Below are positions 1 through 64,000 of a stretch of 64,000 bases of DNA, one piece after another. Location of the stretch: positions 1,102,001-1,166,000 of the forward strand of contig NZ_CP106841.1 in NCBI RefSeq assembly GCF_027557445.1, in the 5' to 3' direction. Below the pieces are notes generated by a model, which was not told the DNA's origin, ran no database searches, and was given only the letters and a program-made list of their open reading frames with translations. How positions within the stretch are numbered: position 1 is the first letter of the stretch; each line of letters begins with the position of its first letter. Source of the stretch: Paenalcaligenes faecalis (GTDB taxonomy: Bacteria > Pseudomonadota > Gammaproteobacteria > Burkholderiales > Burkholderiaceae_B). The position numbers were made by a program, and so were the translations under genes.

Positions 1-2
1 CC

Positions 3-155
3 GTCTACTTTCCACCCATTGATTTATGCACAGATAATGGCGCTATGATTGCTTTTGCTGCCGCGATGCGTGTTAAACACGGTATTCAAACGGTAGATCA
101 TAATGCGAGCTTTAAGGTACAGCCTCGATGGGATCTAGAGGCTGTGGCTATTTAA
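3..155 (+). CDS. tsaD: TsaD, tRNA A37 threonylcarbamoyltransferase, C-terminal end (partial)
   Basis: The window opens inside a reading frame that ends at a TAA at 153-155. The 50 visible residues include a CTDNGAMIAFAAAMR stretch and a PRW motif near the end, which are typical of the C-terminus of TsaD (Gcp/YgjD). TsaD, with TsaB and TsaE, transfers the threonylcarbamoyl group to A37 of ANN-decoding tRNAs. The visible Asp-Asn of CTDNG belongs to the metal- and nucleotide-binding part of the ASKHA fold. The gene converges directly on plsY, with no base between the two stop codons. The N-terminal part lies outside the window. Confidence 0.9.
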   Translation, partial: VYFPPIDLCTDNGAMIAFAAAMRVKHGIQTVDHNASFKVQPRWDLEAVAI

Positions 156-782
156 TTATTTTTTCTGGCCAATACGACTTTCTTTACCTTGTAGTAAGCG
201 ACTGATATTGGTCTGATGACGCCATAATAATAAAAGGCTGAGTAAACCTACGCTTAGCGCTGTGGCTTTGTCCATAGGCCATAAATTTCCAGCCCCTAAA
301 CCATAATAAGCAGGAGCTAAAAGGGCGGCGATAATAGCAGACAAAGAGGAGTAACGCGTAAAGTAGGCCACTGCGATCCAAGTTAAGGCACAAGCCAAGG
401 CTAACAGCGGCTGTATAGCGATTAAAATGCCGATAGCAGTAGCAACCCCTTTGCCGCCCTTGAATCCAAGGGTAAAAGGGAAAACATGACCTAAAAAAAC
501 GGCAATGGCACATGCTGCCGTTACTAGAGACGGCAAGCCATACTTGATGCTTAGCCATTGTGCAATCCACACGGCGACCGTCCCTTTTAATAAATCACCT
601 ATTAATGTGAGAATGGCTGCTTTTTTATTGCCAGAGCGTAAGACATTGGTCGCACCCGGATTATTTGAGCCAAAAGTGCGTGGATCAGCTAAACCCATGC
701 CCTTACTGACGATGACGGCAAAAGGCAAAGAGCCGAGTCCATAGGCTAAACCAATAAGTCCAAATGCAAGAATCAGAAGCAT
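156..782 (-). CDS. plsY: PlsY, acyl-phosphate:glycerol-3-phosphate acyltransferase
   Basis: A 208-aa integral membrane protein that adds the first acyl chain to glycerol-3-phosphate from acyl phosphate, the first step of phospholipid synthesis. The family motifs are all present: GSNNPGATN at residues 38-46, FKGGKGVAT at 107-115 and a C-terminal HQTNISRLLQGKE block at 189-201. Several hydrophobic segments alternate with these cytoplasmic motifs. Length matches the family (about 200 residues). It is convergent with tsaD and divergent from surE, with about 110 bp between plsY and surE for both promoters. Confidence 0.96.
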   Translation of the reverse strand: MLLILAFGLIGLAYGLGSLPFAVIVSKGMGLADPRTFGSNNPGATNVLRSGNKKAAILTLIGDLLKGTVAVWIAQWLSIKYGLPSLVTAACAIAVFLGHVFPFTLGFKGGKGVATAIGILIAIQPLLALACALTWIAVAYFTRYSSLSAIIAALLAPAYYGLGAGNLWPMDKATALSVGLLSLLLLWRHQTNISRLLQGKESRIGQKK

Positions 783-892
783 AGATAAATCATCATTAAA
801 GTGTTATTTGTCTGGCGATTCTACTAGAAGCCACGGATTTCCACAAAATAAAACAGGTACAATTAGTTAGCTGTTAACCAGAAGAGATAGAG

Positions 893-1639
893 ATGAAGAT
901 TTTAATCGCAAATGATGATGGGTATAACGCTCCGGGTTTAATGGCTTTGTACGAGGCATTACACGGTTTGGGAGAGCTAACTGTCATTGCTCCTGAAACA
1001 AACTGCAGTGCTTCCTCTAACTCATTAACCGTCACGAGGCCATTATCAGTCTATAAGGCGCATAATGGATTTTATTATGTCAATGGGACACCTTCTGATT
1101 GCATACACATCGCGTTGACTAGCTTACTGGACTATAGGCCAGACCTAATTGTTTCAGGTATAAATAATGGTGCTAATTTAGGGGATGATACCTTGTACTC
1201 CGGCACGGTAGCTGCGGCAATGGAAGGTCACTTGTTTGGGATACCGGCTATTGCTTTTTCATTAGCAGAAAAAGGTTGGGCGCATTTAGATACAGCGGCC
1301 CTAGTAGCCCGGGAGCTGGTTCAAAAGGCAATAGTGCAGCCCTTAGAGTCCGGAATGTTAATTAATGTGAATGTTCCCGCAGTTCCTTACGAAATGTTAC
1401 GGGGTTGGCATGTGACTCGATTAGGTAAACGTCACCCTTCTGAGCCAGTGGTTAAGAGTCAAACCCCTTATGGGGAGCCGATTTATTGGATCGGGCCGGT
1501 AGGCAAGATACGGGATGCAGCTCCAGAAACCGATTTTGGCGCTATCCAAAACCAACAAGTCTCCATGACTCCGTTACGTTTTGACTTAACAAATTATGAG
1601 AAAATGTCAGCGATTCAAAATTGGGCTCAGGGAAGCTGA
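893..1639 (+). CDS. surE: SurE, 5'/3'-nucleotidase and exopolyphosphatase
   Basis: A 248-aa metal-dependent phosphatase that dephosphorylates nucleoside 5'- and 3'-monophosphates and short polyphosphate. The N-terminus reads [10 protein letters not shown], giving the metal-binding Asp8-Asp9 pair. The CSASSNS loop lies at about residues 38-44, and [12 protein letters not shown] at about 88-99 supplies the conserved Asn ligand. The full length is intact. In many proteobacteria surE is followed by pcm, nlpD and rpoS; here the next gene is the nlpD-like gene and pcm is missing. The start has a purine-rich AGAAGAGA-type site upstream. Confidence 0.96.
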
Positions 1640-1837
1640 TAGATATGCGTAAAAATTGATAGAATTACATATATTTAAACGACATCGTTTAAAATTGAAA
1701 GATTATGTGTATAAATGGCAAAAAGCGGTGGCTTTAACGGTTACTATGTTTACCATCACCGCCTGTTTTCTATCTATGTTTGAATCTATTGCCTGGGTAC
1801 TTACTTTATCAGCCCTGAGCACTCTGTTTCATTACGC

Positions 1838-1843
1838 TATAAT
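1838..1843 (+). promoter_or_regulatory. candidate -10 element for the nlpD-like gene
   Basis: A perfect TATAAT lies 33 bases before the chosen nlpD start and would give a short leader. No good -35 hexamer is found at 16-18 bp upstream, so the assignment rests on the -10 match alone. The 236 bases between surE and nlpD contain no convincing gene. Confidence 0.35.
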
Positions 1844-1875
1844 TGGAATATAAACTACTTCATCTGGAGAGCAAC

Positions 1876-2724
1876 ATGCAGCTAGCCGGCAAGACACTGT
1901 CACCCGCTGCTTTGATTACTATGGTTCAACGTCCTTTTACATGGTTAACGGGTTCCCTCGTTTTATCTATGGTGTTGGTGGGTTGTAGCACTAACACTCC
2001 TGCGCCTATTACTGATATTCATAGTTCTACGCCTAGCGCAGCAACGACATCAGCGGCTGGGCAAAGCTATACCGTCAGACCAGGTGATACGCTGTATAAA
2101 ATTGCTCAGCAGCATGGTACATCCGTACAGTCCATTGCCAGTGCTAATGGGATTACGGATCCTTCACAGCTACGTGTGGGACAGGTGCTTACGGTGGGTG
2201 GCAATGGGGGCGCAGTAGCTGTAGCTCCACCACGGTCTGTGAATACTCAGCCTGTTACAACGCCAGCAGAGCCAGCACCGGTGGCAGATACTACGCCTCC
2301 TGCGGCGACCACACCAACCAGCCCTGTTGATACGTCTAGCCCCCGGGCAAGTGATGCTGACGTGATTAGCTGGGGTTGGCCTGCTTCAGGCACAGTTATT
2401 CAAGGGTTTACGGCGAACACCAAAGGGATTGATATAGAGGGTGCGATTGGTGATCCAGTCACAGCGGCCGCTAATGGCAAGGTGATGTACGCGGGTAATG
2501 GTGTACGTGGATTAGGCAATTTGATTTTACTGGGTCACAGCAATGGGTTCATTACTGCGTATGCGCATAATGAGTCCCTTTTGGTGAAAACGGGCCAAGA
2601 AATTAAAAAGGGACAGAAAATTGCCACTCTAGGTCAAAGCGATACCAGTTCTCCTCGTTTACACTTTGAGGTACGTAGACGCGGTACACCTGTGAACCCT
2701 ATGTCTTATTTGCCTTCCCGTTAA
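1876..2724 (+). CDS. nlpD: NlpD-type lipoprotein, LysM plus LytM (M23) domain
   Basis: An outer-membrane lipoprotein of about 282 residues. An N-terminal hydrophobic stretch ends in the lipobox LVGC (Cys37 counted from the ATG at 1876). A LysM domain at about 64-107 is followed by a Pro/Thr-rich linker and a C-terminal LytM domain at about 165-280. The LytM domain has GIDIEG where catalytic M23 enzymes carry the zinc-binding His/Asp, as in E. coli NlpD, which activates the amidase AmiC rather than cutting peptidoglycan itself. The ATG at 1876 is preferred because GGAGA lies five bases upstream; an in-frame TTG at 1843 and a later ATG at 1921 are less likely. Confidence 0.88.
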   Translation: MQLAGKTLSPAALITMVQRPFTWLTGSLVLSMVLVGCSTNTPAPITDIHSSTPSAATTSAAGQSYTVRPGDTLYKIAQQHGTSVQSIASANGITDPSQLRVGQVLTVGGNGGAVAVAPPRSVNTQPVTTPAEPAPVADTTPPAATTPTSPVDTSSPRASDADVISWGWPASGTVIQGFTANTKGIDIEGAIGDPVTAAANGKVMYAGNGVRGLGNLILLGHSNGFITAYAHNESLLVKTGQEIKKGQKIATLGQSDTSSPRLHFEVRRRGTPVNPMSYLPSR

Positions 2725-2745
2725 TTTACTGTTGTTGCGTGTTTT

Positions 2746-4125
2746 ATGAGCTATATATTAGAAATTGAATCCTTAGATCTAGAGGGCCGTGGTGTGGCCC
2801 ACCGAGACGGCAAAGTGGTGTTTGTAGATGGCGCTTTGCCTGGCGAGCTAGTTCGAGCTCATACTACACGCGAAAAAGCCAGTTTTGATCGTGCGAAAAT
2901 GATTGAGGTCATACGTCCTTCGTCACAGCGCACAGAGCCTCCCTGTCCTAATTTTGAGATGTGTGGTGGCTGTATCATGCAGCATTTACAACCAGCAGCT
3001 CAGGTGGCGATCAAACAGCGCGTACTAGAAGACGCCTTTCAACACATAGGGAAAACCAAACCAAAACAAATGTTGGCTGCGATGCATGGCCCGTATTTTG
3101 GTTATCGTTTTAGGGCTCGGTTTTCCTGTCGATACGTCACTAAAAAAGGTGGCATGTTGGTTGGGTTTCGTGAAAGTAATGGGCGCTATGTGATGGATAT
3201 GGATCAGTGTTTGGTTATCCCTAAACACGTATCTGATTTGTTACGTCCTTTACGCGACACCTTGGGGACATTGTCTCGACCAGATCGCTTGCCACAAATT
3301 GAATTGGCCGTGGGCGATAGCAGTACAGTATTAACATTGCGCCACATGGAGCCTTTAACGGATTCAGATGTCCAAACGCTACGTGATTTCGGTACGAAAT
3401 ATGGGGTGACTTGGTGGCTGCAGCCCAAAGGTCCAGAGACCGTGCATCCATTGGATCCCAATGATGCCGATCAGCTTTTTTATGATCTTCCTGATTATGA
3501 CTTGCGGATGCCGTTTAAACCCTCTGACTTTACTCAGGTTAATCATCACATCAACCGAGAGCTAATTCGTCGAGCATTACGGTTGTTGGATATTCAACCA
3601 GAGGATAGAGTCGCTGATTTATTCTGTGGTTTAGGCAACTTTAGCTTACCAATGGGGCGTACTGCCCGAGAAGTCGTGGGTATAGAGGGCAGCGCTACGT
3701 TAACGCAACGAGCCACAGAGGCAGCCGCCTTACATGGCATGAGTGAATCCGCTAAATTCAGCACCCTTAATTTATTTGAGGTGGATGAAAGCTGGTTGCG
3801 TGAATTGGGGTATTTTGACCGTGTACTTATTGATCCACCCCGAGATGGGGCATTGGCTGTTTCAAAGGCATATGCAGCACTTTCATTAGATGAGCGTCCA
3901 AAGCGTATTGTGTACGTGTCGTGTAATCCAGCTACATTGGCTCGTGATGCAGGGATATTAGTACATCAAGGTGGTTATGAACTACAAGCGGCAGGGGTCA
4001 TTAATATGTTCCCTCATACCGGGCATGTGGAGTCTATTGCTGTATTTGAGGCAGGCTCTACTGGGCCGCTAGCACTTGAAGAGTTAGAGCAGCAAGACTC
4101 ACAAGAGCTACACGCTGCAGAATAA
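2746..4125 (+). CDS. rlmD: RlmD, 23S rRNA (uracil-1939-C5)-methyltransferase
   Basis: A 459-aa SAM-dependent RNA methyltransferase of the RumA/TrmA family. A TRAM-like RNA-binding domain occupies the first 60 residues or so. Cys67, Cys73, Cys76 and Cys155 form the expected 4Fe-4S ligand set. The SAM-binding region contains DLFCGLGNFS, the LIDPPRDG motif is intact, and the catalytic nucleophile Cys393 sits in YVSCNPATLARD. It probably follows nlpD on the same transcript (21-bp gap). A bidirectional terminator separates it from argH. The C-terminal tail is Glu-rich and variable. Confidence 0.94.
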   Translation: MSYILEIESLDLEGRGVAHRDGKVVFVDGALPGELVRAHTTREKASFDRAKMIEVIRPSSQRTEPPCPNFEMCGGCIMQHLQPAAQVAIKQRVLEDAFQHIGKTKPKQMLAAMHGPYFGYRFRARFSCRYVTKKGGMLVGFRESNGRYVMDMDQCLVIPKHVSDLLRPLRDTLGTLSRPDRLPQIELAVGDSSTVLTLRHMEPLTDSDVQTLRDFGTKYGVTWWLQPKGPETVHPLDPNDADQLFYDLPDYDLRMPFKPSDFTQVNHHINRELIRRALRLLDIQPEDRVADLFCGLGNFSLPMGRTAREVVGIEGSATLTQRATEAAALHGMSESAKFSTLNLFEVDESWLRELGYFDRVLIDPPRDGALAVSKAYAALSLDERPKRIVYVSCNPATLARDAGILVHQGGYELQAAGVINMFPHTGHVESIAVFEAGSTGPLALEELEQQDSQELHAAE

Positions 4126-4148
4126 TAGATAGAAATACTTACGATATA

Positions 4149-4186
4149 AAAAAGCCCGTTTCTGATAGGATGGAAACGGGCTTTTT
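4149..4186. terminator. bidirectional terminator between rlmD and argH
   Basis: A perfect 14-bp stem AAAAAGCCCGTTTC / GAAACGGGCTTTTT with a 10-base loop. It has A/T tracts on both sides, so it can end transcription of the convergent genes from either strand. Confidence 0.92.
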
Positions 4187-4207
4187 AGTGGGACAGCGAT
4201 GTGGTTG

Positions 4208-5614
4208 TTATAGATCCAAAATGCGCTGAGCCTCTAGACGAACACGCTCTGGGGCAGTGCCACCAATATGATTACGAGCAGCAACAGAGCCCTCTAGAGT
4301 AAGTACTTCGAAAATATCTTGCTCTATAGATGGGTGGAAGGCTTGTAGTTCCACTAAAGATAAATCAGCTAAGTCGCAGCCTTTTTGCTCGCACTCACGT
4401 ACAGCTAAAGCAACAGTTTCGTGTGCATCACGGAATGGCAAGCCTTTTTTGACTAGGTAGTCGGCCAAGTCGGTTGCTGTTGCGTAGCCTTGCAGCGCAG
4501 CCGCACGCATAGCTTGCGCATTTACTTTGATACCACCAATCATGTCTACAAAAATAGTTAATGTGTCGCGGATGGTGTCAGCGGCATCAAATAACCCTTC
4601 TTTGTCTTCTTGGTTGTCTTTGTTATAGGCCAATGGTTGGCCTTTCATTAGTGTTAACAAGCCAATAAGATGACCATTAACACGACCTGTTTTACCACGA
4701 GCTAGCTCTGGAACATCCGGGTTTTTCTTTTGTGGCATGATTGAGCTGCCAGTACAAAAGCGGTCAGCTAATTCAATAAAGCCGATGCGAGGGCTAACCC
4801 ACAGTACGAGCTCTTCGGATAAACGGGAGATATGAGTCATGATGAGCGCCGCCGCCGCACAAAACTCAATGGCAAAATCGCGGTCTGAAACGGCGTCGAG
4901 TGAATTACGACATACCTCATCAAAGCCTAAGAGTTTTGCGGTTTGCTCTCTATCGATAGGAAAGCTAGTGCCTGCTAAGGCCGCTGCACCAAGAGGCAGA
5001 CGATTAACTCGCTTACGGCAATCTTGCAGGCGCTCTAGGTCACGGCCAAACATTTCGGCGTAAGCCAATAAGTGATGGCCAAAGGTGACAGGTTGGGCGA
5101 CTTGTAGGTGTGTGAAGCCAGGCAAAATAGTATCAGCGTGATTAAGCGCCAACTGGGCTAACGCTTTTTGTAGCTGTCTAAGTAAGTCGCTATTTTGATC
5201 TATTTCTGCACGTAACCATAACCGGATATCAGTTGCAACCTGGTCATTTCGTGAACGGCCAGTGTGCAAACGTTTGCCTGCATCACCGATAATTTCAACT
5301 AACCGTTTTTCAATATTTAAGTGTACGTCCTCTAAATCAAGTAACCACTCAAATTCATTATTGTTGATTTCAGTGATGACTTGTTCCATACCGCGCTGAA
5401 TGTCTTTTAGGTCATCCTGTGTAATGACGCCCACAGTGGCCAGCATTTCGGCATGAGCTAAAGAGCCTTGAATGTCATAGAGAGCTAGACGTTTATCAAA
5501 ATCCACCGATGCGGTATAGCGCTTTACCAGATCAGAGACCGGCTCAGAGAATCGGGCGGACCAAGCTTGCGACTTGTTGTCGAATTGGTTGTGATTGTTT
5601 TGTTGCGTAGACAT
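4208..5614 (-). CDS. argH: ArgH, argininosuccinate lyase
   Basis: A 468-aa enzyme of the fumarase/aspartase superfamily that splits argininosuccinate into arginine and fumarate, the last step of arginine synthesis. The signature [12 protein letters not shown] lies at residues 289-300 and contains the catalytic serine. HTGRSRNDQ at 117-125 binds substrate. Length is typical (460-470). The gene stands alone, divergent from the MscS-type channel gene, and no other arg gene is nearby. Confidence 0.97.
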
Positions 5615-5750
5615 AAGAAAAGTAAATTTATGAGAGATAGTAATAGCTATATGTTACCCTTTTTGCATGCCTATTGAAGGATTTTTGCTATTTCGTGCAT
5701 TGAAAGACGATGTAAAAATCATTCTGCTTTTTAAGATTCAAGGAGAATAA

Positions 5751-7019
5751 ATGGATAACGCAATTCAAATGGGTGATTGGTACGTCAATGATTGGCTCTA
5801 CCAATACTTACCTGAAGTATGGATGCAAATTTTAGCAGGTCTTTTTGTTCTGATTATGGCCTATGCGTTATTGCATTGGGCATCTTCTTTGGCAATGCGT
5901 TTTTTAGTAGGTCGTTTTTTACAGACCATAGGTAAGCAAGAGTGGCTAAATGCAATTAAAAATCGTCGGGTGATAGATCACCTCAGTGCATCCATTCCAT
6001 TGTTTATTACGGGAACGGGGCTGGGTATGATCCCCGTTGAGCAAAAAACGCTAGATGTCATATCCAGAGTGGTATTAACGGTTTCATTACTGTTTTTGTT
6101 TAGAGCAATTAGTGCCATTTTACTTGTGTTTCAGGATGTGGTTGATGGTCGTAAGCAAGAGCAAGGCCGCTCAATTAAGGGCTATTTGCAATTGCTACGC
6201 TTGGTGTTTTGGTGTTTAGCGGTCATTGTGTTGATCGCCGTGTTGCTGAATAAGTCGCCTTTGCTGATGATTTCGGGGTTAGGTGCCTTATCGGCAGTAT
6301 TGTTATTGGTCTTTAAAGATACGTTGCTTTCTTTAGTAGCTAGTGCGCAAATGAGCACCAATGACATGTTGCGTATTGGTGACTGGATTGAGATGCCTCA
6401 GTCTGGAGCTGATGGTGGTGTGGTTGATATTGCTTTACATACGGTAAAAGTGCAAAACTGGGATAACACAGTAACGACTATTCCTACTTACAAGCTTTTT
6501 TCGGAGAGCTATAAAAACTGGCGTCAAATGTTTGAGTCCGGCGGTCGACGTATTAAACGCAGTTTACGGATTGATGCCGCTTCAGTGCGTTTTTTAAGTG
6601 ATGATGAAATTGAAAAGCTCAGCCATATTTCGTTGCTTAAAGATTATTTGAGTGAAAAAAAGGAACAGTTAGCCGAGGTTAATCAAAGCAAAGAGGCTGT
6701 TAATCGTCGACGCTTAACGAATCTAGGTACGTTTAGAGCGTATGCAAATGAATACATTAAGCACAAAGAGGGAATTCATACTGGCATGACGATGATGGTT
6801 CGTATGATGGAGCCAACGGCAGAAGGGATCCCGATGGAGGTGTATTGTTTTACCAGCGATACTTCATGGGTGGGATTTGAGGGGATTCAAGGTGATGTGT
6901 TTGATCACTTGATCGCCATTTTGCCTGAAATGTCCCTAAGGCTGTATCAGACTCCATCTGGCTCTGATTTTTCTGGGGCATTTAATCCACAAAACAGACC
7001 TAAATCTCTCTTAGAGTAA
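5751..7019 (+). CDS. YbdG-type MscS-family mechanosensitive channel
   Basis: A 422-aa inner-membrane protein. Hydrophobic segments in the first 200 residues or so are followed by the MscS pore-lining helix and beta domain, visible as FKDTLLSLVASAQMS, RIGDWIEMP and VQNWDNTVTTIPTYKL. This arrangement matches YbdG (MscM), a miniconductance channel that releases solutes during hypo-osmotic shock. It is larger than MscS (286 aa) because of extra N-terminal helices and a C-terminal cytoplasmic extension. A good AAGGAGAA ribosome site precedes the ATG. A P-II gene follows 58 bp downstream. Confidence 0.88.
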   Translation: MDNAIQMGDWYVNDWLYQYLPEVWMQILAGLFVLIMAYALLHWASSLAMRFLVGRFLQTIGKQEWLNAIKNRRVIDHLSASIPLFITGTGLGMIPVEQKTLDVISRVVLTVSLLFLFRAISAILLVFQDVVDGRKQEQGRSIKGYLQLLRLVFWCLAVIVLIAVLLNKSPLLMISGLGALSAVLLLVFKDTLLSLVASAQMSTNDMLRIGDWIEMPQSGADGGVVDIALHTVKVQNWDNTVTTIPTYKLFSESYKNWRQMFESGGRRIKRSLRIDAASVRFLSDDEIEKLSHISLLKDYLSEKKEQLAEVNQSKEAVNRRRLTNLGTFRAYANEYIKHKEGIHTGMTMMVRMMEPTAEGIPMEVYCFTSDTSWVGFEGIQGDVFDHLIAILPEMSLRLYQTPSGSDFSGAFNPQNRPKSLLE

Positions 7020-7029
7020 ATAGCTGTAG

Positions 7030-7416
<387 letters not shown>

Positions 7417-7417
7417 T

Positions 7418-7450
7418 CAAAAAGACCCGCCTTAAAAGCGGGTCTTTTTG
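7418..7450. terminator. bidirectional terminator after the P-II gene
   Basis: A perfect 13-bp stem CAAAAAGACCCGC / GCGGGTCTTTTTG with a seven-base loop. It lies between the convergent P-II and MFS genes and has T-tracts in both directions. Confidence 0.92.
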
Positions 7451-7455
7451 ATGTG

Positions 7456-8667
7456 TTACGATTTTTTGATGGATCGATAATCGCTGATTTTTAAGCCAAT
7501 GAGAGCGATGCTAACAATAGCCACAATAGGAAAGGTCCAGGTGTTAATACCATCCCAGCCTTGGGTAGCTAACAGTCGACCAGATGAAAAGGATGATAGG
7601 GCAACAGAGCCAAAGATTAAGAAATCATTAAAGGCTTGAACTCTACCCGTTTCTTCGGCTCTATAGCAATCCGTAACCAGTGTAGTAGCGCCAATAAAAC
7701 TAAAGTTCCAGCCTATTCCCAATAAAATCAAACTAGTCCAAAAGTGGGCCACACTTAAGCCATTTAGTGCCGTTACACTGGCGGCGCCAATGAGTAAAAT
7801 ACCTACTAAGGTAACAGTGATTTTGCCAAAGCGTTGAATCAGCATAGAGGTAAAAAAGCTAGGGCCAAACATAGCTAATATATGCCATTGCACTCCTAGT
7901 GTAGAGTCTCGGGAACTATGTCCGCAGCCAATCATAGCAAGCGGAGAGGCTGTCATCATAAAACTCATTAAACTATATGAGACCATTCCCGTTAGCACCG
8001 CAATGATAAAGCGTGGGTTTTTGATTATTTGTAATAAAGGGCGCCCTGCAGGCGATGTAGATGAGGTAGGCGTTTGGGCGATTACGTCTGGGCGTAATAG
8101 GCTAATCAAAGGTATTGCTAGGGCAGCTAAAACAGCTTGGCCTAAGAAAGTCGCTGCAAACGGCGTCGTGGGCCATAAATCGCGTGTTAATAAAATTAAC
8201 TGCGTCGCAACGACGGCTGCAACAAGCCCACCCAGCATTACCCACGAAATAGCCTTAGGCCTCCATGGGGCCGCTACGCTGTCTGCAGCAGCAAAGCGAT
8301 AATTTTGCACATATGATGAGTAAAATCCGGCTAGAATAGTACCTAAGCAAAAAAGTAAAAATGAGCTACTGGTAATTCCAAAATAGGCGGTTAATCCCCC
8401 CGCTATCCCTAAGGCAGAGCCTAAAAAATAGGCATTACGACGTCCCATTTTGCGCATAAAAAACGCCGCTGGCAAAATGCCAAGCGCCATGCCCAGATTA
8501 AATAAACTAACAGGCACTGTGGCATGCTCAGGGTTAGACGCCAGTTGCTGGCCGACTAACCCCCCTAATGCTACCACTAGGGCAGGGTTCGCCCCGCCTA
8601 AGGCCTGTAAGCCGGATAATAATTTTGCATTACGGCGGCCTGGACCCGAAAAAGTGTGATCGCTCAT
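7456..8667 (-). CDS. major facilitator superfamily transporter
   Basis: A 403-aa membrane protein with about 12 hydrophobic segments. The MFS loop 2-3 signature appears as RKMGRRNAYFLG. A short polar N-terminus precedes the first helix, and a central hydrophilic loop (rich in Thr/Ser, about residue 200) separates two six-helix halves. The shape fits a drug or metabolite carrier of the YnfM/Bcr type. The substrate cannot be read from the sequence. It is divergent from the pseudouridine synthase gene across a 162-bp gap. Confidence 0.85.
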   Translation of the reverse strand: MSDHTFSGPGRRNAKLLSGLQALGGANPALVVALGGLVGQQLASNPEHATVPVSLFNLGMALGILPAAFFMRKMGRRNAYFLGSALGIAGGLTAYFGITSSSFLLFCLGTILAGFYSSYVQNYRFAAADSVAAPWRPKAISWVMLGGLVAAVVATQLILLTRDLWPTTPFAATFLGQAVLAALAIPLISLLRPDVIAQTPTSSTSPAGRPLLQIIKNPRFIIAVLTGMVSYSLMSFMMTASPLAMIGCGHSSRDSTLGVQWHILAMFGPSFFTSMLIQRFGKITVTLVGILLIGAASVTALNGLSVAHFWTSLILLGIGWNFSFIGATTLVTDCYRAEETGRVQAFNDFLIFGSVALSSFSSGRLLATQGWDGINTWTFPIVAIVSIALIGLKISDYRSIKKS

Positions 8668-8829
8668 GTCGTAGTATGGAAATACAGAAAGGATAGGATT
8701 TAGTAGTATAAGTTATAAATTAATAGCTAATGGTTATTTAGCCAAGCATTTCAGGACGAATGCTAAGGGTATGACTGAGTAGCTGAGTTTTATTTTGGCA
8801 AATGTCATCTCATTTGCATTACCGTTTAA

Positions 8830-9570
8830 ATGAAGATTATGGAAATACGTATATCAAAAATTATGGCTGATCGTGGCATGTGCTCACGTCGCGAGGCCGA
8901 CGCGTTTATCGAACGTGGCTGGGTGTCTGTTGATGGTGAAAAAGCAGTGCTAGGTCAAAAAGCATTGCCCACAGCTAAGGTTACTTTGCATCGCACTGCG
9001 CGTGAAAAACAAACGCAGCGCGTCACTATTATTTTAAATAAGCCAGTTGGTTATGTGTCAGGGCAGGCTGAAAAAGGCTATAAAAATGCCGTTTCATTAA
9101 TTCAAGCGCATAATCAGTTTCGTGGTCGAGATAAAAAGGCCCCTCGTTTTAATCCCGCGCATTTACGTGGATTAGCCCCGGCGGGACGCTTGGATATTGA
9201 CTCACAGGGTTTATTGGTTTTGACGCAAGACGGTCGTATTGCACGCCAACTAATCGGAGAGGATTCTCCTATAGATAAAGAATACCTAGTACGAGTAACC
9301 GGGAACTTAGACGAGCGTGGTCTAGCACTATTGAATTTTGGTCTTAGCTTAGATGGTGAGCAATTACGTCCGGCTAAGGTTAGCTGGCAAAATCAAGATC
9401 AACTACGCTTTGTATTGCACGAGGGCAAAAAACGTCAAATTCGCAGAATGTGTGAACTTGTCGGGTTAAAAGTAGTTGGTTTGAAGCGCATGCGCATGGG
9501 CGATGTGGTTATCGGGGATTTGCCCGAAGGCCAGTGGCGTTACCTGAAACCCGGCGAGCGCTTCTTTTAA
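8830..9570 (+). CDS. rluF: RluF-type 23S rRNA pseudouridine synthase
   Basis: A 246-aa enzyme of the RsuA/RluB/E/F family that isomerises a uridine in rRNA to pseudouridine. An S4 RNA-binding domain covers about residues 6-50 ([17 protein letters not shown]). The catalytic Asp is in [11 protein letters not shown] at 119-129 (Asp122). The C-terminal [11 protein letters not shown] and [13 protein letters not shown] motifs are clear, the latter typical of RluF (U2604), though RluB cannot be fully excluded. A second in-frame ATG lies nine bases in. The stop abuts the stop of the convergent phosphodiesterase gene with no spacer. Confidence 0.88.
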
Positions 9571-10338
9571 TTAAATATCTTCAAAATGAGCGGAAGGGGA
9601 GATGGTATCGATGGCGTCAGTCACGATGCCTTTACATCCCCAGCTTAACAACTCTTTTGCACGGGCTGGATCATTGACGGTCCAGATACACATTTGGTAG
9701 CCCGCCGCTAAGGTTTCTTTGACTAGCTCATGGGTGGTTAGTTTGGTGTCTAAGTTCAAGGCCACACACCCTAAGCGGCGCATGCGCTCTAGATAGTCGG
9801 CAGGAACATGGTTTTCTATAAGTAGAGCGCGGGGTAGGTCAGGAGCAGCCAGTTTAGCGGCTTCCAGGGCCGTCTCAGAAAATGAGGACAGCAAAGGTGG
9901 CAAATCGGCATCCTGCCAAAGTTGCTGTGCCAAACGGGCAACTCTGGCGCCGGTTTCGGCCTCAAAACCTGTTTCAGGTTTGATCTCTATATTGCTACGA
10001 ATGCCATTGGCTATCGTGTAGGCTGCCATGGTGGCTAAGCTAAGAATCGGTTCGCCTGTATATTTTTTATCTAACCAGGCTCCAAAGTCAAAATGCAGTA
10101 AATCGGCAAAGCTATATGTGCTGGCTAGGCCTGCCCCATTTGATGTGCGGCGAATGTCATCGTCATGCAATAAAATCGCTACACCATCACGACTTAGCTT
10201 GACGTCGTATTCCATCATGGTAAAACCGTGTTGATGGCCCAATCGAACAGCAGCTAAGGTGTTTTCAGGTGCATGTTTACCTGCCCCACGATGGGCAATA
10301 AGGGTTGGGTAGTTCCAATTAAAAGCAGAGGTAGGCAT
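9571..10338 (-). CDS. ugpQ: glycerophosphodiester phosphodiesterase (UgpQ type)
   Basis: A 255-aa cytoplasmic GDPD-family enzyme that hydrolyses deacylated phospholipid headgroups to glycerol-3-phosphate and an alcohol. The catalytic pair His16-Arg17 is in IAHRGAG, Glu25-Asn26 follows, the metal ligands Glu43 and Asp45 sit in MEYDVKLSRDG, and the second catalytic His58 is in LLHDDDI. No signal peptide is seen, so UgpQ rather than periplasmic GlpQ. No ugpBAEC transport genes are nearby. Confidence 0.92.
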   Translation of the reverse strand: MPTSAFNWNYPTLIAHRGAGKHAPENTLAAVRLGHQHGFTMMEYDVKLSRDGVAILLHDDDIRRTSNGAGLASTYSFADLLHFDFGAWLDKKYTGEPILSLATMAAYTIANGIRSNIEIKPETGFEAETGARVARLAQQLWQDADLPPLLSSFSETALEAAKLAAPDLPRALLIENHVPADYLERMRRLGCVALNLDTKLTTHELVKETLAAGYQMCIWTVNDPARAKELLSWGCKGIVTDAIDTISPSAHFEDI

Positions 10339-10492
10339 AAAAAGGCAAAAACCAAAAAGATTACAGTAAAATAGCTGATTTTACTCTTAGAGTACCATCT
10401 TAGGTGCTGTACTTCGCAACTAAAGTGTTAAACTGCCTTGGTTATGTAACTAATCTATGGGTGGGTTGCTACCCGCTCTTAATAGGTGATTC

Positions 10493-12442
10493 ATGTTCAA
10501 TTTTATTCGTAGACATCAGCGCTTAATGCAACTGGTGTTGCTCATATTGATTTTGCCATCGTTTGTATTGATTGGCGTCAGTGGTTACTCTAATTATGTG
10601 TCCGGTGACGAGGACTTAGTCAAGGTCGGTGATCAGGCAGTCACTGCACAAGAATTTGACATGGCACGACGTAATCAGCTTAATGATTTACAGCGTTCTA
10701 TGGGTGGGGCTTTTGATCCAGCCTTAGTCGATACACCAGCCGCTAAACAGCAACTATTGGATTCTTTAGTTGATCGCCGTGTATTAATAGAGATAGCAAC
10801 CAAAGAGCGCTTTAGCGTCTCTGACTCTGCCTTACGTCAGGCAATAGCGGCTATGCCAGAGCTCCAAGAGGACGGGGTCTTTTCTGCGCAGCGCTATAAT
10901 CAGCTATTGGCAGGGGCGGGCATTACCACCAGAGACTTCGAACAGTCTCAACGTGCTGAGTTAGCCATTAGTCGTGTTTTAGCGCCTATTGTTGATACAG
11001 CAACATTGCCTCAAATAATTAATGACGAATTACAAAAAGTCTTAATGGATAGTCGCACTGTACAGTTGCACGCCTTTACTGCTGAACAGTTTTTGGCCGA
11101 GCAAAGCGTGACAGATGAGGAAATTAAAGCATGGTATGACGCAAACCAAGATGCGTTGCGCTTGCCTGACTATGTGAATGTGGATTTTCTACTGCTTAAC
11201 GAAGACGCTGCAGTAAAGAATGTCGCCTCAATTAGCGAAGACGATTTACAGGCTTATTTCGATCAAAATAAAGCCCGTTTTACTTCTCCAGCTCGAATTA
11301 ATTTAAGCCATATTTTAGTTTTGCCTGGGTCGGATGACAGTGAGCACCAAGCCGCGCAACAATTAGCGAAAGACTTGGCGGCTAAGGCGCAAGCTAATCC
11401 AGCTGATTTTGCAGAATTAGCCAAAACATCTTCCCAAGATCGTGGTAGCGCTCAATCGGGTGGCGAACTGGGTTGGATTACTCAAGGTAACTGGCCCGAG
11501 GTCTTACAGAATGCTGTTTTTGCTTTGCAAAAAGGCGAGGTTTCTGGGGTGATTGAGGGTCCGGATGGCTATCACATCTTTAAGGCGAATGATTTTTTAC
11601 CTGAGCAAAAACAGTCGTTTGAATCAGTAAAAGCCCAGATTACCGACGAGGTACGTCAACAGCTTGCGGCAGAGCGTTTTGCTGATATGGCAACACAACT
11701 AACAAATCTAGTCTATGAGAATCCGGAAAATCTGAATGCGGCAGCTGATGCCCTAGGTTTGCCGATTCAAACAGCCCAGGGCGTAGCACGTGATCGTTTA
11801 CTGAATAATGCTGAGTTAGGTATTGATCAGCAGGCATTTAGCACAGCCGCTTTACTAGAAGATCCTCGGGTACGACGTGCTTTATATACGGCGCAATCGC
11901 TTGAGCAGCAGCAGAATGCAGGCGTGATCGAGTTAGCTTCAGACTCAATCGTAGCAGTGCGCGTGAATCAGTTTGTGGCTGCACATGTGCCTAGCTTAGA
12001 CCAGTTACATGATCAGGTTAAAAAACAACTTGAGCAAGAAAAAGCCTTGGCTGCAGCCCGCGAAGCAGGGAAAAAACAATTGGCTGAATTACAGGCAGGC
12101 GCGCAGACTAGCATTGAGTTTAGCGAGTCCTTAGATGTCAGCCGTGTCGATAATCAGCAAATACCTAAAACAACCTTAGATGTGCTCATGAGCGCTGAAA
12201 TCAATCAGCTACCTGCTTTTGTAGGGGCTGAAAGTGCTAATGGATTTCATTTGGTTAAAATCGTAGGTAAAGATAGCAGCTCCCCTGACCCGATGATTGC
12301 TGATTTTTTGCAAAAACAATTGCAGCAATTGTGGGGTAATGCCCAAGAGCAGGTGGTCATGCAAGCATTACGAGATCAGCTGGAAGTCAAGCAGTTGCCT
12401 GCCTCAGAGCAAGCTATGAGTGCTGAGCTAGACGCGGAATAA
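10493..12442 (+). CDS. ppiD: PpiD-type periplasmic folding factor (SurA_N plus parvulin domain)
   Basis: A 649-aa membrane-anchored periplasmic chaperone. One transmembrane helix lies at about residues 12-32, followed by a SurA-like N-terminal chaperone domain. A parvulin prolyl isomerase domain spans about 267-369 (INLSHILV at its start, GYHIFKA at its end). A long helical C-terminal chaperone segment completes the protein. PpiD works at the exit of the Sec translocon. Length matches the family (about 620-650). The 154 bp upstream contain no tRNA or small gene that I can see. Confidence 0.93.
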   Translation: MFNFIRRHQRLMQLVLLILILPSFVLIGVSGYSNYVSGDEDLVKVGDQAVTAQEFDMARRNQLNDLQRSMGGAFDPALVDTPAAKQQLLDSLVDRRVLIEIATKERFSVSDSALRQAIAAMPELQEDGVFSAQRYNQLLAGAGITTRDFEQSQRAELAISRVLAPIVDTATLPQIINDELQKVLMDSRTVQLHAFTAEQFLAEQSVTDEEIKAWYDANQDALRLPDYVNVDFLLLNEDAAVKNVASISEDDLQAYFDQNKARFTSPARINLSHILVLPGSDDSEHQAAQQLAKDLAAKAQANPADFAELAKTSSQDRGSAQSGGELGWITQGNWPEVLQNAVFALQKGEVSGVIEGPDGYHIFKANDFLPEQKQSFESVKAQITDEVRQQLAAERFADMATQLTNLVYENPENLNAAADALGLPIQTAQGVARDRLLNNAELGIDQQAFSTAALLEDPRVRRALYTAQSLEQQQNAGVIELASDSIVAVRVNQFVAAHVPSLDQLHDQVKKQLEQEKALAAAREAGKKQLAELQAGAQTSIEFSESLDVSRVDNQQIPKTTLDVLMSAEINQLPAFVGAESANGFHLVKIVGKDSSSPDPMIADFLQKQLQQLWGNAQEQVVMQALRDQLEVKQLPASEQAMSAELDAE

Positions 12443-12463
12443 TCTTTATTTAATTTTTTAATT

Positions 12464-12497
12464 AAACCCCTATATGTGGATTCATGTAGGGGTTTTT
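12464..12497 (+). terminator. terminator after ppiD
   Basis: Stem AAACCCCTATATG / CATGTAGGGGTTT (one G-T pair), six-base loop, then a T5 tract. It separates ppiD from azlC. Confidence 0.9.
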
Positions 12498-12512
12498 ATT
12501 TGATTCCCTAAC

Positions 12513-13217
12513 ATGACAATACGTAAAGAAGTAGGTCAAGGTATCGTCGCTAGCAGTTCTATTATGCTGGGGTACTTTCCGGTAGCGGTCTCCTTTGGAG
12601 TAGCAGCGGTTAGCGTGGGTATAGAGCCTTGGCTTGCTGTGCTCATTTCGGTCTGTATTTATGCCGGAGCCAGTCAGTTTATTTTATTGCTCTTGATCGC
12701 AGAGCAAACACCAGTAGTTAGTATGATGTTGATTGTCATCGTGGTGAATTTGCGGCATTTGTTTTATGGTCCGGCATTATTAAGTCAGTTTGGATCTGAG
12801 CCCGGACCTAAGCCCTATGCATTAATGGCTTTTGGTCTGACCGATGAGGTGTTCGCGGCGGCTAGAGCTAAAATTGATAACGTGGCGAGTGGCAGCAAAG
12901 TCTATTGGTATTTGGGGCTGCAGGTCGGGGCGTATGGCGCGTGGGTAATGGGCACCGTTGTCGGGGCATATGTGGCGACTGATTGGTTAGCCTCGCATCC
13001 TGTTTTACAACAGAGTCTTGCTTTTGTTTTACCCGCTTTGTTTTTTGCGTTGTTGTTAGATATGGTGGATCAGAGCCATCGATCGATGCTGCTGTGGGTG
13101 GCGGGTGTGACAGCTCTTTCATTGATTGTATTGCCGGCTCATAGTAGTTTAATTGTGGGGATGCTGGCAGGCAGTATATGGGCTGTTTGGCCTATTCGAG
13201 CAAAGGATCTGGTATGA
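12513..13217 (+). CDS. azlC: AzlC-family branched-chain amino acid exporter, large subunit
   Basis: A 234-aa inner-membrane protein with the AzlC/YgaZ hallmarks: GYFPVAVSFGVAA near the N-terminus, YAGASQFILL at about 50-60, and NLRHLFYG at about 83-90. With AzlD it forms a two-subunit exporter for branched-chain amino acids or related compounds. Seven to eight hydrophobic segments are visible. The stop TGA overlaps the azlD ATG (ATGA). There is no adjacent regulator such as azlB or lrp, so control is unknown. Confidence 0.92.
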   Translation: MTIRKEVGQGIVASSSIMLGYFPVAVSFGVAAVSVGIEPWLAVLISVCIYAGASQFILLLLIAEQTPVVSMMLIVIVVNLRHLFYGPALLSQFGSEPGPKPYALMAFGLTDEVFAAARAKIDNVASGSKVYWYLGLQVGAYGAWVMGTVVGAYVATDWLASHPVLQQSLAFVLPALFFALLLDMVDQSHRSMLLWVAGVTALSLIVLPAHSSLIVGMLAGSIWAVWPIRAKDLV

Positions 13218-13567
13218 CTGGTTGGCAGATTACCATTTTAGTAGTGGGGGCGGGCCTAGGAACCTATTTATTGCGTTACTTACCTATGCGTTGGTTTGTG
13301 CAGTTGCAGTCTGTATTTCAGCAGCCCCTTTTGCGTGCAGCGCTGGTTGCATTGGGGCCAGCAGCTATTGTTGCTTTACTTGTGGTGTCTTTGGCGGGCT
13401 TAATTCAATTTGATACAGTGACCCAGGCCCAGTCTGACCTATTGCGTATTGCTGTTGCCCTATTGGGGATTTGGTGTAGCCATCGTTTATACAAAAACAC
13501 CATAGTCGCTACCTTTGTGGGGGTATTGATCTATGGTGTGATGATACTGTGGCAGGGCAGGCTATAG
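13214..13567 (+). CDS. azlD: AzlD-family exporter small subunit
   Basis: A 117-aa membrane protein with four hydrophobic segments and the AzlD-like TYLLRYLPMRW motif near residue 20. The start at 13214 overlaps the azlC stop in an ATGA arrangement, which indicates translational coupling and a paired complex. An in-frame ATG at 13178 would add 12 residues inside azlC and is rejected. It is convergent with spoT only 8 bp away, with no clear terminator between them. Confidence 0.9.
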   Translation: MTGWQITILVVGAGLGTYLLRYLPMRWFVQLQSVFQQPLLRAALVALGPAAIVALLVVSLAGLIQFDTVTQAQSDLLRIAVALLGIWCSHRLYKNTIVATFVGVLIYGVMILWQGRL

Positions 13568-13575
13568 CTTGATTG

Positions 13576-15846
13576 CTAAGAGTTTGCCCCTTTAACACGT
13601 ACAATTTTTTGTACCTGAGGTACTTGGCGCATAGAACGAATGACCTGAGCCAAATGATTACGACTATCTACTTGGATAGTTAGATGTAATAAGGCGGCAG
13701 CGCCATCCTCATCAGGCATCGTGAGGTGTAAAATATTAGAGTCTGCATCCGTAATCGTTGCAGCCAGACGACCTAGTACGCCACGCTCGTTGAGCACAGT
13801 CACGTCAATGCGTGTGGATAGATGTCTAGCGGTTTGATTATCCCAGATCACGGGAATCCAACGCTCACGCTCTTTGGCTTGTAAACGCTGGGCAACGGCA
13901 CACTCAGCCATATGCACAACTAAGCCATGGCCCATACGTATGCCACCAATGATGGCATCCCCTGGCAGCGGACCGCAGCACGGTGCAAGCTGCACAGCTT
14001 GACCCTCATTACCATGAATGACAACAGGGGCTTGAGTATTGGAGTTGTACTCGTCGACTGCCGTTGCTGTGGTCTCTAGTAATGGGTTGTCGGAGGTAAA
14101 GCGGCGTGCTACTACGGCTGCTAGGCGTTTACCTAAACCAATATCAGCGAGAATTTCCTCACGAGAGGCAGCCCCGGAATTTTTTGCTAAATTATCCCAC
14201 GTCGGGTTATTGTCTTCGGGCATGTCAATACCAAGCTCAGTAAGTGCTTGTTTAAGTAGACGCCGCCCAAAGGCAACTGATTCTTCGTATTGTACAGTGC
14301 GCAAATAATGACGGATCTCAGAGCGAGCTCTACCGGTGCGTACATGGTTGAGCCATTGTGCGCTGGGGCGGGCCGCAGGTGAGGTGATGATTTCAACTAA
14401 ATCACCGCTTTTTAACTCGCTGCGTAAAGAAACGAATTCGTTATTTACCTTGGCGGCGACGGCATGATTACCAATATCAGAGTGAATGGTATAGGCAAAA
14501 TCAATAGGAATCGCGCCTTTAGGTAAAGAAATGATCTTGCCGCGAGGCGTATTGACATAGACTGCGTCAGGGAATAAGTCGACCTTAACGTGATCTAAGA
14601 ATTCGCTGGAGTCACCCGTTTGACTCTGGATATCGAGCAATGACTGCAACCAACGGTGTGTGCGTTTTTGTAGTTCATTGAGCGATACGTCTTCGTTTTT
14701 GTATAGCCAATGTGAGGCTACCCCTTCTTCGGCAACATGGTCCATTTCTCGGGTGCGAATTTGAAACTCTACCGGAGTGCCATAGGGACCAATCAGCGTA
14801 GTGTGTAGCGATTGATAGCCATTTATTTTTGGGATGGCAATATAGTCTTTGAATTTTCCGGGTACAGGACGATAGAGTTGGTGCAAGGTTCCTAAGGCTA
14901 AATAGCACTCAGGTAAGGTATGCACGATAATGCGGAAACCATAAATATCTAAGACGTCAGAAAAAGATTTTTTCTGCTCAACCATTTTACAGAAAATACT
15001 GTAGAGGGATTTTTCACGCCCAGAGATATCCGCCTCTATGCCCGCAGCAGGTAATGCATTTTGTACCGAGTCGGTGATTTTTCCTAGGGCATCACGTCGA
15101 TTGCCCCGTGCTGAGAGTAGCGCTTTGTGTAAAACGCGATAGCGATTTGGGTGAATGGCTTGGAAACAACGGTCTTGTAATTCACGGAACAACGCATTGA
15201 GACCTAGTCGGTGCGCAATGGGCGCATAGATCTCTAGGGTTTCTTTGGCAATACGGCGTTGCTTTTCAGGACTGACGGCGTCCAGAGTGCGCATATTGTG
15301 CAACCGGTCTGCCAGTTTAATCAAAATCACCCGCACATCGCGAGACATAGCCAGCAGCATTTTCCTGAAGCTTTCGGCTTGTTGTTGGCTCTTGGTCTCG
15401 AATTGCAATCGCTCTAGTTTTGAGACGCCATCCACGATTTCAGCAACATCAGTGCCAAATTTTTCAGCTAATTCTTGTTTGCTGACATCTTGGTCTTCGA
15501 TGACATCATGCAGTAAGGCAGCCATGAGTGATTCGGCATCGAGTTTCCAGCCAGCACAGATTTCTGTCACCGCAATAGGGTGAGTAATGTATGGCTCGCC
15601 ACTAGATCGAAACTGGCCTAAATGGGCTTCATCGGCTAATTTATATGCCTCGCGTACACGCTCTACATCGGCTTCTGTTAAATATTTGCTGATGATTTTG
15701 GTTAAAGGGGCAAGGGAGGCAATGGTGTTTTTAGCAGGGGCGAGCTTAGGCACGGAAACCGCGTTTTTACGCCGACCTATACGAGAGCCTTTTTTAAGTA
15801 CTGCTAGTAAGCCTGAAGAGGCGCCTTTAAGTGTGGAAAATGCCAT
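13576..15846 (-). CDS. spoT: SpoT/Rel-type bifunctional (p)ppGpp synthetase/hydrolase
   Basis: A 756-aa stringent-response enzyme. The HD hydrolase domain is intact, with His89, HD at 113-114 and ED at 117-118 (LLHDVIED). The synthetase domain contains YGFRIIV, GYQSLHTT and EFQIRTREMD. A TGS domain (about 420-480) and a C-terminal ACT domain (about 680-750) follow. Retention of both catalytic centres marks it as bifunctional SpoT/Rel rather than monofunctional RelA. It is last in a minus-strand run after rpoZ and gmk, as in many proteobacteria. The extra Lys/Arg-rich N-terminal 45 residues resemble Bordetella-type SpoT extensions, which is an inference. Confidence 0.95.
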   Translation of the reverse strand: MAFSTLKGASSGLLAVLKKGSRIGRRKNAVSVPKLAPAKNTIASLAPLTKIISKYLTEADVERVREAYKLADEAHLGQFRSSGEPYITHPIAVTEICAGWKLDAESLMAALLHDVIEDQDVSKQELAEKFGTDVAEIVDGVSKLERLQFETKSQQQAESFRKMLLAMSRDVRVILIKLADRLHNMRTLDAVSPEKQRRIAKETLEIYAPIAHRLGLNALFRELQDRCFQAIHPNRYRVLHKALLSARGNRRDALGKITDSVQNALPAAGIEADISGREKSLYSIFCKMVEQKKSFSDVLDIYGFRIIVHTLPECYLALGTLHQLYRPVPGKFKDYIAIPKINGYQSLHTTLIGPYGTPVEFQIRTREMDHVAEEGVASHWLYKNEDVSLNELQKRTHRWLQSLLDIQSQTGDSSEFLDHVKVDLFPDAVYVNTPRGKIISLPKGAIPIDFAYTIHSDIGNHAVAAKVNNEFVSLRSELKSGDLVEIITSPAARPSAQWLNHVRTGRARSEIRHYLRTVQYEESVAFGRRLLKQALTELGIDMPEDNNPTWDNLAKNSGAASREEILADIGLGKRLAAVVARRFTSDNPLLETTATAVDEYNSNTQAPVVIHGNEGQAVQLAPCCGPLPGDAIIGGIRMGHGLVVHMAECAVAQRLQAKERERWIPVIWDNQTARHLSTRIDVTVLNERGVLGRLAATITDADSNILHLTMPDEDGAAALLHLTIQVDSRNHLAQVIRSMRQVPQVQKIVRVKGANS

Positions 15847-15871
15847 TGCCTGTCCTTTATTGCTGCCTGGA

Positions 15872-16075
15872 TTAGGTGGGTACTTTACGTAGCATTTCTA
15901 AGCCAGTCGCAGCGGCTGCGATTTCACGCAGAGCAGTTACGGTTGGCTTGTTTTTGCTTTCAAGGCGTGGTTCGTGGCCTTGGGCTAATTCGCGAGCGCG
16001 GTAGGCGGCAACTAATGTTAAGTTAAAGCGATTTGGGATCTGATCTAAGCAGTCTTCGACCGTAATACGAGCCAT
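15872..16075 (-). CDS. rpoZ: RpoZ, RNA polymerase omega subunit
   Basis: A 67-aa protein starting [19 protein letters not shown] with the conserved [11 protein letters not shown] segment. Omega helps assemble beta' and forms part of the ppGpp-binding site on RNA polymerase, so its place between gmk and spoT is functionally sensible. Length matches betaproteobacterial omega. The gap to spoT is 25 bp. Confidence 0.96.
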
Positions 16076-16114
16076 AAGGGTCTACCTGTAAATAAAGTTG
16101 GGACAATAAGATAA

Positions 16115-16765
16115 TTATAGTAAATCTGCGGCCACTGATGCGCTAATCCCAAGCTGATTAAATAAGTCAGCATGGCGTTTGGCTTGTTCGGTAGTGCGCA
16201 AACGGCTAGTTTGAATAATTGCCGTTAACTGAGTTAATGCTACATCAAAGTCTTTATTGATAATAGCATATTGGAACTCGCCCACATGAGCCATTTCTCC
16301 GCCCGCTGCTAACAATCGACGAGCAATCACAGCATCATCGTCTTGACCACGCTTACGTAAGCGCTGCCCAAGCTCTTCAATGGAAGGGGGGAGAATAAAA
16401 ATGCCTATGGCATTGGGAAAATGCTCTCGTACCTGACGAGCACCTTGCCAGTCGATCTCAAGCAATACATCAAGGCCTTGCTCTAGTGCTTGGCGTACTG
16501 GCTGGGCTGGTGTGCCGTAGAAATTGCTATGGACCTCAGCGTGTTCGAGTAAGTTATTACTATCACGTAAGCGATTATATTCTTCAGTGCTCACAAAATG
16601 ATAGTGTTTTCCATTTTCTTCGCCTGGACGGATGGGGCGAGTAGTACATGAAATGGAAAGCATAATACTTGGTTCTTGGGCCAGCAGCGCATTGACTAGA
16701 CTGGATTTCCCTGCGCCGCTTGGCGCTGCGACTAAATAGATATTACCTGTGGGCTTAACAGACAT
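16115..16765 (-). CDS. gmk: Gmk, guanylate kinase
   Basis: A 216-aa enzyme that phosphorylates GMP to GDP with ATP. The P-loop APSGAGKSS lies at residues 14-22. The GMP-binding [19 protein letters not shown] region follows at about 39-57. Length is typical (205-215). It precedes rpoZ and spoT in a nucleotide and stringent-response cluster and is a known target of ppGpp in some bacteria. The preceding 110-aa gene ends 9 bp upstream. Confidence 0.96.
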
Positions 16766-16774
16766 GGAAGTCCT

Positions 16775-17107
16775 TTAGTGATGTTTAGTTTGACCGGCAC
16801 TAATACCGAATTGCTTTAAGACCTCGTCTTTGGTGGCGATGTCAAAACAGAGAAATACGATGGTGTCGTCAGCATTTAAGTTTTGGCTGACATCATCAAT
16901 CATTGCACTCGCATCTTGTGGTTGGGCTACTGCCATGACATGGATGTCGCCATCTGCTTCAAAACGCTCTTGAGGCACAATATCGGCCACACGATCAATG
17001 TTTGGTTCGCTGACAACCACATAGGCTTGGACAGGGCAATCATCTAAATACACATGAAGCACTGCACCATCGTCAAGGGTTGCGAGTAGTTGGTTGGTAG
17101 GGCTCAT
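16775..17107 (-). CDS. conserved-looking protein of unknown function (110 aa)
   Basis: I do not recognise this 110-aa protein. It is acidic, with no signal peptide or membrane segment. It looks like a small alpha/beta domain: LATLDDGAVLHVYLDD, then a QAYVVVSEP strand, then DDTIVFLCFDIATKDEVLKQFG near the C-terminus, ending in Lys-His-His. It starts with ATG preceded by a GGAGG-like site, sits 9 bp before gmk and 30 bp after xthA, and is very probably co-transcribed with them. Position suggests a link to nucleotide metabolism or DNA repair, but that is inference only. Codon use looks like its neighbours. Confidence 0.75.
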   Translation of the reverse strand: MSPTNQLLATLDDGAVLHVYLDDCPVQAYVVVSEPNIDRVADIVPQERFEADGDIHVMAVAQPQDASAMIDDVSQNLNADDTIVFLCFDIATKDEVLKQFGISAGQTKHH

Positions 17108-17136
17108 AAAGGCCTCCGCTTAGTTTGAAGTTAGAG

Positions 17137-17922
17137 CTACAGATCAAACTGCACAATAACAGGAGTATGGTCGGAAGGTTGCTCATTAGAGCGCGGTGTT
17201 TTATCCACCACGCAGTTGACGCAGTAAGGAACTAAGGCGTCGGAAATGAGAGCATGGTCAATGCGTAAGCCGGCATCACGTCTAAACGCACCTCGACGGT
17301 AATCCCACCAAGAGAAACCGGGAGACTCAGTGTCAAAGAGACGGAAAGCATCGTGTAGCCCTAAGTCGATCAGTTTTTGCCATGCGGCTCGCTCTGCGGG
17401 TGAAACGTGGACTTTACCTTCCCATTTTTTTGGGTCATGTACATCTAAATCGGTGGGTGCGACGTTGTAGTCACCCAAAATCATGAGGTTTGGATAACGA
17501 CTTAGCTCATCTTGAAGCCACTCATGGAGGGCGGCAAACCAATTCATCTTATAGACATACTTATCGCTTTCTAGGTCTTGGCCATTAGGGCAGTAGGCGC
17601 TGATGACCCGCAGGGGGCCTTTAGGGCTGTCGTAAGTTGCTGCCACAATGCGTTGTTGATGGTCTTCAAACCCAGGGATGTTGCGTTGCACGTCTGTGCC
17701 AGTTGTTTTGCTAATTAAGGCGACACCATTATAAGTAGGTTGACCCGCCCATTGGGCTTGATAGCCTATTTCCTCTAATGCCTCTAGGGGGAATTTATCC
17801 TGGGGGAGTTTGAGTTCTTGTAAGCACAAAACATCAACGGGGTTATTTTCTAGCCAGTCAATTACTTGTGGAAGCCGCACACGTAATGAGTTGACATTCC
17901 AAGTAGCAAATTTCACGATCAT
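17137..17922 (-). CDS. xthA: exodeoxyribonuclease III (XthA/ExoA family)
   Basis: A 261-aa AP endonuclease and 3'-5' exonuclease that acts in base excision repair. The catalytic features of the exonuclease-endonuclease-phosphatase fold are present: Asn9 in TWNVNSLR, Glu36 in LCLQELKLP, the GDYNVAP centre, and the C-terminal SDHTPVI with the catalytic His. Length is typical. It is the first gene of the minus-strand run leading to gmk-rpoZ-spoT, and its promoter must lie in the AT-rich divergent region before 18150. Confidence 0.94.
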   Translation of the reverse strand: MIVKFATWNVNSLRVRLPQVIDWLENNPVDVLCLQELKLPQDKFPLEALEEIGYQAQWAGQPTYNGVALISKTTGTDVQRNIPGFEDHQQRIVAATYDSPKGPLRVISAYCPNGQDLESDKYVYKMNWFAALHEWLQDELSRYPNLMILGDYNVAPTDLDVHDPKKWEGKVHVSPAERAAWQKLIDLGLHDAFRLFDTESPGFSWWDYRRGAFRRDAGLRIDHALISDALVPYCVNCVVDKTPRSNEQPSDHTPVIVQFDL

Positions 17923-18064
17923 AGCCCTAATTAAGCAGTAAAGAATGGATTTTCGAGCAAATAATTTTAGCTAGATCATAACCGATTACACAAAAAAATT
18001 AGCTGAAAACTAATTCAATCGTAAGAGCATACATTTAAAAATCTAGCTAAGTATTTGTATTTAT

Positions 18065-18093
18065 TTGATTTTTTGTTTTGTTTTTGGTATAAT
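18065..18093 (+). promoter_or_regulatory. strong sigma-70-type promoter of the 49-aa gene
   Basis: TTGATT (18065-18070) and a perfect TATAAT (18088-18093) are separated by exactly 17 bp. A TGG precedes the -10, matching the extended -10 TGn motif. The spacer and upstream DNA are very T-rich. This is the best promoter match in the window, and transcription should start near 18100. Confidence 0.8.
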
Positions 18094-18149
18094 GCTTTTT
18101 GTGTGGGGCGTAAGGGATGCCCCTCTGTTTTTTGGCAGGAGGTGTACAG

Positions 18150-18299
18150 ATGGCTACTAAACGACCAACTCGTCGTCGTCAGCAACTTGAGATCGAACCC
18201 TTAAATTGGGTCGCACCCGATGCGCGTAAAGACCAAAGTGACAAACGCGTCGAGCAAGACGAACAAGACCAAGACAATAAGAAAATAGCCGAAAGCTAA
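18150..18299 (+). CDS. small charged protein of unknown function (49 aa)
   Basis: I do not recognise this 49-aa protein. The first 12 residues are strongly basic (KRPTRRRQQ), the middle contains LNWVAP, and the last 25 residues are almost all Asp, Glu, Gln, Lys and Arg. No membrane segment or cysteine is present. The ATG at 18150 follows a perfect AGGAGG (18137-18142) at seven bases' spacing; an ATG at 18117 would add 11 residues across that site and is rejected. It has its own consensus promoter and a strong terminator, so it looks like a highly expressed single-gene unit. Possible roles are a nucleic-acid- or ribosome-associated microprotein, which is inference. Confidence 0.72.
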   Translation: MATKRPTRRRQQLEIEPLNWVAPDARKDQSDKRVEQDEQDQDNKKIAES

Positions 18300-18320
18300 T
18301 TTTTATTGTTATAGAATACT

Positions 18321-18357
18321 AAACGCGCAGGCATCATTGTCTGCGCGTTTTGTTTTT
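18321..18357 (+). terminator. strong terminator after the 49-aa gene
   Basis: Perfect 10-bp stem AAACGCGCAG / CTGCGCGTTT, 10-base loop, followed by TGTTTTT. It closes the transcript about 20 bases after the stop codon and just before the ribosome site of the next gene. Confidence 0.9.
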
Positions 18358-18378
18358 ATATAGATAGGAGGTAAGCAA

Positions 18379-19131
18379 TTGGACTATGACCCGTCCATCG
18401 ATCTAGATGATGTGACTCTCTCTGAGAGCGATGGTATTCGTTATTTGCATTTTGGTACTGAGTGGATTCAAGGCGCGATGCGCATCGTGCGTCCCCATGA
18501 TTTGGTTCTAACATATACACAGCAAATGATGGCTTGGCTGTTGTTTCATGAGCCTCAAGAGCAAGAAGATATTGGTATTTTAGGGCTAGGGGCTGGGTCG
18601 TTGTTACGCTTTTGCATGAAGCACACAACCAGTACCCTACATACCGCAGAGATCAATCCCAGAGTGACGGCCATGTGCCGGTCCTTTTTTAGATTGCCTG
18701 AAAATGCGCGGTCACAGATTTATCATCAAGACGCTGAAAAATGGGTCGCCAGTACGGAACACATTGCACGCTATAAGGTGTTGATGGTGGATCTGTATGA
18801 TGCAGCCGCTCAAGGGCCCGTTTGCTCCTCTGAGGCTTTCTATAAAAACTGTTATCAGTGTTTAGATGAAGAAGGCTTAATGACTGTGAATTTATTTGGT
18901 GCGCATCATAGTTATGATGAAAATATTGATCATATAGCACGGGCTTTTAATGGCAATGTTCTGGTGCTGCCCGAGATAGATGAGGGCAATACGGTTGTCA
19001 TTGCTTTTAAAGGGGATTTTTTAGCTCGTACCACGACGGCGATGTTGATGGATAGGGCGCAAGTAGTGCAGGATCAGTACAAACTACCAGCGCGACGTTG
19101 GGCTAAGTCTATCTTGGCAGACCAGCCTTAA
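18379..19131 (+). CDS. spermidine synthase-like methyltransferase-fold protein
   Basis: A 250-aa protein of the polyamine aminopropyltransferase superfamily. The Rossmann motif GLGAGSLLRFC is at 69-79, with Glu91 as the likely ribose-binding acid and VDLYDAAAQGP after it. The N-terminus is shorter than classical SpeE. The start is TTG, chosen because a perfect AGGAGG (18366-18371) lies seven bases upstream and the frame has no nearby ATG. No speD or other polyamine gene is adjacent. Such SpeE-like proteins often lack proven aminopropyltransferase activity, so the substrate is uncertain. Confidence 0.78.
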   Translation: MDYDPSIDLDDVTLSESDGIRYLHFGTEWIQGAMRIVRPHDLVLTYTQQMMAWLLFHEPQEQEDIGILGLGAGSLLRFCMKHTTSTLHTAEINPRVTAMCRSFFRLPENARSQIYHQDAEKWVASTEHIARYKVLMVDLYDAAAQGPVCSSEAFYKNCYQCLDEEGLMTVNLFGAHHSYDENIDHIARAFNGNVLVLPEIDEGNTVVIAFKGDFLARTTTAMLMDRAQVVQDQYKLPARRWAKSILADQP

Positions 19132-19310
19132 TTAAAGTGAGATTGAGTTAATCTAAACTTGGTGATTACGATGCGATTATCGTCTTCGTATTGTCAGGTT
19201 TTTTTCCAATTAACAGCAGGGTTATTCCCTGAGGCAATTTGTAATAAATCAGGGTAGACTTGTCGGCAATTGCATTATTTGCATACAAAACAATGTTTAG
19301 GAGCATCATT

Positions 19311-20279
19311 ATGAAACGCAATAACACACTAAAAACGTTAGTGGGTTTGGCCCTCAGCGCTAGTTTGCTTGCCTCTACTGCTGCCTTTGCGCAGACGGTG
19401 TCTGTGTCTTCTATCGTAGAACACCCTGCCTTAGACTCGGTACGTGATGGTGTGAAAAAGGCCTTGAATGACGCAGGTTACACCGAGGAAAAAGGCTTAA
19501 AGTGGCAATTTCAGACAGCCCAAGGCAACACGGCAATTACAGCTCAAATTGCTCGTAAATATGTAGGCGATAAGTCAGACGTTATTGTGGCTATCTCTAC
19601 TCCCTCTGCTCAGGCAGTTGTAGCAGCGACTAAATCTATTCCTGTTGTTTTTTCTGCGGTGACAGATCCGGTTGCAGCACAATTAGTGTCGTCGTGGGAT
19701 GCATCAGGAACTAATGTGAGTGGTGTTTCTGATATGTTGGTTTTAGAAAAACAATTAGAGCTCATTAAAAAAGTCGTCCCTAATGCGAAAAACGTTGGTA
19801 TTGTTTATAACTCTGGCGAAGCTAACTCGGTAGTCGTCGTAGAGCGTCTACGTGAATTACTTACTGCCAATAATATGGCTTTGGTCGAGGCCACAGCAGC
19901 CCGTACTGTAGACGTGGGTGCAGCGGCCCGTAGCTTAGTGGGTAAAGTTGACGTCATTTATACCAATACGGATAACAACGTGGTTTCTGCTTTTGAAGCC
20001 TTAGTTAAGGTCGGTAATGATGCAAAAATCCCAATTATTGCATCAGATACGGATAGCGTAGCGCGTGGTGCCATTGCCGCATTAGGCGTTAACTATTACG
20101 ACTTAGGCGTACAGACCGGTAATATGGTGGTACGTATTCTAAAAGGTGAAAAAGTCGGCAATATGGCCTCTGAAACCAGCGATAAACTAGAGTTGTTTGT
20201 TAATCCTGGTGCAGCAGAAAAACAAGGTGTGACCTTAGATGACGCGTTCATCAAGTCAGCCACAAAAATCATTGAATAA
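19311..20279 (+). CDS. ABC transporter substrate-binding protein (TrpX/COG2984 type)
   Basis: A 322-aa periplasmic protein. A clear signal peptide (KRNNTLKT then a hydrophobic core) ends in AFA before QTVSV, giving probable cleavage after about residue 27. The body has the two-lobed binding-protein pattern with VIVAISTPSAQAV, FSAVTDPVAAQLV and the late YTNTDNNVVSA motif, as in the ABC_sub_bind (COG2984) family, which includes TrpX tryptophan-binding proteins. The ATG at 19311 follows TAGGAG. It is the first of three genes with permease and ATPase. The ligand is unproven; an aromatic amino acid is a reasonable guess. Confidence 0.88.
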   Translation: MKRNNTLKTLVGLALSASLLASTAAFAQTVSVSSIVEHPALDSVRDGVKKALNDAGYTEEKGLKWQFQTAQGNTAITAQIARKYVGDKSDVIVAISTPSAQAVVAATKSIPVVFSAVTDPVAAQLVSSWDASGTNVSGVSDMLVLEKQLELIKKVVPNAKNVGIVYNSGEANSVVVVERLRELLTANNMALVEATAARTVDVGAAARSLVGKVDVIYTNTDNNVVSAFEALVKVGNDAKIPIIASDTDSVARGAIAALGVNYYDLGVQTGNMVVRILKGEKVGNMASETSDKLELFVNPGAAEKQGVTLDDAFIKSATKIIE

Positions 20280-20293
20280 TAAAGACACACCCT

Positions 20294-20329
20294 AACAGGC
20301 TGCTCTACCCGGGCATGCCTGTTTTTTTT
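20294..20329 (+). terminator. intra-operon terminator/attenuator after the binding-protein gene
   Basis: Stem AACAGGC / GCCTGTT, partly extended by TGC / GCA in the loop, followed by an eight-T tract. It lies between the binding protein and the permease and would lower expression of the membrane parts relative to the binding protein. Confidence 0.78.
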
Positions 20330-20345
20330 ACGAGCTGACACACAA

Positions 20346-21236
20346 ATGTCTATTTACTCATTATGGGGTGCACTAGAAATTGGTTTGATCTTTGGCCTAG
20401 TGGCTTTAGGCGTACTTATTTCTTTTCGTATCCTTCGCTTTCCCGATTTAACCGTCGATGGTAGTTTTCCTTTAGGTGGAGCAGTCGCTGCCACATTGAT
20501 TAGCCAGGGTTTTGATCCTTTTACCTCTACAATAATAGCGACAGGCATAGGTGCTTGTGCTGGGGTGATTACAGGGTGGCTCAATGTGCGATTAAAAATC
20601 ATGGATTTACTTGCCAGTATTCTCATGATGATTGCCTTGTATTCCATTAATTTGCGCATTATGGGTAAACCGAATGTGCCATTAATTATGGAGCCCACGG
20701 TCTTTTCGGTTTTACAACCCGAAAGCCTGAGCGATTATGTGGCTCGCCCCTTATTATTAGTGTTAATTGTGATCGCAGCTAAGCTCGCTCTAGACTGGTT
20801 TTTTACAACGCAAAAAGGGTTGGCGATGCGTGCCACAGGCTCGAATGCGCGTATGGCCAGAGCCCAGGGCGTAGCAACAGGTAATATGATTTTGCTAGGC
20901 ATGGCAATCTCTAATGCATTGGTTGCTTTAGCCGGGGCCTTATTTGCTCAGTCGCAGGGTGGGGCAGATATTTCGATGGGGATTGGTACGATTGTGATTG
21001 GCTTAGCCGCAGTCATTGTGGGCGAAAGCATTTTGCCTTCTCGCCGCTTAGTCTATGCCACTTTAGCGGTGATTATTGGTGCTATTTTGTACCGATTCTT
21101 TATTGCTCTGGCTCTAAATGCTGACTTTATTGGCTTAAAAGCACAAGATTTGAACTTAGTAACGGCAATCTTAGTCACAATAGCGTTAGTAATTCCTTTA
21201 CTGAAAAAACGACTACGTGGGGGACGCAAAGCGTAA
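20346..21236 (+). CDS. ABC transporter permease (COG4120 type)
   Basis: A 296-aa inner-membrane permease with eight or so hydrophobic helices and the RFPDLTVDGSFPLGGA motif near residue 30 that marks this family, related to the LivH/RbsC permease fold. The cytoplasmic loop around residue 155 (TQKGLAMRATGSNARMARAQG) is the probable coupling segment to the ATPase. A short basic tail ends the protein. It is followed by the ATPase after 6 bp. One permease gene implies a homodimer. Confidence 0.92.
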   Translation: MSIYSLWGALEIGLIFGLVALGVLISFRILRFPDLTVDGSFPLGGAVAATLISQGFDPFTSTIIATGIGACAGVITGWLNVRLKIMDLLASILMMIALYSINLRIMGKPNVPLIMEPTVFSVLQPESLSDYVARPLLLVLIVIAAKLALDWFFTTQKGLAMRATGSNARMARAQGVATGNMILLGMAISNALVALAGALFAQSQGGADISMGIGTIVIGLAAVIVGESILPSRRLVYATLAVIIGAILYRFFIALALNADFIGLKAQDLNLVTAILVTIALVIPLLKKRLRGGRKA

Positions 21237-21242
21237 TCAATT

Positions 21243-22037
21243 ATGTTAAGTGCAAAAAACTTACGTTTAACGTTTAACCCGGGGACACCTATAGAAACTC
21301 AGGCTCTTCGCGGAATGGAACTAGAGATCCCCAGCGGTCAGTTTGTAACGGTAATCGGCTCAAATGGAGCGGGCAAATCCACATTTTTGAATGCGGTATC
21401 AGGAGACCAAGAGGTCGATTCAGGTACTATACTGATTGACGATAAAGATGTAACACGCATGCCTGTGTGGGAAAGAGCCCAATACGTAGCTCGTGTATTC
21501 CAAGATCCAATGGCAGGCACCTGCGAAGACCTCACCATAGAGGAAAACATGGCTTTAGCCTCTAATCGTGGTACGCGTCGTGGTTTGGCGGGTGCAGTTA
21601 AGGCTTCGATGCGGGATGAATTTCGCACTCGACTTGAAACATTAGGTTTGGGTTTGGAAAATCGTCTTACAGATCGTATTGGGTTATTATCAGGAGGGCA
21701 GCGTCAGGCTGTCAGTTTGTTAATGTCTGCTATGCGTCCATCGCGTATTTTATTGCTTGATGAGCACACGGCGGCATTAGATCCTCGTACGGCTGATTTT
21801 GTGTTGGCCCTTACAGAACGTATAGTCAGTGATGGCAAATTAACCACCATGATGGTGACTCACAGCATGAAGCAAGCCCTAGAGGTCGGTGATCGAACTG
21901 TGATGCTCCATCAAGGTCAGGTTGTTCTTGATGTAAGTGGACCTGAACGGCAAGGTTTGCAGGTTTCGGATTTGTTAGCCATGTTTGAAAAAGTCAGGGG
22001 CGAAACCATAACTGATGATGCCTTATTATTAGGCTAA
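21243..22037 (+). CDS. ABC transporter ATP-binding protein (COG1101 type)
   Basis: A 264-aa ABC ATPase. Walker A GSNGAGKST is at residues 39-47, the Q-loop follows in VFQDP, the signature LSGGQRQ is at about 148-154, and Walker B ILLLDEHTAALDP follows with the switch His in VTHSM. The unusual RVFQDPMAGTCEDLTIEENMALA segment is typical of the ATPase partnered with TrpX-like systems. It completes the importer operon and is followed by a terminator. Confidence 0.93.
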   Translation: MLSAKNLRLTFNPGTPIETQALRGMELEIPSGQFVTVIGSNGAGKSTFLNAVSGDQEVDSGTILIDDKDVTRMPVWERAQYVARVFQDPMAGTCEDLTIEENMALASNRGTRRGLAGAVKASMRDEFRTRLETLGLGLENRLTDRIGLLSGGQRQAVSLLMSAMRPSRILLLDEHTAALDPRTADFVLALTERIVSDGKLTTMMVTHSMKQALEVGDRTVMLHQGQVVLDVSGPERQGLQVSDLLAMFEKVRGETITDDALLLG

Positions 22038-22053
22038 TTCACTTATATTAACC

Positions 22054-22075
22054 ATCGGCACCTTCTGGTGCCGAT
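22054..22075 (+). terminator. terminator hairpin after the ABC importer operon
   Basis: Perfect 9-bp stem ATCGGCACC / GGTGCCGAT closed by a TTCT tetraloop. The T-rich tract (TTTGTTTTAT) starts six bases after the stem, so termination is likely but the tail is not canonical. Confidence 0.72.
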
Positions 22076-22081
22076 ATGCAT

Positions 22082-22157
22082 TTGTTTTATACTATTTTTA
22101 ATCTTATTTTTAATTCGTTTACCGTTTAGGTTATGTTTTGTTTAGCATACCTAACCT
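22082..22157 (+). promoter_or_regulatory. candidate promoter and operator of the RND efflux operon
   Basis: TTGTTT (22082-22087) and TATTTT (22105-22110) are 17 bp apart in a very AT-rich stretch. An interrupted inverted repeat follows: TAGGTTATG at 22127-22135 against CATACCTA at 22146-22153, the left arm carrying one extra T. Its position just after the likely transcription start would suit a repressor site of the TetR or MarR kind, but no regulator gene is adjacent. Confidence 0.4.
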
Positions 22158-22180
22158 GTCTGAATAACAGGAGCTTATCC

Positions 22181-23398
22181 ATGTTTAAAACCCGCCATTT
22201 GGCGTGGCGCCCGCTACGCGCTGTTTTGTTTTCAGCTACTTTTTTGTTGGCTGCTTGTGGTGAGAAACCTCAACAACAAGACATGGCAGGCATGAAAGTT
22301 CCTGTTAGCGTCATACAGGTTCAGCCCGAAGTCACTTCAATTTTTACTGAATTACCTGGGCGCGTAGAGGCCATCAAAGAGGCTCAGGTGCGTGCACGAG
22401 TCACTGGAATTGTAACGGCCATTAATTTTGATCAAGGCTCAGAGGTCAAAGAGGGGGATTTATTATTTACTATAGACCCAGCCCCCTATGAGGCTGTCCG
22501 TGATCAGGCTGCGGCACAGCTGAAAAACGCTCAAGCTGAACTGGGTACTGCTAATGCACTAGCACAACGTTACAGCAAGCTCATTAAAGAAAATGCAGTA
22601 AGTCGTCAAGATTACGATACAGCAATGGCTGGCTCTAATCAGGCACAGGCTGCAGTGGCTGCTGCTAGAGCCACACTAAAAGCAGCGGAAATTGATTTGG
22701 GCTACACCAAGGTGACAGCACCGATTTCTGGGCGCATTGGGCGTGCCGAAATTACCGAAGGTGCATTAGTTAATGCTGCCCAAGCCACGCATTTGGCAAC
22801 CATTCAACAACTAGATAGTTTATATGTAGATATAACTCGTCCTGTGGGCGAGGTCATGGCATTACGTAAAGCGATTGCCGATGGCACATTGCGATCTGAT
22901 CCAGATGGGGCAGCTAAGGTCTCAGCTGTGCTTGATGATCGTTCTATCTACAGTGAAACCGGTCGTCTTTTATTCTCTGGTGTTTCCGTGGACCCGACGA
23001 CAGGCCAGCTAAATATGCGTGCTGTTTTCCCTAATCCAGATCAGCTTTTATTGCCTGGTATGTTTGTACGTGTACGAGTAGAGCAAGGGGTTGATGAGCA
23101 AGCCTTACTGGTTCCCGCTCAGGCCGTGCAGTACGCCGCAAATGGGGCAACCTCATTGATGCTCATCAAAGAGGGGGCGGTGCATGCTAGTCCAGTCAAG
23201 CTAGGTAATGCCGTGCAAGGACGTGTGATTATCAATGATGGTATTCAAGCGGGTGATACGGTTATTGTCGAAGGCTTCCAGAAAATTGGTCCAGGGGCTC
23301 CGGTGCAACCTATACCTTGGAAAGGCGAGGCTCCTACGCCAGCAAAGCCCGCCACGGATGCTCAGCCAGAAACATCCTCTACTGCTGATAATGGATAA
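22181..23398 (+). CDS. RND efflux periplasmic adaptor (AcrA/MexA type)
   Basis: A 405-aa membrane fusion lipoprotein. The signal sequence ends in the lipobox LAAC (Cys26). The lipoyl half-motifs (GRVEAIKEAQVRARVTGIV and the later GYTKVTAPISGRIGRAEITEG) flank a helical hairpin rich in Ala and Gln. The ATG at 22181 follows ACAGGAG and gives a normal signal peptide; an upstream ATG at 22133 is rejected. It connects the RND pump to the outer-membrane channel encoded downstream. The tail is Pro/Ala/Thr-rich. Confidence 0.94.
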   Translation: MFKTRHLAWRPLRAVLFSATFLLAACGEKPQQQDMAGMKVPVSVIQVQPEVTSIFTELPGRVEAIKEAQVRARVTGIVTAINFDQGSEVKEGDLLFTIDPAPYEAVRDQAAAQLKNAQAELGTANALAQRYSKLIKENAVSRQDYDTAMAGSNQAQAAVAAARATLKAAEIDLGYTKVTAPISGRIGRAEITEGALVNAAQATHLATIQQLDSLYVDITRPVGEVMALRKAIADGTLRSDPDGAAKVSAVLDDRSIYSETGRLLFSGVSVDPTTGQLNMRAVFPNPDQLLLPGMFVRVRVEQGVDEQALLVPAQAVQYAANGATSLMLIKEGAVHASPVKLGNAVQGRVIINDGIQAGDTVIVEGFQKIGPGAPVQPIPWKGEAPTPAKPATDAQPETSSTADNG

Positions 23399-23403
23399 GA
23401 CTC

Positions 23404-26400
23404 ATGCCACAGTTTTTTATTGATCGCCCTATTTTTGCGTGGGTGGTTGCTTTAGGGATTACGTTATTAGGCTTGTTGTCTTTGCCTAATATGCCAATAT
23501 CACAATATCCCGAAGTAGCGCCTCCTGCGATTTCTATTACTGCTACCTATCCTGGAGCTTCTGCGGAGGATGTATCCAGCTCTGTAGCCAGTGTGATTGA
23601 GAATGAATTAAACGGTGCTAAAGGCTTACTTTACTACGAGTCCGTGAGTGATTCGTATGGACAAAGTGAAATTAAAGCGACCTTTGAGCCAGGTACCGAT
23701 CCTGACATGGCGCAGGTTGATGTACAAAACCGAGTGTCAAACATTACCGCAACCTTACCCGCAGCCGTTGTGCAACAAGGTTTAAAAGTTGAGCAAAGTA
23801 ATACGGGTTTCTTATTGGTGGTGGCCTTATCATCTGAGGACGGAAACCTAACTCAAACTGAATTAGCCGATTACATTAAACGTAATGTGCAAAATGCGGT
23901 GTCTCGTGTACCAGGCGTAGGTAAGTTTCAACTATTTGCTGCAGGCAGAGCCATGCGGATTTGGGTTGACCCTGAAAAACTCGTTAGTTTTAACTTGAGT
24001 ATGTCAGAGGTTAATGCCGCGATTGCACAACAAAACGTGCTTGTTTCTGCTGGTATTTTAGGCTCGCCCCCGAATGCATCAGAACAACGAGTAACAGCCC
24101 CTATTATCGTGAATGGGCAACTGCGTAGTGCCGAAGAATTTGAAAATGTGATTTTGCGCTCCTTTGCTGATGGTTCTTCGGTACGCGTGAAAGACATTGC
24201 TCGAGTAGAGATAGGTGCAGATAACTACCAGTTTGGTGCTCGTTTAAATGGTAAAACCGCAGCCGCTTTTGCGATTTCTTTGTCACCTGATGCCAATGCG
24301 CTTTCAACCGCTAAAGGGATTAAGGACAAAATGGAAGAACTGAAAGCGTTTTTCCCGGCAGGCATTAAATACGATATTCCTTACGATACCTCACCCTATA
24401 TTGAAACCTCTATTGAGCAGGTAGTGCACACGCTACTAGAGGCGATGTTGTTGGTGTTTATCGTGATGTTTGTGTTTTTACAAAATATTCGCTACACCTT
24501 GATTCCGGCGTTAGTAGTACCTGTTGCTATTTTGGGTGCTCTGTCGGTAATGAATTTACTAGGCTTTTCCATCAACGTGCTCACTATGTTTGCCATGGTT
24601 CTAGCTATTGGTATTTTGGTGGATGATGCGATTGTAGTGGTGGAAAACGTTGAGCGGATTATGGCCGAAGAAGGTTTGTCTCCCAAAGAGGCAACGAAAA
24701 AGGCGATGCCACAAATTAGCGGAGCGATTGTAGGGATCACCTTGATCTTAACGGTGGTGTTTTTGCCCCTAGCATTTATGTCGGGTTCAGTCGGTGTGAT
24801 TTATCGCCAGTTCTCGGTTGCTATGGCTGTATCCATTATGTTCTCAGGCTTTTTAGCATTGACTTTTACACCCGCTTTATGTGTGACGATGCTTAAACCC
24901 ATCCCTAAGGGCCAGCATGGCGTTGAGCGTCGTGGCTTTTTTGGTTGGTTTAATCGTTTCTTTGGTGCTATTACCAAAGGGTACACCGGCTTTATTGGTA
25001 AGAGCTTGCGTGCCGTAGGCCGCATGATGTTTGTCTATTTATTGCTCGTGGTGTTATTGGGCTGGGCATATATGCGTATGCCAACAGGGTTCTTGCCCGA
25101 AGAAGACCAAGGCTATGCACTAGCGAATATCGAATTGCCTGCTGGTTCTACTTCAAATCGTACCGTAGAGATTATTGAGCAAGTCGAAGGCTTCTTTAAG
25201 GCCCAACCTCAGGTAAAAGACATTATTGCGGTTCAGGGCTTTAGCTTTAATGGTAATGGTTTGAACTCAGCGATTGCTTTTGTGACACTTAAAGACTTTA
25301 AGGATCGAAAAGGTCCAGCTGACTCAGCTCAGGCAGTATCTGGTAAGGCCATGAAAAACCTCTTGTTCGGTCTACCCGATGCCATGGTGTTTTCAATTGT
25401 TCCCCCAGCAATTAGCTCTTTAGGCAATGCGTCTGGTTTCGATATTCGCCTAGAGGACCGGGCAAATCACGGTCATACGGCTTTATTACAAGCATCACAA
25501 CAGTTATTGCAGTTAGCTTCTCAAAGTCCAGTATTAGCGCAGACTCGCATCACAGGTTTAAGTCCAGGTCGTCAGTGGAACTTAACGATTGATCGAGAAA
25601 AAGCAGCGGCTCAAGGTGTAAGTTTCGACGAGGCATCTAATCTCATCGCGACGGCTTTAGGCTCAGCATATATTGGCAAATACACTAACTCTGGTTGGGT
25701 AGAGAATATTTGGGTACAAGCTGATGATCGTTTCCGTATGAATATCGAAGACGTGATGAAGCTAAATGCTAAAAATAACGAAGGCCGTATGGTTCCCTTG
25801 AGTACGTTTGTGACAGCTTCGCCAGAACAGGCGCCGGTACAAATCGTACGTTACAACAGCTACGAGTCTGTACGAATTGGTGGTGCTGCGGCTCCGGGCT
25901 ACACCACTGGTGATGCCATGGCTGAAATGGAGCGTTTGATTGGTGAATTGCCAGCCGGTTTTGGTTTCGAGTGGACGGGTCTGTCTTACCAAGAAATTCA
26001 AGCTTCTGGTCAAAGTGCCATCTTAATGGGCTTAGCGGTACTGGTTGTTTTCATGGTATTGGCGGCGCTGTACGAAAGTTGGGCAATTCCCTTGGCTGTA
26101 ATGCTTGCGGTTCCTTTAGGTATGCTCGGTGCAGTGCTCTTGGTGTCTGCTAAAGGGATGGCAAATGATGTGTACTTCCAGGTCGGTATGGTAACGGTTA
26201 TTGGCTTATCTGCTAAAAATGCGATTCTAATTATTGAATTTGCTAAGGACGCAGTAGCTCGTGGTGGAGATATGATTGAGTCAACCGTAGAGGCTGCTCG
26301 CATGCGTTTCCGACCAATTATTATGACCTCATTTGCCTTTATTTTAGGTGTGACGCCATTGGCTTTGTCTTCTGGTGCTGGGGCTGCGAGTCAGAACGCG

Positions 26401-26556
26401 GTAGGTTTTGGGGTGTTAGGCGGTATGTTGGCTGCTACGCCACTAGCTGTATTGTTTGTACCTGCGTTTTTTGTAGCAGTATTGAAAGTATTTAAAACCA
26501 AACCTCGCTTATTAGGTGCGCAAGCCCAAGAAGGGCAAACGGGAGGACAGGCATGA
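23404..26556 (+). CDS. RND multidrug efflux pump (AcrB/MexB, HAE1 family)
   Basis: A 1050-aa inner-membrane proton/drug antiporter of the hydrophobe/amphiphile efflux-1 family. The N-terminus MPQFFIDRPIFAWV is typical. The TM4 proton-relay Asp pair is in GILVDDAIVVVENVERIM and the TM10 lysine in GLSAKNAILIIEFAKD. Two large periplasmic domains follow TM1 and TM7. Length is normal (1030-1060). It starts 5 bp after the adaptor gene, and its TGA overlaps the ATG of the outer-membrane gene. Substrates are unknown. Confidence 0.96.
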   Translation: MPQFFIDRPIFAWVVALGITLLGLLSLPNMPISQYPEVAPPAISITATYPGASAEDVSSSVASVIENELNGAKGLLYYESVSDSYGQSEIKATFEPGTDPDMAQVDVQNRVSNITATLPAAVVQQGLKVEQSNTGFLLVVALSSEDGNLTQTELADYIKRNVQNAVSRVPGVGKFQLFAAGRAMRIWVDPEKLVSFNLSMSEVNAAIAQQNVLVSAGILGSPPNASEQRVTAPIIVNGQLRSAEEFENVILRSFADGSSVRVKDIARVEIGADNYQFGARLNGKTAAAFAISLSPDANALSTAKGIKDKMEELKAFFPAGIKYDIPYDTSPYIETSIEQVVHTLLEAMLLVFIVMFVFLQNIRYTLIPALVVPVAILGALSVMNLLGFSINVLTMFAMVLAIGILVDDAIVVVENVERIMAEEGLSPKEATKKAMPQISGAIVGITLILTVVFLPLAFMSGSVGVIYRQFSVAMAVSIMFSGFLALTFTPALCVTMLKPIPKGQHGVERRGFFGWFNRFFGAITKGYTGFIGKSLRAVGRMMFVYLLLVVLLGWAYMRMPTGFLPEEDQGYALANIELPAGSTSNRTVEIIEQVEGFFKAQPQVKDIIAVQGFSFNGNGLNSAIAFVTLKDFKDRKGPADSAQAVSGKAMKNLLFGLPDAMVFSIVPPAISSLGNASGFDIRLEDRANHGHTALLQASQQLLQLASQSPVLAQTRITGLSPGRQWNLTIDREKAAAQGVSFDEASNLIATALGSAYIGKYTNSGWVENIWVQADDRFRMNIEDVMKLNAKNNEGRMVPLSTFVTASPEQAPVQIVRYNSYESVRIGGAAAPGYTTGDAMAEMERLIGELPAGFGFEWTGLSYQEIQASGQSAILMGLAVLVVFMVLAALYESWAIPLAVMLAVPLGMLGAVLLVSAKGMANDVYFQVGMVTVIGLSAKNAILIIEFAKDAVARGGDMIESTVEAARMRFRPIIMTSFAFILGVTPLALSSGAGAASQNAVGFGVLGGMLAATPLAVLFVPAFFVAVLKVFKTKPRLLGAQAQEGQTGGQA

Positions 26557-27986
26557 TGGTTGGAATGAAATCTGGTTTAACAGCACTAGCAACGGCTTTG
26601 GTATTAGCAGGGTGCTCATTTGCCCCTACCTATGAGCGGCCTATGGCTCCAGTTGCGCCACAGTTTGATCATCAAAATGCAGCGGATATAGATCAAGATT
26701 CAGCAAAGCTCGATGCCCTGGGATGGCGTGAGTTTTTTGCTGATGCGCATTTGCAAGGGTTAATTGAGCAGGCGTTGCTCAATAATCGAGATCTACGTAT
26801 TGCTGTGGATCGTATCGAAGAGGCTCGTGCCCAGTATGGGATTGCACAAAGTGATCAGTTTCCTACTTTAGGGGTAGGAGGTGGTGGGCAGGTGACCCAT
26901 AACCCATCGGACTTACGTGCAGGGGACGCCTCTATTAGTCGCTTTTTTCAAGCAGGGGTTGGTATTACCTCTTTTGAGTTAGACTTTTTTGGTCGTGTGC
27001 GAAATCTATCGCAAGCCGCCTATAGTCAGTATTTAGCGACAGAGCAAGCTCAGCGCACGGTACGAATCAATGTTGTTGCTCAGGTTGCTGAGGCTTATTT
27101 TCGCTGGCGTAGTGCTCAGCAAATGTATGACTTAATGGCGTCTACACTCGATAGCCGTGAGCGCACATATAAGCTGGTTAATACGTTATTTGAGGTAGGT
27201 ACTGCATCGGCCCTAGAGCGTCATCAAGCTCAATTGCAGCTTGATACGGTACGTGCTGATATGCAGCAAATGAAGCGTGCTCAGATGCAAGCTTATAATG
27301 CGTTGACGCTATTGGTCGGTACGACCATTCCTGATGACTTGCCTGAGCCAGCCGTGTTTGGCAAGAATCAAATTGTGGCTGATATCCCAGTGGGATTACC
27401 CTCTAGCCTACTCGAGCGACGTCCTGATATTTTAGCAGCAGAACTACAGTTACAGGCCGCTTATGCCAACATAGGGGCTGCTCGTGCTGCATTTTTCCCT
27501 AACATCTCCATTACGGGTTTATTTGGCTTTGCGAGTCCTGCTTTTAGCTCTTTGTTTGATTCAGGTCGTACCTATTGGCAATATGCCCCCCAAATCACGA
27601 TGCCTATTTTCTCTGGGGGCGTGAAAGGTGGGCTCGATTTAGCTAAAGCACGCCAAAATATAGCTGTCTCTAATTACGAGAAATCGATTCAGGTGGCATT
27701 TAAAGAGGTAGCGGATGCATTGGCGGGCGATGCCACATATAGCCAGCAGCTTGACGCCTTACGTGCGATGGAAAACTCCGCATCAGAGAGCTTACGTTTA
27801 GCGAACTTACGCTACGAAACAGGTATTGATAGCTTTTTACAGGTGCAAACGGCTGAAATTAACCTCTATGGTGCTCAGCAGTTATTTGTACAAACAGGAA
27901 TGGAATCGTTATTAAATCGCGTTCTACTGTACAAAGCCTTAGGTGGTGGATGGCAGTTAGATGCGCAGCAACAGGAGCAATCATGA
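26553..27986 (+). CDS. outer-membrane efflux lipoprotein (OprM/NodT family)
   Basis: A 477-aa TolC-like outer-membrane factor. The signal peptide ends in the lipobox LAGC (Cys21), followed by SFAPTYERP, the NodT-family start. Two repeats of long amphipathic helices alternate with beta segments such as [11 protein letters not shown] and [12 protein letters not shown]. The start overlaps the pump gene stop (ATGA) behind a GGGAGG site; a second ATG follows at once. The stop in turn overlaps the start of pdxJ. It completes an AcrAB-OprM-type tripartite pump. Confidence 0.95.
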
Positions 27987-28705
27987 TTGAGTTAGGTGTA
28001 AATATTGATCACGTAGCGACATTACGTCAGCAGCGTTTGACTACGTATCCCGATCCAATTATGGCGGCAGTACGGGCCGAAGAGGCTGGTGCAGACTTAA
28101 TTACGTTGCATTTACGCGAGGATCGACGCCATATCCAAGATGCAGATGTGTATGCTATGCGTAAAGCAATTCGTACCCGGATGAACTTAGAGTGTGCGAT
28201 TACTGCTGAAATGCTAAAAATCGCATGTGATGTTAAGCCTGAGGATGTGTGTTTAGTACCTGAAAAACGTACCGAACTAACAACCGAGGGTGGGCTAGAT
28301 GTCATCAGCCATTTTGATAGTGTGCAAGCCGCCGTACAGCAATTACAGCAACATGGAATCCGCGTCTCTTTATTTATTGATGCGTGCACTCAACAAATAG
28401 AGGCTGCACATAAAGCCGGGGCAACGGTGATCGAGTTACATACTGGCGCTTATGCGGATGCGCCTGATGAGGCCACAGCGGCTAAAGAACTAGAGCGGAT
28501 TCGAGTAGGGGCTGCTCATGGTGTGGCTTTGGGCTTACGGGTCAATGCAGGACATGGTTTACATTATGGTAATGTACAAGCGGTAGCTGCGATTGCGGGT
28601 ATTGCCGAGCTCAATATTGGTCATGCCATCGTAGCTCAGTCTGTATTTGATGGTTGGGAAAAAGCCGTTCGAGATATGAAAGCGTTAATTCGTACAGCAG
28701 GTTAA
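27983..28705 (+). CDS. pdxJ: PdxJ, pyridoxine 5'-phosphate synthase
   Basis: A 240-aa TIM-barrel enzyme that condenses 3-amino-1-hydroxyacetone phosphate (from PdxA) with deoxyxylulose 5-phosphate to make pyridoxine 5'-phosphate. The N-terminus [29 protein letters not shown] and [12 protein letters not shown] motifs are diagnostic. The ATG at 27983 lies behind AGGAG and overlaps the stop of the efflux gene (ATGA). In many proteobacteria pdxJ sits next to recO or acpS; here it is coupled to drug efflux, which is unusual. Confidence 0.96.
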
Positions 28706-28721
28706 ATTTATTAGGGATCTT

Positions 28722-29294
28722 ATGTCTGTTATTGATGTTCTTTTAAGTCGTAATTCCACTAAGCAAATTGCCGGGCCAGGACCTTCTGAGGACCAAATTC
28801 AGCAAATACTAGCAACAGCGATGCGTGCGCCTGATCATGGTCGCTTACGTCCATGGCGCTTTAAGCGCATAGAAGGCCAAAATATTGGTCATTTAGCTGA
28901 TTTGGCTGTGCATACAATGGCAGCCGAAGGTAAGCCATTAAACCCAACCAAAGAGCAAAATATGCGCGAGTGGTTGGGGCGAGCTCCATTGGTATTAGCG
29001 GTGGCATCGTATGTAGATCATAGTAATGAGCGCATTCCTCAGCATGAACGTATGATTGCGACTGGAGCTGCGGTGATGAATATTCTTAATGCAACTCATG
29101 CATTAGGTTTTGGCGCCTTTTGGAGTACAGGCATCGGCACCTATACCCAAGGTGTACCAGAAAGCCTAGGCTTTGATGCATTAGAGTACGAGTTCCTTGG
29201 TTTTGTTGTCATTGGCACATTAACCGGAGAGCCTACTCCCAAAGAGCGTCCTGCTGTTGAGGACTATGTGACCTCCTGGCAACCTACCGTCTAA
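28722..29294 (+). CDS. YdjA-type NAD(P)H nitroreductase family protein
   Basis: A 190-aa FMN-dependent oxidoreductase of the small nitroreductase group (YdjA-like, 180-190 aa). The N-terminal LLSRNSTKQIAGPGP, RAPDHGRLRPWRF and GFGAFWSTG segments are family hallmarks for FMN binding. The start lies 16 bp after pdxJ, so it is probably in the same operon. It could reduce quinones or nitro compounds that the adjacent pump also handles, which is speculation. It is convergent with cueR, and the stops are almost adjacent. Confidence 0.9.
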   Translation: MSVIDVLLSRNSTKQIAGPGPSEDQIQQILATAMRAPDHGRLRPWRFKRIEGQNIGHLADLAVHTMAAEGKPLNPTKEQNMREWLGRAPLVLAVASYVDHSNERIPQHERMIATGAAVMNILNATHALGFGAFWSTGIGTYTQGVPESLGFDALEYEFLGFVVIGTLTGEPTPKERPAVEDYVTSWQPTV

Positions 29295-29295
29295 A

Positions 29296-29718
29296 TCAGT
29301 TATTTGTTTCGGTGTATTTAAGGGGCTTTTCTAAGCCCCTTAATATTGGGCAGTCAGGTCGGTCATCACCATGGCACTGTCGCGCTAAGATACGTAGAGT
29401 CTCAGCCATTTCGTGCAGTTGTTTGGCTTTTTCCTCTAGCTCTGCGATATGGCTTTCAGCAAGTTGTTTGACTTGTGAGCTACTACGAGCTGTATCTTGC
29501 CAAAGAGCTAATAGAGCCTCCAGTTGCTTAAGTGAAAAGCCCAGCTCTCTGGCGCGAGCTATAAATAATAAGGTATGTAAATCGCGCTCTTGATAGAGTC
29601 TATAACCGGCATCATTACGTATGGCAGCCGGTAATAAGCCTTTAGCCTCGTAGTCTCGGATCATTTTAGCGCTCAAGCCGCTGTGTGCAGCAGCTTGGCT
29701 AATTGTGTAGTGTTTCAT
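29296..29718 (-). CDS. cueR: CueR, copper-responsive MerR-family regulator
   Basis: A 140-aa MerR-type activator. An N-terminal winged helix (YTISQAAAHSGLSAKMIRDYE) is followed by a dimer helix and a C-terminal metal loop with Cys115 and Cys123 seven residues apart (CHGDDRPDC), the hallmark of CueR. It senses cytoplasmic Cu(I) and twists the 19-bp-spaced promoter of copper genes. Its start overlaps the copA stop (ATGA), so it is the second gene of the copA operon and would autoregulate. The tail after the loop is longer than in E. coli. Confidence 0.95.
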   Translation of the reverse strand: MKHYTISQAAAHSGLSAKMIRDYEAKGLLPAAIRNDAGYRLYQERDLHTLLFIARARELGFSLKQLEALLALWQDTARSSSQVKQLAESHIAELEEKAKQLHEMAETLRILARQCHGDDRPDCPILRGLEKPLKYTETNN

Positions 29719-31982
29719 ACGGATTTGGCCTTAAAGCCTTTTAAACGTAGGGCATTAGAGACGACAAAGACACTAGAGAAAGCCATAGCTAAGGCGCTAT
29801 AAATAGGTGAAAAAAGGTGGCCGGTGAGGGCTAATAGTAGCCCAGCAGCTAATGGAATGAGTGCGATGTTATACGCAAATGCCCAAAATAGATTTTGCTT
29901 AATATTACGTAGCGTTGCTTGAGAGAGTGCAATGGCAGTACCGCTGGTGCGTAAGTCATTATTTAATAAAACCACATTCGCTGACTCAATAGCTACATCT
30001 GTACCCGCCCCGACGGCAATACCAATATCAGCCTGTGCTAAAGCGGGGGCATCATTAATTCCATCGCCTACAAAAGCCGTTTTGCCATAATGCTGTTGTA
30101 GCTGTTGTACGATTTTTGCTTTATCGCCTGGCTGTGTTTGTGCATAGACCACATCTATATTGAGTTGCTCGGCGACATAGTGTGCCGTTAGTGTGTGATC
30201 CCCAGTAATCATTGCTGTTTTAATGCCTTGAGCATGTAATTGGGCAATGGCTTCCACCGCCTCTGGACGCAGTGCATCTACTACGGCTAATACACCAATA
30301 ACTTGTTGATTACATGCAATATAGACAGGAGTTTTTCCTTGTTCAGCCAGAGCTTCATAATGCCGTTTTTGTGTGTGGCTGGGGTGAATATCTTGGTTTT
30401 CCAATAAACGAGCTGAACCCAAATAGTAATGGAGCGCGTTAATTTCAGCAGACACGCCCATTCCGGTGTGTGTGATCATGTTTTTTGGTTGGCTTAATGC
30501 CAAACCTTTATCTTTGGCGGCGGTCACAATAGCCGTAGCAATAGGGTGTTCCGAGTACTGTTGTAACGAAGCAATGTCTGCTAGTAATTGATTTTCATTC
30601 ACTCCATCATCGAGTAGAAAATCATGCAGCACTGGTTTTGCTTGGGTTAAGGTTCCCGTTTTATCAAAGGCCACAACCCGAGTTTGTGCTAATTGTTGTA
30701 AGGCATCTCCTTGTCTAAAGAGAACACCTAGCTGGGCTGCTCTACCGGTCGCCACCATAATAGAGGTAGGTACAGCCAGACCCATAGCACAAGGACAGGC
30801 AACGATAAGAACCGCAACGGCATTAACGACTGCATAATTTAAGCTAGGGCCTGCTAACCACCAGCCCAGAAATACCACAGCGGCAACAAGTAAAACGATG
30901 GGTACGAACCAGGCGGTGACGGCATCGACTTTGTTTTGTACGGGCAGTTTAGTTGCTTGGGCTGACTCAACCAAACGAATGATATTAGCTAGGGTGGATT
31001 GAGATGAAACGTGTGTTGCTTGGATGGTTAGGGTTGCATTGCCATTAATTGTGCCCCCGATGACGGAGTCATTAGGGTTTTTGGTAATAGGCATGGATTC
31101 GCCAGTAATCATGGCTTCGTTGACATGGCTTTGCCCCTCAAGCACGATGGCATCGATGGGGATAGCTTCTCCTGCACGTACTAAAATACGATCGCCGACG
31201 GCAATTTGATCGATGGGTAAGTCAACCCATTGCTCCTTTCTGTGTACCCTTGCTGTGGGGCTTTGTAATCTGAGTAAGCGAGTAATCGCCTCGCCCGTTT
31301 GACCTTTGGCACGTGCCTCTAGGTATTTGCCCAAAAGAATAAGCGTAATAACAACAGCAGCGGCTTCAAAATAGAGGTGATTTGCACCTAGGGGTAAGAG
31401 TTGTGGCGTAAATAAGGCCACGATAGAGTAAAGCCAAGCACTACCTGCACCTATAGCCACTAAGCTATTCATATCTGGGCTGCGACTAAATAACGCTCTC
31501 ATCCCTAGAGTGAAAAAATCACGACCTGGAAATAAAATAACCAGCGTTGCTAACACAAATTGCCATATCCCTAATTGGGTGGTTGTGATATGGCTGTGTA
31601 ACCAATGAGCGAAGGGGGGGATGAGGTGGCTGCCCATATCAGTAATAAATACAGGCAGAGTCAGTATTGCAGCAAAAATAAATTGGCGTTTTTTCTTTTG
31701 TGCTTCTTTGTTTAATGCTTGTTGTGCGGCAGCCGGTGCGGTGAGTTCATTTTCTGCCGTTAATACGTGCGCGTTGAACCCTTTTTGCTCGATAGCTTTA
31801 ACCAAGAGCTCCTCTTGAACTTGCACATCGGGTTGTAAGGTCACGTAGGCCTTGGCGTTAGCGAGATTAACAAAAGCCGCCTCTACGCCATCAACGGATT
31901 TCAGCGCATTTTCTACATGGCGCACGCAGGCAGCGCAGTTCATGCCGTGTACGGCAAGATTAATACCAGTCGATTGAGTCAT
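29715..31982 (-). CDS. copA: CopA, Cu(I)-exporting P1B-type ATPase
   Basis: A 755-aa copper pump of the inner membrane. One N-terminal heavy-metal domain carries MNCAAC (Cys16, Cys19). The translocation site CPC is at 396-398, the phosphorylated Asp440 in DKTGT, the actuator motif is TGES, the SEHP motif marks the P1B nucleotide domain, and GDGINDAP is the hinge. Eight membrane segments are visible. It is transcribed from a CueR-type promoter directly upstream and is followed by cueR. The single metal-binding domain is normal for a short CopA. Confidence 0.96.
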   Translation of the reverse strand: MTQSTGINLAVHGMNCAACVRHVENALKSVDGVEAAFVNLANAKAYVTLQPDVQVQEELLVKAIEQKGFNAHVLTAENELTAPAAAQQALNKEAQKKKRQFIFAAILTLPVFITDMGSHLIPPFAHWLHSHITTTQLGIWQFVLATLVILFPGRDFFTLGMRALFSRSPDMNSLVAIGAGSAWLYSIVALFTPQLLPLGANHLYFEAAAVVITLILLGKYLEARAKGQTGEAITRLLRLQSPTARVHRKEQWVDLPIDQIAVGDRILVRAGEAIPIDAIVLEGQSHVNEAMITGESMPITKNPNDSVIGGTINGNATLTIQATHVSSQSTLANIIRLVESAQATKLPVQNKVDAVTAWFVPIVLLVAAVVFLGWWLAGPSLNYAVVNAVAVLIVACPCAMGLAVPTSIMVATGRAAQLGVLFRQGDALQQLAQTRVVAFDKTGTLTQAKPVLHDFLLDDGVNENQLLADIASLQQYSEHPIATAIVTAAKDKGLALSQPKNMITHTGMGVSAEINALHYYLGSARLLENQDIHPSHTQKRHYEALAEQGKTPVYIACNQQVIGVLAVVDALRPEAVEAIAQLHAQGIKTAMITGDHTLTAHYVAEQLNIDVVYAQTQPGDKAKIVQQLQQHYGKTAFVGDGINDAPALAQADIGIAVGAGTDVAIESANVVLLNNDLRTSGTAIALSQATLRNIKQNLFWAFAYNIALIPLAAGLLLALTGHLFSPIYSALAMAFSSVFVVSNALRLKGFKAKSV

Positions 31983-32012
31983 GATTGCCTCTGTGTTGTC
32001 TATATAGACTCT

Positions 32013-32043
32013 ATTATGAACCTTTACCTACGGTTAAGGTCAA
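32013..32043 (-). promoter_or_regulatory. CueR-type promoter and operator for copA-cueR
   Basis: On the minus strand TTGACC (32038-32043) and CATAAT (32013-32018) are separated by exactly 19 bp, the long spacer specific to MerR-family activation. The spacer contains the dyad ACCTTTACC-TAC-GGTTAAGGT (32020-32040, one mismatch), close to the known CueR box ACCTTCC...GGAAGGT. CueR bound here would activate copA when Cu(I) is present. Confidence 0.88.
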
Positions 32044-32154
32044 ATAAGACATGGTGGTTTTTGTGGTAGGGTGGTATTTGAGCTTCTTTTGTTTTATACC
32101 AAAAAAAGCATTACATATAGTCGTAAAATAGAGTTTTAATCTAAAGGAAAAATA

Positions 32155-32358
32155 ATGAAACAAGAATTTCTCGTTCCTGACATGACATGTGGCCATTGCG
32201 TAAAAATGATTACCGATACCATCCATGAATTTTCTCCGAATGCTGTGGTCAATGCAGACCCTAAAACACATTGGCTAACGGTAGAGGCAAACGATACTGA
32301 TCCGCAGACCATTATTATGAAATTACAAGTGGCCGGTTATAGCCCGCAACAAGTTTAA
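32155..32358 (+). CDS. copZ: CopZ-like copper chaperone
   Basis: A 67-aa single heavy-metal-associated domain with the copper site DMTCGHC (Cys at residues 11 and 14) in the expected beta-alpha-beta fold. It carries Cu(I) in the cytoplasm to CopA and CueR. An AAAGGAAAA ribosome site precedes the ATG. It is divergent from copA across the CueR promoter region and lies 55 bp before a flavoprotein gene, with which it is probably co-transcribed. No second CueR dyad is visible facing this gene. Confidence 0.92.
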   Translation: MKQEFLVPDMTCGHCVKMITDTIHEFSPNAVVNADPKTHWLTVEANDTDPQTIIMKLQVAGYSPQQV

Positions 32359-32413
32359 CGTAATTTTGCTCTAAACCAGTTCCCCCAAAAATGGATGTAA
32401 ATAAGGAGTCTTT

Positions 32414-33793
32414 ATGCAAAAGCGACATGCTGATGTGGTAATTATTGGTGCAGGTACTGCTGGTATGACCGCCTATCGTGCGGCCAGTCGAGCGGGAAAA
32501 AAAGCCATTTTAGTTGAGGGTGGGCCATTTGGTACCACCTGCGCGCGCGTTGGATGTATGCCTTCTAAATTACTGATCGCTGCTGCCGAGGCAGCGCATA
32601 CGGCTCGTCATACCGCTGCGTTCGGGGTGCATGTAGATGGGACTATACGTATTGATGGCAAAGAGGTTATGCAGCGTGTCAAAGCAGAACGAGATCGTTT
32701 TGTGGGTTTTGTCATCAGTGATGTAGAGGGATTTCCCGCGGATGACAAGGTATTGGGTTATGCCAAATTTATTGATGATCAGACGGTGCAGGTGGACGAT
32801 CATACCCAAATTAGAGCAAGCAGTTTTGTGATTGCCACAGGGTCTTCGCCGTTCGCTCCGCCCGAGTTACAGGCTGCTGGTGATAGACTCATTTTTAATG
32901 ATGATGTGTTTGAGTGGGACGATTTACCCAACAGTATCGTGGTGATTGGCGCCGGAGTCATTGGTTTAGAGCTAGGTCAAGCCTTAAGCCGCTTAGGTGT
33001 GCAGACGACTTTGTTAAATCGTAGTGATACGGTAGGAGGTATCTCGGACCCAATGGTGCGCGAGGCAGCGCGTAAGGCATTTTGTGATGAATTTAACTTG
33101 CAAGGAAATGCAAAAGTCACTGCTACAGAATTAGTTGGTAATCAGGTTGTTGTGCATTACGAGCAAAACGGTAACGCACAGCAGGTAAAGGCGGATTATG
33201 TGCTCAGTGCGGCAGGTCGTATGCCTAATCTAAAAAAACTTAGTTTAGAAAATACCTCTGCTGTGCTAAATGAAAAAGGTATGCCCGCTTTTGATAAAAA
33301 TACCTTATTGATTGATAATACCTCCATCTTTTTTGCCGGTGATGTAAATCATTTGCATCCTATTTTGCACGAGGCAGCAGATGATGGTGCCCAGTCTGGG
33401 AAAAATGCGGCGCAATGGCCAGCTACGCCTGAGCCCGTAAGGCGTCGTGCGTCGATGGGTGTGGTATTTACAGATCCTCAGATCATGAGGGTAGGGGCTG
33501 CATATCGTGATTTAAATGAAAATGAAATCCGTATCGGCGAGGTCGATTTCTCAAGCCAAGGCCGTTCTCGAGTTATGCTAAAAAACTGTGGTCGATTACG
33601 CGTGTATGCCGATAAATCGACGGATCGGTTTCTAGGTGCCGAGATGCTAGGCCCAGCAGCCGAGCACATGGCTCATTTATTGGCTTGGTGTTTGCAAATG
33701 CAATTGACCATAGATCAGATGCTAGCGATGCCTTTTTACCATCCTGTGATCGAAGAAGGGCTACGCACTGCTTTACGGGGTGCTCGTCGTTAA
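32414..33793 (+). CDS. Lpd/MerA-like pyridine nucleotide-disulfide oxidoreductase
   Basis: A 459-aa FAD enzyme. The FAD motif GAGTAG is at 12-17, the redox-active disulfide at Cys43 and Cys48 (TCARVGC), the NAD(P) motif GAGVIGLE lies in the second Rossmann domain, and a C-terminal HPVIEEG supplies the His-Glu pair. It resembles dihydrolipoamide dehydrogenase but differs from the lpdA in the pyruvate dehydrogenase operon: it has no lipoyl domain and a changed active-site spacing sequence. It lacks the vicinal C-terminal Cys pair of mercuric reductase. Its place after copZ suggests a role in copper or thiol redox balance, which is inference. Confidence 0.85.
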   Translation: MQKRHADVVIIGAGTAGMTAYRAASRAGKKAILVEGGPFGTTCARVGCMPSKLLIAAAEAAHTARHTAAFGVHVDGTIRIDGKEVMQRVKAERDRFVGFVISDVEGFPADDKVLGYAKFIDDQTVQVDDHTQIRASSFVIATGSSPFAPPELQAAGDRLIFNDDVFEWDDLPNSIVVIGAGVIGLELGQALSRLGVQTTLLNRSDTVGGISDPMVREAARKAFCDEFNLQGNAKVTATELVGNQVVVHYEQNGNAQQVKADYVLSAAGRMPNLKKLSLENTSAVLNEKGMPAFDKNTLLIDNTSIFFAGDVNHLHPILHEAADDGAQSGKNAAQWPATPEPVRRRASMGVVFTDPQIMRVGAAYRDLNENEIRIGEVDFSSQGRSRVMLKNCGRLRVYADKSTDRFLGAEMLGPAAEHMAHLLAWCLQMQLTIDQMLAMPFYHPVIEEGLRTALRGARR

Positions 33794-33814
33794 GCTCCTA
33801 GACTCCTGATAATG

Positions 33815-33848
33815 AAAAACCCCATCCTTTTTATGGTTGGGGTTTTTT
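33815..33848. terminator. bidirectional terminator before the SCO gene
   Basis: Stem AAAAACCCCA-T-CC / GG-T-TGGGGTTTTT with one T-T mismatch, seven-base loop and T/A tracts on both sides. It lies between the convergent flavoprotein and SCO genes. Confidence 0.9.
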
Positions 33849-33869
33849 GATAAGTAAGTCAGTAACAGA

Positions 33870-34478
33870 TTAGGAGTTTAAAAGAGTACGTACCTTTTCA
33901 ACCACTGTTTCGACTTCTTCGGAGTCAGAGGCTAAGTAACGGGCTTTACCCTTAGCATCAAAAAAATACACGCCGCGGCTATGTGAGACTTCGTAGTCAT
34001 TCGGATTAGAGGAGCGAGGCTTCTCTATTTGAAAGGCAACCCGATAGCGACGTGCTAAATCAGCAATTTGTTTCTCTGTGCCTGTTAGACCAATTGCATA
34101 GCGATCATCAAAGTTTTCTACGTACTCTTGTAGCATGTCGGGGTTATCACGATGAGGGTCTACGCTCACAAATAAAATCCTCACTTTCTGTGCCTCATCA
34201 CCTAGCTTTTCCATTACATCAGCCAGTTGAGCCATAGAGGTAGGGCAGATGTCAGGGCAGTTCGCATAGCCAAAAAACATGAGCACAACTTTGCCACGCA
34301 TGTCTTTTTCGGTCAGCGTTTTCCCCTGAGCGGCTTGGAGTGTGAATTTTAAATCCGGCATAAAGCCGCGTATTGGATGGATTTGCGAATTGGCATGGAC
34401 TGATACACTACCAATTAAAAAAAATAGTGCAATGAGTCCAAACAAATAACGTTTTATGTATGTCATGGGAGTTATCAT
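33870..34478 (-). CDS. SCO1/SenC-family copper protein
   Basis: A 202-aa membrane-anchored thioredoxin-fold protein for Cu(A) site assembly in cytochrome c oxidase. A hydrophobic helix at about residues 10-28 is a signal anchor or signal peptide. The copper ligands Cys74 and Cys78 (CPDIC) and His166 (VSHSRG) are all present. A second ATG 12 bases in (MTYIKR) is an equally good start. It follows prlC with a 3-bp gap on the minus strand and extends the copper theme of the neighbourhood. It lacks an adjacent oxidase gene. Confidence 0.92.
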   Translation of the reverse strand: MITPMTYIKRYLFGLIALFFLIGSVSVHANSQIHPIRGFMPDLKFTLQAAQGKTLTEKDMRGKVVLMFFGYANCPDICPTSMAQLADVMEKLGDEAQKVRILFVSVDPHRDNPDMLQEYVENFDDRYAIGLTGTEKQIADLARRYRVAFQIEKPRSSNPNDYEVSHSRGVYFFDAKGKARYLASDSEEVETVVEKVRTLLNS

Positions 34479-34481
34479 CTG

Positions 34482-36551
34482 CTATTGAACAGCAGCTTCC
34501 GTGAGGCCGCTGTGGCGTAATAACGCCTCAGCAGAGGGCTCACGACCACGAAAAGCCGCAAAGCTTTCTGCTGCAGGGCGAATACCTCCAGTGGCTAAGA
34601 CCTCATCACGAAAACGCATTCCAGTGGTTGAGTCCAGTGTATTGCGGCTACCATCGGACAGAGCGACTGCATTTTCTTCAAAGGCGGCATACGCATCTGC
34701 AGATAGGACTTCGGCCCATTTGTAGCTGTAGTAGCCTGCACCGTAGCCTCCGGCAAATAAATGAGAGAAAGCGTGTGGAAAGCGGTGCCAACTAGGAGGA
34801 ATCACAACGGCCACTTCTGAGCGCACTTGATCTAAGGTGTCGAGGACTGCTGTGATGGATAAGCCTGTGGATTGATTGTGAATCAGCATATCAAATAAAG
34901 AAAACTCGATTTGGCGCACCATTTGCATACCGCTTTGAAAGTTTTTTGCAGCTAGCAGTTTATTGTAAAGTGCGAGCGGTAATTGAGCGCCTGTATCTAC
35001 GTGCGCTGACATTTTTTGAATTACAGGATATTCCCAACAGAAGTTCTCCATAAACTGTGAGGGTAGTTCGATGGCATCCCATTCCACTGCTGCAAAGGCA
35101 GACACATCGGGCTCATCAACCGTGGAAAGTAAGTTGTGCAGAGCATGACCGCTTTCATGAAATAAGGTAATAACATCATCGTGCGTTAGTAAGGCAGGCT
35201 TGCCATCTTGGGGTGAGCTGAAGTTGCAAACTAGATAGGTGACAGGTAGATGTAGATCGTGATTGATACGACGGCGGCTGCGTTCACTGTTTACCCATGC
35301 GCCCCCTTGTTTTCCAGCCCGAGCATATAAGTCCATATAGAGATAACCAATGGGCTGTTGATCCTGATTAATGACCTCAAACGCGCTCACATCCGGATGC
35401 CAGACCGAGAGCGTGGTTGGTTTGAACTGCACTCCAAATAACTGCTGAGCGACGTCAAAGAGTCCATTGAGAACTTGTGGCTCAGTAAAGTATTGCTTGA
35501 TTTCATCTTCAGAGTAAGCGTATTGAGATTCGCGTAATTTTTCAGAGACAAAGGCAGCATCCCATGGTTGAAAATCGCTAATACCTAATTCGATAGCGTA
35601 GGCTTTGAGTTGCTCTAGGTCTTTACGAGCAAAGGGGAGGGCGCGTTGAGCCAAGTCACGTAAAAAATCAATGACTTGATCTGCTGTGTCTGCCATACGT
35701 GTTTCAAGACGTAGTTCTGCAAAGGTATTGAAGCCTAATAGAGCGGATTCCTCTGCACGTAAGCGAAGTAGTTGCTCTATTACTTCAGAGTTATCGAGAT
35801 CTGGTTTTTGCGCCTGATCTGAGGCAATGGTGGCGTAGGCTTTATAGACTGTATGACGTAGATCCCGATTCGTTGCATATTGCATAACGGGTAAATAGCT
35901 CGGCATCTTTAACGTGATTTTCCATCCTGCTTTGTCATCCGCCTGTGCTGCCTGCGCAAAAGCGGCTTTGGTATCGGCTGGAATACCCTCTAATTGGGAC
36001 TCATCAGTAATATACAACGCCCATTGATCCATGCTGTCTAAGACGTTTTCTGAAAAGCGTTGTGACGCTACAGCTTGCTGCTCTGAAAGCTCACCATAAC
36101 GGGCTCTGGCCTCGCCTTGAAGTTCAACCCCACCCAAACGGAAATCACGTAAGGCTAATTCAATGGCGCGTTTTTGCTCAATATTGTAAGAACTAAACTC
36201 GGCGGACTGAGCCAGTTGCTGATAGCGTTGGTATAGGCTTTCGTTTTGCCCTAACCATGTTGAGAATTCAGTGATCTGGGGTAAGCACGCCGTCTTGGCT
36301 TCGCGTAGCTCAGGACTGTTAATCACGGAATTTAGGTGTCCAACCACGGTCCAAGCCCGCCATAGTTGCTCAGTCGCATTATTGAGGGCTGTGACCGTGT
36401 TATCCCAGGTAGCCACAGGTTGACGGTTAAGATCATTAACAGCTGTTTTAGCCTGCGTTAATAATTGCTCAATGGCGGGCACAACGTGCTCGGCGTTAAT
36501 TTGAGCATAATCGATCAGCTGAGAGATAGGGGCTAACAGGGGGTTGGACAT
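34482..36551 (-). CDS. prlC: oligopeptidase A (PrlC, M3 family)
   Basis: A 689-aa cytoplasmic zinc metallopeptidase of the thimet oligopeptidase (M3A) family that degrades short peptides and cleaved signal peptides. The zinc-binding HESGH is at residues 465-469, and the third ligand Glu lies about 25 residues later in the conserved VEWDAIELPSQ region. A C-terminal YYSYKWAEVLSADAYAAF block is typical. Length matches (680 aa). It follows folD on the minus strand with a 27-bp gap. Confidence 0.95.
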   Translation of the reverse strand: MSNPLLAPISQLIDYAQINAEHVVPAIEQLLTQAKTAVNDLNRQPVATWDNTVTALNNATEQLWRAWTVVGHLNSVINSPELREAKTACLPQITEFSTWLGQNESLYQRYQQLAQSAEFSSYNIEQKRAIELALRDFRLGGVELQGEARARYGELSEQQAVASQRFSENVLDSMDQWALYITDESQLEGIPADTKAAFAQAAQADDKAGWKITLKMPSYLPVMQYATNRDLRHTVYKAYATIASDQAQKPDLDNSEVIEQLLRLRAEESALLGFNTFAELRLETRMADTADQVIDFLRDLAQRALPFARKDLEQLKAYAIELGISDFQPWDAAFVSEKLRESQYAYSEDEIKQYFTEPQVLNGLFDVAQQLFGVQFKPTTLSVWHPDVSAFEVINQDQQPIGYLYMDLYARAGKQGGAWVNSERSRRRINHDLHLPVTYLVCNFSSPQDGKPALLTHDDVITLFHESGHALHNLLSTVDEPDVSAFAAVEWDAIELPSQFMENFCWEYPVIQKMSAHVDTGAQLPLALYNKLLAAKNFQSGMQMVRQIEFSLFDMLIHNQSTGLSITAVLDTLDQVRSEVAVVIPPSWHRFPHAFSHLFAGGYGAGYYSYKWAEVLSADAYAAFEENAVALSDGSRNTLDSTTGMRFRDEVLATGGIRPAAESFAAFRGREPSAEALLRHSGLTEAAVQ

Positions 36552-36578
36552 ATTACAACTCGCTTTTTGGTTGAGATT

Positions 36579-37436
36579 TTATAAACAGCGTTCGGCGGCT
36601 TCGGTGGTGTTGACTAATAACATGGCAATGGTCATTGGCCCTACGCCACCCGGCACGGGGGTAATAGCGCTGGCTACGGCTTGGGCTGATTCATAATCTA
36701 CATCACCCGCTAGCTTGCCATTATCAAGGCGGTTAATACCGACATCAATCACGATCGCCCCCGGCTTAATCATGTCACCAGTAATCATATTGGGACGGCC
36801 TACGGCAACCACAAGTACATCAGCGCGACGGGTATGTGCAGCTAAATCCTTGGTTTTGCTGTTACATACGGTCACGGTGGCACCTTCGGCTTGAAGCATT
36901 AAGGCCATTGGTTTGCCAACGATATTGCTGGCGCCAACGACGACGGCTTCAGCGCCGCGCAAGTTAACGCCCTCATCCTCGAGCATCTTCATCACACCAT
37001 AAGGGGTGCAAGGGCGAAACAACGGTTTACCTGTCAAGAGTAAACCCGCGTTACTAATGTGAAAGCCATCAACATCTTTAGTGGCTGCAATGGCCTCAAT
37101 AACCGCGTGCTCATCTAAGTGAGAGGGTAAGGGCAATTGCACTAAAATGCCGTGTACTGTTTTGTCATGATTGAGTTTGTTAATTAGCTCGAGCAAATCA
37201 GCTTGGGAGGTCTCTGCAGGTAAACGAATTACATCTGAATTCATACCGGCTTGCTCGCAAGCTAAGGCTTTGTTGCGTACATAGACTTGTGAGGCTGCGT
37301 CTTCGCCCACTAGCACTACAGTAAGGCCAGGGGTGATGTCTTTGCTTTTTAGCTTTAGAACACGTTCAGCCACGTCGGCACGAACTCGCTGAGCTAAGGC
37401 TTTGCCGTCAATGGCACGCGCACTGCTGGAACTCAT
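36579..37436 (-). CDS. folD: FolD, methylenetetrahydrofolate dehydrogenase/cyclohydrolase
   Basis: A 285-aa bifunctional enzyme of one-carbon metabolism that interconverts methylene-, methenyl- and formyl-tetrahydrofolate. The catalytic Lys56 lies in YVRNK (52-56), QLPLPSH is the substrate loop, [14 protein letters not shown] binds NADP, and [13 protein letters not shown] closes the family signature. It begins 2 bp after the response-regulator stop, so it is probably co-transcribed with the two-component genes. Confidence 0.96.
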
Positions 37437-37437
37437 A

Positions 37438-38061
37438 TTAATTTTCTCCGGATTTGGTCAAAGCAATTTTCATTAAGTCAGCGACAGTGGTGACTTCAAG
37501 TTTTTCCATAATATTAGCGCGGTGCGCTTCAACGGTTTTAATGCTGATATTTAAGTCACCTGCAATTTGTTTATTTAAACGTCCAGCAACAATGCGCTCA
37601 AGTACTTGTTGTTCACGAGCGGTTAGACGAGATAGAACCTCATCATGATTGCGTTGTTGGGCGGCTTGAGAGGCAAGGTTGGCGGCCTGATCAATCATGC
37701 GGGCCACAATAGCGCGTAAGTCAGCCTCATTAAAGGGTTTTTCAAGAAAGTCCACAGCACCTTTTTTCATGGTGGAAACAGCCATAGGCACATCACCATG
37801 GCCAGTGATAAAGACCATAGGAATGGTTGATTTGCGTGCAATTAATGCTTCTTGAAGCTCTAAGCCACTCATGCCAGGCATACGCACATCCACAATGAGT
37901 ACCCCCGCAAGATCTGGTTCGTAGTGTTGTAAGAACTCTTCGGCAGCAGCAAAACATTTAACGCGATATCCATTGGCCTCTAAGAGCCAACGTAGAGAAT
38001 CACGCACCGCTTCGTCGTCGTCTACTATAAAGATAGTGCAAGGAATTTGGGTACTACTCAT
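37438..38061 (-). CDS. FixJ-type response regulator (LuxR-like HTH)
   Basis: A 207-aa transcription regulator. The receiver domain has the acidic cluster at residues 14-16, phospho-acceptor Asp58 and the conserved Lys in FLEKPF. The C-terminal LuxR-type helix-turn-helix is [13 protein letters not shown] followed by [18 protein letters not shown], the FixJ/TtrR pattern. It overlaps the sensor kinase gene by 4 bp (ATGA). The likely targets are the divergent aceEF-lpdA operon or respiratory genes, inferred from position. Confidence 0.92.
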
Positions 38062-39821
38062 GCTTGAATCTCCTCGGAATGAGTGGTTTGACTAATGCGA
38101 CTTTGAGGTTGCGCACAGGGCAAAGTAAAGCGGAATATGGTGCCCCCATCGGGGTTATCTACAGCCCATAAGCGTCCATGATGGGATTCGATAATGGTGC
38201 GGCAAATATTAAGCCCCATACCTAAACCTTCGTTCTTTGTGCTGTAAAAAGGCTCAAAGAGACGTTCGGGGTCTTTTAGACCGTAACCGCGATCTACGAC
38301 AGCGATTTCTAATAGATTGCCCTCAAGAGGGGTGACATACACATGTAATATGGGATAGTCACTGTTTTCCATGGCCTCAATTCCGTTTTTAAGTAGATTT
38401 AAGAGCACTTGCTCGATCAGTATAGGATCGGCCAAGACATCCGGAATGGGGGTAGGCAGGCTGAGTTCAATCTTGATTTGGCGTTTACGCGCATCAATAT
38501 CAGCAAAAGCCACTGCATTGTCCAGTATTTTCATAACAGGAACTTGTTGGCGACGTGGCTCGCTGCGTTTGACGAATTCGCGAATACGACTGATGATTTT
38601 CCCTGCACGCTCGGCTTGAGCTGCTGCTTTTTCAAGCGCTTCGACCAAGGTGTCAGGGTTGTAACGCCCCGATTTTACCATAGCCACCGCCCCCATGCTG
38701 TAGTTGCTGATAGCAGTAAGAGGTTGGTTGAGCTCATGGGCTAAGGATGAGGCCATCTCGCCCATAGTCGTTAAACGGCTAGTGAGTTGGATTTTCTCTT
38801 GTTGAACTCTAGAGGCCTCCTCGTGGGTGCGTCGTTCCGTAATATCTCGTGCCACCTGCAGTCTGACACGACGTGCATCCGTCCATGCCAACATACGATG
38901 GTGGACTTCGAACCAGCGCTGCGCAGAGAGTGAAAAGGTTTCGACGGTTTCATCTGTAAAACGTCCTAAGCGCCCCCCCATGAGCTCAGAGTGACCATTC
39001 GGTTGTGCACCAAAAATTCGGCGATAGGTGCGATTGGCAAAGAGAAGCTCTAGCCCCTCGGGGGTGTCAGCCACCACAGAAATGGCATCATCTAAACCCT
39101 CTAGTACAGTCATAAAACGCTCGTGCGCAGCAGTTAGGGCTTCGCGGATGCGTTTGGGTTCGGTAATGTCTGTCATAGAGGTCATCCAGCCGATTTGCTC
39201 GCCATTGGGGTCGCGTAATGGGGAAACATACATGCGTGCTGTAAACCGTGAGCCATCGCGGCGTTGAGCCTCAACCTCTAGACCTGAGCTAGGGGTGCGC
39301 CCAGACATCAGTAGATCTAAAATATCTTGATGCTGTTGGTGACGACCAGGTAACCAATAGGGAAAGGGGGCCGTTCGACCAATGAGGTCGGCCTCGTTCC
39401 AGCCGATCATGCGACAAAAGGCGGGGTTGACATACGCAATACGACCATACATATCAAAAACACGCATACCCGTGGACATGGAGTTTTCCATGGCCCGTCT
39501 AAAGCCTGTTTCTGCAATGAGAGCGGCTTCGGCATGAGAGCGAAAGCGAGTATAACGCCATAGAGCAAGTAGGCTCACCACAATCACAAAGGAAAGGGCT
39601 AGAACTACGAGCAGGAGCCGCTGTTGGCGAATTTCTTGGTCAATAGTGATGAACATCACACTATCATTTTGTAGGCGCTGTAACCAAAAAAAGACGCCCA
39701 TAACACAAAGATATAACACCAGCACAATGACCGGAGTTAGCCAGTAAACACCACGGCGGCTTTGACGCGCCTGCTCGTAGAAAGTGGTCGGAATGAGCGA
39801 CTTTTTTGAATGATTAGCCAT
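38058..39821 (-). CDS. FixL-type PAS sensor histidine kinase
   Basis: A 587-aa membrane kinase. Two transmembrane helices (about residues 25-47 and 68-90) enclose only about 20 periplasmic residues, so sensing is probably in the cytosol. A PAS/PAC domain (about 103-222) and a second, weaker PAS domain (about 230-330) follow. The phospho-acceptor His362 is in SLAHELNQPLTAI, with Asn475/Asn479 in the N-box, DRGYG at 510-514 and GLGMGL at 532-537. The PAS lacks an obvious haem-binding His context, so the signal is unknown. Divergent from aceE by 269 bp. Confidence 0.92.
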   Translation of the reverse strand: MANHSKKSLIPTTFYEQARQSRRGVYWLTPVIVLVLYLCVMGVFFWLQRLQNDSVMFITIDQEIRQQRLLLVVLALSFVIVVSLLALWRYTRFRSHAEAALIAETGFRRAMENSMSTGMRVFDMYGRIAYVNPAFCRMIGWNEADLIGRTAPFPYWLPGRHQQHQDILDLLMSGRTPSSGLEVEAQRRDGSRFTARMYVSPLRDPNGEQIGWMTSMTDITEPKRIREALTAAHERFMTVLEGLDDAISVVADTPEGLELLFANRTYRRIFGAQPNGHSELMGGRLGRFTDETVETFSLSAQRWFEVHHRMLAWTDARRVRLQVARDITERRTHEEASRVQQEKIQLTSRLTTMGEMASSLAHELNQPLTAISNYSMGAVAMVKSGRYNPDTLVEALEKAAAQAERAGKIISRIREFVKRSEPRRQQVPVMKILDNAVAFADIDARKRQIKIELSLPTPIPDVLADPILIEQVLLNLLKNGIEAMENSDYPILHVYVTPLEGNLLEIAVVDRGYGLKDPERLFEPFYSTKNEGLGMGLNICRTIIESHHGRLWAVDNPDGGTIFRFTLPCAQPQSRISQTTHSEEIQA

Positions 39822-39926
39822 AACAGTATAAATAAAGCCCAGCTCACATTGTAAGCGGGATTAAAGCTCCTGTGCTACAGGGTTATTCCGCATTATGAAA
39901 ACTGTTACCATAAAATGAAAATTTGC

Positions 39927-39955
39927 TTGAGGCTTTTGTTTTTCTTACATAGAAT
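39927..39955 (+). promoter_or_regulatory. candidate sigma-70 promoter of the aceE operon
   Basis: TTGAGG (39927-39932) and TAGAAT (39950-39955) are 17 bp apart. This predicts a start near 39962 and a leader of about 130 bases before the aceE ATG. The leader has no long ORF or obvious terminator. The region between 39822 and 40090 also holds the promoter of the divergent sensor kinase. Confidence 0.55.
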
Positions 39956-40090
39956 AGATGAAACATAAGCCAAAAAATAACGGCTGATTGTGTTTGCGGT
40001 TCGTGCCATCTGACAACCTTTGATTCATGAGTACATCCTGCCCAAACTTGTCAGAGCGGACTTCATATTCATTCACTGGAGACACGCCCT

Positions 40091-42796
40091 ATGTCCTCTC
40101 TTGATCAAGTACAAAACTCGGTTAGTTTAGACAACGACGAAGCCTTAGAAACAAAAGAATGGCTAGAGGCGCTAGAAGCTGTATTGGACCGCGAAGGCCC
40201 AGCTCGTGCGCACTACCTAATTGAACGTTTAACCGATGTAGCACGTCGCTCCGGTTCACGCATTCCTTATTCCCCCCATACCGCTTACGTTAATACCATC
40301 CCGGTTGGCTTAGAGCCCAAATACCCAGGTGATCCGGTACTAGAAGAGCGTATTCGTTCCTATATTCGTTGGAACGCGATGGCAATGGTAGTAAAAGCGA
40401 ACCAAGAAACCCCCGAAGACGGTGGTGGTTTAGGCGGTCATATTGCTTCATTTGCCTCTTTAGCCACTATGATTGAATGTGGTCAAAACCATTTTTGGAA
40501 AGCCGATAATGATGAGCGTGGTGGTGACTTGGTGTATTTCCAAGGTCATACCTCTCCAGGTATGTATGCCCGCGCTTACTTAGAAGGCCGTTTAGATGAG
40601 GAGCAGTTAGATAATTTCCGCCAAGAGGTCGATGGCAAAGGCTTATCTTCGTATCCTCACCCTAAACTTATGCCGGATTTTTGGCAGTTCCCTACTGTGT
40701 CGATGGGGCTAGGCCCATTGATGGGGATTTACCAAGCGCGTTTCTTAAAATACCTACACGCACGTGGCATTGCAGATACCTCTGGTCGTAAGGTTTGGGT
40801 GTTTTTAGGTGATGGCGAGATGGACGAGCCAGAGTCTTTAGGTGCTATCGGCTTGGCCGCACGTGAAAACTTAGACAACTTGATTTTCGTTGTGAACTGT
40901 AACTTGCAACGACTAGATGGTCCCGTACGCGGTAACGGCAAGATCATCCAAGAGCTCGAAGGGGTGTTCCGTGGTGGTGGTTGGAACGTGATCAAGCTCA
41001 TTTGGGGCGGATACTGGGACCCACTATTGGCCCGAGACAAAGAAGGTATTTTGCGTCAAGTCATGGAAGACACCATTGATGGTGAGTACCAGGCATACAA
41101 GGCCAATGATGGCGCCTATGTGCGTGAGAATTTCTTTGGTAAACATCCTAAATTGCTAGAGATGGTCAGTCGCATGAGCGATGAGGATATTTGGCGTCTA
41201 AACCGGGGTGGTCATGATCCGTATAAAGTTTATGCGGCATTTGATTCTGCAACAAAACATACAGGTCAACCTACCGTAATTTTGGCAAAAACCATTAAAG
41301 GGTATGGGATGGGCCATGTAGGCCAAGCCAAAAACCCAAGTCATCAACAGAAAAGTCTAGACGTAGAGTCCTTACGTGGATTCCGTGATCGCTTTAATAT
41401 TCCTATTCCTGATGATCGCTTGGCTGAAGTTCCTTACTTTAAGCCAGCTGCAGACTCACCAGAAATGAAATATCTGCACGAGCACCGCCAAGCATTAGGC
41501 GGCTACCTGCCTAAGCGCCGTACTAAAGCGGATGAGCATTTAGCGACGCCTCCTTTGGATGTATTTAAAGCCACCCTAGAGCCCACAGTAGAAGGCCGAG
41601 AAATCTCCACCACGCAGGCTTTTGTTCGTGTGTTGAATCAGCTGTTACGAGATAAACAGTTAGGTCCACGTGTTGTGCCTATTTTGGCTGATGAGTCTCG
41701 CACCTTTGGTATGGAAGGCTTGTTCCGTCAAATCGGTATTTATGCTCCAGACGGCCAGAAATATACCCCAGTAGATAAAGACCAAGTGATGTACTACCGT
41801 GAGGTTGAAAACGGTCAGCTACTCCAAGAAGGGATTAATGAGTTAGGCGCATTTAGCTCTTGGATTGCGGCGGCAACGTCTTACTCCAGCAATAATCGCA
41901 TTATGATTCCGTTCTTCATCTACTACTCCATGTTTGGATTCCAACGCTTTGGTGACTTAGCGTGGGCGGCGGGTGATATGCAAGCGCGTGGCTTTGTTTT
42001 AGGTGGTACAGCGGGCCGCACAACCCTAAATGGCGAAGGCTTGCAGCATGAGGATGGTCAAAGTCATATCCAAGCGTCTGTGATTCCGAACTGCGTGTCT
42101 TATGATCCTACTTTTGCGCATGAGGTCACTGTGATCTTGCGTGATGGGTTGTATCGCATGGCAGAAAAGCAAGAGGACGTGTATTTTTACCTGACCCTGA
42201 TGAATGAAAACTATGCACACCCTGGCCTTAATAAAGGTGATGAAGAGGGCATTTTGCGTGGTATGTACAAATTTAAATCAGTCGATGGCGAGCACCGTGT
42301 ACAGCTAATGGGCTCAGGCACAATCTTGCGTGAAGTCATTGCCGCTCAAGATTTATTGCAAAAAGACTGGGGTATTGGCTCTGATGTTTGGAGTGCAACT
42401 AGCTTTACGGAGCTACGTCGTGAGGGTCTGGATTGCGAGCGCTATGCGTTGTTGAATCCTAAAGATGCGAATGCTCCTAAACCTTATGTGACAACACAAC
42501 TAGAGCAAACTACCGGTCCAATTATTGCTTCTACAGATTACGTCAAAGCCTTTGCTGATCAGATTCGGGCTTTTATCCCTGAAAATCGCACTTACCGTGT
42601 ATTGGGTACTGATGGTTACGGTCGTTCAGATTTCCGTTCTAAACTACGCTCCCATTTCGAGGTAGATCGCTACTTTGTGACATTAAGTGCGCTGAGAGCT
42701 TTGGCTGATGAAGGTAAGATCAGTATGGATAAAGTGGTTGAGGCCATGGAAAAGTATGGCATTAGTGCTAACAAACCTAATCCTCATCACGTTTAA
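40091..42796 (+). CDS. aceE: AceE, pyruvate dehydrogenase E1 component (homodimeric)
   Basis: A 901-aa thiamine-diphosphate enzyme that decarboxylates pyruvate and acetylates the lipoyl groups of E2. The ThDP/Mg motif GDGEMDEPES and the downstream NCNLQRLDGPVRGNGKI are typical of the homodimeric type. The N-terminal domain that contacts E2 is present (DNDEALETKEWLEAL). Length is normal (880-910). The ATG is preceded by CTGGAGAC. It leads the aceE-aceF-lpdA operon. Confidence 0.97.
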   Translation: MSSLDQVQNSVSLDNDEALETKEWLEALEAVLDREGPARAHYLIERLTDVARRSGSRIPYSPHTAYVNTIPVGLEPKYPGDPVLEERIRSYIRWNAMAMVVKANQETPEDGGGLGGHIASFASLATMIECGQNHFWKADNDERGGDLVYFQGHTSPGMYARAYLEGRLDEEQLDNFRQEVDGKGLSSYPHPKLMPDFWQFPTVSMGLGPLMGIYQARFLKYLHARGIADTSGRKVWVFLGDGEMDEPESLGAIGLAARENLDNLIFVVNCNLQRLDGPVRGNGKIIQELEGVFRGGGWNVIKLIWGGYWDPLLARDKEGILRQVMEDTIDGEYQAYKANDGAYVRENFFGKHPKLLEMVSRMSDEDIWRLNRGGHDPYKVYAAFDSATKHTGQPTVILAKTIKGYGMGHVGQAKNPSHQQKSLDVESLRGFRDRFNIPIPDDRLAEVPYFKPAADSPEMKYLHEHRQALGGYLPKRRTKADEHLATPPLDVFKATLEPTVEGREISTTQAFVRVLNQLLRDKQLGPRVVPILADESRTFGMEGLFRQIGIYAPDGQKYTPVDKDQVMYYREVENGQLLQEGINELGAFSSWIAAATSYSSNNRIMIPFFIYYSMFGFQRFGDLAWAAGDMQARGFVLGGTAGRTTLNGEGLQHEDGQSHIQASVIPNCVSYDPTFAHEVTVILRDGLYRMAEKQEDVYFYLTLMNENYAHPGLNKGDEEGILRGMYKFKSVDGEHRVQLMGSGTILREVIAAQDLLQKDWGIGSDVWSATSFTELRREGLDCERYALLNPKDANAPKPYVTTQLEQTTGPIIASTDYVKAFADQIRAFIPENRTYRVLGTDGYGRSDFRSKLRSHFEVDRYFVTLSALRALADEGKISMDKVVEAMEKYGISANKPNPHHV

Positions 42797-42811
42797 TTAA
42801 GGGGGTAAGTC

Positions 42812-44494
42812 ATGAGTGAATTAATTCAAGTCATTGTCCCGGATATCGGTAGTGATGAAGATGTAGATGTTATCGAGATCCTTGTTAACGAGGGCGATAC
42901 CATTGCCGTTGAGGATAGTTTGATCACGGTTGAGTCGGATAAGGCTTCAATGGAAATTCCAGCCTCTCATGCTGGGGTGGTGAAATCAATTAAAGTAAAG
43001 CTGGGCGATAAAGTACGTCAAGGCTCAGTAATTCTAGAGATTGAAGCTGCCGGTCAAACCGAGGCAGCTCCTGCTCCCGTTGCCGAAAAAGCCAAAGAAG
43101 ATGTGGCTGCACCTGCTCCCAAAGAGGCGGTGGCAGAGACTGCGACACAAACGATTACAGTGCGTGTGCCAGACATTGGTGATGCCCATGATGTAGATGT
43201 GATTGAGGTGCTTATCAAAGAGGGCGATACGATTGAGCAAGAACAAAGCTTGATTACGCTAGAAACAGATAAAGCCTCGATGGAAGTCCCTTCTAGTCAT
43301 GCGGGTGTTGTACAGCGCGTCGCGGTAAAAGTCGGCGATAAGGTTTCACAAGGCTCAGATATTCTTGAGCTAACGATTGCGGGGGCAGGGGCTTCGGCTC
43401 CAGCTAAGGCGGCTTCTACAGAAACGGCACCCGCTGTCACTATCGAAGAACCCAAAGCCGCTCCATCGGTGATTAGTGCGCCTGCTGGTGTTATGGCTTC
43501 TGACTCACCTAAACGCGAGTCGCCAACTTCCTCCTTTGCTGATGCAAATGTACCATTGCGTAATTTGCCTCATGCTTCCCCCTCTGTGCGTAAATTTGCA
43601 CGTGAGTTAGGGGTGGACCTGCACTTAGTAACAGGTTCAGGCAGCAAAGGGCGCATTACCCCAGATGACGTACGGCAGTTTGTTAAACAGGCGTTAGCAG
43701 GTGGAACGGTTGGGGGCGCAGCACCAACAGCTGGCGTAACGAGCATATCGGGTGATTTCCAGGTTTTACCTTGGCCTAAAGTTGATTTCTCTCGCTTTGG
43801 AGAAGTTGAGACGCAGCCTCTATCACGGATTAAGAAAATTTCTGGTGCTAACCTGCATCGAAACTGGGTCATGATTCCCCATGTGACCAATAACGATCTT
43901 GCTGATATTACCGAGCTAGAGTCTTTCCGAAAACAGGTGAATGAAGAGGGTAAAAAATCAGGAAATGATGCGCGCTTAACGATGTTAGCCTTTTTGATTA
44001 AAGCTGCTGTTGCTGCATTGAAAAAATTCCCTGAATTTAATGCGTCGTTGGATGGTGATAATCTAGTATTGAAAAAATACTACAACATTGGTTTTGCGGC
44101 CGACACACCAAATGGCTTAGTCGTACCAGTCATCAAAGATGCCGATAAAAAAGGTATTTTAGAGATTGCCAAAGAGACGGGTGAACTTGCCGCTTTGGCG
44201 CGTGATGGCAAATTATCAGCCGCACAAATGCAAGGTGGTTGTTTTACGATTTCCTCTTTAGGTGGTATAGGTGGGACAGACTTTACTCCTATTATCAATG
44301 CCCCTGAGGTTGCTATCTTAGGTGTGTCTCGCTCTACGATGCAGCCTGTTTGGAATGGCAACGATTTCGTGCCACGCTTAATGCTGCCACTTTCGTTGTC
44401 GTATGACCACCGGGTTATTGATGGAGCATCTGGCGCACGATTTAATGCCTTTTTGGGTCAATTGCTTGCAGACTTCCGTCGCATTAGCCTTTAA
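42812..44494 (+). CDS. aceF: AceF, dihydrolipoamide acetyltransferase (E2)
   Basis: A 560-aa core enzyme of the pyruvate dehydrogenase complex. Two lipoyl domains carry the modified lysines Lys44 and Lys154 (both in DKASME), each followed by an Ala/Pro-rich hinge. A peripheral subunit-binding domain follows (PSVRKFARELGVDL, then KGRITPDDV). The C-terminal catalytic domain has the active-site DHRVIDG. Two lipoyl domains are fewer than in E. coli (three). It starts 15 bp after aceE with an AAGGGGG site. Confidence 0.97.
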   Translation: MSELIQVIVPDIGSDEDVDVIEILVNEGDTIAVEDSLITVESDKASMEIPASHAGVVKSIKVKLGDKVRQGSVILEIEAAGQTEAAPAPVAEKAKEDVAAPAPKEAVAETATQTITVRVPDIGDAHDVDVIEVLIKEGDTIEQEQSLITLETDKASMEVPSSHAGVVQRVAVKVGDKVSQGSDILELTIAGAGASAPAKAASTETAPAVTIEEPKAAPSVISAPAGVMASDSPKRESPTSSFADANVPLRNLPHASPSVRKFARELGVDLHLVTGSGSKGRITPDDVRQFVKQALAGGTVGGAAPTAGVTSISGDFQVLPWPKVDFSRFGEVETQPLSRIKKISGANLHRNWVMIPHVTNNDLADITELESFRKQVNEEGKKSGNDARLTMLAFLIKAAVAALKKFPEFNASLDGDNLVLKKYYNIGFAADTPNGLVVPVIKDADKKGILEIAKETGELAALARDGKLSAAQMQGGCFTISSLGGIGGTDFTPIINAPEVAILGVSRSTMQPVWNGNDFVPRLMLPLSLSYDHRVIDGASGARFNAFLGQLLADFRRISL

Positions 44495-44504
44495 GGAGTA
44501 ATCG

Positions 44505-46229
44505 ATGAGTACACAAGATATTCTTATTCCTAATATTGGTGATTTTGACGGCGTGGATGTGATCGAAGTTTTGGTCAGTCCAGGCGATACTATCAATGTG
44601 GAGCAGAGCCTAATCACCGTGGAGTCTGATAAAGCCTCTATGGAAATCCCCTCTTCGCACGCAGGTGTGGTGAAAGAGGTATTGGTGAAGGTAGGTGATA
44701 CCGTCGCCGAAGGCACAGTGATTGTGCGCGTGGAAACCTCCACCTCTACGCCAGTAGCTGCTGCGGAAAAAAAGGCGAAACCTCAACAGACAGCATCTAC
44801 TGCTACGACGGCAACAGCGGATGGCACGTACGATGTATTGGTGCTTGGCTCTGGTCCGGGTGGCTATTCTGCCGCTTTCCGTGCAGCAGATTTAGGCCTA
44901 AAAGTGGTACTGGTAGAGCGTTATCTAACTTTGGGGGGGGTATGTCTAAATGTAGGATGTATCCCATCTAAAGCACTATTGCATACCGTCGGTGTTTACG
45001 AAGCGGCTAAAGAGCTAGCTGACCAAGGTATCCAGTTTGGTGAGGCCACAATTGATATCAATAAATTACGCGATTACAAAGATGGCGTAATTGGGAAATT
45101 GACCAAGGGCTTGGCGGGCATGGCCAAGGCACGGAATGTCGAGGTTATTACGGGCACTGGACGCTTTTTAGGCCCTAATCAACTGCAGGTTGAAAATGTA
45201 GCTGGCACAATGACTATTGATTTTAAATCTGCCATTATTGCCGCAGGTAGTCAATCTGTTAAGTTGCCCTTTCTTCCCGAAGATCCCCGTATTGTTGACT
45301 CTACAGGTGCATTGCAGCTGAAATCCGTGCCAGAAAAAATGCTTATCATTGGTGGTGGCATTATTGGCTTAGAGATGGGTACGGTGTACTCGGGATTAGG
45401 CGCGCGTTTAGATGTGGTTGAGATGCAGTCAGGTCTCATGCAAGGTGCTGATCGTGATTTAGTACGTGTATGGCAAAACATGAATAAACCGCGATTTGAC
45501 AACATTATGTTAAACACCAAAACGGTGGCTGCTGAGGCAAAAGACGATGGTATCTGGGTTACTTTCGAGGGCCCAGGAGCACCAGCAGAGCCGCAGCGTT
45601 ACGACTTAGTGTTGCAAGCCGTAGGGCGTACACCTAATGGTAAAAAAATAGGTGCAGAAAATGCGGGAGTACGTGTAGATGAGCGCGGCTTTATTGCTGT
45701 TGATAATCAGATGCGGACTAACGTGGCACATATTTATGCGATTGGTGACATTGTGGGCCAACCCATGCTGGCACATAAAGCTGTTCACGAGGGCCATGTG
45801 GCTGCCGAGGTCATTGCGGGTGAGAAATCATTTTTCGATGCTCGGGTAATTCCCTCTGTGGCCTACACAGACCCAGAGGTTGCCTGGGTTGGGTTGACCG
45901 AAGAAGACGCAAAAGCACAGGGTATAGCGATTGAAAAAGGGTTATTCCCGTGGCAGGCCTCAGGTCGAGCTATAGCCAATAATCGAGACGAGGGCTTCAC
46001 AAAGCTACTGTTTGATGCGGAAACTAAACGCATTTTAGGTGGTGGTATTGTAGGAGTTGGGGCTGGAGACTTGATTAGTGAGATTGTCTTGGCGATAGAA
46101 ATGGGGGCGGATCAGGTGGATATTGCAAGAACTATTCATCCGCATCCTACTTTGGGAGAATCAGTGGGGATGGCTGCCGCCGCCTCATTGGGCGCATGTA
46201 CAGACATTCCTCCGGCGCGACGTAAATAG
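44505..46229 (+). CDS. lpdA: LpdA, dihydrolipoamide dehydrogenase with N-terminal lipoyl domain
   Basis: A 574-aa E3 enzyme. An N-terminal lipoyl domain carries Lys43 in DKASME, linked by an Ala/Thr-rich hinge to the flavoprotein part. GSGPGGYSAA is the FAD motif, CLNVGC the redox disulfide, GGGIIGLEMG the NAD motif, and HPHPTLGES the C-terminal catalytic His-Glu. The lipoyl extension is known for E3 of Neisseria and several betaproteobacteria. It starts 10 bp after aceF and is followed by a strong terminator. Confidence 0.97.
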   Translation: MSTQDILIPNIGDFDGVDVIEVLVSPGDTINVEQSLITVESDKASMEIPSSHAGVVKEVLVKVGDTVAEGTVIVRVETSTSTPVAAAEKKAKPQQTASTATTATADGTYDVLVLGSGPGGYSAAFRAADLGLKVVLVERYLTLGGVCLNVGCIPSKALLHTVGVYEAAKELADQGIQFGEATIDINKLRDYKDGVIGKLTKGLAGMAKARNVEVITGTGRFLGPNQLQVENVAGTMTIDFKSAIIAAGSQSVKLPFLPEDPRIVDSTGALQLKSVPEKMLIIGGGIIGLEMGTVYSGLGARLDVVEMQSGLMQGADRDLVRVWQNMNKPRFDNIMLNTKTVAAEAKDDGIWVTFEGPGAPAEPQRYDLVLQAVGRTPNGKKIGAENAGVRVDERGFIAVDNQMRTNVAHIYAIGDIVGQPMLAHKAVHEGHVAAEVIAGEKSFFDARVIPSVAYTDPEVAWVGLTEEDAKAQGIAIEKGLFPWQASGRAIANNRDEGFTKLLFDAETKRILGGGIVGVGAGDLISEIVLAIEMGADQVDIARTIHPHPTLGESVGMAAAASLGACTDIPPARRK

Positions 46230-46251
46230 TCGTTAGACTGTTTAATAATAG

Positions 46252-46288
46252 GCGGTAGGTGCTATTATTAGCGCCTACCGCTTTTTTT
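46252..46288 (+). terminator. terminator after the pyruvate dehydrogenase operon
   Basis: 11-bp stem GCGGTAGGTGC / GCGCCTACCGC with one T-G pair and an eight-base loop, followed by a T7 tract. folC starts 15 bases later and needs its own promoter or readthrough. Confidence 0.92.
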
Positions 46289-46302
46289 GTTTATGAGACA
46301 TT

Positions 46303-47679
46303 ATGCATAGTTCCGTTTTAGATCAGCACAGCTCGTTAGCACATTGGTTAACGCACCTAGAGACGCTACACCCGCAAACCATCGACATGGGGTTGGCTCG
46401 TATCAGTGCGGTAGCAGATTGTTTGCAGTTAAAAGAGAACTCAGCACTTAAAATTGTGGTGGGGGGTACGAACGGAAAGGGCTCAACCTGCGCCATGCTA
46501 GAGGCTATTTTATTAGCCGCTGGTTATAAAGTAGGGCTATATACATCGCCACATTTGCTTCGTTATAACGAGCGAATTCGTATCAATGGGCACGATGCGT
46601 CAGATGAAACGATTGTGCGTCAGTTTGCTCAAATTGATCAGGCCCGAGCTGATAATAGCTTGAGTTATTTTGAGTTCTCTACACTGGCTGCGTTATGTGC
46701 CTTCCAAGAGGCTAACTTGGATGTAATGATTTTTGAGGTGGGTCTAGGTGGTCGCTTGGATGCGGTCAATATCATAGATGCGGATTGCAGCATTATTACC
46801 AGTGTAGATATTGATCATGTTGAATACTTAGGCGATGATCGAGAGCATATTGCTTGGGAAAAAGCGCATATTTTCCGCCCTGGTAAGCCCGCCATTTGTG
46901 CAGACCCAATTCCTCCCCAGAAAATCAAAAGTTATGCCGATGAAATAGGCGCTGATTTATGGCAGTTTGGCGTAGATTTTAATTATTCAGGTGATGCACA
47001 ACAATGGGCATTTGCCGGCAGAGATCATCGCCGTGCTGCGTTGGCGTATCCAGGTCTGAGAGGGGTTAATCAGTTGCTGAATGCCTCTGCCGCTTTAGCT
47101 GCTCTCGAAGCCTTGCGCATGAAACTGATCGTTCCTGCTAGTTCAGTCCGAGAGGGGCTATTGCGTGCTTCCGTACCTGGGCGTATGCAGATACTGCCAG
47201 GTCAGCCAACTGTTATATTGGATGTGGCGCATAATCCTCATGCGGCGGGTGCTTTAGCCCAAAATCTACAACAAATGCCGATGACTCCAAACAGTAAAAC
47301 CTATGCAGTGGTTGGTATGTTTAAAGATAAAGATGTTAGTGCGGTATTGGCTCGATTAATTAATCAGGTGGATGTCTGGCTATGTGCTGACCTAGAAGGC
47401 CCTAGAGCGCTCAGTGGCAACGAACTGTCAGAATTAGTTAATAAAACCTTACTACTAGAGCAAAAGCCGGATAATAGTACTGATGTTGCCTTATCCGCAC
47501 CCACTGTACGCGTGCACCAGCCTTTAGTTGAGGCGGCTAAAGTACAAGTGCTGGTATTTGATGATTTGGTGCAAGCCTTTGTAAAAGCGCAGGCTTTGGC
47601 CACAGATGATGATAGAATTTTGGTATTCGGTTCTTTTTTTGCTGTTGGACCCGTTTTATCGCATTTAGGTCGTTTATAA
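46303..47679 (+). CDS. folC: FolC, folylpolyglutamate/dihydrofolate synthase
   Basis: A 458-aa Mur-ligase-type enzyme that joins glutamate to dihydropteroate and to folates. The P-loop GGTNGKGST lies at about residues 51-59. SPHLLRYNERIRING is the FolC signature near residue 85, and DVAHNPHA binds the second substrate. It leads the folC-dedD-cvpA-purF run common in proteobacteria, but accD, the usual neighbour upstream, is absent and the PDH operon stands there instead. Confidence 0.95.
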   Translation: MHSSVLDQHSSLAHWLTHLETLHPQTIDMGLARISAVADCLQLKENSALKIVVGGTNGKGSTCAMLEAILLAAGYKVGLYTSPHLLRYNERIRINGHDASDETIVRQFAQIDQARADNSLSYFEFSTLAALCAFQEANLDVMIFEVGLGGRLDAVNIIDADCSIITSVDIDHVEYLGDDREHIAWEKAHIFRPGKPAICADPIPPQKIKSYADEIGADLWQFGVDFNYSGDAQQWAFAGRDHRRAALAYPGLRGVNQLLNASAALAALEALRMKLIVPASSVREGLLRASVPGRMQILPGQPTVILDVAHNPHAAGALAQNLQQMPMTPNSKTYAVVGMFKDKDVSAVLARLINQVDVWLCADLEGPRALSGNELSELVNKTLLLEQKPDNSTDVALSAPTVRVHQPLVEAAKVQVLVFDDLVQAFVKAQALATDDDRILVFGSFFAVGPVLSHLGRL

Positions 47680-47751
47680 GCCTCTAAGCATAAATAAAAG
47701 GGTTTGTTTTGTACCTTAACGTAATTAGTTTTGTTTAAATAGGTTTTATAC

Positions 47752-48525
47752 ATGGGACTGTTTTCACGCAAAGAGACTACGACCGCTAAAAGCAGTCGGC
47801 CCTCTAGCGACGATCAATTAGTAGAGATGCGCAACAAGGCGCGCCGTCGTTTAATTGGTGCGGTAGTGTTGGTATTAGCCGCGATCGTCCTGATCCCCGT
47901 GCTATTAACTGATAGTACGCCTAATGAACCAGATCAACTGGTAACCGTGATTCCTTCCATTATTCCTCCTTCCGAGGAACAATATCGTCTTGCTGAAAGT
48001 TTAGAGCAGCCTGTATTTAATAATAATGTTGTTGAAAACACCGAAGATCCAGGTTTAATTGAGCCCACGCCACCTGTGGCAGCCGTGACGCCGCCACCAC
48101 CTCCTCCAGCGGTGGTAAATCAAACTCCAGAACCAAAGCCCGAGCCAAAGCCTAAACCCGAACCAAAGCCCGAGCCAAAACCAAAACCTACTCCTCCGCA
48201 GACTCGTACGGATGATGGTGCCGTAGCACTGGCCCTACTAGAGGGTCGTACTCCACCGCCTAGAACTACTCCTGCCGCGGCCGCACAGCAAGGCTCTTTT
48301 ATTGTACAAGCGGGTGCTTACTCCTCGCAAAGCGATGCCGATGCACGTCGAGGGCGGCTGGTTTCTGCTGGGGTCTCAAACGCCTATGTAGAAAGCGCTG
48401 TTGTATCGGGTAAATCGGCCTATAGATTGCGTGTGGGGCCCTTTCCTAGTCGTCAAGCAGCGCAGGCTGCTCAAGCCAGATTACGCTCTTTGGGTTACGA
48501 AAATAGCTTTATTTCCGGCAAGTGA
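47752..48525 (+). CDS. dedD: DedD-like SPOR-domain cell-division protein
   Basis: A 257-aa inner-membrane protein. A basic cytoplasmic head (RNKARRR) precedes one transmembrane helix at about 35-60. A Pro/Lys/Glu-rich linker with a repeated KPEP pattern reaches through the periplasm, and a C-terminal SPOR domain (about 180-257, FIVQAGAYSSQSDADARR) binds denuded septal peptidoglycan. The stop overlaps the GTG start of cvpA. DedD helps constriction at the division site in E. coli. Confidence 0.9.
   Translation: MGLFSRKETTTAKSSRPSSDDQLVEMRNKARRRLIGAVVLVLAAIVLIPVLLTDSTPNEPDQLVTVIPSIIPPSEEQYRLAESLEQPVFNNNVVENTEDPGLIEPTPPVAAVTPPPPPPAVVNQTPEPKPEPKPKPEPKPEPKPKPTPPQTRTDDGAVALALLEGRTPPPRTTPAAAAQQGSFIVQAGAYSSQSDADARRGRLVSAGVSNAYVESAVVSGKSAYRLRVGPFPSRQAAQAAQARLRSLGYENSFISGK
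48130..48189 (+). repeat. Lys-Pro-Glu-Pro coding repeat within dedD
   Basis: About 20 codons encode alternating EPKP and KPKP units from a degenerate 12-base pattern (CCAAAGCCCGAG-like). Such repeats form a stiff, extended periplasmic spacer and are prone to length change by slippage. Confidence 0.75.
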
Positions 48526-49010
48526 GTAGTTTTGACTATCTTATCCTAGCTATCTTAGGGGCATCAGGGTTATTAGGCTTTGCTAGAGGCCTAATGAAAG
48601 AGCTGATGTCCTTGGTGGCTTATGTGGCGGCCTTTGTGGCCGCTATCTGGTGGGGCCCCTATGCGGCTATGTGGTTGGATGGCTGGGTCGAGAGTAGCTT
48701 ATTGCGTTCTGCCATTGCCTATGCGCTTACTTTTGTAGGGGTGCTATTAGGTATAGGCTTAATTAATATGGTGCTAAGCGCCTTAATTGAGCACACAGGT
48801 CTTAGTCCTGCTGATCATGGGTTGGGCATGGCTTTTGGTCTAATGCGAGGCGTGGTTTTTATCCTGATTTTGGTTATCGTTGCGGGCTACACACAGATAC
48901 CCGCTGAGCCATGGTGGCAAGAATCTAGCTTTGCAAAAACTGCCATTGATGCCGTAATCGGTATAAAATCATACTTGCCACCCCATGTGGCATCGTGGTT
49001 ACCTTATTAA
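48522..49010 (+). CDS. cvpA: CvpA-family membrane protein
   Basis: A 162-aa membrane protein with four hydrophobic segments and the CvpA hallmarks FDYLILAILGASGLLGFARGLMKE near the N-terminus. The GTG start at 48522 overlaps the TGA of dedD (GTGA), which implies coupling. CvpA is needed for colicin V production and for envelope stress or bile resistance in enterobacteria; its molecular role is unclear. As in most proteobacteria, purF follows. Confidence 0.92.
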   Translation: MSSFDYLILAILGASGLLGFARGLMKELMSLVAYVAAFVAAIWWGPYAAMWLDGWVESSLLRSAIAYALTFVGVLLGIGLINMVLSALIEHTGLSPADHGLGMAFGLMRGVVFILILVIVAGYTQIPAEPWWQESSFAKTAIDAVIGIKSYLPPHVASWLPY

Positions 49011-49030
49011 TACATTATGGATTACACATT

Positions 49031-50485
49031 ATGTCAGGAGTAGTAGGTGTCGTAGGTCGTGGGCCAGTAAATCAATTAATTTACGATAGTTTGTTGCTTT
49101 TACAGCACCGCGGTCAGGACGCAGCAGGAATCACTACCTACAACGATTATTTTTTTCATACGCATCGCGGGCCAGGTTTAGTTCGAGATGTGTTTCGCAC
49201 CCGAAATATGCGTAGTCTTCTTGGTAATAGTGGCGTGGGCCACGTTCGTTACCCAACGACAGATAGCGCAGAAAATGCCGATGAGGTGCAGCCTTTTTAC
49301 GTAAATGCGCCTTTCGGTATTAGTTTTGTTCATAATGGCAACCTAAGTAACTGGCGTCAGTTACGCCAAGAACTCTTTAGTATTGACCGCCGCCACATCA
49401 ATACCAACTCAGACTCCGAAGTTCTTCTTAATGTGTTTGCTCATGAATTACAGCGTGCAGCAAATGGAGGGGACTTAACGGCGGACATTATCTTTGAGGC
49501 AGTCAAAGCGGTGCATCATCGTGTTAAGGGTGCTTATGCCGTGATTGCGCAAATTGCTCATTACGGCTTAATTGCCTTTAGAGATCCAGATGGTATTCGA
49601 CCTTTGTGTTTAGGTAGCCACTCAACGCCAGAGGGTAAAGAGTGGATGGTTGCCTCTGAGTCCGTGGCTATTACCGGATGTGGTTTTCAATTAGAGCGTG
49701 ATGTGGCCCCAGGTGAGGCCATTTTTATTGACCTAAATGGACAACTACAGAGTTTGCAATGCGCTGAAAAAACGCAATTATCTCCCTGTGTGTTTGAGTA
49801 TGTCTATTTTGCGCGTCCTGACTCTACGATTGATGGTGTGTCTGTCTATGACGCGCGCCTAAAAATGGGTGAGTATTTAGGCGCAAAACTAGCAAAAAAC
49901 TTGCGTTTAGCTGATATTGATGTGGTGATGCCTATTCCTGACTCATCTCGTCCTTCGGCCATGCAGTTAGCCGCTCAGCTGAATTTAAACTACCGAGAAG
50001 GGTTTATTAAAAATCGCTATATTGGTCGTACGTTTATTATGCCAGGCCAAGCGGTACGCAAAAAATCAGTGCGTCAAAAACTGAGTGCAATTCCGATGGA
50101 GTTTAAAGGTAAAAATGTACTGCTGGTTGATGACTCGATAGTGCGTGGTACGACCAGTCGTGAAATTGTAGAGATGGCTCGATCGGCAGGGGCTAAAAAA
50201 GTCTTTTTTGCTTCTGCTGCACCTGCGGTGCGTTATCCAAATGTATATGGTATTGATATGCCTTTGCGCACCGAGTTAATTGCTTATAACAAAACCACCG
50301 AAGAGGTAGCTAAGGAGATCGGTGTTGATGGATTGATCTATCAAGACTTAGCTGATCTAGAGCAAGCTTTACGTGATTTGAATCCTTCTTTTGATCGATT
50401 TGAATCGTCTTGTTTTAATGGGGATTATGTTACAGGTGATATTAGCCTTGAGGACTTGGATCTTTTAGAGCAGGAACGTAGTTAA
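49031..50485 (+). CDS. purF: PurF-like amidophosphoribosyltransferase with Ser replacing the catalytic Cys
   Basis: A 484-aa enzyme of the first purine step. The C-terminal phosphoribosyltransferase domain is intact (VLLVDDSIVRGTTS binds PRPP). The N-terminal glutaminase domain keeps HNGN (101-104), GHVRYPT and NSDSEVLLN, but the protein begins Met-Ser-Gly: the nucleophile Cys, normally exposed after Met removal, is Ser (codon TCA, two base changes from either Cys codon). The conserved TAG after RYP is TTD. Glutamine use may be lost or altered. The ATG at 49031 gives the family start; in-frame codons upstream add no nearby Cys. Confidence 0.93.
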   Translation: MSGVVGVVGRGPVNQLIYDSLLLLQHRGQDAAGITTYNDYFFHTHRGPGLVRDVFRTRNMRSLLGNSGVGHVRYPTTDSAENADEVQPFYVNAPFGISFVHNGNLSNWRQLRQELFSIDRRHINTNSDSEVLLNVFAHELQRAANGGDLTADIIFEAVKAVHHRVKGAYAVIAQIAHYGLIAFRDPDGIRPLCLGSHSTPEGKEWMVASESVAITGCGFQLERDVAPGEAIFIDLNGQLQSLQCAEKTQLSPCVFEYVYFARPDSTIDGVSVYDARLKMGEYLGAKLAKNLRLADIDVVMPIPDSSRPSAMQLAAQLNLNYREGFIKNRYIGRTFIMPGQAVRKKSVRQKLSAIPMEFKGKNVLLVDDSIVRGTTSREIVEMARSAGAKKVFFASAAPAVRYPNVYGIDMPLRTELIAYNKTTEEVAKEIGVDGLIYQDLADLEQALRDLNPSFDRFESSCFNGDYVTGDISLEDLDLLEQERS

Positions 50486-50498
50486 ATCGTAAATGCAT

Positions 50499-50536
50499 AA
50501 AAAAGAGCCGGCTGTGGTATTGCAGTCGGCTCTTTT
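50499..50536. terminator. bidirectional terminator between purF and dsbB
   Basis: Stem AGAGCCGGCTG / CAGTCGGCTCT with one G-T pair, flanked by A6 and T7 tracts, eight-base loop. It serves both convergent genes. Confidence 0.92.
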
Positions 50537-50551
50537 TTTATGGTCTTTGGT

Positions 50552-51034
50552 TTATTTGACGGGTTTAAAAAATAAAGCAATCAGATTAAGTAGGCCAATA
50601 AATATAAAAAAGAGCAAGGCCCATACGGCATAGTCTATGCCTAATAATGATGCAGCGGCATCCATACAAGAGGCGTAAATGCCAAAAAGCCATGGAATCG
50701 ATGACTCTAGGCCGCTTTTTGTCATGACCTGATCGGCAAAGGTCATGTCGCAGGAAAAGAGCTTTGCTGCTACTGTATATTGATACCAGGCAGATAGGGC
50801 ACCGCCCATTGCTAAACCCATAATAAGAAGCCTGGAGATAAAGGCAAGCCAGACGGTTTTGTAACGCATGGCTACATAGCCCAGCAGGGAGATCAGGGCA
50901 ATGCCAAGTAAAATAAGACGTTGAAATACGCACCAAGCACAGGGGCGTAGCCCAAAAATATGCTGTGACACCAGAGCGAATCCCAAAGAAAACAGACAGA
51001 GTACAGCGCTATACAAGAAAAAACGTTGTTGCAT
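50552..51034 (-). CDS. dsbB: DsbB, disulfide bond formation protein
   Basis: A 160-aa inner-membrane protein with four helices. The first periplasmic loop holds CAWC (Cys33, Cys36). The second loop holds the Cys pair in LFSCD and YASC (near 94 and 122). It reoxidises DsbA and passes electrons to quinone. Both redox pairs are intact. The gene follows marC on the minus strand with an 11-bp gap. Confidence 0.94.
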   Translation of the reverse strand: MQQRFFLYSAVLCLFSLGFALVSQHIFGLRPCAWCVFQRLILLGIALISLLGYVAMRYKTVWLAFISRLLIMGLAMGGALSAWYQYTVAAKLFSCDMTFADQVMTKSGLESSIPWLFGIYASCMDAAASLLGIDYAVWALLFFIFIGLLNLIALFFKPVK

Positions 51035-51045
51035 ACACAGCTATC

Positions 51046-51762
51046 CTAAAAGAAATAATACGAAGCCACTCTAGCCGCTGCCTCGACCAATAAGCTGATG
51101 GTTAGTTCTGAGAGGCCATCCCATACAATTTGTACACCTAAGCACAGAAGAATAAAAGCAGAGAGACGCATAACCACGGCAGTACCATTGCTCCCTAAGC
51201 GATATAAAAACTGTGAGGCAAAGCGTAAGCACAAATACACAATAAAACAGGCCACGGCAACGGCTGGGATTGCGCCAGCTAATTTGGTTGCGCCTACAGC
51301 TGCACTGCTATCGTGTAAGGTAGCACCTACGGTTAAGGCAGCGGATAATGAGCCTGGGCCACAGAGCATGGGAAAAGTCAGTGGATAGAAGGCTTTGGAG
51401 CGTACTTGCTCCCATGAGTACGATTCAGCCATGTCTTGGGCTTGTTCGGCGTCAAAGTCAGAGGCGCTAACCAAACGCCAAGCTGTAGCGATGACGAGTA
51501 AACCCCCGCCTATGCGAATGATAGGCAGTGAGATCCCAAAAAAGTTCAAAACCACATGGCCTGCCACCATCGCAACAGTAAGCATAATAAAAATATTAAT
51601 AGCGACTTTTTTGGAGAGTCGCGAGCGTGCTGTGGAGCTAGCCCCTTCGGTTAGGGTAAGAAAGATCGGTGCTGCAGCCGGTGGGTTGAGCATGGGTAAG
51701 AGCGTCGCAATAGTAAATAAAAAGCTGCGGCTGAAATCAAAAAATAAAGAGGAAGCGTCCAT
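51046..51762 (-). CDS. MarC-family integral membrane protein
   Basis: A 238-aa membrane protein with six hydrophobic segments and the MarC/YhgN pattern: LLPMLNPPAAAPIFLTLT near the N-terminus and FPLTFPMLCGPGS in the middle (PLTFPMLCGPG). The function of this family is not established; the early link to multiple antibiotic resistance was not confirmed. It lies 11 bp after glnD and before dsbB in the same direction. Confidence 0.9.
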   Translation of the reverse strand: MDASSLFFDFSRSFLFTIATLLPMLNPPAAAPIFLTLTEGASSTARSRLSKKVAINIFIMLTVAMVAGHVVLNFFGISLPIIRIGGGLLVIATAWRLVSASDFDAEQAQDMAESYSWEQVRSKAFYPLTFPMLCGPGSLSAALTVGATLHDSSAAVGATKLAGAIPAVAVACFIVYLCLRFASQFLYRLGSNGTAVVMRLSAFILLCLGVQIVWDGLSELTISLLVEAAARVASYYFF

Positions 51763-51773
51763 GATGCCTAAGG

Positions 51774-54341
51774 CTAGAGGGCAGCGCGTAGTGCGCGCTC
51801 GAATTGTTTATAAAATGCGGTGTGGTGGAGATCATCGCTTTGGATGACAAAGGTGTCTTCTACACGTTCGCCTAGAGTCATAATTTTAGCGGATTTTACG
51901 TTAATTTGCTGCGCTGCAAAAACTTGAGCAATGCTATAAAGTAATCCTTTTCTATCCGCACAAACAATCGATATTTTCCATTTTTGAGCCTCTCTCATGG
52001 CGTGGATGTCTACGGTGGGAGCAATAGGAAAGACACGTGCTCGTCTAGATTGAGGATGAATGAAATAGCGAGTGCTGTCTAAGCATTCAATGGTGGGGCT
52101 TTGCAAAAACTGAGTGAGTGAGGTAGAGAGCTCCTGAGCGTACTTCGGTGTGTATTTTTGATGTTTGGCTAATAGTAAAACAAAGCTATCTAAGGCCCAG
52201 CCATGGTTTGTGGTGTAGATGCGAGCATCTTGAATACTTAATTGGTGCAGATCAAAAAACGCGCAAATATGCATAAATAGATCATCACGATCGGGGGTGT
52301 AGATCATGAGTTGTATGGTCTCCCCCCCTCGACCGACTTGACGCGTTTCAACGACGGGGTCGGGGTGTAGTAGTGCTTTATGTAAGGCTTGACCATGCCA
52401 CGCAATTTCATCACTTTCGTGACGTAAAAAATAACTGATGTCTAATATCGACCACAGGTTTTCTATATCTGAAGAGGCAATGCCTTTGGCCAGTAGCTGG
52501 GCCAAGGCAGTTGCTTTGCGTTGAGCTAAGACCGCAGAGGCATCCTGATTGCTGCCCTGAAGAGCGCGTAGGCTGAGTTGGTATAGGTTGGCCAGTAGTT
52601 TGGCTTTCCAGGAGTTCCAGATATTGGGATTGGTGCCCTTAATATCTGCCACTGTTAGTAAGTATAAAGCGGCAAGACGCCTGGGGGTGCTGACATGGCA
52701 GGAAAAGTCATGGATAACTTGAGGGTCGCTGATGTCACGTTTTTGTGCCACGGTAGACATACTAAGATGGTCGTAAACTAAAAAAACCACCAGCTCTGTG
52801 TCCTCGGGGCTGAGCTGATGTCGCTGGCAAAAGGCAAGAGCATCTTGAGCACCTAGTTCGGCGTGGTTGCCGCCTCGGCCCTTGGCGATATCATGAAATA
52901 AGGCAGCGATATAAAGAATCCACGGTCGCTCAAATTCGTCCATTAGTTGGGAGGCCAACGGATGTTCGTCGGCATACTCCGCCATCGTAAAGCGACGTAG
53001 ATTTCTGATCACCATTAAGGTGTGTTGATCTACGGTATAGACATGGAATAGATCATGCTGCATTTGTCCAACGATATGCCTAAATTCAGGAATGTAGCGG
53101 GGCAAAATATTGAGCATATTTAATTGCCGTAAGCTGTGCAATACCCCTCTGGGTTGCTCTAGAATTTGCATAAATAGTCGTTGGTTGATCGGATTATCTC
53201 GGAATTTCTGGTCTACTAAACGTCGCGAATGCCAGAGGGCACGTAAAGTTTGTGCGCTGAGGTTGTGTAGATCGGCACGCTGTTGCAAAAGTAAAAAAGT
53301 TTGTAACAGTAAATGGGGCTTTTCTTGCAAAGCCTGTGGCTGACGCAAGTGTAGGCGTTGATTGCGTACCTCAAAATAGTCGTCAATAGCCTGACGCTGG
53401 GCAATGGGTGGTGCGTAGAGGATTTCTTCTAGGTTTTGCATCAATATGGTATTCATTTGATGCACAGTACGAGCCGCCCAATAATAGCGCTGCATGAGCT
53501 GTTCACTGGCGCGCTGTTTATTGCTGCAGTCAAAGCCGTAAATAGCGGCTAGCTCGGGTTGATAGTCAAAAAGAACCCGATCCTCAGCTCGGCCTGTTAA
53601 TAAGTGCAGCTCTATACGTAATCGCATAAATGCTTGGCTCGCACGAGTTAGGGCTCGTAGCTCAGCAGGGCTAAGTAGATCGGCCTGAGCGATTTCCTGC
53701 CAGCTGTCTCCTAGTCCTGATGCATTGGCTAACCAGAGTAAGACCTGTAGGTCACGTAATGCGCCAGGGGATTCTTTGCAGTTTGGTTCTAGAGCGTATG
53801 GCGTATTTTGGTATTGTTGATGTCGTCGTCGCATTTCAGCTTGTTTAGCTTGAAAGAAACTGAGCACATCCACATGTTGTTCCAATTGATCTTGGAGATC
53901 ATCAAATAAGGGGAGAGAACCAGCTATAAAGCGAGCTTCGAGTTGGGCGGTCTGTGTGGCGATATCCGCCTCTGCGGCTTCTATGCACTGAGCAATGGTG
54001 CGCACACTTGTAGCGGCTTTTATACCTACATCCCAGAGCGCAGCAATAAATGACTCGATGGCAAAGGTATCGTCTGCATTGGGAGACCGTGCTAGCAATA
54101 TAAGTATATCTACATCGGAGTGGGGGTAAAGCTCTTGGCGACCATAGCCACCTACTGCCACTAAAGCCGTATCAGAGGGTAGGGGTAGCAAAGTCAGTAG
54201 TTGTGTTAGAGATTGGTCTGTGGCTGTACTGAGGCGACGTAATAGATGCTCAGACCTAGGTTGTGCTCTAAAACGAGCTATGGCTTTTTGCCGTTGTCGT
54301 TGTAGGCGTCTTTTTAATAAAGGTAGGTCTGAGCGGATCAT
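51774..54341 (-). CDS. glnD: GlnD, P-II uridylyltransferase/uridylyl-removing enzyme
   Basis: An enzyme of about 855 aa that senses glutamine and modifies P-II at Tyr51. The nucleotidyltransferase motif GGYGRQELYPHSDVD lies near residue 65. An HD domain for deuridylylation contains LFHDIAKGRGGNHAELG, and two C-terminal ACT domains bind glutamine. The ATG at 54341 (MIRSDLPLL) starts one base after the map stop; a TTG at 54365, which would overlap map and has GGAG upstream, is an alternative. The target P-II is encoded at 7.1 kb. Confidence 0.93.
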   Translation of the reverse strand: MIRSDLPLLKRRLQRQRQKAIARFRAQPRSEHLLRRLSTATDQSLTQLLTLLPLPSDTALVAVGGYGRQELYPHSDVDILILLARSPNADDTFAIESFIAALWDVGIKAATSVRTIAQCIEAAEADIATQTAQLEARFIAGSLPLFDDLQDQLEQHVDVLSFFQAKQAEMRRRHQQYQNTPYALEPNCKESPGALRDLQVLLWLANASGLGDSWQEIAQADLLSPAELRALTRASQAFMRLRIELHLLTGRAEDRVLFDYQPELAAIYGFDCSNKQRASEQLMQRYYWAARTVHQMNTILMQNLEEILYAPPIAQRQAIDDYFEVRNQRLHLRQPQALQEKPHLLLQTFLLLQQRADLHNLSAQTLRALWHSRRLVDQKFRDNPINQRLFMQILEQPRGVLHSLRQLNMLNILPRYIPEFRHIVGQMQHDLFHVYTVDQHTLMVIRNLRRFTMAEYADEHPLASQLMDEFERPWILYIAALFHDIAKGRGGNHAELGAQDALAFCQRHQLSPEDTELVVFLVYDHLSMSTVAQKRDISDPQVIHDFSCHVSTPRRLAALYLLTVADIKGTNPNIWNSWKAKLLANLYQLSLRALQGSNQDASAVLAQRKATALAQLLAKGIASSDIENLWSILDISYFLRHESDEIAWHGQALHKALLHPDPVVETRQVGRGGETIQLMIYTPDRDDLFMHICAFFDLHQLSIQDARIYTTNHGWALDSFVLLLAKHQKYTPKYAQELSTSLTQFLQSPTIECLDSTRYFIHPQSRRARVFPIAPTVDIHAMREAQKWKISIVCADRKGLLYSIAQVFAAQQINVKSAKIMTLGERVEDTFVIQSDDLHHTAFYKQFERALRAAL

Positions 54342-54342
54342 A

Positions 54343-55155
54343 TTAGCGCTGGTAGCCTGTGGCAAACTCCGGAGGGGTGGGCATCCCAGGAGAAACGGTT
54401 AAGACTTCGTAGCCAGTATCCGTAACTAAAATTGTATGCTCCCACTGAGCAGAAAGACTACGGTCACGAGTGACTACAGTCCATTGGTCAGGCAAAAGCT
54501 TTAAGTCGCGCTTACCGGCGTTAATCATAGGCTCAATCGTAAAGATCATGCCGGCTTTGAGTTTCATGCCCGTGCCCGGTTTACCGTAGTGTACGACTTG
54601 AGGGTCTTGATGAAACACTTGGCCTATCCCATGACCGCAGTATTCGCGCACCACTGAGTAGTTGTGTTTTTCAGCGTGTTGCTGGATAGCATGACCAATA
54701 TCACCTAAGGTCGCACCTGGTTTGACTTGTTCTATACCTAGCCACATGCACTCGTAAGTGACCTCGGTGAGACGACGGGCGAGAATGGAGGGCTCGCCGA
54801 TGTAAAACATGCGGCTTGTGTCGCCAAACCAACCGTCTTTAATAACGGTGACGTCTAGGTTAATAATATCGCCATTCTTTAGTTTTTTATCACTGGGTAT
54901 GCCATGACAAATAACATGGTTTACAGAGGTGCAAACAGAGCCAGGGTAGGGCGGGTGTCCCGGTGGCGCATAGCCCACAGTGGCTGACTCTACGTGTAAT
55001 ACATCACGAATATAATCTTTACACAGTTGATCAATTTCAGCGGTGGTCACACCCGCTTTTACAAAGGGGGTTAAATAGTCAAGGGTTTGGGCAGCGGCTT
55101 GGCAGGCTGCACGCATTTTATCTAAATCGATGGGATCGGTAACTAGTTTGCTCAT
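54343..55155 (-). CDS. map: methionine aminopeptidase type I (Map)
   Basis: A 270-aa pita-bread metallopeptidase that removes the initiator Met when the next residue is small. The conserved His84 (CHGIPS), metal ligands Asp101 and Asp112, His in CGHGIG and Glu in FTIEPMIN and WEHTILV are all visible. Length fits type I (about 265). It is divergent from rpsB, the common proteobacterial arrangement, and leads the map-glnD run. Confidence 0.96.
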   Translation of the reverse strand: MSKLVTDPIDLDKMRAACQAAAQTLDYLTPFVKAGVTTAEIDQLCKDYIRDVLHVESATVGYAPPGHPPYPGSVCTSVNHVICHGIPSDKKLKNGDIINLDVTVIKDGWFGDTSRMFYIGEPSILARRLTEVTYECMWLGIEQVKPGATLGDIGHAIQQHAEKHNYSVVREYCGHGIGQVFHQDPQVVHYGKPGTGMKLKAGMIFTIEPMINAGKRDLKLLPDQWTVVTRDRSLSAQWEHTILVTDTGYEVLTVSPGMPTPPEFATGYQR

Positions 55156-55547
55156 AATAGCTTGAGTTTAATGGTAAAAGAGTAATATAATTATGGGCTA
55201 TCGTAAGTCATTAGGTGCATCTATGCAAAATGGCAGGTTAGTTGCTAATAGCAAGCTGCCTACATATTGCGAGCTAACCGGATGGCTTAGGTGAACTGCA
55301 TACAGCTAAAATGTATTAGCTCGTATCTTTTGTAGTCTGACCGTAGCCCCACTCAATTAGTGTAATACTTTGAACGTGTTGGTGCCTTACTTTTTAAAAA
55401 GCTAAGATCGGCTCAGACTTCATCTACTTAATTAAATTGTAGTAAATCGCGCCCCTAGTCGTCTCAGGGTGTCTGGAATTACAGTGCTGCTGTAATCCTT
55501 ACTGGATACTGGCTAGGTGCAAGAACTAACCCTTGGAGAAAAAACTC
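55156..55547 (+). promoter_or_regulatory. map/rpsB divergent region with candidate rpsB promoter and structured leader
   Basis: The 392-bp gap holds no convincing gene. TTGAAC (55370-55375) and TTTAAA (55393-55398) are 17 bp apart and predict a leader of about 140 bases. Within it a short hairpin CCCT/AGGG (55453-55469) and a better one GGAATTACAG/CTGTAATCC (55475-55498, one bulged A) lie before the ribosome site. In E. coli the rpsB leader is the target of S2 autoregulation; a similar role here is inferred. Confidence 0.5.
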
Positions 55548-56306
55548 ATGTCTTTAATGCGTGAAATGCTAGAGGCCGGCGTACACTTTGGCCACCAAAC
55601 TCGTTTCTGGAACCCAAAAATGGAACAATACATTTTTGGTCAGCGCAACCGTATCCATATCATCAACTTGGAAAAAACCGTTGTGCAGTTTGTTGAAGCC
55701 CAAAAATACCTGAGCGATCTAGCCGCGCGTGGTGGTAACATTTTATTTGTAGGCACAAAACGTGCTGCTCGTGAAATCGTTGCTGCTGAGGCCGCTCGTT
55801 GTGGCATGCCTTACGTAGACAGCCGTTGGTTGGGTGGCATGATGACCAACTTTAAAACCGTTAAAGCTTCCATTAAGCGTCTAAAAGACATGGAAGTTCA
55901 GCTTGCTGATGGCGCCTTAGAACGCATGACCAAAAAAGAAGGTCTATTGTTCGAGCGTGAAATGGAAAAATTGAACAAATCCATTGGCGGTATTAAAGAC
56001 ATGGCTAAACTACCCGATGCATTATTTGTCATCGACGTTGGTTACCATAAAATTGCTGTTGCTGAAGCACAAACTCTAGGTATTCCTGTAGTAGCTGTGG
56101 TTGATACTAACCACGCTCCTGATGGCGTAACTAAAGTTATTCCTGGTAATGATGACTCTGCTAAAGCAATTGCTTTATACGCACGTGGTATGGCTGATGC
56201 CGTTCTACAAGGTCGCAACAAAGCCCTAAACGGCCTAGTTGAAGAAATCCGCGGCGAAGAGGAATTCGTCGAGGTTGACGCTGCTGAACAAGCTAGCGAA
56301 GAGTAA
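55548..56306 (+). CDS. rpsB: RpsB, 30S ribosomal protein S2
   Basis: A 252-aa ribosomal protein. [21 protein letters not shown] at the start and [27 protein letters not shown] in the second half are diagnostic. The ATG at 55548 follows TTGGAGA at nine bases; an upstream in-frame codon at 55533 lies in the ribosome site and is rejected. The acidic C-terminal tail is typical. It leads the rpsB-tsf pair, which is separated by two hairpins. Confidence 0.97.
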
Positions 56307-56327
56307 TCCCTATTTCTTAGGGGGCAG

Positions 56328-56393
56328 GCGCTAAAGCCCACACCGTTTTAGCGCTCTATAGATTTCATACTTGCCCCAGTTTTACCTGGGGCA
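56328..56393 (+). promoter_or_regulatory. tandem hairpins between rpsB and tsf (candidate attenuator)
   Basis: Two perfect 8-bp stems lie in a 111-bp gap: GCGCTAAA/TTTAGCGC (56328-56354, 11-base loop) and TGCCCCAG/CTGGGGCA (56372-56393, six-base loop). The second is followed by TGTTTTA, weakly terminator-like. They may set the S2 to EF-Ts ratio by partial termination or RNA processing. Confidence 0.6.
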
Positions 56394-56417
56394 TGTTTTA
56401 CTGATTTGGAGAAAATC

Positions 56418-57290
56418 GTGGCTCAAATTACAGCATCGATGGTTAAAGAACTGCGCGAGAAAACTGACGCTCCTATGATGGAGTGCAAAAACGCCTTGGT
56501 TGAAGCCGACGGCGATATGGCTCGTGCTGAAGAACTATTGCGCGTTAAACTAGGCAGCAAAGCTAGCAAAGCCGCTTCACGCATTACAGCTGAAGGTTTG
56601 GTCAATGTTTACATCGCTGATGATGCTAAAACAGGCTCTATTGTTGAAGTTAACTGTGAAACAGACTTCGTTGCTAAAAACGATGACTTCATTGCTTTCG
56701 TAGACGATATTGCTAAGTTAATCGCTGATAAAAATCCAGCCGATGCCGCCGCTTTAGGCGAACTTGCTTTCCGTGATGGTACCGTTGAAAGCGTACGCGC
56801 TGCATTGATTGGTAAAATTGGTGAAAACATCAGTGTCCGTCGTTTCCAACGTTTCGTTACAGATAACAAGCTTGCTCAGTACGTACACGGTGGTAAAATC
56901 AGCGTAATCGTTGATTTTGCTGGTGACGATGAAGTCGGTAAAGACGTAGCGATGCACGTTGCTGCGATGAAACCAAAAGCACTATCTGCTGATCAGGTTC
57001 CTGCTGCTGATATCGAAACCGAACGCTCTGTGGCTGCTCAAAAAGCAGCCGAATCCGGTAAGCCTGCTAATATCGTTGAAAAAATGGTCGAAGGCGCAGT
57101 TAACAAGTACCTAAAAGAAGTTACTTTGTTATCCCAGCCTTTCGTTAAAAACGACAAGCAAAGCATCGAGCAAATGTTAAAAGAAAACAATGCTTCTGTT
57201 GCTGCTTACGCCATCTATGTGGTTGGTGAGGGTATTGAGCGTCGCAACGAAGACTTTGCTGCTGAGGTTGCCGCTGTAACTGGTGCCTAA
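56418..57290 (+). CDS. tsf: Tsf, elongation factor Ts
   Basis: A 290-aa guanine-nucleotide exchange factor for EF-Tu. The N-terminal domain begins [23 protein letters not shown], and the [10 protein letters not shown] signature follows near residue 80. The start is GTG at 56418, chosen because it gives the family N-terminus and lies seven bases after TTGGAGA. Length is typical (about 290). pyrH follows after a hairpin. Confidence 0.96.
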
Positions 57291-57310
57291 GTCGCTGCTT
57301 ATATAAACAA

Positions 57311-57356
57311 AGCGCAGGTGTGTTGTCATCATAGACAGCACCTTGCGCTCTGTTTT
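57311..57356 (+). terminator. terminator-like hairpin between tsf and pyrH
   Basis: Imperfect long stem AGCGCAGGTG...TTGTC / GACAG...CACCTTGCGCT with small bulges and an ATCATA loop, followed by CTGTTTTAT. It may end or weaken rpsB-tsf transcription before pyrH. Confidence 0.65.
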
Positions 57357-57390
57357 ATCTGTCATTGTTCTCATTCTCGGAATTTCTGTC

Positions 57391-58107
57391 ATGAACACCC
57401 CCTTATATAAGCGCGTTTTGCTTAAACTGTCTGGCGAAGCGCTCATGGGCGAAGACGCCTTTGGAATTAACCGCGCAACGATTATGCGTATGACTGAAGA
57501 AATATCCGAAGTCGCTAAATTAGGTGTTCAAGTCGCAATCGTTATTGGTGGTGGTAATATTTTCCGCGGTATTGCTGCAGGTGCCCAAGGTATGGATCGT
57601 GCTACAGCCGATTACATGGGTATGATGGCTACCGTCATGAATGCGCTCGCCTTACAAGATGCACTGAAAAATCGTGGTTTAGATGCACGTGTACAATCAG
57701 CCTTAAATATTGAACAGGTAGTAGAGCCGTATATTCGACCTAAGGCCTTACGTTACCTCGAAGAAGGTAAAGTGGTTGTGTTTGCTGCAGGTACAGGAAA
57801 CCCGTTTTTTACTACAGATACCGCTGCAGCATTGCGTGGTGCAGAGGTTGGTGCTGAGATTGTACTAAAAGCGACTAAAGTTGATGGTATTTACAGCGCA
57901 GACCCAAATAAAGACCCGGGTGCTACACGTTATGCCCGCATTAGTTTTGATGAGGCTATTGTGCGTCGCCTAGAGGTCATGGATGCCACGGCTTTTGCTC
58001 TATGTCGCGATCAGAAACTACCCATTAAAGTTTTCTCTATTAACAAGCCGGGAGCATTAACTCGTGCCGTGTGTGGCGAAGACGAAGGCACATTAGTGCA
58101 CGTTTAA
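57391..58107 (+). CDS. pyrH: PyrH, UMP kinase
   Basis: A 238-aa hexameric kinase of the amino-acid kinase fold that makes UDP from [17 protein letters not shown] at the start, [10 protein letters not shown] and [13 protein letters not shown] are diagnostic. The ATG at 57391 gives the normal N-terminus; an upstream in-frame codon at 57343 falls in the hairpin region and is rejected. frr follows 13 bp downstream. Confidence 0.96.
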
Positions 58108-58120
58108 TATAGGAATAGTT

Positions 58121-58681
58121 ATGAGTCTTTCAGAGATTAAAAAATCAGCTGAAGATCGCATGAAAAAGTCGATCGAAGCACTGATTACAGGTTTAGCAAA
58201 AATTCGTACGGGGCGTGCTACACCCGGTATTTTGGACCATGTTAGTGTTGAGTACTACGGCTCCTTAGTTCCCGTTAGTCAGGTTGCTAACATTACAGTG
58301 GCTGATGCGCGTACGCTGAATTTGCAGGTTTGGGAAAAACAAATGGCTCCTATGGTGGATAAAGCCATTCGTGACTCTGATTTGGGTTTAAACCCTATTT
58401 TAATGGGTGAGTCCATTCGTGTTCCTATGCCCGCTTTAACCGAAGATCGACGCCGAGACTTGACGCGAATTGTACGCGGTGAGGGCGAAGACGCTAAAGT
58501 GGCTGTACGTAATTTACGTCGTGACGCGAATGACTCATCTAAACGTCTACTCAAAGACAAAGAAATCTCCGAAGACGATGATCGTCGTTTCCAAGAAGAT
58601 ATTCAACGTCTAACAGACAAATTCGTTGCTGAAATTGATCAGCTTGTCGCCGACAAAGAAGCCGAAGTGATGACGGTATAA
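58121..58681 (+). CDS. frr: Frr, ribosome recycling factor
   Basis: A 186-aa protein, the standard length is 185. It splits post-termination ribosomes together with EF-G. The conserved [17 protein letters not shown] and LTEDRRRDL segments and the long three-helix bundle are evident. It sits between pyrH and uppS as in most proteobacteria. Confidence 0.97.
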
Positions 58682-58699
58682 TGCCGTTAGGTGGTTGCG

Positions 58700-59446
58700 A
58701 TGCTGCTTAGCTCTACTCAAAAGATACCAGAACATAGCGCGATTCCGCGCCACCTTGCAATTATCATGGATGGTAATGGCCGCTGGGCAACCCGGCGCAT
58801 GTTACCGCGTACTGCGGGACACATGCGTGGGGTACAGTCGGTTCGCCGCATTGTTGAAAGTTGCGGTAAAGCGGGGGTTAAATATTTAACTCTATTTGCT
58901 TTTAGTTCTGAAAACTGGCGCAGACCCAGCGATGAGGTCTCATTATTGATGCGCCTATTTGTACAAGCCTTAGAAAAAGAAGTCCACAAATTAGAAAAAC
59001 AGGGTGTACGATTACGGGTAATAGGTGACTTAACGCGTTTTGACCCTAAGTTACAACAACTCATCAAAGAGGCCGAAGCAAAAACGGCACATAATGACAG
59101 CTTGCATCTAACCATTGCCGCTAATTATGGTGGGCGATGGGATATTCTCAATGCAACTCAACAGCTTTTAAAAGATAAGCCCGAGCTTATTCAAACGCCT
59201 GAACTCATTAACGAAGAGACTTTTAGTGAGTATCTTTCAATGGCTTTTGCGCCAGAGCCTGATTTGTTTATACGCACAGGCGGAGAGCAACGTATTTCTA
59301 ATTTCTTAATTTGGCAATTAGCTTATACTGAGCTGTATTTTACGGATGTCTATTGGCCAGATTTTGGTGCCAAGCAGTTAGATGCTGCTTTCGAATGGTA
59401 TCAGGGCCGAGAGCGCCGTTTTGGGCGAACCAGTGCTCAGCTCTAG
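58700..59446 (+). CDS. uppS: UppS (IspU), undecaprenyl diphosphate synthase
   Basis: A 248-aa cis-prenyltransferase that makes the C55 lipid carrier for peptidoglycan and O-antigen. [13 protein letters not shown] with the catalytic Asp, [10 protein letters not shown] and the C-terminal [19 protein letters not shown] motif are intact. The ATG at 58700 is preferred because AGGTGG lies five bases upstream; a GTG at 58691 would overlap that site. Next gene cdsA. Confidence 0.95.
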
Positions 59447-59464
59447 CTATTTTTTAGGTTTATT

Positions 59465-60337
59465 ATGTTAAAACAACGCGTTATTACAGCCGTTATTTTG
59501 ATTGCGCTGTTATTAGGCGCTATTTTGGCACCAACGCCATGGGCTTTGGTGCTTATTTTATGTGTGATGGCTTCGTGCGCCATTTGGGAGTGGTTGCGTC
59601 TAAGCTATAGTGATGAGCCAGCCATTCCGACGGTAGTCGCTGTGCTCTTTGCGGGTGGTAGTTTGTATTTTTCAGCGCAATGGATTGGGGACTCTCAAGC
59701 AGGCCTGATGCATAACCATCCATTAGTGTTGATTAGTCCTGTAGTATTGGCCTATTGGGTAGTGGGTGTTGGGTTCATGTTGGCAATGGCTCAAACTACA
59801 CAACGTCAAAACCGATTAGCTCTTTCGTTGTTTGGTGTGATGAGTATTGCGGTGGCATGGGCTGCTTTGGTGGATATGTGGCTTTATCGTGGTGCTTGGT
59901 ATCTATTGTCAATGATGATGGTGGTTTGGGTGGCGGATATTGCTGCTTACTTCGCGGGCCGAGCCTTTGGCAAACGTAAACTGGCCCCTAGAGTTAGCCC
60001 AGGTAAAACATGGGCTGGATTAGGTGGTGGAGTGCTTGCCGTTGTTGCTTGGGTATTCATTAGTGCACAGTGGCCTGGCTCTTTTGGCGCAGAGCTAATG
60101 CAAAACTGGTCATGGTTTGGCGCTACACTATTTGCTATTTTGTTAGCGTTGTTTTCTGTGGTTGGGGACTTATTTGAGTCCTTACTAAAGCGTCGAGCGG
60201 GTTACAAAGACTCCAGTCAACTTTTGCCTGGACATGGTGGCGTATTGGATCGTATTGATGCGTTGATTCCTGTGGCACCACTGGCCGCTTTTGTGGCGGG
60301 ACCATGGTTGCAGGCTTTGCTTAGTAAAGCCGCTTAA
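59465..60337 (+). CDS. cdsA: CdsA, phosphatidate cytidylyltransferase
   Basis: A 290-aa inner-membrane enzyme that makes CDP-diacylglycerol from phosphatidate and CTP. About seven hydrophobic segments precede the C-terminal CdsA signature [20 protein letters not shown] and [14 protein letters not shown], with the earlier SPGKTWAG. Length is typical. The gene ends 22 bp before dxr in the same operon. Confidence 0.95.
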
Positions 60338-60359
60338 TTTACAGATTTTATTGGTTGCT

Positions 60360-61565
60360 ATGATTCAATCCGTTTGTATTCTTGGTTCTACTGGCTCCAT
60401 CGGGAAAAGTACCTTAGATGTTATTGCGCGTAATCCTGATCGGATGCAGGTGTATGCTCTTTCTGCTTTTAGTCGGATGACCGAGCTTGCACAGCAGGCC
60501 GAGCAAAGTGGGGCCAAAGTAGTCGTAGTGCCTGATGAGTCAGCCTTAAAGTCATTTACTGCCGCCTGGACAGCAAACAGGCCCTTGCCGGAAATTCGTT
60601 TAGGCACTCAGGGCTTGATTCATACTGCAGCCGATTCGGCCGTCACGACGGTAATGGCGGCTATTGTTGGCGCGGCTTGTCTAGAGCCAGCTTTGGCGGC
60701 TGCTAAAGCCGGTAAACGAATTCTATTAGCTAATAAAGAGTCATTGGTTGCGGCAGGCGGTATTTTTATGCAGGCAGTCCGGGATCATGGTGCGCAGCTA
60801 ATGCCAATTGATAGCGAACATAACGCTATGTACCAATGCTTGCCCCCCGAAGCACAGATTAGCGCACCTACAGCTGCACATCCTTCTATTCAGCGTTTGT
60901 TATTAACGGCGTCTGGCGGACCGTTCCGTCAGACCGATGCGGCTGCACTGCATTACGTCACACCTGCACAGGCTTGTAATCATCCTAACTGGTCCATGGG
61001 CAGAAAAATTTCAGTGGACTCAGCGACGATGGTAAATAAAGGGCTGGAGGTGATTGAAGCTCATTGGCTATTTGCTATGCCCGCGGATAAAATACAAGTC
61101 GTGGTGCACCCGCAAAGCATCGTGCACTCTATGGTTGAGTATACTGACGGGTCTATTTTGGCGCAGTTGGGGCAGCCTGATATGCGCACACCTATTGCGT
61201 ATGGCTTAGGTTTCCCGGCACGAATCCCAAGTGGTTTAGGTTTAATGGATTTGATGAAATTAGGGCGCTTGGATTTTTCCCCCCCTGATTTTCATCGTTT
61301 CCCGTGCTTAAAGTTAGCTTTTGATGCATTGAATAGTTCTCAGGCGGCGTGCGTTGCCTTGAATGCAGCTAATGAAATCGCTGTCGAGTGTTTTTTAAAT
61401 GAACAAATTCGTTATACGGATATAGCGATTATGATTGCGCATACCATGGAAACTGTGGATAAAGCTCGTCATGATCTATCCGATTTGGCTGCAGTGTTGG
61501 ACCTGGATCATCAAGCTCGGCGTATTGCCGAGCAATACGCCCAGACCTTACAGGTAGCACACTAA
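60360..61565 (+). CDS. dxr: Dxr (IspC), 1-deoxy-D-xylulose 5-phosphate reductoisomerase
   Basis: A 401-aa NADPH-dependent enzyme of the MEP isoprenoid pathway. [14 protein letters not shown] is the NADPH motif, LANKESLV follows, the metal ligands are in DSEHNAM, and the flexible loop SGGPFR and [12 protein letters not shown] segments are present. The ATG at 60360 gives the family start; an upstream in-frame ATG at 60291 lies inside cdsA and is rejected. The enzyme feeds UppS, encoded two genes upstream. Confidence 0.95.
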
Positions 61566-61566
61566 T

Positions 61567-62901
61567 ATGCTTTTTACCTTGATCGCTTTTGCCCTTGCTA
61601 TTGGGTTGTTGGTGACAATTCACGAACTCGGTCATTATTGGGTAGCACGCCGTTGTGGCGTCTATATAGAACGTTTTTCGATTGGTTTTGGTAAGGTCTT
61701 ATTTAAACGTACTGATAAAAATGGGTGTGAATGGGCGCTGTCTGCCTTGCCATTAGGCGGTTACGTGATGATGCGCAGCAATGTGCCTGCTGATGCACCA
61801 GAAATGTTAAAAAACACGGCTTTTGAGTATAAAACGCTTAGGCAGCGGGCTGCTATTACCGTGGCAGGCCCTTTGGCTAATTTACTTTTAGCTGTTGTTC
61901 TTTATGCCCTAATTGGTGTGATAGGTAGCCAAGAGCCTGCTGCCGTTTTAGGCCAGCCTACCGCCCAATCTATCGCTGATTACGCTGGACTAGAGGCGGG
62001 TGATCGCGTCATTGCTGTTGATGATACCGCTGTCTTGTCTTGGCCTCAGTTACGTTGGCAATTACTAGATCGCTTACATACGGGTGGCGAGGTTCGACTC
62101 AGCACGCAGAGTAAATATGGTAATCAGGCCGAGCACGTATTACAATTGCCTGCAACCTCTTTAGATCCTGACGGACCTGATCCATTGGTTGCCACTGGAT
62201 TAACGATTGCCACACCCACGCCATTTGTGCGCGAAACGGTACCTAATTCGGCAGCATTTCGGGCTGGCTTGTTACCTGAAGATCGTTTATTAGCAATCAA
62301 TGGGGTTGAAATTCAAAGCGCCCAAGCCTTTGTGGAAACCATTAAGCCGCTGGCTGATCAAACCATACAGCTTAATATCGAGCGCCAAGGACAACCCTTA
62401 GTTTTGCCTGTTACCATAGATACTCACCTAGATGATCAAGGTCATGCAGTAGGACGTATCGGGATTATGTTGGGTGCCCGATTTGAGATGGTAAATGTGC
62501 GTTATGGCCCTATTGCTAGTGTACAGCAGGGCCTTAGTCGTACCGCTGATACATTTTGGCTGTCATTGAAAATGATAGGTCGAATGGTAACAGGGCAGGT
62601 ATCTGTAAAAAACATTAGTGGTCCCGTGTCGATTGCTGATTATGCGGGGCAAAGTGCACGGATTGGTTTAACGGCCTATATACATTTTCTTGCTTTAATT
62701 AGTATAAGTATAGGCTTACTCAATCTTTTACCTATTCCCATGTTAGATGGTGGGCATTTGCTGTATTATGCTGTCGAGGCTATTACAGGTCGCCCAGTCT
62801 CTGATGCGGTAAAACTTATAGCCCAACGCATTGGATTAGGTATACTTGCTGCTTTAACCATGCTGGCTTTTTTTAACGATTTTAGTCGCTTAATAAATTA
62901 G
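61567..62901 (+). CDS. rseP: RseP, site-2 intramembrane zinc protease
   Basis: A 444-aa membrane protease. The zinc site HELGH is at residues 19-23 in the first helix, and the second ligand region NLLPIPMLDGGH is near residue 390. Two PDZ domains lie between them in the periplasm. RseP cleaves the anti-sigma factor RseA and remnant signal peptides. It starts 1 bp after dxr stops and is followed by bamA, the conserved envelope order. Confidence 0.95.
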   Translation: MLFTLIAFALAIGLLVTIHELGHYWVARRCGVYIERFSIGFGKVLFKRTDKNGCEWALSALPLGGYVMMRSNVPADAPEMLKNTAFEYKTLRQRAAITVAGPLANLLLAVVLYALIGVIGSQEPAAVLGQPTAQSIADYAGLEAGDRVIAVDDTAVLSWPQLRWQLLDRLHTGGEVRLSTQSKYGNQAEHVLQLPATSLDPDGPDPLVATGLTIATPTPFVRETVPNSAAFRAGLLPEDRLLAINGVEIQSAQAFVETIKPLADQTIQLNIERQGQPLVLPVTIDTHLDDQGHAVGRIGIMLGARFEMVNVRYGPIASVQQGLSRTADTFWLSLKMIGRMVTGQVSVKNISGPVSIADYAGQSARIGLTAYIHFLALISISIGLLNLLPIPMLDGGHLLYYAVEAITGRPVSDAVKLIAQRIGLGILAALTMLAFFNDFSRLIN

Positions 62902-62951
62902 TCACATGCCTTATAATATTAATTTCTTTGACTACGCAGGGACAATCAAGG

Positions 62952-64000
62952 ATGTCATTTAGCCGAAAAAAACAATTTGCTTTGCGTGCTGTATCTGCTG
63001 CGTTAGCCGCATTGTTAGCGCCTTTAGCCAATGCGTTCACCCCCTTTGTGATTCAAGACATTCAGGTTAATGGCATTCAGCGCATTGATCCCGGTGCCAT
63101 TTTTAACTTCTTGCCAGTTAAGGTCGGAGAGACCTTTGACGACGCAAAGGCTAGCGAGTCCATTCAGCGTTTGTACTCCAGTGGCTTTTTTAATGATGTT
63201 AAAATAGATACGGATAACAATGTTTTAATCGTTACTGTTCAAGAACGACCTACGATTGCCTCCGTTAGTTTTAACGGTCTGCGCGAGTTCAATGATAAAA
63301 ACATTTTACAAGCTCTAGGGCAGGTTGGCTTTTCCGAAGGGCGGGTTTTTGATCGCTCTATGCTTGAGCGTGCCGAATTTGAACTGAAGCAACAATATTT
63401 AGCCAAAGGTAAATATGGGGTGGAGGTTACACCAATTGTCACCCCTTTACCTCGAAATCGTGTCGGCATCAGTTTTGATGTCTTCGAAGGTGACCTCGCT
63501 AAAATCAAAGAAATCAATATTGTTGGAAATACAAGCATCAAGACCAGTGAGCTACTTGATCAGATGCAACTTACTACATCAGGCATGATGACCTGGTATA
63601 CCGGCACGAATAAGTATGCGCGTGAAAAGCTTGAGGGTGACATTGAGCGTGTGCGCTCTTACTATTTGGATCGTGGTTACCTAGAGGTTCAAATTGATCC
63701 TCCACAGGTATCTATTTCTCCCGATCGTACTGAGATTTACGTCACCTTAACGGTCAATGAAGGGGATCGATACAGCTTGACTGATGTGAAGCTAGCAGGT
63801 GATTTGTTAGGTTTAGAGACGCAAATTGAGCCTTTAGTTAAGATTAAAGGCGGAGAGGTTTTTTCAGCAGAAAAAACAAATCAAACAGTTAGTGCGATTT
63901 CTGATTATTTAGGTGGTTTAGGCTATGCCTTTGCTAATGTAAATCCGAATCCGGTTTTGGATCGGGATGCTAAAACAGCAGAGCTAACCTTTTATGTAGA
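62952..64000 (+). CDS. bamA: BamA, outer-membrane protein assembly factor (5' part, runs off the window)
   Basis: The frame opens at ATG 62952 behind CAAGGAT and stays open to the window end (349 residues seen of about 770-800). A signal peptide with an Ala/Leu-rich core ends in ANA, then FTPFVIQDIQVNG begins the first POTRA domain. At least four POTRA repeats are visible, for example VNGIQRID, VSFNGLREF and INIVGNTSI. BamA inserts beta-barrel proteins in the outer membrane. The barrel domain lies outside the window. Confidence 0.95.
   Translation, partial: MSFSRKKQFALRAVSAALAALLAPLANAFTPFVIQDIQVNGIQRIDPGAIFNFLPVKVGETFDDAKASESIQRLYSSGFFNDVKIDTDNNVLIVTVQERPTIASVSFNGLREFNDKNILQALGQVGFSEGRVFDRSMLERAEFELKQQYLAKGKYGVEVTPIVTPLPRNRVGISFDVFEGDLAKIKEINIVGNTSIKTSELLDQMQLTTSGMMTWYTGTNKYAREKLEGDIERVRSYYLDRGYLEVQIDPPQVSISPDRTEIYVTLTVNEGDRYSLTDVKLAGDLLGLETQIEPLVKIKGGEVFSAEKTNQTVSAISDYLGGLGYAFANVNPNPVLDRDAKTAELTFYV

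Follow-up and report, generated by a model that had tools for sequence, protein, structure and literature searches.

We identified a 49-codon open reading frame (ORF) that is a real protein-coding gene under purifying selection; by sequence comparison, its product is a new orphan protein family and its mRNA leader carries a putative new 5′ untranslated region (5′UTR) element. The gene is flanked by a divergent exodeoxyribonuclease III gene (xth; 17137 to 17922) and a spermidine synthase-like gene (speE-like; 18379 to 19131) in a 64,000-nucleotide window (G000, contig C1, positions 1102001 to 1166000) of a 2.73-Mb genome whose named close relatives are Paenalcaligenes. The promoter, 5′ hairpin, Shine-Dalgarno sequence, ORF, and terminator are all packed into 300 bp:

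18065 to 18093, plus strand: σ70 promoter, TTGATT-17-TATAAT, with TG before the −10 element (extended −10); pattern scan and recurrence in relatives
18105 to 18123, plus strand: 5′UTR hairpin, GGGGCGT-AAGGG-ATGCCCC, near the predicted transcript start; pairing and covariation in the leader alignment
18137 to 18142, plus strand: Shine-Dalgarno sequence AGGAGG, 7 nt before the ATG at 18150; sequence, and kept in the leader alignment
18150 to 18299, plus strand: 49-codon ORF, MATKRPTRRRQQLEIEPLNWVAPDARKDQSDKRVEQDEQDQDNKKIAES, stop included; conservation, selection, and codon usage
18198 to 18218, plus strand: codons of the core motif PLNWVAP (residues 17 to 23); P, L, W, and the final P are invariant in 60 distinct genes
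18321 to 18357, plus strand: intrinsic terminator, with a stem at 18321 to 18350 and a T-rich tail; scan, and similar hairpins in relatives

An initial annotation of this DNA had named an extended −10 promoter with 17-bp spacing, a perfect AGGAGG, and a 49-codon ORF, all of which we recovered, the promoter by scan and the ORF running from the ATG at 18150 to the stop at 18299. The terminator that it proposed is also present, but its stem has 13 pairs (with a loop of 4 and a T-rich tail) rather than 10; its main omission was the 5′ hairpin.

Selection on the protein and distribution of the gene

The 60 aligned genes give the core consensus F-x-I-x-P-L-N-W-x-A-P and all retain P-L-N/D-W-x-A/S-P, while the tail diverges. 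Within the genus, dN/dS was 0.04 to 0.30, and it was <1 in 97% of pairs with 0.05 < dS < 2, although such pairs are not independent of one another and dS approaches saturation when genera are compared. The conserved columns draw on every one of the four Pro, Ala, and Val codons and on six Leu codons. Because synonymous codons vary at invariant residues and dN/dS is low, we conclude that selection acts on the peptide. A longer version of the ORF could begin at an in-frame start at 18117, but conservation starts only at 18150; the Alcaligenes genes mostly start with GTG.

Searching with the single sequence gave strong matches within the genus and weaker ones throughout the family. A 25-sequence profile matched 102 of 269 family genomes at E ≤ 0.1; it was built without Achromobacter-like and other remote members, and recovered those mostly at E values of 1e-8 to 1e-2. 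With a 32-sequence profile, the gene was found in 97 of 269 family genomes and 18 of 43 genera (E ≤ 0.01), at one place per genome; this profile includes some remote members, so that for remote groups the 97-genome figure arises partly by construction, and independent support for them comes from the 25-sequence profile matches and the shared architecture. The ORF is thus conserved in relatives, a point on which the initial annotation had let its proposal stand or fall. Carriers include Paenalcaligenes, Alcaligenes, the Pusillimonas group, and Achromobacter-like genomes (group g2, a putative label based on reading of sequences). No relative outside the family was found in a profile search of 321 genomes drawn from the class (E ≤ 0.02). 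Order-level matches outside the family with another profile (A2) were weak (E ≥ 0.005), and the ones that we inspected were unrelated frames in other genes.

A tree of xth places most genomes that carry the gene next to xth in one clade (5 label changes versus 19 in shuffles; three rows labeled as lacking the gene do carry it, further from xth), and no divergent relatives were seen beside xth in 27 loci from genera without the gene. The tree suggests few origins and largely vertical descent, with some losses (for example, in G178 and G183, which belong to the same genus). The gene is missing from about two-thirds of family genomes and is therefore not essential to the lineage.

A small, autonomous, strongly promoted gene might be a component of a toxin-antitoxin system, but here we consider this extremely improbable: the gene is single copy, chromosomal, and inherited largely vertically next to xth, and was not found on plasmids; its product is highly charged, with no membrane or hydrophobic segment, unlike type I toxins; and we saw no conserved partner gene or antisense RNA, nor, by scan, any opposite-strand promoter-like site over the gene.

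Promoter, terminator, and neighboring genes

A pattern scan taken by itself does not lift the promoter above chance (3 sites found versus 3.4 expected in shuffles), so its case rests on comparison: it is significant because the ORF is conserved and because a −35/−10 pair recurs in many distant genera at a similar distance, about −83 to −88 nt relative to the start codon. The Alcaligenes loci have an identical TTGATT-17-TATAAT at equal distance; other genera have TTGACA-16/17-TATTNT. Upstream of or overlapping the −35 element, the sequence TAAGTnnTTG...ATTGG (18043 to 18070) is conserved in many xth-linked relatives and may be an activator site or part of the divergent xth promoter.

At least 38 of 60 relatives have a terminator-like hairpin ≤110 nt past the stop. 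Genus-wide (relatives L003 to L007), the terminator stem (ACGCGCAGG...CCTGCGCGTTTTGTTTT) hardly differs between members, unlike the sequence preceding it. The best reading of the locus is one free-standing transcription unit with a predicted mRNA of ∼255 nt; an abundant small mRNA is plausible, as it would fit this anatomy. Taken as a whole, the 260-nt RNA has a low folding energy (z = −3.3), and both hairpins contribute to this.

Leader peptides with attenuators have a small ORF and then a terminator ahead of a biosynthesis-related gene, an arrangement that this locus shares. The downstream gene has the Pfam Spermine_synth domain, a TTG start, and a PRK04457 score of 198 bits, under the cutoff of 304. 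Its start lies only ∼28 nt behind the terminator stem, and a scan found no promoter-like site in the short gap; read-through is therefore probable here and may feed the speE-like gene in this genome, as would be expected if our ORF were its leader ORF and attenuator. We nevertheless judge that relationship very unlikely, since the speE-like gene is ∼1.3 kb further downstream in many relatives, and since Alcaligenes and Achromobacter-like genomes have the ORF elsewhere, with hairpin and/or terminator, the downstream gene differing between genera. The ORF is also longer than leader peptides, its peptide contains no run of regulatory codons, and selection acts at the protein level. In Alcaligenes, the gene adjoins what we take, reading by eye, to be a LysR-type regulator gene and, in some Achromobacter-like genomes, what is presumably a GGDEF gene, also read by eye. 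Since the unit is constant and its neighbors (xth, speE-like, LysR, GGDEF) change, it appears to be an independent gene and not an attenuator of the speE-like gene.

The surroundings offer other observations. Many relatives retain, next to xth or close by, a 110-aa protein (16775 to 17107) with no Pfam or NCBIfam match, and in many a TrpX-like ABC substrate-binding protein (19311 to 20276; 267.7 bits, under the cutoff of 390) follows the speE-like gene. Each of 28 family genomes searched has at least two exodeoxyribonuclease III paralogues (for example, G144 and G158).

A covarying hairpin in the 5′ leader

The hairpin is the best-conserved part of the locus outside the ORF and appears not to have been described before; Rfam gave no matches in the window at gathering score. 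In 41 leaders, 91% of cells are paired, with changes on both sides at all 8 pairs; doubly changed cells numbered 58, versus 15 in shuffles, and the signal was lost when partners were slid. RNAalifold recovers the same helix unaided, and the loop G is ≥90% conserved. Transcription is predicted to start ∼7 nt past TATAAT, which would place the hairpin at about +5 of a transcript whose end is itself a prediction. Several Achromobacter-like members keep the protein and are missing the 8-bp hairpin.

A covariance model found the hairpin once per genome, only before this ORF, with other matches at noise level; it is therefore part of the gene and not a regulon signal. Matches at E values of 0.004 to 0.1 in G215, G271, and G282 lie in the leaders of other genes, which we take, by eye from their translations, to be dnaJ, an SDR reductase gene, and a RuBisCO small-subunit-like gene, and we regard these as chance hairpins. 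The 5′ hairpin was rejected as an intrinsic terminator: TCTGTTTTTT trails it here, but Alcaligenes lacks the T-run, as does much of the Pusillimonas group. A CsrA/RsmA-regulated leader, with its GG-loop hairpin, was rejected because CsrA (PF02599) was absent from 21 of 21 genomes searched, with positive controls.

Stem-loops of the ompA type at the 5′ end stabilize mRNA. Ours is similarly located near the predicted mRNA 5′ end, upstream of the Shine-Dalgarno sequence but not covering it; it differs in that the loop G and the small-gene context are conserved, and a stabilizing effect is putative. Conservation of the loop G goes beyond the needs of pure stability, which, together with the occurrence of the hairpin only before this ORF, a basic head in every family member (charge +1 to +5), and the lack of CsrA, the usual GG-loop reader, in the 21 genomes searched, such that another reader is needed, would fit an RNA-binding microprotein that regulates itself: its basic head would bind the G-rich loop of its own mRNA and repress or stabilize it, as some ribosomal proteins do. 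Because the hairpin leaves the Shine-Dalgarno sequence uncovered, the PLNW core is more conserved than the basic head, and Achromobacter-like members have the protein without the hairpin, we think this unlikely. A related, hitherto undescribed combination, in which a disordered PLNWxAP protein and its RNA form one unit, the basic head reading the G-loop hairpin so as to make a self-controlled regulator specific to one Alcaligenaceae clade, seems to us decidedly unlikely.

The initial annotation had also raised a dual-function RNA, and the RNA might even base-pair with targets as a noncoding small RNA (sRNA), the ORF being incidental or secondary. Its size and layout are like those of small RNAs with a terminator, and the family offers a precedent in Bordetella S17, a small RNA with a 32-aa ORF (PMC11722255). 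Like our locus, S17 belongs to this family and gives a short σ70 transcript that carries a small ORF and ends at a terminator of its own; however, locus and ORF differ, and S17 conserves a C/U-rich 27-nt RNA stretch (PMC11722255), whereas conservation here falls on the protein core and on the 5′ hairpin. Low dN/dS and synonymous variation do indicate that a functional small protein is encoded, as expected of a dual-function sRNA, but selection tracks amino acids, the core is free to vary at synonymous sites, and Rfam has no match. The ORF and the stretch between stop and terminator hold no conserved RNA segment: within the genus, the 20 nt that follow the stop show an identity of 0.53, versus 0.52 for flanking DNA and 0.80 for the ORF. 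The conserved RNA parts are only the paired 5′ hairpin, which alone covaries, and the terminator. The dual-function proposal thus finds no support, and an sRNA role has, in our view, a very low probability.

Protein architecture and proposed role

All members share one architecture, consisting of a basic head, F-x-I-x-PLNW-x-AP, and a charged tail, which extends to the family the basic head and charged tail that the initial annotation had pointed out; median charge is +3 ahead of the core and −2 behind it, and in several Achromobacter-like members the tail is not acidic. Its statement that the protein matches no family was borne out: the window ORF has no match in Pfam or NCBIfam and no relative in the PDB, searches of Pfam and PHROGs with family members gave nothing significant (best PHROG match, E value of 0.11), and a literature search for the motif found none. 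Taken with conservation and purifying selection, this lack of a family match supports its view of a self-contained gene for an unrecognized small protein. DUF1127 proteins are also small, often <50 aa, and some act via protein-protein contacts (PMC12501420); our protein has no Pfam match to DUF1127 and differs in motif, tail, and charge layout.

AlphaFold2 (15-row alignment; mean pLDDT of 69, pTM of 0.19) predicted that head and core are extended, confidence being highest around residues 11 to 20 (block mean of 84), and that a low-confidence C-terminal helix follows (residues 26 to 47); this monomer model, built on a shallow alignment, is of low confidence and is not proof of disorder. Beta-clamp and C-terminal degron motifs, judged by eye, did not fit. 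A short linear docking motif would most simply account for a hydrophobic core that stays invariant while the charged peptide around it varies.

Our preferred reading, which we hold to be somewhat more probable than its negation, is that the gene encodes a soluble, mostly disordered microprotein, made from its own small mRNA, that acts as an adaptor or modulator by docking on a partner via PLNWxAP. A strong housekeeping promoter would produce the free-standing mRNA, ending at its own terminator; the conserved hairpin, almost at the RNA start, probably protects the 5′ end and/or serves as a recognition site. The mRNA would be translated into a soluble microprotein of 45 to 51 aa, in which an invariant PLNWxAP core stands between a basic head and a charged tail that is mostly acidic. 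This protein probably lacks a fold of its own and would work as a peptide adaptor or modulator. Its hydrophobic core segment, FxIxPLNWxAP, may dock on one conserved cellular partner, with the charged ends tuning binding. We infer its abundance, its disorder in the cell, and its mode of docking.

The protein family and the structured 5′UTR are now defined, each with a searchable alignment or model, for a gene that is kept by about one-third of sampled family genomes and that annotation libraries (Pfam, NCBIfam, and Rfam) miss. The gene occurs in tractable relatives such as Alcaligenes, and conserved orphan microproteins built around a single invariant short motif are well suited to finding unrecognized docking sites on core machinery.
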